Below, piece after piece: positions 1 through 42,763 of a stretch of DNA of 42,763 nt (positions are counted from its first letter, which is position 1; the number at the start of each line of letters is the position of its first letter). A program made the position numbers and the translations under genes. The notes below the pieces were generated by a model. The model saw only the letters and a list, made by a program, of their open reading frames with translations. It ran no database searches and was not told the origin of the DNA. Origin of the DNA: Bacteroidota bacterium (lineage in GTDB: Bacteria > Bacteroidota > Bacteroidia > NS11-12g > UBA955); the NCBI GenBank assembly GCA_030832905.1, contig JAURIG010000006.1, forward strand, positions 1 to 42,763, read 5' to 3'.

Positions 1-448
1 TCCTTATTGCAGAAACAGCAAAGGTTGTATGTTAGCTAACTTCAAGCCTATGAGAGGTAACTATGGTGTAGACGGTGGTATGTACCCTGTTAGAGCTGAT
101 AGCTATTTCCCTAATGACTATGGTTTATACAATATGGCTGGTAACGTAGCTGAGTGGACCATCAATGCTTGGAGCGAACAATCTCACGTGTTTACACATG
201 ATTTAAACCCTGATTTCAGAATCAATATTGATGAGTATGCTAACGATGGCAAAGGCAATAGAACTGGTAAAGAAATGTCGCCAATGACCATGAAACGCAA
301 AGTGATTAAAGGCGGTAGTTGGAAAGATGTTGCTTACTTTATTCAAAACGGTAGCAGAACATACGAATACCAAGATACTTCTAAATCTTATGTTGGTTTC
401 CGTTGTGTTCAATCATACATCGGTAGATCAGTTAAAGATAGAAAATAA
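1..448 (+). CDS. gldK: GldK, T9SS/gliding lipoprotein (3' part only)
   Basis: The frame is open from base 2 to the TAA at 446-448, so the 5' part lies outside the window; 148 residues are visible. It shows the formylglycine-generating-enzyme/SUMF1-type fold: a GNVAEW motif, then VIKGGSW, and a final VGFRCV, which is the usual end of that domain. In Bacteroidota, GldK is an outer-membrane lipoprotein that forms the periplasmic ring of the type IX secretion system with GldN. The identification rests on this fold together with gldL, gldM and gldN directly downstream in the canonical order. The lipoprotein signal cannot be seen here. A 59-nt gap separates it from gldL, with no obvious terminator, so the four genes are probably one operon. 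Confidence 0.93.
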   Translation, partial: PYCRNSKGCMLANFKPMRGNYGVDGGMYPVRADSYFPNDYGLYNMAGNVAEWTINAWSEQSHVFTHDLNPDFRINIDEYANDGKGNRTGKEMSPMTMKRKVIKGGSWKDVAYFIQNGSRTYEYQDTSKSYVGFRCVQSYIGRSVKDRK

Positions 449-507
449 AATTTACAATATATTATAACCTATAACAATTAACCTAAAAACAATTTAAATT
501 TACAATT

Positions 508-1173
508 ATGAGCAGTAACAGTTTTTTTGAAAGCAAAGGATTTAAAAAAGTAATGGCATACATTTACGGATGGGGTGCATCAGTCGTTATCATTGGCGCC
601 TTGTTTAAAATCATGCACTGGCCAGGTGCTAACCTTATGCTTATCCTTGGTCTTGGTACAGAGGCTTTGATTTTCTTCGTGTCAGTATTTGAACCACAAC
701 ATGCAGAGTACGATTGGACACTTGTTTATCCTGAATTAGCTGGTATCGAACCAAGTGAAAAGAAAAACAAATCACAAGGTACTATCTCTCAACAATTAGA
801 TAAAATGTTAGTTGAAGCTAAAGTTGGTCCTGAATTAATTTCAAGTTTAGGCAATGGTTTAAAATCATTGAGCGACAATGTTAAAGACATGTCAAGTTTA
901 AGCAATGCTACATTAGCAACTAACGAATACACCAGCAACATCAATAAAGCGTCTAAAGCGATTGAATCAATTGGTGTAGCTTCTAATGAAATCAGCAGCT
1001 CAATGTCAACCTTTGCTGGCGGTTTAACCACTATGGTAAACAACTTGTCTTCAACTGCTAATGACAGTGCTGAATTCAAAGAAAACATCAACAAATTAAA
1101 CAAGAACTTAGGTACATTAAACAACGTATACGGAAGCATGTTAAGTGCTATGGGTGGCGCTGCTCGTAACTAA
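508..1173 (+). CDS. gldL: GldL, inner-membrane motor subunit of T9SS
   Basis: The 221-residue protein has two N-terminal membrane helices (about residues 15-35 and 41-61) followed by a long cytoplasmic region with heptad-like Leu/Ser/Asn-rich sequence. GldL with GldM forms the proton-driven motor that powers type IX secretion and gliding. The second helix carries an acidic residue in GLGTEALIFF (Glu52 here), matching the family's functionally important membrane glutamate. The pattern HWPGANLML between the helices is typical of the family. It lies between gldK and gldM. The start is the first ATG after the gldK stop and gives the expected short N-terminal segment before helix 1. Confidence 0.96.
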   Translation: MSSNSFFESKGFKKVMAYIYGWGASVVIIGALFKIMHWPGANLMLILGLGTEALIFFVSVFEPQHAEYDWTLVYPELAGIEPSEKKNKSQGTISQQLDKMLVEAKVGPELISSLGNGLKSLSDNVKDMSSLSNATLATNEYTSNINKASKAIESIGVASNEISSSMSTFAGGLTTMVNNLSSTANDSAEFKENINKLNKNLGTLNNVYGSMLSAMGGAARN

Positions 1174-1210
1174 TTCTATTTCCAATAATTAAAGAAAGGA
1201 GAATTGAATA

Positions 1211-2812
1211 ATGGCAAGTGGTAAACTATCCCCCCGTCAGAAGATGATCAACATGATGTATCTCGTGTTGATTGCATTATTGGCATTGAATATTTCAAAT
1301 GAAATTCTAAAAGCATTTCACTTGATGGAAGTATCTTTCAGTAAAGCTAGCCAAGCCTTAACTGATAAAAACAAAGCCATCATGGATGCCTTTAAAGCTG
1401 CAGAAGAAGATCCTTCTAAAGCTGCCAGAGCAAAACAATGGGCAGACAAGGCCCGTCAGGTTCAAGCAATTTCTGCAGATTTCTGTAAGCAAATTGATAA
1501 ATATAAATCAGATATCGAATTAGCGGCAGGTGGTCGTAAGGAAGCTGAACCAGGTGAAACCGGCATCAGAGAAATGAGCAAAGGTGATGACATGGAAGGT
1601 CATAAACATTATTTAGGTACTGATGATCCTGGCATTAAAGGTAAAGGTGATGAGTTGAGAAAATTAATCGACGATACCAGAGTGAAAATGCTTAATGTGT
1701 TAAATGGTGTTAAAGATGCTGATGTTACTAAAAAGAGTTTTGACAAGAATACAGCCTTTAGAGTTGAAGACTTTAAAGACGAAAACGGTAACACTAAAAC
1801 TTGGCAAAGAGACGTCTTAGGACACTCTCCAGTAGCCGGTGTTATGGCCATGTTGACTAAAGTTCAAAACGATTGCAAAGCTTTAGAAACTGATATCTTA
1901 ACTAAATTGGCTGAAAACATTGATGCTACAGTAGCTAAGTTTGATAAAACAGCTGCTTTGATCATTGCTGAATCTACCAACGTTATGTCTGGTTCTCAAT
2001 TCAAAGCTAAGATTGCTTTGATGGCTTACAACTCTACAGCAGCGAATGAAATTGTTGTGAATGGTCAAACCGTTAAGGTAGTTGATGGTATAGGTGAATA
2101 CACTGCTACTGCTTCTGGTATCGGTAGCCATAAAGTTGATGCTAAAATTAAAACTGTCAACCCAACTACAGGTGAACAAGATTTCTGGGTAAATGCTGAA
2201 CCAATCGAATGGACTTCATTCCAACCTTCAGCTACAATTGCTGCTGACGCGATGAACGTATTGTACATCGGTTTAGATAACCCAATGTCAATCTCAGTTC
2301 CTGGTGTTACACCTGGTAATACTAACGTGGTTGCTGGCCCTGGTATTTCTCTAAAGAAAACTGGTGAAGGTAAATTCTCAGCAACAGTTACTGCTGGTAA
2401 TAAAGAATCTTTCATCTCTGTAAGTGCAAAGATGCCTGATGGTACAACAAAGAAAATGGGTGAGCAAAAATTCAGAATCAAGCAAGTGCCAAAGCCAGTA
2501 GCTCAATTGGGTACCTTGGTATCAGGTAACTACAATAAAGGTGAAATCGGTTCACAAAATACATTGTACGCTTACTTAGATGGTTTTGTGTTTGACGGTG
2601 TTAAATTCACTGTAACCAAATACGAAGTGATCTTTATGCCAAAACGTGGTTACATGGAGGTTGCTCCAGTAACAGGTAACGGTACTGCAGCCATCAAAGG
2701 TTTTGCTGCAAGAGCTAAGACTGGCGATATGTTGGTTATTCAAGGTATCAGAGCGAATGGCCCTGGTGTTGTTGACAAACCATTGAATCCAATTACGTAT
2801 ACATTTAAATAA
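1211..2812 (+). CDS. gldM: GldM, periplasm-spanning T9SS motor subunit
   Basis: At 533 residues this is close to the usual GldM length. It has a short cytoplasmic N-terminus (KLSPRQKMINMMY), one membrane helix at about residues 13-32, then a long periplasmic region that in the family forms a dimeric string of domains. The C-terminal part is beta-rich with many Gly/Val/Thr residues. GldM links the GldL motor in the inner membrane to the GldK/GldN ring. A Shine-Dalgarno-like AAAGGAG (1195-1201) sits 9 nt before the ATG and supports this start; such sites are uncommon among the genes of this window. The stop is 6 nt before gldN, which suggests coupled translation. Confidence 0.96.
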   Translation: MASGKLSPRQKMINMMYLVLIALLALNISNEILKAFHLMEVSFSKASQALTDKNKAIMDAFKAAEEDPSKAARAKQWADKARQVQAISADFCKQIDKYKSDIELAAGGRKEAEPGETGIREMSKGDDMEGHKHYLGTDDPGIKGKGDELRKLIDDTRVKMLNVLNGVKDADVTKKSFDKNTAFRVEDFKDENGNTKTWQRDVLGHSPVAGVMAMLTKVQNDCKALETDILTKLAENIDATVAKFDKTAALIIAESTNVMSGSQFKAKIALMAYNSTAANEIVVNGQTVKVVDGIGEYTATASGIGSHKVDAKIKTVNPTTGEQDFWVNAEPIEWTSFQPSATIAADAMNVLYIGLDNPMSISVPGVTPGNTNVVAGPGISLKKTGEGKFSATVTAGNKESFISVSAKMPDGTTKKMGEQKFRIKQVPKPVAQLGTLVSGNYNKGEIGSQNTLYAYLDGFVFDGVKFTVTKYEVIFMPKRGYMEVAPVTGNGTAAIKGFAARAKTGDMLVIQGIRANGPGVVDKPLNPITYTFK

Positions 2813-2818
2813 ACACAT

Positions 2819-3655
2819 ATGAGAATCGTTTTAAGCCTAATTATAGCCGTGTTTGCCTTGAGCGCTAATGCCCAAGTAAACTACTCTGAATTCATCACCA
2901 GTGGTGAGCATACCAGCTATCAAAAAGTGGCAGTTAAGGAAAGACCAATCATTGGCTACCCTCCATTAAGAGAAGCAGACGTTAAGTTTTCTCGACGCAT
3001 TGTAAGATGCATTGATGTTCGTCAAAAGATGAACAAGCAATTGGAATGGCCACGTGAACCATTGAACAGACTGCTTTACCAAGCAATGAGCAAAGGTGAA
3101 ATCGTGCCTTACAAAAATGATTCTTTAATGTCTTTTTACAATACTGAAGAGTTCACCAGACGTGGTGGAGAAGAGGTAATCACCTTTATTTCTACTGACC
3201 CTGATGATCCTACAATTGGTAAAGACTCAGTATACTATGAGCCTTACAAATACGAAAAAATTAAAAAATACTACTTACTTGAAGATTGGATTTTTGATTA
3301 CAAACACTCTGTATTTAAGCCAAGAATCATTGCTTTAGCACCAATCTTTGCACCATCTTATGGTGGTCAAACAGGTAAGGAACAACCATTGTGCTGGATT
3401 AAAATGGATGAAATCAGACAGTTGTTATCTAACACTGAGATGTTCAACCGCTACAACGATGCTGCACGTATGAGTTTTGATGATTTCTTTCAAATGCGCA
3501 TGTTCGATTCTTACATTGTGTATGAATCTAACGTTTACGACAACTACATTGCCATGTTTCAAGAATATGAAAATGATGCTACCGGCGCATTGTTGAAGAG
3601 TGATGAAATCAAAAATGATTTATTCATCTTCGAACACGATTTGTGGCAGTATTAA
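2819..3655 (+). CDS. gldN: GldN, periplasmic T9SS ring protein
   Basis: The protein has 278 residues, starting with a signal peptide (MRIVLSLIIAVFALSANA, predicted cut before Gln19). The mature part is rich in Tyr, Asp and Arg and includes the segments KIKKYYLLEDWIFDY and DDFFQMRMFDSYIVYESNVYD, which resemble GldN/PorN. GldN associates with GldK under the outer membrane as part of the type IX secretion machine. It is the last gene of the gldKLMN cluster and is followed by a clear hairpin terminator at 3676-3702. Family assignment comes from sequence pattern and gene order together. Confidence 0.94.
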   Translation: MRIVLSLIIAVFALSANAQVNYSEFITSGEHTSYQKVAVKERPIIGYPPLREADVKFSRRIVRCIDVRQKMNKQLEWPREPLNRLLYQAMSKGEIVPYKNDSLMSFYNTEEFTRRGGEEVITFISTDPDDPTIGKDSVYYEPYKYEKIKKYYLLEDWIFDYKHSVFKPRIIALAPIFAPSYGGQTGKEQPLCWIKMDEIRQLLSNTEMFNRYNDAARMSFDDFFQMRMFDSYIVYESNVYDNYIAMFQEYENDATGALLKSDEIKNDLFIFEHDLWQY

Positions 3656-3675
3656 TCTACCAATAAGACTTACTT

Positions 3676-3702
3676 ACCCCGACCAATGTGTCGGGGTTTT
3701 TT
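3676..3702 (+). terminator. Rho-independent terminator after gldN
   Basis: A perfect 7-bp stem CCCCGAC/GTCGGGG encloses a 6-nt loop and is followed by six T residues. An additional A-T pair extends the stem. It closes the gldK-gldN operon and separates it from typA. Confidence 0.9.
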
Positions 3703-3763
3703 ATTTATGTTACATTATGATTTTGTTACTTTAGTGCACAAGGCCTCAGAGATTGCGTGATTG

Positions 3764-3796
3764 GCTTGGTAATCCAAGCAGTTTTAGCTAACTTTG
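3764..3796 (+). promoter_or_regulatory. typA promoter with inverted repeat over the -33 element
   Basis: TAACTTTG (3789-3796) matches the Bacteroidota -7 consensus TAnnTTTG exactly. CTTG at 3765-3768, 20 nt upstream, serves as the -33 element. The perfect inverted repeat GCTTGG-TAAT-CCAAGC (3764-3779) covers that -33 element, so a repressor or activator could bind there; no regulator is known from the sequence. The predicted leader to the typA ATG is about 20 nt. Confidence 0.75.
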
Positions 3797-3824
3797 CAAA
3801 CTTTTTAATTCCAAATGCTACTAT

Positions 3825-5630
3825 ATGCAAAACATCAGAAACATAGCCATCATCGCTCACGTTGACCACGGTAAAACCACCATGGTTGACCAACTGCTGC
3901 GTCAGTCCGGCACATTTGCCGAACACGAAAAAGTGGTCGACACTGTCATGGACAACAATGCCATTGAGCGCGAACGTGGCATTACCATCTTGGCCAAAAA
4001 CTGTGCCGTCAGCTGGGAAGGCACGCACATCAACATCGTTGATACCCCGGGCCACGCGGACTTTGGTGGTGAAGTAGAACGTGTGCTTAAAATGGCCGAT
4101 GGGGTGGTGCTTTTAGTAGATGCTTTTGAGGGTCCAATGCCTCAAACCCGTTTTGTGCTTCAGAAAGCCTTGCAATTGGGCTTAAAGCCTATTTTATTGA
4201 TCAATAAGGTAGATAAAGACAATTGTCGACCAGAGGAAGTGCACGAAGCTGTATTTGATTTGTTCTTTAACTTAGACGCCAATGAGCAGCAATTAAACTT
4301 CCCAACCATTTATGGCAGTAGTAAACAAGGTTGGATGAGTACAGATTACAACCAAAAGACCGATAACATTTCGCCTTTGTTGGATTGTATTTTGGATAAT
4401 GTTCCTGCACCAATTGATAATCCGGGTACCTTGCAAATGCAAATCACCTCTTTAGATTATAGTAACTACTTGGGTAGAATTGCTGTAGGTAAAATCAGCA
4501 GAGGGGTTGCCAAAGAAAATATGCCAGTTACCTTAGTTAGAAATGATGGCTCTATGGCCAAAATGCGTATCAAAGAATTGTATACGTTTGAAGGCTTAGG
4601 TAAAAAACGTGTTGCAGAATTAAACAATGGCGATATCTGTGCTATGGTGGGTATTGAAAATTTCCAAATTGGAGATGTTGTTGCTGATTACGAAAATCCA
4701 GAAGGCATGGAGAAAATTAAAATTGATGAACCAACCATGAGCATGGTGTTTACCATTAATAACTCTCCATTCTTTGGTAAAGAAGGTAAGTTCGTAACAT
4801 CAAGACACTTAAGAGAACGTTTGGAGAAAGAAACAGAGAAAAACTTAGCCTTAAAAATTGAAGATACTGATAGCCCTGATAGTATTTTAGTATATGGTAG
4901 AGGGGTATTGCACTTGTCTATCCTGATTGAAACCATGCGCCGCGAAGGGTATGAGTTACAGGTGGGTATGCCAAGGGTTTTGATAAAAGAAATTAATGGC
5001 GAAAAATGTGAGCCAATTGAAATGTTAGTGGTTGATGTACCTGAAGCCTTCTCTGGTAAGGTCATTGAATTGGCTACTCAGAAGAAAGGCGAATTATTAA
5101 TCATGCAACCAAAGGGCGACATGCAACACTTAGAATTCAAGATTCCTTCAAGAGGTTTAATGGGTTTAAGAAGCAATATGTTAACGGCCACTCAAGGGGA
5201 AGCGATAATGTCTCACCGTTTCATGGACTACGAGCCATGGAAGGGCGATATTGCAGGAAGAACAAACGGTTCGTTGGTGAGCATGGATACTGGTACAAGT
5301 ACAGCTTATGCAATTGATAAAATGCAAGACCGCGGCACCTTCTTTATTGATCCAGGAGAAGACATTTACGAAGGTCAAGTTGTAGGCGAAAATACCCGTC
5401 AAGATGATATGGTTTTGAACTTAGTCAGGGCTAAACAATTAACCAATTTTAGAGCTGCAGGTAAGGACGATTCAGCTAAAATGGCCCCTAAAAAGCAATT
5501 TTCTTTAGAAGAAGCTCTAGAATATATTCAAAAAGACGAATATGTAGAGCTAACGCCTAAGTCATTGAGAATCAGAAAGATATACCTCAAACAAACAGAC
5601 CGTGAACGCTACTCAAAACAACTTAGTTAG
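3825..5630 (+). CDS. typA: TypA/BipA ribosome-associated GTPase
   Basis: The 601-residue translational GTPase of the TypA/BipA family acts on 50S assembly and stress or cold adaptation in other bacteria. G1 is AHVDHGKT (residues 11-18), G3 is DTPGH (from about residue 73) and G4 is NKVD (127-130). A beta-barrel domain 2, EF-G-like domains III and V, and the TypA-specific C-terminal region ending near SKQLS follow. It has its own promoter and no close operon partner. Oddity: the first roughly 260 nt of the gene are GC-rich (128 of 240 bases, 53%, over 3841-4080 by hand count), while the following body is mostly 33-40%. Codon choice shifts as well, for example CTG and CGT/CGC early versus TTA/TTG and AGA later. 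The start is the first ATG after the promoter. Confidence 0.97.
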
Positions 5631-5692
5631 AAATAATCTACAAAATGTGAATATTTTTTAAAAGAAGTCTTTTTTATTATCCGATATATCTA

Positions 5693-5700
5693 TAACTTTG
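5693..5700 (+). promoter_or_regulatory. -7 element for the small lipoprotein gene
   Basis: TAACTTTG matches TAnnTTTG exactly and is the same octamer as in the typA promoter. It lies 26 nt before the ATG. The -33 position holds only a T-run (TTTT around 5670-5673), so the upstream element is weak. Confidence 0.6.
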
Positions 5701-5726
5701 CACCCAATTTTAAACATAAAATAAAA

Positions 5727-5945
5727 ATGAAAAAATTATTAATCATCGCAATCGCTGCATTTGCTTTCACAGCTTGCAGCAACTCTGCTAAAACAGAAGA
5801 AGGTACTACAGATTCAGCTGCAACTGCTGCTCCAGCTACAGAAGCTGCTCCAGTAGAAGCTGCTCCAGTTGATTCAGCTGCTGCTGCTGCTCCTGCTACA
5901 GAAGCTGCTCCAGCTACAGAAGCTGCTCCAGCTCCTGCTAAGTAA
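5727..5945 (+). CDS. Small Ala/Pro/Thr/Glu-rich lipoprotein
   Basis: The 72-residue protein has a signal peptide ending in a lipobox (AFTAC, Cys17), so the mature protein should be lipid-anchored. After Cys17 comes a short Ser/Asn/Lys/Glu stretch, then a low-complexity tail made of variants of ATEAAP and VEAAP, likely disordered. No enzymatic domain is visible. It is a single-gene unit with its own promoter and a strong terminator. The tail could act as a spacer or cell-envelope filler, but that is inference; the gene is not assigned to a family. Similar short Ala-rich lipoproteins are common in Bacteroidota genomes. Confidence 0.8.
   Translation: MKKLLIIAIAAFAFTACSNSAKTEEGTTDSAATAAPATEAAPVEAAPVDSAAAAAPATEAAPATEAAPAPAK
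5896..5931 (+). repeat. Tandem 18-bp repeat coding ATEAAP
   Basis: CTACAGAAGCTGCTCCAG occurs twice head-to-tail (5896-5913 and 5914-5931) and once more at 5836-5853. It lies inside the lipoprotein gene. Copy number could vary by slippage without breaking the frame. Confidence 0.85.
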
Positions 5946-5973
5946 TCACTAATCTGTAAACAAGAAATTGTTG

Positions 5974-6007
5974 AAAAAGGTAGCTATCCTATAGCTGCCT
6001 TTTTTTT
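5974..6007 (+). terminator. Terminator of the small lipoprotein gene
   Basis: The stem AAAAAGGTAGCTAT pairs with ATAGCTGCCTTTTT (one G-T wobble) around a 3-nt loop and ends in a T-run. The A-tract on the left side means it could also work in the reverse direction. Confidence 0.88.
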
Positions 6008-6035
6008 ATGCCCCGAATTCTTTGGGGCATTTTTT
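6008..6035 (+). terminator. Second stacked terminator hairpin
   Basis: ATGCCCC (6008-6014) pairs perfectly with GGGGCAT (6024-6030), and a T-run follows. It abuts the first terminator and sits directly before a -7 promoter element. It rules out the ATG at 6008 as a sensible gene start. Confidence 0.8.
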
Positions 6036-6036
6036 G

Positions 6037-6044
6037 TATCTTTG
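6037..6044 (+). promoter_or_regulatory. -7 element for the sorting-domain gene
   Basis: TATCTTTG matches TAnnTTTG exactly. Only 8 nt separate it from the ATG at 6053, so the mRNA would be leaderless or nearly so. No convincing -33 element is present, because that position falls inside the terminator hairpin. Confidence 0.55.
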
Positions 6045-6052
6045 CATTGTTC

Positions 6053-6391
6053 ATGAAACAGTTCTGTTTAGTCATTTTATTGAGTGTATTTGCAAGTCTC
6101 ACGGCCACGCCGTTGAGCAATGATTTGGCCTTTAAATTATATCCCAATCCACTTACAGGCGATATGCTTCAGGTTAATTTAGATTTAGAGTTCAAAAACA
6201 ATGTTACTTACACTTTTGTGATTACCAATGTGATTGGTCAATCAGTATTTACGCACGCCGTTACCGATGATGAGGTCAAAAAAGGACATTTCACTGTCAA
6301 TGTAGATGATTTACAACTCGATAAAGGGGTGTATTTAACCAAGCTTCACAACGGAGAACAGTCTTCTGTTCAAAAATTAATTGTGCGCTAA
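6053..6391 (+). CDS. Secreted protein made almost only of a T9SS sorting domain
   Basis: I chose the ATG at 6053, which gives 112 residues starting with a signal peptide (MKQFCLVILLSVFASLTATP); the in-frame ATG at 6008 lies in a terminator stem. Directly after the signal comes a type-A T9SS C-terminal domain: LYPNP, a central beta-sandwich pattern (TYTFVITNVIGQSVF), then KGVYLTKL and a basic end KLIVR. Such domains of roughly 70-90 residues normally end a large secreted protein; here there is essentially no cargo. It would be exported by Sec and then recognised by the T9SS, whose core genes lie about 2.4 kb upstream. Its stop overlaps the next ATG (TAATG), implying translational coupling with the S4 gene. 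Its role is unknown. Confidence 0.82.
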   Translation: MKQFCLVILLSVFASLTATPLSNDLAFKLYPNPLTGDMLQVNLDLEFKNNVTYTFVITNVIGQSVFTHAVTDDEVKKGHFTVNVDDLQLDKGVYLTKLHNGEQSSVQKLIVR

Positions 6392-6624
6392 TGCCAGAGT
6401 TGGCCTTTCATTTAACATCGGAATTCATTCCATTAATTCAATTGCTTAAGTTTGTAGGCATTGCAGAGTCAGGGGCTCAAGCTCAAGAACTCGTTATGAA
6501 TGGAGAAGTATTTTGCAATCAGGTTCAAGAGTTTCGCAAGCGATATAAAGTAAGGGCAGGCGATGTTATAGACTGCCTCGAACAAACCATTAGGGTATAT
6601 GCCAGTCAAGATCAGAAAGGCTGA
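6391..6624 (+). CDS. YbcJ-like S4-domain RNA-binding protein
   Basis: The 77-residue protein is a stand-alone S4 RNA-binding domain. The pattern LLKFVGIAESGAQAQELVMNGEV, followed by RKRYKVRAGDVI, matches the YbcJ/S4_2 family, in which a short helix pair and a small beta loop bind structured RNA. The RNA target is unknown; related small S4 proteins are linked to ribosome assembly or recycling. The ATG shares a base with the stop of the preceding gene, and the 3' end overlaps the acetyltransferase by 26 nt, so the three genes form one tight unit. Confidence 0.85.
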   Translation: MPELAFHLTSEFIPLIQLLKFVGIAESGAQAQELVMNGEVFCNQVQEFRKRYKVRAGDVIDCLEQTIRVYASQDQKG

Positions 6625-7048
6625 AATCAATGATGTGCCAGCAATATTGGCATTGATTCAGGAATTAGCTGTATTTGAAAAAGCGCCTGAGCAGGTTATC
6701 AATACTATAGCTCAATTAGAACATGATGGTTTTGGAGCCTCTCCATTGTACATTTGTTTTGTTGCTGAATTGCAAGATCAAATCATAGGCATGTCTTTCT
6801 GTTATACCAGGTATTCAACTTGGAAAGGCCCATGTTTGTATCTAGAAGATTTAATAGTGACTGAAGCCTATAGGGGCAAGGGCTATGGCAAGTTGTTGTT
6901 TGAATACACGCTGCAATACGCTACATCACATCATTATAAACGCCTCCAATGGCAAGTCTTAGATTGGAATGAATCTGCAATTGATTTTTACAAAGGCTTT
7001 AACTCACAATTCGATGCTGAATGGTTAAATGCCTTTATTGATTGTTGA
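6599..7048 (+). CDS. GNAT-family N-acetyltransferase (diamine acetyltransferase-like)
   Basis: The 149-residue protein is one GNAT domain. The acetyl-CoA loop is RGKGYGKLL, preceded by LYLEDLIVTEAY, and the late strand-helix LQWQVLDWNESAIDFYKGFN is typical of spermidine/spermine or thialysine acetyltransferases (SSAT-like). It would transfer acetyl from acetyl-CoA to an amine; the substrate cannot be read from the sequence. It starts inside the S4 gene (26-nt overlap). Its stop (7046-7048) directly abuts the stop of the convergent ABC permease gene at 7049, with no terminator between. Confidence 0.88.
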   Translation: MPVKIRKAEINDVPAILALIQELAVFEKAPEQVINTIAQLEHDGFGASPLYICFVAELQDQIIGMSFCYTRYSTWKGPCLYLEDLIVTEAYRGKGYGKLLFEYTLQYATSHHYKRLQWQVLDWNESAIDFYKGFNSQFDAEWLNAFIDC

Positions 7049-8311
7049 TTATTGTTTCATCATCAACCATTTGAATAACTGTTTGTAGCTAGCCTTTTGG
7101 CCATAGCTCAAGATGCCTATTCTGTAGATTCTGGCAGCTAGCCAAACAATCAAAATAAAACAAGCCAATAAACAGCTTAACGATAAAATGATTTCAGACC
7201 AAGCGATGTCAAATGGTAATCGCACCATCATGACAACAGGTGAGGTAAACGGAATCATGCTACACCAAACAGCTAAATCACTATTGGGATTATTGATCAC
7301 CGCCACTTGAGCAATTACTAGACCGAATATCAAAGGCATTGAAACCGGAAACATGAATTGCTGTGTTTCAGTGTCGTTGTCTACAGCGCTCCCAATTGCT
7401 GCAAATAATGAAGCGTACAATAAATACCCCCCGATAAAATAGGCGGCAAATCCGAAAATGATTTTAGGGTAGTTTAAGGCGCTTAATTGAGTTAGAATGG
7501 TGTCACCTATAGCTTGGCTGCTTTGAGTAGCTGAATGGCCTATTTCTGAACTGCCTAAGGCAATGCCCAATACGGTTAGCAATAAACCAGATAAAGTAAT
7601 CCAGGCAATAAATTGAGTGAGTCCAACCAAGGCCACGCCCAGTATTTTCCCCATCATCAATTCAAAGGGCTTAACGGCAGAGATAATGATCTCAACAATG
7701 CGGTTGCTTTTTTCATCGCTAACACTTTTCATGATCATGACACCATACATAAAAATAAATAGGTAAATGATAAATGCACCCATATAACCAATGCCTGATT
7801 TGATCTCAGTAGCGCTGCTTTTGCCATTGCTTAATTGATCTTGAATATGGATGCTGGGTTTTAGACTGTCTAATTGATTTTGATTAAGCCCTAAGGTGTA
7901 TAGGGCATTGTTGAAATATTGCTCCGACACGATTTTACTCAAGCTTTGTTTGTCGGTAATAGATAAACTGCTTTTAGAGGTGATTTGAATAGAGTCCCTT
8001 TTGAGGGAATCTATGCTTAGTAAAACATCCAATTGCCCATCATTTAAAGCCTTTTGAGCCAACTTGGGCGCTTGAATAAATTCAAAGGTAAATAGGCTTT
8101 GACTATCAATGTGTTGATTCAAATGATTAGCAGGATCAATAACACCTACTTTTTGAACAGCTTTAGAGCTCATTTGACTCATGGATACATAAGCAATGCC
8201 GCCGTAAAATAAGCCCACTAATAGTGGCCCTAATAAAGTCATAATGATAAACGATTTCTTTCTAACCCTTTGAAGGTATTCGTGTTTTAGAACTATAAAT
8301 ATGTTGCGCAT
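7049..8311 (-). CDS. NatB-like ABC-2 exporter permease
   Basis: The 420-residue membrane protein has a first helix at about residues 22-45, a periplasmic region to about 175, then five or six more helices. The segment SDEKSNRIVEIIISAVKPFELMMGKILG is the cytoplasmic motif of NatB/YhaP-type ABC-2 permeases, which export sodium or unknown small molecules. Its ATG (8309-8311) overlaps the stop of the ATPase gene by one base (TAATG), so the two are translated together. The substrate is not evident. The C-terminus ends in a basic amphipathic stretch (SYKQLFKWLMMK). Confidence 0.92.
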   Translation of the reverse strand: MRNIFIVLKHEYLQRVRKKSFIIMTLLGPLLVGLFYGGIAYVSMSQMSSKAVQKVGVIDPANHLNQHIDSQSLFTFEFIQAPKLAQKALNDGQLDVLLSIDSLKRDSIQITSKSSLSITDKQSLSKIVSEQYFNNALYTLGLNQNQLDSLKPSIHIQDQLSNGKSSATEIKSGIGYMGAFIIYLFIFMYGVMIMKSVSDEKSNRIVEIIISAVKPFELMMGKILGVALVGLTQFIAWITLSGLLLTVLGIALGSSEIGHSATQSSQAIGDTILTQLSALNYPKIIFGFAAYFIGGYLLYASLFAAIGSAVDNDTETQQFMFPVSMPLIFGLVIAQVAVINNPNSDLAVWCSMIPFTSPVVMMVRLPFDIAWSEIILSLSCLLACFILIVWLAARIYRIGILSYGQKASYKQLFKWLMMKQ

Positions 8312-9228
8312 TAGGCGTTGTTATTTGAGGTGACTAATTGTATGAATATATCAAGTATGCTTGGGGTTACAGGGGTGAAGCTCAATAATTGAGCTTGTTT
8401 AATCACCTCACTTATCAAGGCATTGTTGTTCCCTGATAGAGTTTGGATAGTGTATTCGTTTTGTCCCTTGCTATTAATGCAGTGTTTTGTTATTGCATAA
8501 GCATTTGGGTCAAGTTGTATGCTTTGATCGCAGGTAACTATAACTTTGCCATTAGCATATTGCGCCTTGATGTCGTCAATTTTGCCGTTTAATACCAATT
8601 TTGATTCATGTATGATGGCCATGTAATCACAGAGTTGTTCAACACTTTCCATTCTATGCGTTGAAAATATGATGCTAGTGCCAGCCTGTTTAAGTTCCAA
8701 TAAAACACTGCTGAGCAGTTCGGCATTTACAGGGTCAAATCCGCTAAAGGGTTCATCGAGAATTAATAATTCCGGATCGTGTAAACAGGCTACTATCACT
8801 TGAATTTTTTGTTGCATGCCTTTACTAAGCTCCTCAAGCGGTTTTTGTCTGATTTCCCATAGCGCCATTTTTTTAAGCCAATATTCAGCTTTGTTGACGG
8901 CTTCTCTTCTTGAAAGACCTCTTAGTTCAGCGAAATACAGCAACTGTGCCCATACCTTTTGTTTTTTGTACAAGCCACGCTCTTCAGGCAAATAGCCAAT
9001 TTGATGCAAATGGTCTTTGCTTAAAGCTTGTCCGTTCATTTCCACTGAGCCAGTATCAGCTATGGTAATTTGATTGATGATGCGCAATAGCGATGTTTTG
9101 CCAGCGCCATTCGGGCCAAGCAAGCCAAATATGCTGCCTTTGGGTATATCAAGACTGACTTGATCAAGTGCTGTTTTATGGGTGTAAAATTTACTAACCC
9201 CTTTGATGCTGAGAATTGGTAGACTCAT
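8311..9228 (-). CDS. NatA-like ABC transporter ATPase
   Basis: At 305 residues this is an ABC ATPase: Walker A GPNGAGKT (38-45), signature LSKGMQQ (134-140, a common variant of LSGGQ in NatA-type exporters), Walker B LLILDEP (154-160) and the H-loop in STHRMES. The last 80 or so residues form the DUF4162-type C-terminal domain seen in exporter ATPases. It pairs with the permease downstream. A -7 element precedes it, so the pair can be transcribed apart from the sulfatase gene 98 nt upstream. Confidence 0.93.
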   Translation of the reverse strand: MSLPILSIKGVSKFYTHKTALDQVSLDIPKGSIFGLLGPNGAGKTSLLRIINQITIADTGSVEMNGQALSKDHLHQIGYLPEERGLYKKQKVWAQLLYFAELRGLSRREAVNKAEYWLKKMALWEIRQKPLEELSKGMQQKIQVIVACLHDPELLILDEPFSGFDPVNAELLSSVLLELKQAGTSIIFSTHRMESVEQLCDYMAIIHESKLVLNGKIDDIKAQYANGKVIVTCDQSIQLDPNAYAITKHCINSKGQNEYTIQTLSGNNNALISEVIKQAQLLSFTPVTPSILDIFIQLVTSNNNA

Positions 9229-9244
9229 GACGTGAATTCATTTT

Positions 9245-9252
9245 CAAAGCTA
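9245..9252 (-). promoter_or_regulatory. -7 element for the ABC exporter genes
   Basis: On the minus strand this reads TAGCTTTG, an exact TAnnTTTG match, 16 nt before the ATPase start. The -33 position has no clear TTG. The rest of the 98-nt gap to the sulfatase stop holds nothing else I recognise. Confidence 0.5.
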
Positions 9253-9326
9253 ATGAATATTCACTGGATTTTAAGATTAATCGATAATGGCATCAAAACA
9301 ACGATGAGTGTTTTGCGTTCAAACTG

Positions 9327-11219
9327 TTATCGAGGGCTTATATGAAATTGATTGTCTAAAAGCCCATTGTAATACACTTGCAATTTGGCTTTTAATAGAC
9401 TGTCAAGATGAGCTTGTTTGTTTACCTCTTGAGGTGATAATAGTCGCCTGATTTTGGTGTTAGGGGTGTATTTGGCTTGAACATGCATTTGCGATTGGCC
9501 GTTTGGGTATAAACGCAAGCAGTATGGATAGTCAATCAATTGGGCCAAGCCGTTGTCTTTATTGATAGGGTAACGTGCAGTGCTGTCAAATAGATTTTTA
9601 CCAAAAGCAAAAAAACTATCTTTTACGCCGGTTAAACTCAATACCGTTGGCATAATGTCTATGTGCGATGCACTTAAACTGGTATTTCTGCCAGGTGGAA
9701 TGAGCTTTGGCGCATACAAAAGCAGCGGGATTTCGTATTTGCCGGTGGGTGTGTAGAAATATTCATTCACACTGTGGGATGGATGATCGGCAGTAATGAT
9801 AAAAATGGTATTATTAAACCAAGCACTCTTTTGCGCTTGCTTAAAAAATTGAGACAAGGCGAAATCGGTGTATTGAACAGCTTTGTAAATTGGTAAGTGC
9901 CCACCTTTAAATTGGTTTTTGTATTGGTCAGGAATGTTGTAAGGGTCGTGTGAGCTCAGCGTGAATACACTGCTAAAGAAGGGTTGAGCTTGTTGGTCTA
10001 AAGCTTGTTTGAAGTATTGCAGGTAAGGTTGGTCCCAAATGCCCCAATGTCCATCATCATCAGATTGAGGACTTGGGTATTCATCCTTGCCATAGTAATC
10101 AATCGGGCCACTGATGTGTAAGAAGTTGTCAAACCCCATTGAGCCATTGGCGGCGCCATAATAAAATCGGTTGTTGTAACCATTGCGCTTTAAATAATGG
10201 TGTATGCCATAAAGGGTGTTGTTTTGAAAGTTGCTATTGATGTAGGGAACTTCAAGTAAAGAGGGGATGGAAGTGAAAATGGCAGGCAGGCTCTCCATAG
10301 AAGTGGTGCCATTGCTGTAGGCATGCTCAAACACCAAAGCAGATTTTGCTAATGAGTCAAGGAAAGGGGTAAAGCGATTTTCCTTATTTAAAAACCCACA
10401 GTAATCTCTGCCAAAACTCTCAAGTATGATTAAAACAATATTTGGTTTGATGCCCGTTTTAAAATGGGGCTCAACTGTTTGATGGGTCGCGCTGAGTTGT
10501 TCGGCTAAGCTTTGAGGATAGTAATCTAGAGCCTTTGGGGTTGAAGAACTATAAGAAGTAATGAGTTGAGTAGGCGAGTTAATACTGGCAGCTACCCATT
10601 GAGGGTCAACGTATTGAGCGGCGTCAAAACTTCTCAAAGGTTTGATAGATATACTGCCCCTAGCGGCTAAGCCAATCATTAAACTGCCTAAAATGGCAAT
10701 CAATACTCTGTTTTTAAATGGTGTTACAGTGTTATTGCCTTTAGATCGAGGATAGCCCCATACTAAAAGACCCATCATGAGCAAATAGGCCAATAGTAAA
10801 TACCAATAATTAATTAAATAAGCCAGTACTGGGTTGGACTTGTCTCCAACTAATTGAAACAATTCGATGCCACTTCTGCGGTATTTGATGGCAAAGAACT
10901 CAGTATCGATCGTATTTAGTAAGATGATCAATCCGAAACCAACACTGTAGGCAATCAACTGACTTTTAGCGTACCAAGCTTTTGGACTGGGTTTTGGCCA
11001 TAGGCTCAGCAAATGAAAAGGCAATAGAAAATAAGCAATTGCTTGACAATCAAATAGTAAGCCACTTAAAAGTACCCAATGGAATTGGCCCCAAGGAGCC
11101 GAATTAAAGTACTGAAAATGGTAAAAAACAAATAAAATTCTACATAAGGATAAGAAAACAAGCCCCCAAGCATTGCGTTTAAGCCATAAATAAAAGTCAG
11201 ATGAGGCGAAAAATCCCAT
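9327..11219 (-). CDS. LTA-synthase-like membrane sulfatase/phosphoglycerol transferase
   Basis: The 630-residue protein has an N-terminal bundle of about five membrane helices (to residue about 190), then a large extracytoplasmic alkaline-phosphatase-superfamily domain. NIVLIILESFG (260-270) carries the first metal ligand, and GTTSMESLPAIF supplies the nucleophile (probably Thr306). SSHDPY and TADHPSHS near residue 478 give the later metal-binding residues. In Firmicutes such enzymes polymerise lipoteichoic acid; in Gram-negative bacteria relatives (OpgB, EptA-like) add phosphoglycerol or phosphoethanolamine to glycans or lipids. The donor and acceptor here are unknown. It is divergent from the ribosomal locus. 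Confidence 0.9.
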   Translation of the reverse strand: MGFFASSDFYLWLKRNAWGLVFLSLCRILFVFYHFQYFNSAPWGQFHWVLLSGLLFDCQAIAYFLLPFHLLSLWPKPSPKAWYAKSQLIAYSVGFGLIILLNTIDTEFFAIKYRRSGIELFQLVGDKSNPVLAYLINYWYLLLAYLLMMGLLVWGYPRSKGNNTVTPFKNRVLIAILGSLMIGLAARGSISIKPLRSFDAAQYVDPQWVAASINSPTQLITSYSSSTPKALDYYPQSLAEQLSATHQTVEPHFKTGIKPNIVLIILESFGRDYCGFLNKENRFTPFLDSLAKSALVFEHAYSNGTTSMESLPAIFTSIPSLLEVPYINSNFQNNTLYGIHHYLKRNGYNNRFYYGAANGSMGFDNFLHISGPIDYYGKDEYPSPQSDDDGHWGIWDQPYLQYFKQALDQQAQPFFSSVFTLSSHDPYNIPDQYKNQFKGGHLPIYKAVQYTDFALSQFFKQAQKSAWFNNTIFIITADHPSHSVNEYFYTPTGKYEIPLLLYAPKLIPPGRNTSLSASHIDIMPTVLSLTGVKDSFFAFGKNLFDSTARYPINKDNGLAQLIDYPYCLRLYPNGQSQMHVQAKYTPNTKIRRLLSPQEVNKQAHLDSLLKAKLQVYYNGLLDNQFHISPR

Positions 11220-11228
11220 TTATTAACA

Positions 11229-11242
11229 CTGCAAAAATGCAG
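11229..11242 (-). promoter_or_regulatory. Palindrome with -7-like sequence before the sulfatase gene
   Basis: CTGCA-AAAA-TGCAG is a perfect 5-bp inverted repeat 9 nt before the minus-strand ATG. On the minus strand it contains CATTTTTG, which differs from TAnnTTTG only at the first base, with TTTA 20 nt upstream. It may be the promoter, an operator, or both. Confidence 0.35.
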
Positions 11243-11289
11243 AACTGCCATCATATTTTTAAATTATTTAGAAAATTTTCCATATTCCG

Positions 11290-11320
11290 CTTGTGAATTC
11301 AAAAATTTAGCCTACTTTTG
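11290..11320 (+). promoter_or_regulatory. Main promoter of the ribosomal protein locus
   Basis: CTTG (11290-11293), 19 nt, then TACTTTTG (11313-11320) fit the Bacteroidota consensus well. Transcription should start near 11327, giving a leader of about 30 nt before rpsL. That leaves no room for a large autoregulatory leader RNA. Confidence 0.8.
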
Positions 11321-11356
11321 CAGTCCTTTTTACAAAAAAAGAATAGTTAAGAAATT

Positions 11357-11761
11357 ATGCCAACCATACAACAATTGGTGAGAAAGGGGCGACAAACCTT
11401 AAAATTTAAGAGCAAATCTCCAGCTCTTGATTCTTGTCCGCAAAGGCGCGGTGTTTGCACTCGTGTGTACACTACCACCCCAAAGAAACCAAACTCAGCT
11501 ATGCGCAAAGTAGCGCGTGTTCGTTTAACCAACACTAAAGAAGTGAACGCTTATATCCCAGGAGAAGGCCACAACCTACAAGAACACTCTATCGTACTCG
11601 TACGTGGAGGAAGGGTGAAGGACTTACCGGGAGTTCGTTATCACATTGTTCGTGGGGCGTTAGACACTGCAGGTGTGGAGGGTAGAAATCAACGAAGAAG
11701 TAAATACGGTACCAAAAAACCAAAAGCAAAAGCAGGTGCTGATGCTAAAGGTAAAAAATAA
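11357..11761 (+). CDS. rpsL: 30S ribosomal protein S12
   Basis: At 134 residues it is S12, the decoding-centre protein. It carries the highly conserved blocks [21 protein letters not shown] and [14 protein letters not shown]. The lysines of KKPNS and RVKDLPG that mutate in streptomycin-resistant strains are wild type. The C-terminal tail after SKYGTKKPK is a lysine/alanine extension of about ten residues compared with E. coli. It is the first gene of the long translation locus and is followed by rpsG after 12 nt. Confidence 0.99.
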
Positions 11762-11773
11762 GGATAAGTTTCA

Positions 11774-12244
11774 ATGAGAAAAGCAAAAGCAAAACGCAGA
11801 ATTTTATTACCTGATCCAAAGTTTAACGACGTGATGGTTACCCGTTTCGTCAACAACATGATGTATGATGGTAAAAAAAGTGTAGCATTCAAAATTTTTT
11901 ATGATGCAATCGACTTAGTGGAAAAGAAAATCACTGAGGAACCAGGTATCGAAACCTGGAAGAAAGCATTAAACAATGTTATGCCAATGGTTGAGGTTAA
12001 AGCCCGTCGTGTAGGTGGTGCTACTTTCCAAATCCCAACTGAAATTCAACCAGAGAGAAGAGCCGCAATGGGCATTAAATGGATCATTTCATATTCTCGC
12101 AAGAGAAATGAAAAATCTATGGCTGAGAAATTAGCCGGTGAATTCATTGCAGCATCTAAGGGTGAAGGCGCAACAGTAAAGAAGAAAGATGATACGCACA
12201 AAATGGCTGAAGCCAACAAAGCGTTTGCACACTTTAAAGCTTAA
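11774..12244 (+). CDS. rpsG: 30S ribosomal protein S7
   Basis: The 156-residue protein starts MRKAKAKRRILLPDPKF and contains VTRFVNNMMYDGKKS and VEVKARRVGGATFQIP, the standard S7 blocks. S7 nucleates assembly of the 30S head by binding the 3' domain of 16S rRNA. Length and ends are ordinary. It lies in the order rpsL-rpsG-fusA, as in most bacteria. Confidence 0.99.
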   Translation: MRKAKAKRRILLPDPKFNDVMVTRFVNNMMYDGKKSVAFKIFYDAIDLVEKKITEEPGIETWKKALNNVMPMVEVKARRVGGATFQIPTEIQPERRAAMGIKWIISYSRKRNEKSMAEKLAGEFIAASKGEGATVKKKDDTHKMAEANKAFAHFKA

Positions 12245-12256
12245 TAGGAGAGAGTA

Positions 12257-14368
12257 ATGTCACGCGATTTAAAATTCACAAGAAATATTGGTATTGCTGC
12301 GCACATTGATGCCGGTAAGACCACAACAACTGAGCGTATATTGTACTACGCAGGTGTTAACCATAAAATTGGTGAGGTGCACGATGGTGCAGCTACCATG
12401 GACTGGATGGCACAAGAGCAAGAGAGAGGTATTACCATCACTTCTGCTGCCACTACAGTTTTCTGGAAATACAGAAATAACCAATACCACATCAACATCA
12501 TTGATACCCCAGGTCACGTAGACTTTACCGTTGAGGTAAACCGTTCATTACGTGTATTAGACGGGTTGGTGTTTTTGTTTTCTGCAGTTGATGGCGTTGA
12601 GCCTCAATCAGAAACCAACTGGAGATTGGCTAATAATTACAACGTAGCGAGAATTGGTTTCGTTAATAAAATGGACCGTTCTGGTGCTGACTTCTTAAAC
12701 GTTGTTAAACAAGTAAAAGACATGTTAGGTAGCAATGCAGTGCCATTGCAATTACCTATCGGTGCTGAAGATAATTTCAAAGGTGTAGTTGACTTGATCA
12801 ACTTCCGTGGTATGGTTTGGAATGAAGAAGACAAAGGTATGACTTACAAAGAAGTGCCTATTCCAGACGATATGATTGAAGAAGCTAAAGAGTGGAGAGA
12901 GAAATTGTTAGAAGCAGTATCTGAGTACGATGACAAATTAATGGAAAAGTTCTTCGAAGATCCAAATTCAATCTCTGAAAGAGAAATTTTGGACGCTTTA
13001 AGAGCTGCTTGTATTGACCTTAAAATCGTTCCTATGGTATGTGGTTCATCATTCAAAAACAAAGGTGTTCAAACCATGTTGGATTTGGTGATGGAGTTAA
13101 TGCCTAGCCCATTAGATAAAGAAGAAATTACAGGAACCAATCCTGATACTGAAGAGCCTACTAGCCGCAAACCTGACTACAACGAGCCATTTGCAGCTTT
13201 AGCCTTCAAAATTGCAACCGATCCTTTCGTAGGTCGTTTGGCTTTCATGAGAGCATACTCTGGTAAACTAGATGCAGGTTCTTATGTGTTAAACACCAGA
13301 AGCGGTAGCAAAGAACGTATCTCTAGGATTTTCCAAATGCACGCCAACAAACAAAACCCTATTGAATTCTTAGGGGCTGGTGACATTGGTGCTGCTGTTG
13401 GTTTCAAAGACATCAAAACAGGTGATACCCTTTGCGAAGAGAAACACCCAATCGTGTTAGAATCAATGGTATTCCCTGAGCCAGTTATTGGTTTAGCTAT
13501 TGAGCCTAAGACTCAAGCCGACGTTGATAAACTAGGTGTAGGTTTAGGTAAATTAGCAGAAGAAGATCCAACCTTCCGTGTTAAAACCGACGAAGATACT
13601 GGTCAAACCATTATCTCTGGTATGGGTGAATTGCACTTGGAAATCATTGTTGACCGTTTAAAACGCGAATTCAAAGTTGAGGTTAACCAAGGTGCACCTC
13701 AAGTTGCCTACAAAGAATCAATCAAAGGATCATTTACTCACAGAGAAACCTTTAAGAAACAAACAGGTGGTAGAGGTAAATTTGCTGATATCCAATTTGA
13801 AATTGGCCCAGCAGATGAATCATTTACTGGCGAAGGTTTGCAATTCGTTAATGAGGTTGTGGGTGGTTCGATTCCAAGAGAATATATTCCATCAGTACAA
13901 AAAGGTTTTGCTGAAGCCATGAAGAATGGTGTATTAGCAGGCTACCCAATTGACAGAATGAAAGTGAGATTGTTTGATGGTTCATTCCACGCAGTTGACT
14001 CGGATTCATTGTCATTTGAAATTTGTGCTAAATCTGCTTTCAGAGAAGCCGCTCCTAAAGCTCAACCAATTTTGTTAGAACCTATTATGAAGCTTGAAGT
14101 ATTAACGCCAGCTGATTACATGGGGGATGTACAAGGTGACTTGAACAGAAGACGTGGTATGCTTGAAGGTATTGACGAAAGAGCAGGTTCTCAAGTAGTT
14201 AAAGCAAAAGTGCCGTTGTCAGAAATGTTCGGTTATGTAACCAGCTTACGTACCATCACTTCTGGTAGAGCCTCTTCAACAATGGAATTTGACCATTACG
14301 AAGAAGTACCTCGTTCAATGGCTGAAGAAGTAGTTAAAAAAGTTAAAGGACAAAAAGCAAACGCATAA
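12257..14368 (+). CDS. fusA: Elongation factor G
   Basis: The 703-residue protein is EF-G, the GTPase that drives ribosomal translocation. G1 is AHIDAGKT, G3 [10 protein letters not shown]4 NKMD. Domains II-V follow, with RGMLEG and [12 protein letters not shown] near the end. AGGAG (12246-12250) lies 6 nt before the ATG, one of the few good Shine-Dalgarno sites here, in keeping with high expression. No tuf gene follows; rpsJ starts 6 nt after the stop. Base composition over the G domain is about 44% GC by hand count, lower than the matching part of typA. Confidence 0.99.
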
Positions 14369-14374
14369 GAAGTC

Positions 14375-14683
14375 ATGGTAACACAAAAAATTAGAATAAA
14401 ATTGCGTTCACACGATCACAACCTGATTGACAAATCAGCTGAGAAAATTGTGAAATCAGTAAAGGCTACAGGCGCCGTAGTAAGCGGTCCTATTCCATTA
14501 CCGACTAACAAAAAAATCTTCACAGTATTAAGATCACCGCACGTAAACAAAAAGGCTAGAGAACAGTTCCAATTGTGCTCATACAAACGCCTATTAGATA
14601 TTCACAGTTCTACTGCTAAAACCGTTGAGGCTTTAATGAAGTTAGAACTTCCAAGTGGTGTAGATGTAGAAATTAAAGTTTAA
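14375..14683 (+). CDS. rpsJ: 30S ribosomal protein S10 (NusE)
   Basis: At 102 residues it is S10, with [20 protein letters not shown] at the start, then PLPTNKK and [12 protein letters not shown]. Besides its 30S-head role, S10 acts as NusE with NusB in antitermination. The last part ([11 protein letters not shown]) is the usual end. It begins the S10 block directly behind fusA, so the str and S10 operons are fused. Confidence 0.99.
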
Positions 14684-14688
14684 CAGAC

Positions 14689-15306
14689 ATGGTAGGATTA
14701 ATTGGTAAAAAAATCGGAATGACCAGCATCATTGATGCTAATGGTTCAAAGGTAGCTTGTACCTTAGTACACGCTGAACCTAATATTATTTCACAGATCA
14801 AAACTGTAGAAAAAGAAGGTTACAATGCCCTTCAAATCTCTGCTGTTGAAGTGAAGGCTAAACATTCAAACGCTGCGGCAATTGGCCATTACAAAAAAGC
14901 CAATTCTGCTCCAATGAGAGAGTCTCATGAATTCAGAGTTGAAGCAGTTAGTGGCAATGTAGGCGACAAACTTGACGTAAGCATTTTTGCTGATGGCGAT
15001 TTCGTTGACATCGTTGGTACTTCTAAAGGTAAAGGTTTCCAAGGTGTTGTTAAAAGACACAACTTTAACGGGGTTGGTCCTGCTACCCACGGTCAGCACG
15101 ACAGACAAAGAGCTCCAGGTTCTGTAGGTTCATCATCATATCCTTCAAAAGTATTTAAAGGTTTGAGAATGGCTGGTAGAATGGGTGGCAAACGCGTTAA
15201 AAACTTAAACGCTCAAATTTTAAAAGTGGTTCCAGAACAAAATCTTTTAATCATTAAAGGTTCTATCTCTGGACACAACGGTTCAATCGTAGTAATAGAA
15301 AAATAA
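14689..15306 (+). CDS. rplC: 50S ribosomal protein L3
   Basis: The 205-residue protein starts MVGLIGKKIGMTSI and has the central loop GPATHGQHDRQRAPGSVG that reaches toward the peptidyl transferase centre, then GRMGGKRVKNLN. L3 is an early assembly protein of the 50S subunit. The loop glutamine is the position methylated by PrmB-type enzymes in some bacteria. It lies 5 nt after rpsJ and 3 nt before rplD. Confidence 0.99.
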   Translation: MVGLIGKKIGMTSIIDANGSKVACTLVHAEPNIISQIKTVEKEGYNALQISAVEVKAKHSNAAAIGHYKKANSAPMRESHEFRVEAVSGNVGDKLDVSIFADGDFVDIVGTSKGKGFQGVVKRHNFNGVGPATHGQHDRQRAPGSVGSSSYPSKVFKGLRMAGRMGGKRVKNLNAQILKVVPEQNLLIIKGSISGHNGSIVVIEK

Positions 15307-15309
15307 GAA

Positions 15310-15936
15310 ATGGAACTGAAAGTATTAACAAGCAAAGGCACTGAATCTGGTAAAACAGTTCAATTACCTAGTGAAATATTTGGGGTACAACCTAATGACC
15401 ATGCCATCTATTTAGATGTTAAACAATTCCTTGCTAACCAAAGACAAGGTACATCTAAAACCAAAGTGAAAGCGGAGGTTAATTACAGTACTAAAAAGAT
15501 CAAGCGTCAAAAAGGTACTGGTGGTGCAAGAGCAGGTAGTATCAAGTCTGGTGTGTTCGTAGGCGGTGGTAGAATCCACGGTCCACAACCTAGAGACTAC
15601 AGCTTTAAATTGAACAAGAAATTAAAGCGTTTGGCAAGGGTTTCTGCTTTATCTCACAAAGCAGCGAATAACAGCATCATCGTTTTAGATGAGTTGAACT
15701 TCGACAAACCTAACACCAAATCGTTCTTAAGTGTATTGAACAACTTGAAAATCAACGACCAAAGGGTATTGGTGGTGACAGCAGATAACAACATGAATGT
15801 GTACTTAAGCGGTAGAAACTTACCAAAAGCACACACTATGCCAGCTGCTGAATTAAATACCTATCAAATCCTTAAAGCTAAAACTTTGGTTTTGATGAAC
15901 GATTCTATTGAAGTGATTAAACAAACCTTGAATTAA
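15310..15936 (+). CDS. rplD: 50S ribosomal protein L4
   Basis: The 208-residue protein carries the L4 extended loop (KRQKGTGGARAGSIKSGVFVGGGRIHGP), which lines the exit tunnel near the macrolide site. In E. coli, L4 represses its own operon; the short leader at this locus argues against the same RNA mechanism, which is inference. The C-terminal part (VLNNLKINDQRVLVVTADNNMNVYLSGRN) is the usual globular region. Confidence 0.98.
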   Translation: MELKVLTSKGTESGKTVQLPSEIFGVQPNDHAIYLDVKQFLANQRQGTSKTKVKAEVNYSTKKIKRQKGTGGARAGSIKSGVFVGGGRIHGPQPRDYSFKLNKKLKRLARVSALSHKAANNSIIVLDELNFDKPNTKSFLSVLNNLKINDQRVLVVTADNNMNVYLSGRNLPKAHTMPAAELNTYQILKAKTLVLMNDSIEVIKQTLN

Positions 15937-15940
15937 GATT

Positions 15941-16228
15941 ATGTCAGTATTAGTAAGACCGCTGATAACAGAAAAAATGACCATGCTTACCGACAAGAGA
16001 AAGCAATACGGATTCGTATGCTTGCGTACTGCCAGTAAAGATGAAATCAAAGCTGAGATCGAAAAGATCTACGGTGTAGAAATCGAATGGATAAATACCA
16101 TGGTAACCAGCCCTAAACGTAAAAGAAACAGACGTACAGGACAAGTTACAGGTAGAACCAACATTTATAAGAAAGCAATTTGTAAGTTGAAAGAGGGTCA
16201 AGAAATTGACTTTTACGAAAATATTTAA
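15941..16228 (+). CDS. rplW: 50S ribosomal protein L23
   Basis: The 95-residue protein starts [16 protein letters not shown] and has the [16 protein letters not shown] region, which is the L23 extension. L23 sits at the tunnel exit and docks trigger factor and SRP. Position between rplD and rplB is canonical. Confidence 0.98.
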
Positions 16229-16233
16229 AGACA

Positions 16234-17070
16234 ATGCCAGTTAAAAGACTTAGACCGATAACACCCGGTACTAGATTCAGAGTTGCCAACGCTTTTGCTG
16301 AGATCACAGAATCAAAGCCAGAAAAGAGCTTGACAGTCTCAATCAGCAAATCCGGAGGAAGAAACAACCAAGGTAAGATGACCATGCGCTATATTGGTGG
16401 TGGTCACAAACGCAAATACCGTATCATTGACTTCAAAAGAGACAAACACGGTGTGTTGGCTGAGGTTAAAACAGTAGAGTACGATCCTAACCGTTCTGCA
16501 TTCATTTCATTAATTGAATACACAGATGGCGAGAAGCGTTACATCTTATGTCCTCATGGCTTAAAGGTTGGCCAAAAATTAAACTCAGGTTCTGGAGTAA
16601 CTCCAGATTTAGGTAACACTTTACCTTTATCTGAAATTCCATTGGGTTCAATTATTCACAACATTGAAATGGCTCCTGGTCAAGGCGGTAAAGTATGCAG
16701 AAGTGCAGGTTCATACGCTCAATTGACTGCAAGAGACGGTAAATATGTTGTAGTTAAATTGCCTAGTGGTGAAACCAGAATGATTTTAAGTACTTGTTCT
16801 GCTACCATCGGATCAGTTTCTAACCCAGACCACAACTTAGAAGTATATGGTAAAGCTGGTAGAAGCAGATGGTTAGGTAGAAGACCAAGAACGCGTCCTG
16901 CTGCAATGAACCCTGTTGACCATCCGATGGGTGGTGGTGAAGGTCGTTCAAAAGGTGGACAACCAAGATCACGCACAGGTATCTACTCACAAGGTCAAAA
17001 AACCAGAGATACCAAAAAGAGCACTAACAAATATATCATAGAACGTAGAAAAGGTAAACGTAATAAATAA
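16234..17070 (+). CDS. rplB: 50S ribosomal protein L2
   Basis: The 278-residue protein has the L2 RNA-binding core ([17 protein letters not shown]) and the C-terminal [21 protein letters not shown], whose histidine lies near the peptidyl transferase centre. L2 is needed for subunit association and tRNA binding. Its stop overlaps the rpsS start by one base (TAATG). Confidence 0.99.
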
Positions 17071-17336
17071 TGGCAAGATCACTCAAAAAAGGTCCTTTCA
17101 TTGATTGGAAACTTGACGAAAAAGTTTCTAAAATGAACGAGTCTAAGAAAAAAACGGTCATCAAAACATGGAGCAGAAAATCCATGATATCACCTGATTT
17201 CGTAGGTCATACATTCGCAGTACACAACGGAAACAAATTCATTCCAGTTTATGTTACTGAAAACATGGTAGGCCATAAATTAGGCGAATTTGCACCAACA
17301 AGAACATTTAAAGGCCACGGAGGTAATAATAAATAA
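17070..17336 (+). CDS. rpsS: 30S ribosomal protein S19
   Basis: The 88-residue protein starts [12 protein letters not shown] and holds [46 protein letters not shown] in shorter conserved pieces (for example [13 protein letters not shown]). S19 is in the 30S head beside S13. It is translationally coupled to rplB. Confidence 0.99.
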
Positions 17337-17341
17337 TCGTT

Positions 17342-17716
17342 ATGGAAGCAGTAGCAGTATTAAAAAATTGCCCTTTGTCTCCTCGTAAAATGAGACTAGT
17401 GGTTGATCAAATTAGAGGTCAAAAAGTTGAAAAAGCTTTGTCTATTTTACAATTTAGCCAAAGAAAATACTACGCACAATACGTAGAGAAACTATTAAAG
17501 TCTGCCATTAGCAATTGGGAGCAAAAAAACCAAGGTAGCAAAGCAGATGAAAGCAACGTCGTTGTATCAGCAGTATTTGTTGACGGTGCAGTAGTTGCTA
17601 AGCGTATGAGAACAGCACCTCAAGGTAGAGCGTACAGAATCCGCAAGCGTTTCAGTCACGTTACTATCAAAGTAGACACAGTTAACAAAGAAGCAAACCA
17701 AAAAGCAGAAGCATAA
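17342..17716 (+). CDS. rplV: 50S ribosomal protein L22
   Basis: The 124-residue protein begins with [18 protein letters not shown] and has the tunnel hairpin [17 protein letters not shown], followed by SHVTIKV. L22 binds all domains of 23S rRNA and lines the exit tunnel. The hairpin is of normal length, with no sign of macrolide-resistance insertions. Confidence 0.98.
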
Positions 17717-17721
17717 TATTA

Positions 17722-18471
17722 ATGGGACAAAAAATCAATCCAATAGCGTTTAGATTAGGTATCATCAGAGGTTGGGAAAGCAACTGGTACGGTGGCAAAA
17801 ATTTTGCTGACAAACTAGCTGAAGACGAAAAGATCCGCAAATACTTATTCGTTCGTATTCCAAGAGGGGGTATGTCTAAGATCGTGATCGAAAGAACCAT
17901 CAAAAGAATCATCATTACCATTCATACTGCAAAACCAGGTATTGTTATCGGTAAAGGTGGTGCTGAAGTTGATAAGATCAAAGAAGAGTTGAAGAAAATC
18001 ACTAAGAAAGATGTTCAAATCAACATTTTCGAAATCAAACGCCCAGACTTAGATGCTAAATTGGTTGCTGAAACCATTTGCCAACAAATCGAAGGTCGTG
18101 TAAGTTACAAAAGAGCAATTAAACAAGCTTTAGGCAACACCATGCGTATGGGTGCTGACGGTATCAAGATCAGTGTATCTGGTCGTTTAAATGGCGCTGA
18201 GATTGCACGTGCTGAGAAATACAAAGATGGCAGAACGCCATTGCATACTTTGCGTTCAGATATTGACTACGCATTAGGCGAAGCATTAACTGTATACGGA
18301 AAGATTGGTGTTAAAGTTTGGATTTGCAGAGGCGAAATCTATGGCAAACGTGATTTGTCATTGAACGCAGGTTCAGATCGTGGTCCTAAACGTGAGGAAA
18401 GACCATCAAACGATAACAGAAGACCAAGAAGAGGTGGTGATAGACCAGAAAGAAAGAGAAGAGAAAACTAA
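17722..18471 (+). CDS. rpsC: 30S ribosomal protein S3 with Arg-rich tail
   Basis: At 249 residues, S3 starts [14 protein letters not shown] and has a KH domain with [15 protein letters not shown], then the C-terminal domain ([26 protein letters not shown] in pieces). S3 helps form the mRNA entry and helicase site. The last 25 or so residues are an Arg/Pro/Gly/Asn-rich tail ([17 protein letters not shown]), longer than in E. coli and probably disordered and RNA-binding. A 32-nt gap follows. Confidence 0.99.
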
Positions 18472-18503
18472 TCAATAGTTCAACATAAAAGGAAGAATTA
18501 GAC

Positions 18504-18923
18504 ATGTTAAGTCCAAAAAGAACCAAATTCAGAAAACAGCATAAAGGTAAAGTCAAAGGAATGGCTACCAGAGGTCATAGATTGAGCTTCGGTACATTCG
18601 GTTTGAAAAGCATGCAAGAGTCTTGGATTACCGCCAGACAAATTGAAGCTGCCAGGGTTGCTTTGACTAGATTTATGAAAAGAGAAGGTCAGGTGTGGAT
18701 CCGTATTTTCCCTGACAAGCCAATCACTAAGAAACCAGCTGAAGTGCGTATGGGTAAAGGTAAAGGTGCTCCAGAATATTGGGTAGCAATCGTTAAACCA
18801 GGAACCATCATGTTCGAAGTAACTGGTGTGCCATTGGCAGTTGCTGAAAGAGGTATGTACTTGGCTGCTCAAAAGCTTCCAGTATCAACAAAATTTGTAG
18901 TTAAACCTGATTATACAGAATAA
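18504..18923 (+). CDS. rplP: 50S ribosomal protein L16
   Basis: The 139-residue protein starts [19 protein letters not shown] and includes [15 protein letters not shown] and [19 protein letters not shown]16 contacts A-site tRNA and is a late assembly protein. AGGAAG stands about 9 nt before the ATG, in the 32-nt gap after rpsC. Confidence 0.99.
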
Positions 18924-18925
18924 TA

Positions 18926-19147
18926 ATGAAACACAGGGAAATCAAAGATCTTACAACTAAAGAATTGGTTGAGAGATACAAAGAAGAAAAGTCAAGATTG
19001 ACAAAAGTGAAATTCAACAATGCTGTTGCTAGAATTGAGCAACCTCATAAATTGAAAGATTCTAGAAAAGTAATCGCAAGAATGCTTACTGAAATCAACT
19101 CACGTAGAATAGATAACGAAATTAAAGCCGCTGATAAAGGGGAATAA
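18926..19147 (+). CDS. rpmC: 50S ribosomal protein L29
   Basis: The 73-residue protein is a two-helix L29: KEIKDLT-like start (REIKDLTTKELVERYKEEK) and KLKDSRKVIARMLTEINSR. L29 binds near L23 at the tunnel exit. The last ten residues extend beyond the E. coli protein. Confidence 0.97.
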   Translation: MKHREIKDLTTKELVERYKEEKSRLTKVKFNNAVARIEQPHKLKDSRKVIARMLTEINSRRIDNEIKAADKGE

Positions 19148-19153
19148 TCAAAC

Positions 19154-19414
19154 ATGGAACAAGCCAGAAACTCAAGAAAAGAAATTATTGGTCGTGTTAC
19201 CAGCAACGGTATGGACAAATCAATCGTTGTTGCTTTGGAAACCAAAGTTAAACACCCAAAGTATGGTAAATACTTTAAGAAGACCAAAAAGTTTTATGCT
19301 CATGATGAAAAGAATGAGTGTAATGTGAATGACATAGTAAAAATTATGGAAACAAGACCTTTGAGCAAATTAAAATGCTGGAGACTTGTTGAAATCGTAG
19401 AAAGGGCAAAATAA
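19154..19414 (+). CDS. rpsQ: 30S ribosomal protein S17
   Basis: The 86-residue protein has the S17 OB fold: [33 protein letters not shown] and the late [16 protein letters not shown]. It binds 16S rRNA helix 11 and helps start 30S assembly. The stop shares a base with the rplN ATG. Confidence 0.98.
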
Positions 19415-19782
19415 TGATACAAACAGAAAGTCGTTTAAAAGTAGCAGACAACAGCGGTGCAAAAGAAGTGCTTTGCATCAGAGTACTTGGTGGTACCAAA
19501 AGACGTTATGCGTCAGTTGGTGACAAAATTGTTGTAGCCATCAAAACTGCATTGCCATCAGGCGGTGTAAAAGCAGGTACCGTTTCTAAAGCCGTTATCG
19601 TTAGAGTAAAGAAAGAAATCAAAAGACCAGATGGTTCTTACATCCGTTTCGATGAGAACTCATGTGTGTTGTTGAACAACTCTGATGAACCAAGAGGTAC
19701 TCGTATCTTCGGTCCAGTGGCCAGAGAATTGCGCGAGAAACAATTCATGAAAATCATTTCACTTGCTCCAGAAGTATTATAA
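19414..19782 (+). CDS. rplN: 50S ribosomal protein L14
   Basis: The 122-residue protein starts [19 protein letters not shown] and has [19 protein letters not shown] and [14 protein letters not shown], with standard L14 length. L14 lies at the subunit interface and is the docking site of the silencing factor RsfS. One-base TAATG overlap with rpsQ. Confidence 0.99.
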
Positions 19783-19796
19783 TTCGTAAGTAACGC

Positions 19797-20144
19797 ATGA
19801 AAACAAGAAATAATTCACATACTACCGCAAAAATTCACATTAAAAAAGGCGACACTGTTGTACAGATCGCTGGTAAAATTGTGGACGGTAATAACACCGG
19901 TAAAGTGTTGCGTGTATACACTAAAACTTACAGAGCTTTAGTGGAAGGCTTAAACATTATTACCCGTCACACTAAACCTAGTGCAACCAACCCTAATGGC
20001 GGTATCGTTAAAAAAGAGGCGCCTATTCACATCTCAAATTTGATGTTGATGGAAGGTGGTAAATCAACTAGAGTTGGCAGAAAAGCAAACGATAAAGGTA
20101 AATTACAAAGATACTCTGTTAAAACAGGAGAGTTTATTAGCTAA
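19797..20144 (+). CDS. rplX: 50S ribosomal protein L24
   Basis: The 115-residue protein has the KOW motif ([25 protein letters not shown]) and [14 protein letters not shown], then [14 protein letters not shown]24 is one of the first proteins to bind 23S rRNA. The N-terminus carries about ten extra residues before the KOW region compared with E. coli. Confidence 0.98.
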
Positions 20145-20158
20145 TAAGAAAAAGAACA

Positions 20159-20707
20159 ATGTCATACGTACCAAATTTAAAATCAAGATACACAGAGGTA
20201 GTCGTTCCACATATGCAACAAAAATTTGCTTATGAGAACGTTATGCAAATGCCTAAACTTCAGAAAATATGTTTGAATCAAGGTATTGGCGATGCTGTAA
20301 ACGATAAAAAGTTAATTGACAGCGCCGTTGATGAAATGACTAGAATTTCTGGTCAAAAAGCTTTGGCAACTGTATCTAAAAAAGACATCAGTAATTTCAA
20401 ACTAAGAGCTAAAATGCCAATTGGTGCAAGAGTAACTTTGCGTCAAGATGCTATGTATGAATTCTTAGAAAGATTGATTTCAGTAGCTATGCCACGTGTA
20501 AGAGATTTCCAAGGTTTAGAAGTAAGAGGTTTCGATGGTAGAGGTAACTACACCATGGGGATCACTGAGCAGATCATTTTCCCAGAAATTGATATTGATA
20601 AAACCACTAGAATCTCTGGTATGGACATCACTTTCGTGACCACCTGCAAAACAGATGAAGAGTGTTTAGAAATGTTAAGAGCATTCGGTTTACCATTTAA
20701 AAAATAA
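20159..20707 (+). CDS. rplE: 50S ribosomal protein L5
   Basis: The 182-residue protein includes [17 protein letters not shown], the loop [19 protein letters not shown], and the late [22 protein letters not shown]5 binds 5S rRNA and contacts P-site tRNA. Length and order are canonical. Confidence 0.99.
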
Positions 20708-20717
20708 TTAGAACAAC

Positions 20718-20987
20718 ATGGCAAGAGAAGCAATAAAAGCAAGAGAACTCAAAAAAGAGAGATTAGTTGCTAAATACGCAGAAAAACGCAAACAGTTAAA
20801 AGAAGCTGGTGATTACATCGCCTTACAAAAGCTTCCAAGAAGCTCTTCAAGAGTTCGTTTGCGCAACAGATGCAAATTAACAGGCAAACCAAGAGGATAC
20901 ATCAATGTATTTGGTTTGTGCAGAAACCAGTTCCGTGAATTGGCTTCAGCAGGTAAAATTCCAGGTGTAACAAAATCAAGTTGGTAA
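20718..20987 (+). CDS. rpsN: 30S ribosomal protein S14, zinc-free form
   Basis: The 89-residue protein starts [17 protein letters not shown] and ends [11 protein letters not shown]. In the segment [24 protein letters not shown] only one cysteine stands at each side where the zinc form has CxxC pairs, so this is the longer C-minus type. S14 sits in the 30S head. Order between rplE and rpsH is canonical. Confidence 0.98.
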
Positions 20988-21002
20988 TAAAAATAGAATA
21001 CA

Positions 21003-21401
21003 ATGACTGATCCAATAGCAGATTACTTAACCCGTTTAAGAAACGCATTACAAGCCAAGCATAGAATTGTAGAAATTCCTGCTTCAAACATTAAAAAAGC
21101 AATGACTAAAGTGCTTTTTGAAAAAGGCTATATCTTAAACTATAAGTTCGACGAAACCGAAAACAAGCAAGGTGTTATCAAAGTGGCGCTTAAATACGAT
21201 GCCGCTACAAGACAACCTGCCATCAGAGAGCTCATCAGAGTGAGCAAACCTGGTTTGAGAAAATACGCTCCAGCTGATAACTTACCACGTGTAATTAACG
21301 GTTTGGGTATTGCCATTATCTCTACCTCTAAAGGCGTAATCACTGATAAAGAAGCTAGAACATTGAACGTAGGCGGCGAAGTGCTGTGTTACGTATCGTA
21401 A
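21003..21401 (+). CDS. rpsH: 30S ribosomal protein S8
   Basis: The 132-residue protein starts [19 protein letters not shown] and ends with [23 protein letters not shown] in the conserved manner. S8 binds the central domain of 16S rRNA and, in E. coli, represses the spc operon through rplE mRNA. I did not find an obvious mimic of that site here. Confidence 0.99.
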
Positions 21402-21421
21402 ACCATTAAAGAAAGAATACT

Positions 21422-21979
21422 ATGTCAAGAATAGGAAAAGCTCCGATCACCGTTCCAGCAGGTGTAGACGTTAAAGTCTCTGCTGATAACATCGTGACTG
21501 TAAAAGGTCCTAAAGGCGAATTGCATCAGCCAATACAAGCTGGTTTCAATGTTAAACTTGAAAACAACGTATTGACCATTGAGCGCCCGAACGATGAAAA
21601 ACAAAATCGTGCCCTTCACGGTTTATACCGCTCATTGTTAAACAACAATGTGGTTGGTGTAACTCAAGGTCATACCACCAAACAAGAATTAGTAGGTGTA
21701 GGTTATAAAGCCACTAACGCTGGTCAAATATTAGATTTATCTGTTGGATACTCTCACAGAATCATGTTGGAAGTACCAAAAGAAATCAAATTGACGACTG
21801 TTACTGAAAAAGGTCAAAACCCAACCATCATTATGGAAAGCGCTGACAAACAATTGTTGGGTCAAGTAGCTGCCAAAATAAGAGGTTTCCGCAAGCCTGA
21901 GCCATACAAAGGAAAAGGTATCCGTTTTGTAGGTGAACAATTAAGAAGAAAAGCTGGTAAGTCAGCATCTAAAAAATAA
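21422..21979 (+). CDS. rplF: 50S ribosomal protein L6
   Basis: The 185-residue protein starts MSRIGKAPITVPAGVDV and has the two repeated L6 folds, then KIRGFRKPEPYKGKGIRF. L6 lies near the sarcin-ricin loop. The end is lysine-rich. Spacing of 20 nt to rpsH and 12 nt to rplR. Confidence 0.99.
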   Translation: MSRIGKAPITVPAGVDVKVSADNIVTVKGPKGELHQPIQAGFNVKLENNVLTIERPNDEKQNRALHGLYRSLLNNNVVGVTQGHTTKQELVGVGYKATNAGQILDLSVGYSHRIMLEVPKEIKLTTVTEKGQNPTIIMESADKQLLGQVAAKIRGFRKPEPYKGKGIRFVGEQLRRKAGKSASKK

Positions 21980-21991
21980 TAATTTAGGAAA

Positions 21992-22345
21992 ATGAGCCAA
22001 GTTAAATCAGAAAGAAGACTTAAAATAAAACGCAGAGTATCTGGCAAAATTACTGCCTCTGCAGAACGCCCTCGTTTGGTCGTTTTCAGAAGCAATGCTG
22101 AGATTTATGCTCAGATTGTTGATGTCAACCATAAAACCATTTGTGCGTCATCAAGTCGTGAAAAAGATCTAGTTGCATCTAAAGACAATAACACCGCTAA
22201 AGCGGCTATCGTAGGAAAGCGCATTGCTGAAAAAGCAAAAGCATTAGGAATTGTTACAGTGGTATTCGACCGTAATGGTTTCCTTTACCATGGTAGAGTT
22301 AAAAGTCTTGCAGAAGGTGCTAGAGAAGGGGGCTTACAATTTTAA
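21992..22345 (+). CDS. rplR: 50S ribosomal protein L18
   Basis: The 117-residue protein includes RRLKIKRRVSGKITAS-AERPRLVVFRSN in two blocks, then VVFDRNGFLYHGRVKSLAEGAREGGLQF at the end. L18 brings 5S rRNA to the 50S subunit together with L5. Confidence 0.99.
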   Translation: MSQVKSERRLKIKRRVSGKITASAERPRLVVFRSNAEIYAQIVDVNHKTICASSSREKDLVASKDNNTAKAAIVGKRIAEKAKALGIVTVVFDRNGFLYHGRVKSLAEGAREGGLQF

Positions 22346-22357
22346 TACAATAGGAAA

Positions 22358-22876
22358 ATGACAAATAGCAATATCAAACGTGTTAGACAATCTGAACTCG
22401 AATTAAAAGAGAAAGTTGTTGCAGTAAACCGCGTTGCCAAAGTAACCAAAGGTGGTCGTACATTCACTTTCACTGCCATTGTGGTAGTTGGAGATGGAAA
22501 TGGTATAGTGGGTAATGGTTTAGGTAAAGCCGGCGAGGTAACCGATGCCATTCAAAAAGCCATTGAAGACGCTAAGAAAAACCTAATTAAAGTGCCAATT
22601 TTACATGGTACTGTACCGCATGAACAATACGGTAAATTCGGTGGCGGTAGTGTATTCATTAAGCCAGCTTCACACGGTACTGGTGTAATTGCAGGTGGTG
22701 CTATGCGTGCTGTATTAGAAAGCGCTGGTGTTCACGACGTTCTAGCTAAATCTAAAGGGTCTTCTAACCCACACAACGTGGTAAAGGCTACGCTTGATGC
22801 ATTGGCTAAACTTAGAGATCCTTACACCATTTCTAAACAAAGAAACATCAATTTAAAACAAGTATTTAACGGTTAA
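22358..22876 (+). CDS. rpsE: 30S ribosomal protein S5
   Basis: The 172-residue protein has [21 protein letters not shown] and [15 protein letters not shown], the S5 dsRNA-binding-like domain, then the C-terminal domain with [19 protein letters not shown]5 takes part in mRNA entry and accuracy (ram site). Residues look ordinary. Confidence 0.99.
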
Positions 22877-22880
22877 TTAT

Positions 22881-23060
22881 ATGTCAAAAGTAAGAATAAC
22901 CAAATTGCGTAGTACTATTGGTCAATCTGAAAGGGTTGAGAGAAACATGCAAGCACTTGGTCTCGATAAAATCAATAGTTTTAATGAATTGACTTTGACT
23001 CCTCAGATCAAAGGCATTCTAAGAAAAGTGAATCACTTAGTAAAAGTAGAAAATATTTAA
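22881..23060 (+). CDS. rpmD: 50S ribosomal protein L30
   Basis: A short gene of 59 residues starts 4 nt after the rpsE stop and ends with TAA one base before the rplO ATG. Translation begins MSKVRITKLRSTIGQS, followed by LGLDKINSFNELTLTPQ and ILRKVNHLVKVENI, a standard bacterial L30. L30 is not universal in bacteria, so its presence is worth recording. Confidence 0.97.
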   Translation: MSKVRITKLRSTIGQSERVERNMQALGLDKINSFNELTLTPQIKGILRKVNHLVKVENI

Positions 23061-23061
23061 G

Positions 23062-23517
23062 ATGGAATTAAATAGCTTAAAGCCTGCACAAGGTGCAACG
23101 AAAAAAGAAAAAAGAATTGGTAGAGGTACAGGTTCTGGAAGAGGTGGTACATCTACAAGAGGTCATAAAGGTGCACAAAGCCGAAGCGGTTACAGCCGTA
23201 AAAAAGGTTTTGAAGGCGGTCAAATGCCATTGCAACGTCGTATTCCTAAAGGTGGATTTAGAAACATCAATCGTATTGATTATGCATCAGTGAATTTAGA
23301 TGTATTGCAAAAACTTGCTGATGCAAAAGGTTTAACCGTGATCAATCATGAAACCATGGTAAGCAATAACCTAGTTGGTAAGAGAGAATACTTCAAAATC
23401 CTTGGTCGTGGTGTATTAACTGCTAAATTAGAAGTTCACGCCCATGGCTTTTCTGATACAGCCAAACAAGCCATTGAGGCCAAAGGTGGTTCAGTTCAAT
23501 TAATTACCATTTACTAA
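23062..23517 (+). CDS. rplO: 50S ribosomal protein L15
   Basis: The 151-residue protein starts MELNSLKPAQGATKKEKRIG and has the glycine/arginine-rich GRGTGSGRGGTSTRGHKGAQ and GGQMPLQRRIPKGGF, the extended segment that threads into 23S rRNA. L15 is a late assembly protein. It is followed by secY after 10 nt. Confidence 0.99.
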   Translation: MELNSLKPAQGATKKEKRIGRGTGSGRGGTSTRGHKGAQSRSGYSRKKGFEGGQMPLQRRIPKGGFRNINRIDYASVNLDVLQKLADAKGLTVINHETMVSNNLVGKREYFKILGRGVLTAKLEVHAHGFSDTAKQAIEAKGGSVQLITIY

Positions 23518-23527
23518 TTCCTAGAGA

Positions 23528-24886
23528 ATGAAGAAATTTATTCAAAAAATCAAAGAAATCTGGAGTATAGAGGAGCTTAGATCTAAGATCAAAAACACCC
23601 TTTTATTACTTCTTGTATACAGAGTTGGTACCTTTATCATTTTACCAGGTATCGATGGCAGTGTATTAATGGGGGCTTTAAAAAGCCAAACCGAAGGTAT
23701 CCTTGGTTTAGTGAATGTTTTCGCAGGTGGTGCATTTGGTAGAGGTGCAATATTCGCTTTGGGTATTATGCCTTACATCTCTGCATCCATTGTTATTCAA
23801 TTATTAACGATTGCCGTTCCAAGCTTCCAACGTATGCAAAAAGAAGGAGAGGATGGCCGTCGTAAAATCAATCAATACACCAGAGTTTTAACCATTGCCA
23901 TTACTATGGTTCAAGCTGTGGCTTACTTGTACAATATTACTGGCAAATCTGACAACTGGAGTGCTTTGTTGTTCAAAACCCATCCTGAATTGATGTCAGA
24001 AACCATGTTCATGGTCATCAACGTTGCAATGTTAGTAGCAGGTACTATGTTTACTATGTGGTTGGGAGAACGTATCACAGACAAAGGTCTTGGTAATGGT
24101 ATCTCATTAATCATCATGGTCGGTATCATTGACCGTTTACCAGAAGCTTTAGGTTTCGAATTGGATCAACGTATCACTAAAGGTGGTATGCCACTTTTCA
24201 TTGTTGAAATCGTGACTTGGCTAGCGGTAATTGTTGCCACCATATTATTGATACAAGGGGTCAGAAAGATCAGTGTCAATTATGCCAAACGTGTTGAAGG
24301 TAACAGAATGGTAGGCGGTGCTCGTCAATACATTCCACTTAAAGTGAATTCTGCAGGTGTAATGCCAATCATTTTTGCTCAAGCCATCATGTTCTTGCCT
24401 CCAACCATTGCTCAAAGTGTTGACAACCCTGGTTCAATTTTAAGAGCTATGAGCGATTACGGTTCATTTGCTTACAATACTGTATTTGCCATTTTAATTA
24501 TAGCTTTCACTTACTTCTATACAGCCATCACAGTTAACTCTAACCAAATGGCAGATGAATTAAAGAAAAGCGGTGGATTTATTCCAGGCATTAAACCAGG
24601 CAGACACACCAGTGAATACATTGATGAAATCATGTCAAGAATAACCTTCCCAGGATCTTTATTCTTAGCCGCGGTTGCTATTCTACCATCACTCGCAATG
24701 TTATTCGGAATCAGCCAAAGCTTTGCTCAATTCTTCGGAGGTACTTCATTGTTGATTATGGTCGGAGTGGTACTAGATACCCTTCAACAAATCGAAAGTC
24801 ACTTATTGATGCGTCACTACGATGGGCTTATGAAGTCAGGTCGTATTCGCGGAAGATCAGGCACCCTAGGAACACAATCAATTTGA
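23528..24886 (+). CDS. secY: SecY, preprotein translocase channel
   Basis: The 452-residue protein has ten predicted membrane helices. The first cytoplasmic segment is followed by RVGTFIILPGIDG; the plug region and the cytoplasmic loops with KGLGNGISLIIMVGI and SGGFIPGIKPGRHTSEYID are typical. SecY forms the SecYEG channel and would also export the Sec-dependent T9SS substrates. Its stop TGA (24884-24886) overlaps the -33 element of the infA promoter. No map or adk gene follows. Confidence 0.99.
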   Translation: MKKFIQKIKEIWSIEELRSKIKNTLLLLLVYRVGTFIILPGIDGSVLMGALKSQTEGILGLVNVFAGGAFGRGAIFALGIMPYISASIVIQLLTIAVPSFQRMQKEGEDGRRKINQYTRVLTIAITMVQAVAYLYNITGKSDNWSALLFKTHPELMSETMFMVINVAMLVAGTMFTMWLGERITDKGLGNGISLIIMVGIIDRLPEALGFELDQRITKGGMPLFIVEIVTWLAVIVATILLIQGVRKISVNYAKRVEGNRMVGGARQYIPLKVNSAGVMPIIFAQAIMFLPPTIAQSVDNPGSILRAMSDYGSFAYNTVFAILIIAFTYFYTAITVNSNQMADELKKSGGFIPGIKPGRHTSEYIDEIMSRITFPGSLFLAAVAILPSLAMLFGISQSFAQFFGGTSLLIMVGVVLDTLQQIESHLLMRHYDGLMKSGRIRGRSGTLGTQSI

Positions 24887-24913
24887 TAAATAAAAAATAA
24901 AGTATTAAATTTG
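24882..24913 (+). promoter_or_regulatory. Internal promoter for infA-rpmJ-alpha operon
   Basis: TTTG (24882-24885), 20 nt, then TAAATTTG (24906-24913) fit the Bacteroidota consensus at every fixed base. The -33 element overlaps the last codons of secY. The infA ATG follows 13 nt after the -7 element, so the transcript has a leader of only a few bases. Confidence 0.8.
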
Positions 24914-24926
24914 CACCCCCCGAAAA

Positions 24927-25145
24927 ATGGCTAAGCAAGATTCCATAAAACAAGACGGCACTATCATAGAAGCATTGTCAAACGCAATGTTTCGTGTGAA
25001 GTTGGCGAATGAGCATGAGATCATTGCGACCATTTCAGGCAAAATGCGTATGAAATACATAAGGGTATTACCAGGCGACAGAGTTCAAGTGGAGATGAGC
25101 CCATATGATTTAAGCAGGGGAAGAATTTCGTATAGATATAAATAA
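24927..25145 (+). CDS. infA: Translation initiation factor IF-1
   Basis: The 72-residue protein is one OB fold: [24 protein letters not shown], then [33 protein letters not shown] in pieces. IF-1 blocks the A site during initiation. It has its own promoter overlapping the secY stop. Length equals that of E. coli IF-1. Confidence 0.98.
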
Positions 25146-25151
25146 TTAAGT

Positions 25152-25268
25152 ATGAAAGTAAGAACTTCAGTTAAAAAGCGCAGCGTAGACTGCAAACTGG
25201 TAAAAAGAAAAGGCAAACTTTTTGTGATTTGCAAGAAGAACCCAAAATTTAAACAAAGACAAGGATAA
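25152..25268 (+). CDS. rpmJ: 50S ribosomal protein L36, partly zinc-ligand-free
   Basis: A 38-residue gene lies 6 nt after infA. It starts [19 protein letters not shown] and ends PKFKQRQG. The zinc form has Cys11, Cys14, Cys27 and His33; here only Cys14 and Cys27 remain, with Ser11 and Phe33 in the other two places, so zinc binding is unlikely. The rest of the fold is conserved. Confidence 0.97.
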
Positions 25269-25277
25269 ACAATAACA

Positions 25278-25655
25278 ATGGCAAGGATAGCTGGTATAGA
25301 TTTACCTAAAAACAAGAGAGGCGTTATAGGTTTGACCTATGTGTTCGGAATTGGCTCAAGCAGAGCTCAGTCTATTTTGAACCAAGCCAACATTAACCAC
25401 GACAAAAAAGTGGGTGAGTGGAACGACGATGAGTTAACTTCAATAAGAAACATCATCGCTAATTCTTTCAAAACTGAAGGCGAATTGCGTTCTGAAGTTC
25501 AATTGAACATCAAACGTTTAATGGACATTGGTTGTTACCGTGGCACTCGTCACCGTAAAGGCTTACCATTAAGAGGCCAAAGTACTAAAAACAACTCACG
25601 TACCAGAAAAGGTAAGCGTAAGACTGTTGCTAACAAGAAGAAAGTTACTAAATAA
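25278..25655 (+). CDS. rpsM: 30S ribosomal protein S13
   Basis: The 125-residue protein starts [26 protein letters not shown] and contains [27 protein letters not shown]13 bridges to the 50S subunit and touches P-site tRNA through its basic tail. Canonical start of the alpha block. Confidence 0.99.
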
Positions 25656-25662
25656 TAGATAA

Positions 25663-26043
25663 ATGAGTACTGTAAAAAACAAAAAGAAAGTTAAAGTTGA
25701 TCCAGTTGGACAGGTTCATATCAAAGCCTCTTTCAACAACATCATTGTTTCAGTAACCAATGCTAATGGTGATGTGATTTCTTGGTCTTCTGCCGGTAAA
25801 ATGGGTTTCAGAGGATCTAAAAAGAACACACCGTATGCTGCACAATTGGCTAGCCAAGATTGTGGTAAAGTGGCCTATGATTTAGGTTTAAGAAAAGTAG
25901 ATGTGTTTGTGAAAGGCCCAGGTTCAGGAAGAGATTCTGCTATCAGAAACTTAGCTGCAGTTGGTATCGAAGTGCTTTCAATCCACGATACAACTCCACT
26001 TCCTCACAACGGCTGTCGTCCTCCAAAACGCAGACGTATATAA
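25663..26043 (+). CDS. rpsK: 30S ribosomal protein S11
   Basis: The 126-residue protein has [41 protein letters not shown] and ends [13 protein letters not shown]11 lies on the 30S platform near the mRNA exit. The N-terminus is lysine-rich. Confidence 0.99.
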
Positions 26044-26072
26044 TCATCCACTATTTAGATTAAGACAATACA

Positions 26073-26678
26073 ATGGCAAGATATACAGGTCCAAAAACCA
26101 AAATCGCACGTAGATTCAAAGAAGCAATCTTTGGTCCAGATAAAACTGTTGAGAAAAAGAACTACCCTCCTGGAATGCACGGCAATTCTAGAAGAAGAGG
26201 TAAGCAATCTGAGTACGCAATCCAGTTAATTGAAAAACAAAAAGCTAAATATACATACGGTTTATTAGAGCGTCAATTTGCTAAGACTTTCAAATTAGCG
26301 GCTAAAAAACGTGGTATCACAGGCGAAAACTTATTAAAAACTTTAGAGTCTAGATTAGACAATACAGTATACAGATTAGGCATTGCTCCTACAAGAAGTG
26401 CTGCTAGACAATTAACTTCTCACAATCACATTTTAGTGAATGGCGAAATTGTAAACATCCCTTCATACTTATTGAAACCAGGCGATACTGTTTCTGTTCG
26501 TGAAAAATCTAAAACACTTGAAACCATTACCACATCTTTGAATTTGGGTAGAAAACGTTTCAGCTGGTTAGAATGGAACGAAAAATCAATGACAGGCACA
26601 TTCTTGAACTTACCTGAAAGATCAGAAATTCCTGAAAACATTAAAGAACAGTTAATCGTAGAGTTGTACTCTAAATAA
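26073..26678 (+). CDS. rpsD: 30S ribosomal protein S4
   Basis: The 201-residue protein starts [21 protein letters not shown] and has the S4 RNA-binding domain ([21 protein letters not shown] and [22 protein letters not shown]) at about residues 95-155. There are no N-terminal zinc cysteines. S4 starts 30S assembly and in E. coli represses the alpha operon. Gap of 29 nt to rpsK. Confidence 0.99.
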
Positions 26679-26701
26679 ACCTTAAATTAATACACATTAA
26701 A

Positions 26702-27694
26702 ATGCCAATATTAGCATTCCAAAAACCCGAAAGAGTGATCATGCATAAAGATACAGACTTCTATGGTCTGTTCGAATTTAGCCCACTCGAGAAAGGCTAT
26801 GGTATAACCATAGGTAACTCTCTACGTAGAATATTGCTTTCTTCATTAGAGGGGCATGCCATCACAACTATCAGAATCCAAGGTGTAGATCACGAATTCT
26901 CTACTATCAAAGGAATTGCTGAAGATGTTACTGAAATCGTATTGAACCTTAAGCAAGTTCGTTTCAAAAAAGTGAGCAATTCTGATGATCACGAAAAGGT
27001 ATTCATCAGCATTAAAGGTAAAGAACAATTTACCGCTGGCGATATTTCACGTTACACCAACACGTTTGAAGTATTGAATCCAGATTTAGTGATTTGCAAC
27101 ATGGAAACATCTGTTAATTTAGAAATTGAAATTTCAATTGACAAAGGCAGAGGTTATGTGCCAGCTGAAGAAAATAAGCCAAAAGATGCTCAAATCGGTT
27201 TAATTCCAATTGATGCGATTTTTACGCCTATTAAGAATGTTAAATACACCATTGAAGATTTCAGGGTTGAACAAAAAACCGACTATGAAAAGTTGATCAT
27301 TGAGATTCAAACTGATGGTTCAATTCACCCAGAGAACGCTTTGAAAGAAGCTGCTAATATCTTGATTCAACACTTTATCTTATTCAGTGATGAAAACATT
27401 TTGTTAGACAGTCAAGTTAAAAAGCCAGCTCAAGAAGTTGATGAGAATTTCTTACACATGCGTAAGATCCTTAAAACCAACTTAGCTGACTTAGATCTTT
27501 CTGTTAGAGCATACAATTGCTTAAAAGCTGCTGAAATTCGCACATTAGGTGAATTAGTAGCTTATGATATTGATGATTTATTAAAGTTCAGAAACTTTGG
27601 TAAAAAGTCTTTGTCTGAGTTAGAAGAGTTTGTTAGAGAAAAAGGTTTAAATTTTGGTATGGACGTATCAAAATACAACTTAGGCGAAGAATAA
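26702..27694 (+). CDS. rpoA: RNA polymerase alpha subunit
   Basis: The 330-residue protein has the assembly domain with [20 protein letters not shown] and [16 protein letters not shown], a linker near residue 235, and the C-terminal domain ([34 protein letters not shown]). The C-terminal domain binds UP elements and activators. It lies between rpsD and rplQ, as in most bacteria. Confidence 0.99.
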
Positions 27695-27706
27695 TAAGAG
27701 AATACC

Positions 27707-28207
27707 ATGAGACACGGAAATAAAGTAAATAAATTAGGTAGAACAGCTTCTCACAGAAGAGCATTGATGGCCAACATGACCATCTCTTTGATCAAACATA
27801 AACGCATTACCACAACACTTGCTAAAGCTAAGGCTTTGAGAGTGTATGCAGAACCTATCATTACCAAATCTAAAAATGATACTATGCATTCAAGAAGAAC
27901 GGTATTTGCCTACTTAAGAGACAAAGAAGCTTTAAAAGAATTGTTCAGTGTGGTTGCTGAGAAGGTTGCCAACAGACCAGGTGGTTATACAAGAATTTTA
28001 AAGTTAGGCACCAGAATTGGTGATAACGCTGAAATGGCAATGATTGAATTGGTTGACTTTAACGAGTACACTGATAAAATCGGTCAAAAAGATAAAGCCG
28101 CTAAAGGCAAAACCAGAAGAAGTAAAAAAGCTGCAGCTCCAGCTGCTGAAACAACAACAGTTGAAGCGCCTGCTGCTGATGCAACTGAAGAAACTTCTGC
28201 TGAGTAA
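27707..28207 (+). CDS. rplQ: 50S ribosomal protein L17 with Ala/Glu/Thr tail
   Basis: At 166 residues, L17 is longer than the roughly 120-residue core. The core starts [24 protein letters not shown] and has [15 protein letters not shown]. After [11 protein letters not shown] comes a tail of Ala, Pro, Thr and Glu ([19 protein letters not shown]), probably disordered. It is the last gene of the locus and is followed by a strong hairpin. Confidence 0.98.
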
Positions 28208-28223
28208 TCACTACAGTACTTTC

Positions 28224-28259
28224 AAAAAAAAATCCTCTGCTTGCAGAGGATTTTTTTTT
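28224..28259 (+). terminator. Bidirectional terminator between rplQ and the TraB-like gene
   Basis: ATCCTCTG pairs with CAGAGGAT around a CTTG loop. Nine A residues precede it and nine T residues follow, so it can stop transcription from rplQ (plus) and from the convergent minus-strand gene. Confidence 0.92.
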
Positions 28260-28316
28260 GCTGTTTTTTTCCAGCCTAATTGATTTGCCTAAGCAAAAAA
28301 ACGATTGCTATGGGTT

Positions 28317-31300
28317 TTAATAATAAAACCCATAGTCGTCGCCGTAATCATATTCAGGGGTATAATAACCACCATTTCTATACCTTCTCTGACTCAATAG
28401 GTTCTCAAAGAGGTTCTTTTTCACCATTTGATCAAAGTCATCTTCTTCGTCTAAACTATTAGTAGTCATGTAAAATACGCGAGGCGTTTTGTCTGTATTG
28501 AGCTTATTGGTGTCGCAAGGCATTGACTCAGACATGTACAAAGAATACGTTTCATCGTCTTCTAATTTATAGCGGCATACGTATACCAAACCACTATCGT
28601 TGCCAATTATAATCTTCTGAGTATAAAGGATTTCAACAGTGTCAATTTTACTATAAGATTTGTAGTTATAGAAGGCTGCAATCACCATGTCAGATTGCTT
28701 CAAATAGGCCTTAGGGAATTTCTCTAATTGTTTACCGTCTTCTAGAATGTCGTACAATCTGGATCTGGTTTTATTGTTTTTTGCCAAAGCTTCATATACA
28801 GTGTCATGAAAGCTTAATTTATATTTCAATAAAACAGGCATTAAAGACAAACGCAATTCATTGTCGTTGATCTTGCATAATTTGCTGGCAATTTCACCCA
28901 TGCTGGCATTTTTGCTGCGAAGCGGAAGGGTTAGGTCTAAGAGCGAGTTTAAAACCGGTCTGTAGGTGTAGCTAGTAGAGCTTGTATAATCGTAGTCACC
29001 CCAATCTTGAATGGATTCAGCATCAATGGCATAAAAATCATAGCTGTTATAATTGTCTTTGCTTTTTAGATTGGTAAGACTGGCCATCATGCGTTTGTAT
29101 TCGATTTTGGTTTCTTTGATTAATTTGTCGTGTAAAGGCAAGTAGTCATTTTCTGTAATAATACCACTGTCTTTCATTCTTGAAATCAAATCGTAGGCAG
29201 TTATTCTGTACTCATCTATAGCGGTTAGTTCAATCAATTCATTAAGTAAATTCTTGCTTAATTTTAAAGAGTCATAGAAAGGGTATAAAATCGCTTCCAT
29301 TGAATTGCTGTTGTCAGAAATTGGCATGTCCTGAGACAAAATCGGCTTCATGTTTTGATATGATTTCAATGATTTAACCCTTGCCATTGCTGTTAAAACT
29401 TGAATTTGTAAGTAAGCCGTATCATTAAAGCGTTTGTACAATTTACTTAAGTAGGGCACAATCAGGTCTTGAGCACTGTCTATTTGAACCATTTTATCTA
29501 TCAAGGTGCTTCTGATTTCTGCAGCGTCACCCTTGTTGCTGATGGTGTCAATCATATTGTACAAATGCGGCAATTCGTTCTTAGTGAAGTTGACAGTGTA
29601 AACATATTTAATCGCAGCTTTTCTTCTGATAGAATCTTTACTGCTGAAATCCGCAATGAATCTATAGCCTTTTGGTTTAAAGATACTGTCATTGATCAAT
29701 GTGTCACTCACATCAAAGCTGTTTAGAAAGGTCGAGGCAAATTCACTTTTACCACTCACTGTGTCTAAATAAGCCACCACAGAATAACGTCTGTTGCCTC
29801 TTAAGGCACTCAATTCTTTAATGACTCTGCTGGTATTGGTGTCAGAATAGCTGTATAAGTAGTAGTCTACGCCATTGCGTTTGTAGGTTTGAGCTGATAA
29901 GCATTTTAAAGACCCTTTTTTCTTCCAAGTTTCCATATAGGTTTTAGGGTTTTTAACTTGGTTCTCATAACGACCGTAGGTATAACAACCAACTGTAATG
30001 AAATCATTAGCATTTTGGTTTTTAAAGTACATTTCTTTATAACGACCTTGGTAATATGCTTGTTCTTTTACTTCTTTTTCATCTGACTCCACATATTCAC
30101 CCCACATGCCGTAATCATAATTGCTCTCTTTGCAAAGCACGGGATTGCTAGTGGTCTTTACAGAGAAATAGAAATTGGTGTCTTTATAGTCAAAGTAGTT
30201 GAATTGTGGTTGACCATTGAATTGTATGCTGCTGAAAAAACGATCGTTAAAACCTTCGTCATTGCTATTGCCTCTAGGCATGCCTTCTAAATAACTGATC
30301 ATTGGTTTGCATACAAACAAGATATAACGTGTGCCACATACAACCATACGGGCATAGATTGGATCAATTGAGGCATTGGTGTATTGCACATCCATTGCTG
30401 CATAGCCTTGCCAGTTAAATGTTTTAGTATCAACGATTTCGTAGTTGTCAGTTGCAGCAAAACTTCTAGCCATAACATGTAATTCAAAACTATCGTGTTC
30501 TAAATAATCTTCATTTAAAACATCCAATTGTTTAATCATATAGGTATTGCCACTGCTTTTGTCGTATACTATATGCTCATAGTTGGCAGCACTTAAAAAA
30601 CTTGCTTTAAGCGGCATTGCCGGAGCTGGGCTAGGTAGCTCAATGCTAAAAATGGAATCATAACTTTGAGTGCGCTTCCAAATTCTGGCATTGCCTTCAT
30701 TAATTTGCAAGGTTTTAAAAAACTTATTGGCATCAGAGCCAATAGCAAATTTGTCTTTTCCACTTAAGCGAATAATATAAACATTAAAAGGAGAGGCAAT
30801 GATTTGGAAGCGGTTTAAGTCTCCTGTTTTTAATTGCGTGATGACTTCCATGCCACTAAAGCCATTAGAATATATAGGGCGCTTAGACGTAATCTCACCC
30901 GGGATGTTTTCAAAAATCATGGTGTCAATATCCAATAAGATATCATCAGGGGTTTTGCCAGAGAAAATGGTGTTACATGCGATTTTTTCAATTTGATAAT
31001 AATAACCATTGGCCAAGTCAGGAGAGAAGTAAGAGGTGTAATCGCTGTTGTTGTTAACCATTGATAATTTGCTTGGTAACACGGCCGTAATTAACCCATC
31101 GGCAGAGGTTTGAGCTTGGTATTTGTGTTTAAAAGCCATGTCCTCATACTTTTTGGCCATAGGGCTTTTTTCTAAGGCTAAACTTTGAACAGGTCTTAAT
31201 TGGTAGCCTTTGTCAATGAGCATTTGAATAACACCTTTATCGCCAGGCAAGTGAGCGCAACCTACTCCCGTAAACATGGTTTTGCCTAAATGCATAATAG

Positions 31301-32048
31301 AATCCATTCTGCGGGCCATATTGGCATTGCGCTTATACAACATGTATTCGCGGTAGTGGTCTGATTCCGTCATACGGTCAATTGAATCTATCATGTAGAT
31401 GTCGCCCTTTCTGTAGGCTTCAGCTACTTGTTGTCTGAGTTTATAAGATTTAGAAAAGTTAAAAGTCTTCTTTTTGGCGTCTTTTGGTTCTTTTTGCGCT
31501 TTTTTAACTAATTCTCTGCTTTCTTCAAAGCCTTCAACACCCGTAAACCCTTTGCCTAATTTTTTAGCAATTTGATAAATGTATAAATCCAACCAAACAT
31601 CTTCTTCAAAGTCGCCTTGATCACCTCTGGTCAATAAATAATTCACCTCTCTGGCTTCTTCGCTCAATTTGCTTTTTAGCAAACGTTTGTTGTAGCTGTT
31701 GAGTTTGAAGTCTGACAAAGTTAAATAGTCTTGAGACCCTCTTTGATAAACTTTGTTCGCATCTTCGGGTTTGTCAAAATCGTTGTCTGTAATCCATTGG
31801 TGAATTACACTGTCAAGGTTTTGTTCAAGGGCAACAACATCACTTTTTGATAGGGCCAAATAGAATGAATCACCTAAGTGAAAGGCGAGTTTTTGACTCA
31901 CGTGCATGGTGCCATAGAGGTAACTTGGTTTTTTTAGGCCATTGCCAGTGATTTGCCATAACAAACCTTTTTGTTGTTTGTTGTTTTGTGCCGTGGCCGT
32001 TATAAGACCAATACCTATAAAAAGACTGAGTAAGATGAATTTTTTCAT
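28317..32048 (-). CDS. Giant secreted TraB/GumN-type protein with internal repeats
   Basis: The 1243-residue protein starts with a signal peptide (MKKFILLSLFIGIGLITATA). Residues about 25-290 are a TraB/GumN (TIKI-like) domain: LYGTMHV (44-50, GxxH), ALEQNLD (73-79) and GVGCAHLPGD (261-270). Those conserved Gly-x-x-His, Glu and His positions are thought to make a metal-dependent hydrolase site in this family. Three loosely similar beta modules follow, at about 396-450, 548-611 and 726-780, each with a glycine-aromatic start and an FF.S-like end. From about 800 on the protein looks alpha-helical, like a repeat solenoid, and it ends in a Gly/Tyr/Asp-rich tail. No T9SS sorting domain is seen. 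Most TraB/GumN proteins are about 300 residues, so the extra 950 are unusual. The function is unknown. Confidence 0.8.
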   Translation of the reverse strand: MKKFILLSLFIGIGLITATAQNNKQQKGLLWQITGNGLKKPSYLYGTMHVSQKLAFHLGDSFYLALSKSDVVALEQNLDSVIHQWITDNDFDKPEDANKVYQRGSQDYLTLSDFKLNSYNKRLLKSKLSEEAREVNYLLTRGDQGDFEEDVWLDLYIYQIAKKLGKGFTGVEGFEESRELVKKAQKEPKDAKKKTFNFSKSYKLRQQVAEAYRKGDIYMIDSIDRMTESDHYREYMLYKRNANMARRMDSIMHLGKTMFTGVGCAHLPGDKGVIQMLIDKGYQLRPVQSLALEKSPMAKKYEDMAFKHKYQAQTSADGLITAVLPSKLSMVNNNSDYTSYFSPDLANGYYYQIEKIACNTIFSGKTPDDILLDIDTMIFENIPGEITSKRPIYSNGFSGMEVITQLKTGDLNRFQIIASPFNVYIIRLSGKDKFAIGSDANKFFKTLQINEGNARIWKRTQSYDSIFSIELPSPAPAMPLKASFLSAANYEHIVYDKSSGNTYMIKQLDVLNEDYLEHDSFELHVMARSFAATDNYEIVDTKTFNWQGYAAMDVQYTNASIDPIYARMVVCGTRYILFVCKPMISYLEGMPRGNSNDEGFNDRFFSSIQFNGQPQFNYFDYKDTNFYFSVKTTSNPVLCKESNYDYGMWGEYVESDEKEVKEQAYYQGRYKEMYFKNQNANDFITVGCYTYGRYENQVKNPKTYMETWKKKGSLKCLSAQTYKRNGVDYYLYSYSDTNTSRVIKELSALRGNRRYSVVAYLDTVSGKSEFASTFLNSFDVSDTLINDSIFKPKGYRFIADFSSKDSIRRKAAIKYVYTVNFTKNELPHLYNMIDTISNKGDAAEIRSTLIDKMVQIDSAQDLIVPYLSKLYKRFNDTAYLQIQVLTAMARVKSLKSYQNMKPILSQDMPISDNSNSMEAILYPFYDSLKLSKNLLNELIELTAIDEYRITAYDLISRMKDSGIITENDYLPLHDKLIKETKIEYKRMMASLTNLKSKDNYNSYDFYAIDAESIQDWGDYDYTSSTSYTYRPVLNSLLDLTLPLRSKNASMGEIASKLCKINDNELRLSLMPVLLKYKLSFHDTVYEALAKNNKTRSRLYDILEDGKQLEKFPKAYLKQSDMVIAAFYNYKSYSKIDTVEILYTQKIIIGNDSGLVYVCRYKLEDDETYSLYMSESMPCDTNKLNTDKTPRVFYMTTNSLDEEDDFDQMVKKNLFENLLSQRRYRNGGYYTPEYDYGDDYGFYY

Positions 32049-32061
32049 GGTGATTAAAGTT

Positions 32062-32091
32062 CGAATATAAGTTTACGCTTATGATAAGCAA
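32062..32091 (-). promoter_or_regulatory. Promoter of the TraB-like gene with palindrome in the spacer
   Basis: On the minus strand TTG (32091-32089), 19 nt, then TATATTCG (32069-32062) match TTG/TAnnTTTG with one mismatch. A perfect inverted repeat GCTTAT-G-ATAAGC (32077-32089) fills much of the spacer and touches the -33 element, a plausible operator. Confidence 0.5.
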
Positions 32092-32093
32092 CG

Positions 32094-32123
32094 AAAAAAG
32101 GGGTGAATTATTTCACCCCTTTT
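32094..32123 (-). terminator. Terminator of the rpsF-rpsR-rplI operon
   Basis: On the minus strand GGGGTGAA pairs with TTCACCCC around a 4-nt loop and is followed by six T residues; an A/T extension lengthens the stem. It isolates the ribosomal operon from the TraB-like gene 46 nt downstream. Confidence 0.9.
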
Positions 32124-32147
32124 CCCCAAATAAATTTTGAATAAAGA

Positions 32148-32600
32148 TTATTCAGCAACTACCTCGATTTCAATTGTTTTTGAAACCTCTTTGTGTAAGT
32201 TGATGGTTGCGTGGTATGTGCCTAATACTTTAGGTTCTTCAGAGAAAGTGATTTTTCTTCTGTCCACTTCAATACCTTGTTCTTTTAATGCATTTGATAC
32301 TTGTAACGCAGTTACAGAACCAAAAATCTTTCCAGAAGTACCAGTTTTAGCTTTCAATACAATTTTGATGCCTTCAAGTTTGATCGCTAATGCATCAGCG
32401 TCTTTCTTAATTTTATCTTGTTTGAATGCTCTTTGTTTGATATCCTCAGCAAGCATTTTAAGGGCAGATTCTGTTGCCACTTTAGCCATGCCTTTTGGGA
32501 TGAGGTAGTTTCTTCCATATCCAGGACGTACTGCTACCACATCGTCTTTATGACCCAAATTTCTAACGTCTTGGGTAAGAATTAATTTCATGTTTGACAT
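32148..32600 (-). CDS. rplI: 50S ribosomal protein L9
   Basis: The 150-residue protein has an N-terminal domain (KLILTQDVRNLGHKDDVVAVRPGYGRNYLIP in pieces), a long connecting helix, and a C-terminal domain. L9 limits frameshifting and ribosome collisions. Two ATGs are possible (MSNMKLIL); AAGGAGG lies 6 nt before the first, which decides the start. It ends the rpsF-rpsR-rplI operon. Confidence 0.98.
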   Translation of the reverse strand: MSNMKLILTQDVRNLGHKDDVVAVRPGYGRNYLIPKGMAKVATESALKMLAEDIKQRAFKQDKIKKDADALAIKLEGIKIVLKAKTGTSGKIFGSVTALQVSNALKEQGIEVDRRKITFSEEPKVLGTYHATINLHKEVSKTIEIEVVAE

Positions 32601-32622
32601 TGTTTTCCTCCTTGTTTAATGA

Positions 32623-32910
32623 TTATTTTAAACCGTCAGCAACATATGGTAAAATGGCCATGAAACGGGCGCGTTTTACTGCAGTTGCAACTTTACGTTG
32701 ATATTTGTCTGAAGTACCAGTGATTCTTCCAGGAAGAATTTTGCCTTGTTCGTTCATGAACTTCAACAAGAAATTAGCATCTTTATAGTCTACATATTTA
32801 ATGTTGTGTTTCTTGAAACGACAGTATTTCTTTTTGATCACGGTCTGTGCGTTCTGAGCATTGAAATTGAAATTGTCTGCTCCGCCTGATTTGCTATTTG
32901 GCTTACTCAT
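32623..32910 (-). CDS. rpsR: 30S ribosomal protein S18
   Basis: The 95-residue protein has [18 protein letters not shown] and [32 protein letters not shown], typical of S18, with an extra N-terminal Asn/Ser-rich stretch. S18 forms a pair with S6 on the 30S platform. It starts 2 nt after the rpsF stop. Confidence 0.98.
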
Positions 32911-32912
32911 GA

Positions 32913-33287
32913 TTATACTTTAGCGTCCTCCTTAACGATTTTAGCAGCTGGGGCGATTTCGCCTTTCTTTTTTCTTTCGTTGAAAACCACAGCGTGTTTG
33001 TCTAACTTGGTGTTTAAGAATCTCAAAATGCGTTCATCTCTGCGGTACATTGTCTCAAGGTGAGCAATGAATTCAGAGTTTGCTTGAAACTCAAAGAAGT
33101 GATAGAAGCCGGTTGATTTTTTCTTGATTGGGTAGGCTAATTTTGTCAATCCCCAATTGGTTTCATTGACAATTTTACCACCTTGCTCTACTATCAACTG
33201 TCTGTAGGTTTTCACGGCTTCTTGCATTTGTGCCTCAGACAGTACGGGTGTTAGTATGATAGCAGATTCATAATTAACTAAACTCAT
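32913..33287 (-). CDS. rpsF: 30S ribosomal protein S6
   Basis: The 124-residue protein starts [20 protein letters not shown] and has the ferredoxin-like S6 pattern with [21 protein letters not shown]. The tail is basic and alanine/lysine-rich. It is the first gene of rpsF-rpsR-rplI. No single-strand-binding protein gene lies between, unlike in many Firmicutes. Confidence 0.98.
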
Positions 33288-33309
33288 ACGTTTTTATTTA
33301 AAAGGGATG

Positions 33310-33341
33310 CAAAGGTAAGGCTTTCATTCTGACTTTCCAAA
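33310..33341 (-). promoter_or_regulatory. Promoter of rpsF-rpsR-rplI
   Basis: Minus-strand TTTG (33341-33338), 20 nt, then TACCTTTG (33317-33310) match the consensus at every fixed base. The leader before rpsF is only about 16-20 nt, too short for the S6:S18-binding leader RNA known from other bacteria. Confidence 0.82.
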
Positions 33342-33377
33342 CCTTAATTAGAATAAAACTTTGCAGCCCAAAGGGGT

Positions 33378-33794
33378 TTAACAAAATTGATCGTAAGCTT
33401 GTTTAAGCTGGTCTGCCACTTGTTCTGCTGTATGTCCTTCAATATTAAGGCGTTCAACAAAATGAACCAGTTGTCCGTCTTTGAATAGGGCAACACTAGG
33501 AGATGATGGCGGATAAGGCAACATGAATTCTCTGGCTTTGGCCACAGCATCAACATCTTGTCCTGCAAAAACGGTATACAATTGTGCTGGGGTTTTCTCG
33601 TGCGTTAAAGAACGGATAATGCCTGGTCTGGCTGCACCTGCAGCACAACCGCAAACTGAATTCACAACGACTAAGCTCATGCCTTGTTGGTTGGCGAATG
33701 CGTTTTCAACGTCTTCTGCTGATTTAAGTTCTTTGAACCCTACATTGGTTAATTCGGCTCTCATAGGAGCAACTAGCATCTCTGGATATGGCAT
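33378..33794 (-). CDS. Bacilliredoxin BrxA/BrxB (YphP/YqiW family)
   Basis: The 138-residue protein starts MPYPEMLVAPMRAELTNVGF and has the active site SVCGCAAGAARPG (Cys48-Gly-Cys50), then YPPSSPSVALFKDGQLVHF and a C-terminal DQFC. Bacilliredoxins remove bacillithiol from oxidised proteins; in Bacteroidota the role may be similar but is not proven here. The open frame extends to 34004, but the family starts at MPYPE, and a -7 element lies 12 nt before that ATG, so I use 33794. A longer start at 33833 is possible. Confidence 0.9.
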   Translation of the reverse strand: MPYPEMLVAPMRAELTNVGFKELKSAEDVENAFANQQGMSLVVVNSVCGCAAGAARPGIIRSLTHEKTPAQLYTVFAGQDVDAVAKAREFMLPYPPSSPSVALFKDGQLVHFVERLNIEGHTAEQVADQLKQAYDQFC

Positions 33795-33806
33795 AATTTT
33801 TTTCTG

Positions 33807-33814
33807 CAAAATTA
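33807..33814 (-). promoter_or_regulatory. -7 element for the bacilliredoxin gene
   Basis: Minus-strand TAATTTTG matches TAnnTTTG exactly, 12 nt before the chosen ATG. The -33 position is weak. It supports the shorter start of the gene. Confidence 0.5.
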
Positions 33815-33848
33815 AAGATATTTCTTCAGCCATGGGCTTGATTTTTTT

Positions 33849-33860
33849 TATAGGCCTATA
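33849..33860. promoter_or_regulatory. 12-bp palindrome between divergent promoters
   Basis: TATAGGCCTATA is a perfect palindrome between the bacilliredoxin -7 element and the -33 element of the divergent dioxygenase gene. It could be an operator shared by both; this is inference from position and symmetry. Confidence 0.35.
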
Positions 33861-33880
33861 GAGGCAATTGTTTAAATTTG

Positions 33881-33913
33881 TTTGAATAAAATCCAACAAA
33901 TAGTGTATATTTG
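33881..33913 (+). promoter_or_regulatory. Promoter of the dioxygenase-like gene
   Basis: TTTG (33881-33884), 21 nt, then TATATTTG (33906-33913) match the Bacteroidota consensus. The ATG follows 14 nt later. Confidence 0.72.
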
Positions 33914-33927
33914 TTGCAACGAATAAA

Positions 33928-34878
33928 ATGAAAAGGTTGGAATTTATAAAATACATGGCCGGCGTAACAGGTATGATAGGACTAGGTTCATTCAAACAAT
34001 TCACCGACGATTTGCCAATACAAGAGCAAAGTATGCCGGTGTTATTTATAGGTCATGGTTCACCAATGAATGCCATAGAAAACAATGCCTTTAGCTTGGC
34101 GTGGCAACAATTGGGCAAGACCATTCCCAAACCCAAAGCGGTGCTCTGTGTGTCTGCGCACTGGCTAACACAAGGTACTTATGTAACCGCAATGCCATTG
34201 CCTAAAACCATTCATGATTTTGGGGGCTTCCCAAAAGCTTTATTTGATGTGCAATATCCTGCGCCAGGGCAGGTGGAAATGGCTACATTAGTAAAAAACA
34301 CCATTCATTCAACGCCAGTTGGTCTTGATATGGACTGGGGATTGGATCATGGCACGTGGTCTATTCTAAAGCATATTTACCCTTTAGCCGATGTGCCGGT
34401 CTTGCAATTGAGTATTGACTTCAAACAACCCACGAGTTACCATTATCAATTAGCAAAAGAGTTGGCGGCCCTAAGAAAAAAAGGGGTACTGATTATAGGC
34501 AGTGGTAATATGGTACACAATTTAGCCAATATAGCCTGGGATAAATTCTCGGTTGACAACTATGCCTATGATTGGGCTATAGAGATGAATACCTTGTTTA
34601 AACAAAATATTTTGCGAAAAAACCATCAAGCTTTAGTCAATTACAATGGTTTGAGTAAATATGCCTCTTTGGCCATTCCAACTCCAGATCATTACATTCC
34701 GTTGTTGTATACCTTGGGCTTGCAAACAGACAAAGATCAGATAGCCTTTTTTAATGACCAGTATGTTGCGGGCTCTTTAAGTATGACTTCAGTATACATT
34801 GGAGAGCAGGCCTTTACAGGGACTTTGCCTGTAATAGTTAAGCCCACAGATTCTATATCAAAAGATACTTTGATCTAA
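33928..34878 (+). CDS. YgiD-like LigB-family extradiol dioxygenase (4,5-DOPA type)
   Basis: The 316-residue protein belongs to the class III extradiol (LigB) family, closest in pattern to YgiD. Candidate metal ligands and active-site residues are His43 (GHGSPMNAI), His78 (SAHW), His96 (IHDFGGFP), His141 (WGLDHGTWS) and His197 (GSGNMVHNL). The family opens catechol rings with oxygen; many YgiD-like proteins have no proven substrate. The N-terminus (MKRLEFIKYMAGVTGMIGLGSF) looks like a membrane anchor or signal, unlike the cytoplasmic E. coli protein. It is monocistronic with its own promoter, divergent from the bacilliredoxin gene. Confidence 0.85.
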   Translation: MKRLEFIKYMAGVTGMIGLGSFKQFTDDLPIQEQSMPVLFIGHGSPMNAIENNAFSLAWQQLGKTIPKPKAVLCVSAHWLTQGTYVTAMPLPKTIHDFGGFPKALFDVQYPAPGQVEMATLVKNTIHSTPVGLDMDWGLDHGTWSILKHIYPLADVPVLQLSIDFKQPTSYHYQLAKELAALRKKGVLIIGSGNMVHNLANIAWDKFSVDNYAYDWAIEMNTLFKQNILRKNHQALVNYNGLSKYASLAIPTPDHYIPLLYTLGLQTDKDQIAFFNDQYVAGSLSMTSVYIGEQAFTGTLPVIVKPTDSISKDTLI

Positions 34879-34930
34879 GGCATTTACCTTTTGGCGTTTC
34901 ATCGGATGAAGCAGAAAAATCCACTTCATT

Positions 34931-36613
34931 ATGAAACGTATCACACTTATCGCATTGGCTTTGTTGTCAGCATTTGCACAAGCCGAAAACATTAAAATTA
35001 GTAAGCCAAAGCCTAGCAAAGCATTGGTGTATTTATCTGGGGCAGAATTGTCATATCGCAACAATTTGTATTTGAATTCTGGGGTCCACGACATTGTGAT
35101 AGATGGCGTGTCACCAATCTTGGATGAAAACAGTATTTCTGCTTATTTAAAAGGCGGAACTGTCATTGATGCCCGAAAAGAAGTGTATTACACCGAAACC
35201 AAAACCCCAATCGCTCAGCATCAGAAATATTACTACTTCATCCAAAAAATCAATGATTCTATTGAAGACGTTGAATGGGAAATTAAAGATTGCAGCAATA
35301 AATTGATTGCTTTGGGCAAGGAAAAACAACTTTTGTTGGGCAATAAAATGATCAGAGGGGAATTCACAAAAGACTCTTTGGCCTTACTGAAAGCTAGCTT
35401 AGATCTATTAAAGGTGAGATTGAGAACCATAGACGACGAGTCTTTGGTGCAAGAAAAACGCAATGGCAGAATGGAGAAGCTCTTAAATCAGTTAAATGCC
35501 CGTTTGACCTACTATACCAATTTGCAAAACAGTAATTTAAATACCATTGATCCTCAAAGTACACAACCCATTCATCAAATCATAGTAAGTGTTGATGTGC
35601 AAGAGGCGGGGAATTGTCAATTGGTGTTAAAGTATTTTGTGTATTCAGCCGGTTGGACCCCATTGATAGATATTATGGCAAGTGCCTCTAAGTCTTCCTT
35701 AAAGTTGATCCAAAGGGCCAAAGTTTACCAAAGTTCAGGGGTTGATTGGAAAGATATTGATTTGGTCTTGTCAACCAGTAATCCAAGTCAGACAAACGAT
35801 AAACCAATTTTATCCATTTGGAATCTGTATTTTGGTTACCCTAATTCTTATCCAGCCAAGGTGAATAAGGCCATGTCGAGGTCTATGTATAATGAAGTAA
35901 TGAAGCCTGAGGTAGCAACAAAATCATTGGCTATTCAGGACGATGCGGATGGACAATCTTTTGATGCCAATCAAATGGAGCCTGTTTTTACAGTAGATGA
36001 GTCGGTTATGCGCATTGAATACACCATTAAATCTTCCACTAATATTGCCTCTGATAACAAACCTCATCATGTGGTCATTAATAGCACAGACGTGCCATAT
36101 ACCATGGCGTATTCAGCTGTGCCGAAATTGGATCCAGATGCTTTTTTGATGGGTAAATTAGTAGGGTGGGAGGACTTGAATTTATTGCCTTCTTCAGCCC
36201 GTTTGTACTTTGATGAGTCTTTTATTGGTACAACCACCATTGATCCTCAAACCACTTCTGATACCTTACTCATAAATTTAGGGCGCGATAAAGAAGTAGT
36301 GATGAAACGCATTACACTTAAGGAGAAATGTAAGGAACAAGTTTTAAGTGATTATAAGGTGCACACCAAATCCTATGAAATCACCATTAGAAATACCAAA
36401 GCCATTGCACTTGATTTTGACCTAGAAGATCAAATTCCGGTGTCAAGCGATCCGAATATTAAAATCAATCTTGTTGATAAAGATGGCGCTAATCTGAATG
36501 AGTTGAATGGGCAATTATCATGGCATTTTAAGTTGAAGCCAAAAGAAACCAAAAAAGTAAGATTTACTTACGAGGTTAAATATCCTAAAGATAAGTTTAT
36601 TCAAGGGCTTTAA
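34931..36613 (+). CDS. MuiA-like protein (DUF4140/DUF4139)
   Basis: The 560-residue protein has a signal peptide (MKRITLIALALLSAFAQA). The N-terminal DUF4140 region starts with KALVYLSGAEL; a coiled-coil-like stretch around residues 95-185 follows; then the DUF4139 region begins near SAGWTPLIDI and ends YEVKYPKDKFIQGL. This layout is that of the mucoidy-inhibitor MuiA family, whose biochemical role is not settled. A gap of 52 nt separates it from the dioxygenase gene with no clear promoter. Its stop overlaps the end of the convergent UspA gene by 4 bases. Confidence 0.85.
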   Translation: MKRITLIALALLSAFAQAENIKISKPKPSKALVYLSGAELSYRNNLYLNSGVHDIVIDGVSPILDENSISAYLKGGTVIDARKEVYYTETKTPIAQHQKYYYFIQKINDSIEDVEWEIKDCSNKLIALGKEKQLLLGNKMIRGEFTKDSLALLKASLDLLKVRLRTIDDESLVQEKRNGRMEKLLNQLNARLTYYTNLQNSNLNTIDPQSTQPIHQIIVSVDVQEAGNCQLVLKYFVYSAGWTPLIDIMASASKSSLKLIQRAKVYQSSGVDWKDIDLVLSTSNPSQTNDKPILSIWNLYFGYPNSYPAKVNKAMSRSMYNEVMKPEVATKSLAIQDDADGQSFDANQMEPVFTVDESVMRIEYTIKSSTNIASDNKPHHVVINSTDVPYTMAYSAVPKLDPDAFLMGKLVGWEDLNLLPSSARLYFDESFIGTTTIDPQTTSDTLLINLGRDKEVVMKRITLKEKCKEQVLSDYKVHTKSYEITIRNTKAIALDFDLEDQIPVSSDPNIKINLVDKDGANLNELNGQLSWHFKLKPKETKKVRFTYEVKYPKDKFIQGL

Positions 36614-37419
36614 TACCCTGTTGCGCCGTGTTTGCCTATGTTGCGTGCATGTATGCTCATAACTGGTATTGGTGAAGTGCTTACCAGTTGTTGAGCATAT
36701 GTGCCCATAAAAAAACTATTAGAGTTTTCGGTCTCAGTCATAATACTGATCAAGTCACATTGTTCTGCTTGGGCCATTTTGATACAGCTTTCGGCTACAT
36801 TTTGACCAAAGCTTTCAATGGTATCATTGCGAATGCCTTCACGGTTTAATATGGTTTCAATTTGCTGGGCATACACTTCCAAACGCTTTTTGGTGTCATC
36901 GCTATGGGATTTGCTGGTTTTGCCGATTAGGACCTCTGCATCAAAGCCTTTGGCAATCTTTAATACCCAATTCACTTTTTGCCTGGTTTCTTCGCTGTCA
37001 TCAAGGGGTAATAATATTTTTTGAAAGCCATTGAAACCGTTGCAGTCGTTTTGCAATGTTATAACAGGGCATTGTGAAGTACTTATAACCTTAAAGGCAT
37101 TGCTGCCAACCCAGAACTGTTGCCAGCCGGTAATGCCATAGGCGCCCATGATAATGATGTCTGCGTCCATTTCCTTTTCAGCTTTGTTAATGGCTCTGCA
37201 AATGTTACCACTGCGTTCCATGAAAGTGAATTTGACTTGCTCTTGGGTGCAGATGTTTTGAATGGTGTCTAGCAGGTTACTTGGGGTCTTGTCTGTATTC
37301 ACATGCAGCACAAAAAGTTTTGCTTGGTGAATTCTACTCATGATGGCTGCTGTTTTTAATGCTCCTGTAGCTGATGGTGAATCAACAAATGGAACTAAAA
37401 TGTTTTCTAGTTTAATCAT
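36610..37419 (-). CDS. Tandem universal stress protein (UspA family)
   Basis: The 269-residue protein is built from two Usp domains. The first (to about residue 140) ends with GAYGITGWQQFWVGSNAFKVI, a G2xG9xGS-type nucleotide motif, then CPVITL. The second has SIMTETENSNSFFMGTYAQQLV, where the glycines of the motif are mostly lost, so it may not bind ATP. Usp proteins respond to stress and often bind ATP. It overlaps the MuiA-like gene tail-to-tail by 4 nt. A weak -7-like TTAGTTTG (37436-37443, minus) lies 16 nt before the ATG. Confidence 0.9.
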   Translation of the reverse strand: MIKLENILVPFVDSPSATGALKTAAIMSRIHQAKLFVLHVNTDKTPSNLLDTIQNICTQEQVKFTFMERSGNICRAINKAEKEMDADIIIMGAYGITGWQQFWVGSNAFKVISTSQCPVITLQNDCNGFNGFQKILLPLDDSEETRQKVNWVLKIAKGFDAEVLIGKTSKSHSDDTKKRLEVYAQQIETILNREGIRNDTIESFGQNVAESCIKMAQAEQCDLISIMTETENSNSFFMGTYAQQLVSTSPIPVMSIHARNIGKHGATGY

Positions 37420-37528
37420 GGTTTTTGTACAATTTCAAACTAAATCAAAATAATTGCATATATGAGCACAAAACCCGAATTAATTGGCTGATTTTCAAGA
37501 CACCCAAATAGATGACTAAAATTATGCC

Positions 37529-37560
37529 TTTGTCTTTCTGCATTAAAAGTGTTTAGTTTG
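37529..37560 (+). promoter_or_regulatory. Promoter of hemW
   Basis: TTTG (37529-37532), 20 nt, then TTAGTTTG (37553-37560), which differs from TAnnTTTG at one base. Only 4 nt separate it from the hemW ATG, so the mRNA is predicted to be leaderless. Confidence 0.6.
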
Positions 37561-37564
37561 CAGT

Positions 37565-38677
37565 ATGTCAGGTATTTACATTCATATTCCATTTTGTAAA
37601 CAAGCCTGTATTTATTGTAATTTTTATTTCACCACCCAGCTGAACAAGCAGTCGATTTTTATCGATTCTTTGCTAAAAGAGATGGCATTAAGAGCTGCGG
37701 AATTTCCTTCTACTTTAGAAACAATATACTTCGGCGGAGGTACGCCTTCATTCGTCGAGCCTCAAAGCATAGAACGCATTCTCTTGGCCATCAAAGGGCG
37801 TTTTCCACAGGCTAATTGGCGAGAAATTACCTTAGAGGCCAACCCTGATGATATGACCGATGCCCATTTAAAAGCTTGGAAAGCGATAGGCATTTCCCGT
37901 TTAAGTGTGGGCGTTCAAAGTTTTCATGATCACCATCTTCAATGGATGCACAGGGCACATAATGCGCAAACTGCAAAAGAGGCTTTAAGCAAAGCCAAAA
38001 CATATGGATTTGAATTGAGCCTTGATTTGATTTTTGGTATTCCTGGTTCAAGTCAATCAGAGTGGTTGCACAATTTGGATACTGCTTTGCAATTTGATCC
38101 GGAGCATTTGTCTTGCTATGGCTTAACGCTCGAAGAGAAAACGGCTTGGTTTAAATTATTACAAAAGGGCAAAGCAAGTGCAATAGATGAAAAAGCCAGT
38201 CTTGAACAATTTCAGTTGACCATGTCATACTTAGCTCAAAAGGGCTGGGTACAATACGAAATCAGTAATTACGCTAAGCCGGGTCATTGGGCTGTGCACA
38301 ATACCGCCTATTGGCAAAGTAAAGTATATATTGGTTTGGGGCCTTCTGCGCATTCTTTTAATGGCCTTGAGCGCTCTTGGAATGTAGCGGATTTGAAAGC
38401 GTATTCTGAGGCTATTGAAGCGGGGAATATACCCATTCAGAGAGAAGTGTTAAGTCAAGAGAATCAATTCAATGAATACCTTATGACCCGCCTTAGAACC
38501 ATTTGGGGCGCGGATATCAATGCACTCAAACAATTCAATTGTTCAATGGTGGATTTTGAAAAGCAATTGCAAAAATGGTTGGATTCTGGCCACGTTCAAA
38601 TGCAAGATCAGCTATTGACTTTAACGCCAGAAGGGAAATTGATGGCGGATGCTATCGCTGCAGACTTGTTTGTTTAA
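37565..38677 (+). CDS. hemW: HemW-like radical SAM protein
   Basis: The 370-residue protein has the radical-SAM cluster motif CKQACIYC (Cys11, Cys15, Cys18), then GGGTPSF and LEANPDD and RLSVGVQSF, all typical of HemW. The C-terminal HemN-like region follows (YEISNYAKPGH, GLGPSAHSF). HemW acts as a heme chaperone; older annotations call it an oxygen-independent coproporphyrinogen oxidase, but it lacks the extra cysteine of HemN. The start matches the family (MSGIYIHIPFC). Its stop overlaps the end of purQ by 4 nt on the other strand. Confidence 0.93.
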   Translation: MSGIYIHIPFCKQACIYCNFYFTTQLNKQSIFIDSLLKEMALRAAEFPSTLETIYFGGGTPSFVEPQSIERILLAIKGRFPQANWREITLEANPDDMTDAHLKAWKAIGISRLSVGVQSFHDHHLQWMHRAHNAQTAKEALSKAKTYGFELSLDLIFGIPGSSQSEWLHNLDTALQFDPEHLSCYGLTLEEKTAWFKLLQKGKASAIDEKASLEQFQLTMSYLAQKGWVQYEISNYAKPGHWAVHNTAYWQSKVYIGLGPSAHSFNGLERSWNVADLKAYSEAIEAGNIPIQREVLSQENQFNEYLMTRLRTIWGADINALKQFNCSMVDFEKQLQKWLDSGHVQMQDQLLTLTPEGKLMADAIAADLFV

Positions 38678-39372
38678 GCCATTTCAGCAATGGGCTGAAC
38701 AATGCTCTTGAACACCAATTGACCATCAGTATTTAATAAGTGTTCAGCAAAACAACGCTCAGGATGTGGCATCATGCCAAATACATTTTTGCCAGCATTG
38801 CAAATGCCAGCAATGTTATTTAGAGAGCCATTTGGGTTAGAGTCATCTGTTACTTCACCTTGTTCATTGCAATATCTGAACATTACTTGGCCGTTGGCTT
38901 CAATGGTTTTAAGGGTGGCTTCGTCAGCATAATAACGGCCTTCTCCATGTGCAATTGGAATTTTATAGGCTTTGTTGGCGTCTAATAAATGGGTTGTCAA
39001 TAAGTTGGTGTTACCCGGTTTCAACCAAACGTTTTTGCAAGCAAATTGTTGGTGGTTGTTGCGCAATAGCGCACCGGGTAATAAACCGCTTTCGCATAGG
39101 ATTTGAAAGCCGTTACAAATGCCCATTACATAGCCACCTTTATTGGCATGCTCAATTACACTTTGCATAATTGGGCTCAATTTGGCAATCGCACCGCTTC
39201 TTAAGTAATCGCCATAACTGAAGCCTCCAGGTAAAAACACAAAGTCAACGCCTTTAAGGTCAGTGTCTTTGTGCCACAATTCTTGAACTGGGTGTTCTGT
39301 AAGTGTGCTAAGGGTTTCAATTAAGTCGCGGTCACAATTAGAACCAGGGAATATTACTACGCCAAATTTCAT
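38674..39372 (-). CDS. purQ: PurQ, glutaminase subunit of FGAM synthetase
   Basis: The 232-residue protein is a class I glutamine amidotransferase: FPGSNCDRD at the start, PGGFSYGDYLR, the nucleophile Cys86 in GICNGFQIL, and PHPER near residue 202. With PurL and PurS it makes FGAM in purine synthesis. The separate subunit implies a split PurLQS system rather than the single long PurL common in some Bacteroidota. No purL or purS gene is visible in this window. Confidence 0.95.
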   Translation of the reverse strand: MKFGVVIFPGSNCDRDLIETLSTLTEHPVQELWHKDTDLKGVDFVFLPGGFSYGDYLRSGAIAKLSPIMQSVIEHANKGGYVMGICNGFQILCESGLLPGALLRNNHQQFACKNVWLKPGNTNLLTTHLLDANKAYKIPIAHGEGRYYADEATLKTIEANGQVMFRYCNEQGEVTDDSNPNGSLNNIAGICNAGKNVFGMMPHPERCFAEHLLNTDGQLVFKSIVQPIAEMA

Positions 39373-39376
39373 GGAG

Positions 39377-39384
39377 CAAATTTA
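39377..39384 (-). promoter_or_regulatory. -7 element for purQ
   Basis: Minus-strand TAAATTTG matches TAnnTTTG exactly and ends 4 nt before the purQ ATG, predicting a leaderless mRNA. No good -33 element is seen. Confidence 0.55.
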
Positions 39385-39440
39385 ACTAAAATCAAACAAT
39401 AAGTTATGCGCTAAAAATGCACATTCTGTGCTCACTTGAC

Positions 39441-39448
39441 TATATTTG
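39441..39448 (+). promoter_or_regulatory. -7 element for the spermidine-synthase-like gene
   Basis: TATATTTG matches TAnnTTTG exactly, 18 nt before the ATG at 39467. It also overlaps a TTG at 39446 that would otherwise be a possible start, which argues against that start. The -33 position is unclear. Confidence 0.5.
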
Positions 39449-39466
39449 CCCCAATTCATTCGTCAA

Positions 39467-40114
39467 ATGGTTGCCAAAAAAATGTTGAGTTATGTGCTGC
39501 CTCAAACCATTGAAGCCGGCAAAACGGCTTTGGGCCAGACCTATGAAGTGAATTATGAAAATGGCCATAAGGTTTTGAATTCTGCCAATGTTAATTATAG
39601 TTTTGGAAGCTTGCATCAAATCATGTTGAAAGGCATAGTGGAAGTCTTAAAAACCCATCAGCCTAAAAATATTTTAATGCTGGGTTTAGGGGCAGGTTCT
39701 GCACTTCAAATTCTTCAAAATAAGTGTCATTGGCCCTATACAGTAACTGCCGTTGAAATCGATCCTGAAATTGTTGCGCTTGCTCAATTACATTTTGGTT
39801 TGAATCAATATAAGCATTTGTCAATTCAGGTGGCAGATGCCGCTACAGCTGTTCAAAATTTTGAGCCCAATCAATTTGATTTGATCATTGATGATGTGTT
39901 TTGGGACGATATCATTCCAACGTTTTGTTTGTCAGAGCAGTACTTGCAAGCCATTCAGCGCATATTGAGTTCTGAGGGGGTTTATTGGCGAAACACAATG
40001 GCGAATGATCAGTCTGATAATTACCAGCAACGCTATGAGCAGCATTTTCCTAAAGTGCATTTTTTAACCCATAAGCAATATGGGAATAAACTGTATTTTT
40101 GTCAAAAATCATGA
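39467..40114 (+). CDS. Spermidine-synthase-like class I SAM-fold protein
   Basis: With the ATG at 39467, the protein has 215 residues. It has a Rossmann core: NILMLGLGAGSALQIL (motif I), TAVEIDPEIVALAQ (motif II), VADAATAVQNF and FDLIIDDVFWDD. That is the pattern of the spermidine synthase/fused methyltransferase family. The N-terminal beta domain of true SpeE is short here, so the reaction is uncertain: polyamine synthesis or methyl transfer. Its stop overlaps the next ATG (ATGA, 40111-40114), so it is coupled to the UMF1-type transporter. Confidence 0.8.
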   Translation: MVAKKMLSYVLPQTIEAGKTALGQTYEVNYENGHKVLNSANVNYSFGSLHQIMLKGIVEVLKTHQPKNILMLGLGAGSALQILQNKCHWPYTVTAVEIDPEIVALAQLHFGLNQYKHLSIQVADAATAVQNFEPNQFDLIIDDVFWDDIIPTFCLSEQYLQAIQRILSSEGVYWRNTMANDQSDNYQQRYEQHFPKVHFLTHKQYGNKLYFCQKS

Positions 40115-41487
40115 GTGACACTTCTAAAAACAATCCACGTGTGCTGAGTGCATGGTGCATGTATGATTGGGCCAATAGCGTATTTCCTTTAACCATTACT
40201 TCTGCTATATTTCCTGTGTATTGGAATAAGCAAACCAAAGCGGGAATAGAGGTGTTGGGGATGCACTTAACCGATTCAATTTTGTTCGCATACTGCTTGT
40301 CGTTTGCTTACATCATCATTGCCTTAATCAATCCAATTTTAAGTGGGGTGGCTGATAATTCCGGCAACAAAAAACAATTCATGAAGGCCTTTGTGTATTT
40401 AGGCGCTTTGAGTTGTTTCGGGATGTACTTTTTTGATCAAAACCACATCTACATTGGCGTGCTTACTTTTATTTTAGGCAGTGTTGGGTATGCCGGTAGT
40501 ATAGTGTTTTACAATGCGTATTTACCCGAAATCGCTACCGAAGACCGCTTTGATCGATTGAGTGCTAGAGGTTTTGCCATGGGGTACATTGGTGGTGTGT
40601 TGTTATTGGTTTTGAATTTGCTTATTATCTTAATGCCTCAATTGTTGTTTGATGTTGAAGCTTACACGCAAACTTTGTGGCAAACCCATGAATTTGCAAG
40701 CATGGCAGATGCTCAGGCTAAAGCCAAATCTTACTTTGCGGGCATGAGCAGCCGAATTGCTTTTGTGACGGTTGGGGTTTGGTGGTTGTTGTTTTCTTTA
40801 ATCCCTTTTTATTATCTGCCTAAATCAAACAGTACGGGCGCAAAAATATCATTTAAAAAAGGCTATCAAGAAATGCGTAAGGTCTGGCATCAATTAAAGC
40901 AAATGCCAGTGGCTAAAAGGTTTTTAGGGGCTTTCTTTTTTTACAGCATGGGCGTTCAAACCGTTATGTATGTTGCGGCCACCTTTGCGGATAAAGAATT
41001 GAAAATGCCTTCTGATAAATTGATCATGACCATTCTATTAATTCAATTGATAGCCATTGTTGGGGCTTATGCCTTTTCGAAATTGTCTCAGCGCATTGGG
41101 AATATTCATGCGTTGTTGTTGTTGAATCTGATCTGGATTGGGGTTTGCTTTGCCGCTTATTTTGTTTACAGTGTTTCTGCCTTTTATATTTTAGCCGCTG
41201 TGGTTGGATCTATCATGGGCGGTATTCAGAGTTTGTCACGCTCTAGTTTTGCGAAAATGATTCCTGCTAACAGTTCAGACACGACTTCCTTTTTTAGTTT
41301 CTATGAATTTTCAGAGAAGGTGGCCATTGCTATAGGGGTGTTTGTGTTTGGTGCAATTGAACACATTATGCGCCATTTAAATGGCAGCATCAGTATGCGT
41401 TATTCGGTCTTGAGTTTAATGCTGTTTTTTATGGTTGGTACTTTGTTGTTGTTTGGCATCAGAAAAAAATCATTACATGCCAATTAA
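40111..41487 (+). CDS. UMF1-type MFS transporter
   Basis: The 458-residue membrane protein has about 12 helices. The start region with AWCMYDWANSVFPLTITSAIFPVYW is the signature of the UMF1 (Atg22-like) branch of the major facilitator superfamily, followed by SGVADNSGNKKQFM. The late GGIQSLSRSSFAKMIP is also typical. Substrates are unknown in bacteria; yeast Atg22 exports amino acids from the vacuole. I use the ATG at 40111 (ATGA overlap) rather than a TTG at 40099. The stop overlaps the kinase gene by 11 nt. Confidence 0.88.
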   Translation: MSDTSKNNPRVLSAWCMYDWANSVFPLTITSAIFPVYWNKQTKAGIEVLGMHLTDSILFAYCLSFAYIIIALINPILSGVADNSGNKKQFMKAFVYLGALSCFGMYFFDQNHIYIGVLTFILGSVGYAGSIVFYNAYLPEIATEDRFDRLSARGFAMGYIGGVLLLVLNLLIILMPQLLFDVEAYTQTLWQTHEFASMADAQAKAKSYFAGMSSRIAFVTVGVWWLLFSLIPFYYLPKSNSTGAKISFKKGYQEMRKVWHQLKQMPVAKRFLGAFFFYSMGVQTVMYVAATFADKELKMPSDKLIMTILLIQLIAIVGAYAFSKLSQRIGNIHALLLLNLIWIGVCFAAYFVYSVSAFYILAAVVGSIMGGIQSLSRSSFAKMIPANSSDTTSFFSFYEFSEKVAIAIGVFVFGAIEHIMRHLNGSISMRYSVLSLMLFFMVGTLLLFGIRKKSLHAN

Positions 41488-41881
41488 AGAACTCATATTG
41501 TTAAGGGGCTTGCCTGGAGCAGGGAAGTCTACTTTAGCACAGGCTCTAGCCAATACTTCTGATTTGGTTTTGTCTGTTGATGATTATTTTACCAATGAGG
41601 CAGGGGAGTATCAGTTTGATTTTGCCAATAACCATTTGGCCTACAAGCAGTGTCAATCACAATGTGAAGCGGCTATGTTAAAGGCTGTGCCTCGAATATT
41701 CGTAGCCAATGTGTTCAGTATGGATTGGGAAATTCAACCGTATTTTGACTTGGCAAAAACCCACGCTTACAGAGTGCATGTAGCCACTGTTGAACATTAC
41801 CACTCAGGTCAAAATCAACATGGCGTAAGCGATGAACAATTATCAAAAATGGCAGAAAAGTTCAAGGTAGTTTTGAAATAA
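41477..41881 (+). CDS. Small P-loop kinase, N4BP2-like
   Basis: From the ATG at 41477 the protein has 134 residues: ELILLRGLPGAGKSTLAQAL (Walker A), then SVDDYFTNEAGEYQFD and a VFSMDWEIQPYFDLAKTHAYRVHV block. This resembles the AAA/polynucleotide-kinase-like proteins related to the N-terminal part of N4BP2. It may phosphorylate a nucleic acid end or a small molecule; the target is unknown. A 42-nt longer frame begins with a poor start, so I prefer this ATG. It overlaps the transporter stop by 11 nt, forming a three-gene unit with the upstream genes. Confidence 0.8.
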   Translation: MPIKELILLRGLPGAGKSTLAQALANTSDLVLSVDDYFTNEAGEYQFDFANNHLAYKQCQSQCEAAMLKAVPRIFVANVFSMDWEIQPYFDLAKTHAYRVHVATVEHYHSGQNQHGVSDEQLSKMAEKFKVVLK

Positions 41882-41915
41882 GGTTTTTTTTTGTATATTT
41901 ATCTTCTATAAAATT

Positions 41916-42194
41916 TTGGGTTTAAATGTGTCAAAGAATTTTAAGGCTACAAGTATTTTTTATTCTTTAGAAGATGGTTTCCATATCAGGCAATTTATAA
42001 CAGATCAATATAATAATGGTTTTGATATGGGATATGTAATGGGAGTGGGTGCAGATATTAATGCCGGCAATAGTTTGTTTCAATTGAATTTTCAAGCTAA
42101 AATTGGTACTAAGAACGTTTTTAATAGCAATAGTTTTTCCAGCAATACAGGATTTAATCATATCTTTGGCGTACAAATAGCATTTTTGTATTAA
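41916..42194 (+). pseudogene. Remnant of an outer-membrane beta-barrel protein
   Basis: This frame is open from 41877 and has no good ATG near its start; a TTG at 41916 would give 92 residues. The pattern is that of the last strands of a porT/OMP_b-brl type barrel: FDMGYVMGVGADI, QLNFQAKIGTKNVF and a closing HIFGVQIAFLY ending in an aromatic residue, as barrel proteins do. There is no signal peptide and no N-terminal part. Upstream comes only a T-run right after the kinase stop, so the 5' half seems to have been deleted. It may still be translated, but could not be exported alone. Confidence 0.55.
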
Positions 42195-42196
42195 TA

Positions 42197-42763
42197 ATGA
42201 GCAATGTCAGGTTTGTACTATGCTTTCTGGGATTATGGATGGGGGATTGTTATGCTCAAATTCAAACAGACATGGTGGTTGATAGGCCTGATATTACAGA
42301 ATCTCCATTTTCAGTTAACAAACATTTTGCACAGCTTGAAATGGGTTTTGATTACGTGCAGTCAAGGTCAAGTCATGCGTTTCAGTTGCCCAATGCATTG
42401 TTGAGATATGGTATAAGTAATTCAAGCGAGTTAAGACTAGGGGTTCAACATGGGATTATTCGCGATAGAAACTTTGCCAATGGTGTTTCAGAAGATTTTG
42501 CATTGCTTGGATTGAAAAAACAAGTATATAAATCACCTAATGCCAGATTCAATGCCGCTGTATTGACTAATGTTGCAATAGGGTTGTTAAATATTGGTCT
42601 AAGTAACACACAATATGAATTAATTTTAAGTGCTCAAAACGATTTCAAGAACAAAACCTCGTTAAATTATAATTTGGGATTGATAAGCAATTCTTCAAAC
42701 TTGTGTAAATTTTTATCAAGTAGTTATGCCTTCAAACTTCATAAAAACACAAGTGCATTTATA
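42197..42763 (+). CDS. Secreted transporter-like protein, phenol MetA-degradation type (5' part)
   Basis: The frame is open from the ATG at 42197 to the end of the window (189 codons), so the 3' end is missing. It starts with a signal peptide (MSNVRFVLCFLGLWMGDCYA), then VDRPDITESPFSVNKHFAQLEMGFDY and LRYGISNSSELRLGVQHG. This resembles the MetA-pathway/phenol-degradation transporter-like barrel family (PF13557), widely found in Bacteroidota and of unclear substrate. It starts 2 nt after the barrel remnant, so the two were probably one transcript. Confidence 0.72.
   Translation, partial: MSNVRFVLCFLGLWMGDCYAQIQTDMVVDRPDITESPFSVNKHFAQLEMGFDYVQSRSSHAFQLPNALLRYGISNSSELRLGVQHGIIRDRNFANGVSEDFALLGLKKQVYKSPNARFNAAVLTNVAIGLLNIGLSNTQYELILSAQNDFKNKTSLNYNLGLISNSSNLCKFLSSSYAFKLHKNTSAFI

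Follow-up and report, generated by a model that had tools for sequence, protein, structure and literature searches.

The locus and the layout of the protein

The window analysed here is a stretch of 42,763 nucleotides from a Bacteroidota genome. Between rplQ (plus strand, ending at 28207) and rplI (minus strand, 32148-32600) it carries a 1243-aa open reading frame at 28317-32048, which is read from the minus strand with its ATG at 32048 and its stop at 28317. These are the coordinates of the original prediction, which gave no strand. The features of the gene and of the gap that precedes it are listed below.

32093..32126, minus strand: terminator-like hairpin in the gap between rplI and the gene; a 15-pair stem followed by a T-rich tail, a consensus match only
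31986..32048, minus strand: predicted signal peptide, residues 1-21 (MKKFILLSLFIGIGLITATAQ); from the sequence, lacking a lipobox Cys, predicted Sec/SPI export
31194..31964, minus strand: TraB/PrgY/GumN (TIKI-type) domain, residues 29-285; PF01963, predicted active site H49, E75, E172, H266
30681..31133, minus strand: module 1, residues 306-456; PsbP/Mog1/DcrB fold from the AlphaFold2 (AF2) model and VIA-align, motif FENIPG
30201..30680, minus strand: module 2, residues 457-616; probably the same fold, from hhalign to module 1 and the strand-helix order
29694..30200, minus strand: module 3, residues 617-785; probable diverged copy with an extra helix, from hhalign and the strand order
28719..29693, minus strand: HEAT/ARM-like alpha-solenoid, residues 786-1110; AF2 model and VIA-align, HEAT_2 in relatives
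28965-29057, minus strand: disordered Tyr/Ser/Asp loop within the solenoid, residues 998-1028
28374..28718, minus strand: conserved C-terminal unit, residues 1111-1225; helix, beta hairpin, helix, from the alignment and the model
28317..28373, minus strand: variable Gly/Tyr/Asp tail, residues 1226-1243, and the stop codon

In 11-12 loci of the window's genus, rpsF, rpsR, and rplI precede the gene on the same strand. Co-transcription with rplI was rejected because of the terminator-like hairpin that lies in between, which makes a promoter of the gene's own likelier. A second terminator-like hairpin (28308-28335) overlaps the last codons and the stop of the gene, and the codons of the YGFYY tail form half of its stem. 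Outside the genus the neighbours differ and are unrelated housekeeping genes, the commonest clusters occurring in 18-19 of 80 loci, and no conserved neighbour hinting at a substrate was found in these 80 loci. The genomic context suggests a stable chromosomal gene.

The predicted signal peptide and the TraB domain

The protein had been proposed to be secreted, and the signal sequence predicted at residues 1-21 is consistent with this. A hydrophobic N-terminal stretch is present in 84 of 104 long relatives in a crude scan, and a lipobox-like motif in two of them. The adjoining region is a TraB/GumN domain with the expected GxxH, Glu, and His motifs, as the original prediction had it: PF01963 matches with an E-value of 3.6e-35 and 122.5 bits (curated cut-off 26.8) over model positions 1-262 of 263. 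The GxxH motif (G46-T47-M48-H49) and the glutamate (E75) lie in the first half of the domain and the second histidine (H266) near its end, an arrangement expected of TIKI-type domains. All four candidate catalytic residues, H49, E75, E172, and H266, are present in 103 of 104 relatives, and the single exception lacks all four. E149 and E172 are alike nearly invariant (103/104), and either E172 or E149 may be the second catalytic glutamate; D154, R240, and N241 are also nearly invariant among the 104.

To our knowledge, peptidase activity is generally poorly established for bacterial members of the TraB family. The catalytic centre of solved TIKI-type enzymes is of the 2His/2Glu type, and in one case activity depends on an added recruitment lobe (PMC6254334). 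PrgY, which is homologous to TraB, probably degrades an exported peptide pheromone (PMC7117660), and Wnt ligands are the cleavage targets of Tiki (PMC12329661). In Erwinia amylovora, copper induces a TraB/GumN protein along with copA and cueO (PMC12542790), which is a possible clue to the role of short TraB proteins. The likeness of the window protein to the TraB/PrgY/GumN and TIKI superfamily is confined to its N-terminal 257 residues. Typical TraB proteins of the same genomes are either ~280-345 aa long or reach 547-600 aa and then carry a single, weakly recognisable module, whereas the window protein has ~950 further residues appended. In the TraB proteins of 547-600 aa (loci L161-L168), the second half resembles one PsbP-type module split by a long acidic insert.

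Three PsbP-type modules

The three loosely similar beta modules noticed earlier in the sequence are true repeats. Their boundaries were set by eye on the sequence, ahead of the profile comparison. With hhalign, the family profiles of modules 1 and 2 align at a P score of 99 and an E-value of 3.1e-17, and those of modules 2 and 3 at a P score of 96 and an E-value of 1.8e-9. The alignment of modules 1 and 3 covers the full length and is weak (E 0.0014, P 7), so that as a sole pair it would be unconvincing. In the controls, segments from outside the modules gave E-values of 0.058 or above and reversed modules of 0.16 or above. Structure prediction also returned the repeats: the AF2 model of residues 300-790, built from 81 sequences (pLDDT 88.7, pTM 0.85), has in each module the same order of strands, a helix, four strands, and a helix, with an extra helix in module 3.

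The modules had been taken to be of an unfamiliar kind, which holds for sequence families and fails for the fold. Pfam models of PsbP do not match the window protein, and PsbP_2 matches 1 of 81 relatives weakly (E 0.0079). In VIA-align, module 1 reaches Z-scores of 12.3 to 3lyd, 12.2 to CyanoP (2xb3), 11.3 to LpqN (6e5d), and 10.0 to DcrB (6e8a), and it superposes on solved members of the PsbP/Mog1/DcrB fold at Z 10-12 over 106-140 residues at 2.6-3.8 A. The list as a whole contains PsbP, LpqN, DcrB, EagT6/SciW, Mog1, TplEi/Tli4, and a Bacteroides protein of unknown function (3hlz) at Z 8-12; the 300-790 model was searched as one piece, and nearly all rows align module 1. Module 3 has a weak match to an RseB domain (Z 6.9). 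Modules 2 and 3, as profile homologues of module 1 with the same modelled strand order, probably share its fold. TbpB-like barrels, which came top by Foldseek E-value, were rejected at TM-scores of 0.08-0.10 and an rmsd above 20 A.

Unlike the known proteins of the PsbP/Mog1/DcrB/LpqN fold, the window protein carries three copies in tandem, set between a TraB domain and a solenoid. Several of PsbP, LpqN, DcrB, EagT6/SciW, TplEi, and Tli4 have been solved in complex with proteins. Module 1 is the best-conserved part after the TraB domain; within the genus the two are conserved to much the same degree, at ~70-77% for module 1 against 73-87% for TraB in most blocks.

The solenoid and the C-terminal end

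The long helical, solenoid-like part that was expected after the modules is present in the AF2 model of residues 786-1225 (80 sequences, pLDDT 88.5, pTM 0.84) as a paired-helix alpha-solenoid at residues 786-1110, and the list of structure matches for this model is taken up by it. VIA-align relates the solenoid to ARM/HEAT proteins at Z ~11-12 over 208-320 residues, a score within the range of unrelated helical repeats that shows shape more than ancestry. The Pfam model HEAT_2 matches 30 of 80 relatives (E-values up to 0.1, best 2.1e-6), and no HEAT model matches the window protein. For these reasons, we call the solenoid HEAT/ARM-like. HEAT/ARM solenoids are common protein-binding scaffolds. 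The likeness to these repeat proteins is mainly one of shape, and unlike them the solenoid here has a disordered loop that interrupts it and a small conserved unit as a cap at its end.

This unit has the consensus GxVYFxKY...WxxxxSGxQPxD. The Gly/Tyr/Asp-rich end described in the original prediction is real, but it comprises only ~18 residues and is a variable tail behind the conserved unit of ~115 residues, not a domain. Of 107 relatives, 52% have an aromatic last residue (Y, F, or W), compared with 11% of 524 neighbouring open reading frames; the relatives are not independent, and five to ten of these ends may be artefacts that arose where loci are split or truncated. An aromatic C-terminus as a conserved sorting signal was not upheld, because the tail itself is variable and the relatives counted are not independent, and the excess of aromatic ends is kept as an observation.

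Distribution and origin of the family

Within the genus, 17 genomes including the window's own were covered: 13 have a full-length copy and two more a piece at a contig end. A match is present in 39 of 59 related genomes. Scanning 84,980 species genomes with patterns built so that the hits contain TraB returned 434 relatives. The best 80 of these 434 were fetched, most of them matched nearly full-length, and their organism names are all Bacteroidota or unspecified bacteria. Within the phylum, 22 of 395 genomes match a profile of the solenoid and the C-terminal unit; within the order, the figure is 39 of 108. The family is widespread yet patchy in Bacteroidota.

The computations show the whole layout (TraB, three modules, solenoid, and C-terminal unit, in this order) in 112 of 113 non-identical long relatives, the lone exception being cut by a contig end. 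The reported fusion of TraB to a large scaffold is thus correct but not peculiar to this genome, and a one-off fusion or an annotation artefact was rejected, since the layout recurs with open frames in these 112 relatives. Its retention also argues that the parts work together. In a FastTree phylogeny of TraB domains, 105 large proteins form a group separate from every short or one-module TraB protein (local support 0.99), and the few most divergent large proteins join this group with poor or no support. A single origin of the layout is likely on this tree.

A known family covering the full length was looked for and not found in Pfam, NCBIfam, or PDB sequences. The sole Pfam match of the window protein is PF01963 (29-285), NCBIfam gives none, and the PDB gives no significant match by sequence; three stray matches, two of them with E > 0.1, are non-significant. 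As the original prediction held, no named family covers the full length, and the remaining ~950 residues of the window protein are without a match in these collections. A literature search, with most subscription journals outside its reach, found nothing on TraB/GumN together with PsbP or HEAT. The parts are of known kinds, and their combination, conservation, and spread appear to be undescribed.

A residue-less copy and scaffold-only proteins

One relative (L096:2040-5849) is a full-length copy that lacks the equivalents of H49, E75, E172, and H266 and has all other segments. An intact full-length copy with all four residues (L096:5809-9627) lies directly downstream on the same strand, and the two tandem open reading frames overlap. 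Other proteins lack the TraB domain. A 762-aa protein (L156/L183) consists of two modules, the solenoid, and the C-terminal unit; the gene at L183:7760-10048 encodes a signal peptide and is followed, after a few bases, by a 220-aa open reading frame of unknown role, and neither a TraB gene nor an obvious enzyme partner was found beside it. A 426-aa protein (L159:1659-2939) has the solenoid and the C-terminal unit only. Together, the TraB-less proteins and the residue-less copy indicate that the scaffold can stand as a unit of its own, which joined TraB and can persist without catalysis, and so has some role apart from it.

Proposed function and alternative explanations

We put forward, as a reading about as likely to be right as wrong, that the protein is an exported, probably periplasmic, TIKI-type peptidase whose modules and solenoid provide a surface on which a substrate or a partner docks. 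The signal-like N-terminus would direct export, probably to the periplasm; the TraB domain, judged by its family, would hydrolyse a peptide or protein through its His/Glu centre; and the modules and the solenoid would select or hold the substrate or a partner complex. We infer this recruitment role from how PsbP-type and HEAT scaffolds are known to behave and from the lobe required by one solved TIKI-type enzyme, and a shared fold does not amount to a shared function.

Of the alternatives, an unlikely one that still deserves weight is a scaffold with a structural or assembly role in the cell envelope, in which the modules and the solenoid hold an envelope complex, TraB is regulatory or binding, and catalysis is minor. 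It is kept alive mainly by the residue-less copy, which adjoins an intact one, and by the TraB-less proteins, and it accords with the PsbP and DcrB relatives that work in or with membrane complexes (PMC7716261). Were catalysis dispensable, however, drift would not have left all four residues in 103 of 104 TraB domains. We regard as improbable that TraB hydrolyses a non-peptide substrate such as an ester or lactone, with the scaffold serving surface attachment. The superfamily does hold the Ere esterases of the erythromycin-esterase branch, which share the His-Glu pair (PMC6254334), but the domain is assigned to the TraB/GumN family and not to the esterase family, and a large protein-docking scaffold would better fit a protein substrate.

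Just as little credence is given to an explanation in which TraB is a shutdown or immunity factor that acts by binding or sequestering a peptide, and incoming proteins are neutralised by the modules in the manner of the T6SS immunity proteins TplEi and Tli4. These tandem-module proteins are among both the Foldseek and the VIA-align matches, and the patchy distribution in the phylum and the order would suit such a role. The fold match, however, spans one module-sized stretch and not the tandem arrangement, and TplEi and Tli4 are ~280-300 aa long and have neither a TraB domain nor a solenoid. As a rule, immunity proteins change quickly and move together with the toxin they counter, whereas TraB and module 1 diverge slowly within the genus, where the gene keeps a fixed housekeeping site next to rpsF-rpsR-rplI with no toxin gene beside it.

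Significance

The peptidase reading can be extended to a group of undescribed, widespread envelope proteases of Bacteroidota, in which a TIKI-type enzyme is set within a scaffold of three PsbP-type modules and a HEAT-like solenoid, with a regulatory pair of enzyme and pseudoenzyme in at least one lineage; in this full form we think it speculative and rather unlikely. TraB/GumN proteins range from bacteria to animals (Tiki, TRABD), and their bacterial roles are mostly obscure. An enzyme that carries its own docking scaffold would give a handle on its substrate, for which the scaffold could be used as bait, and since its carriers include culturable genera (Chitinophaga, Niastella, Cellulophaga, and others), the question can be put directly to experiment.
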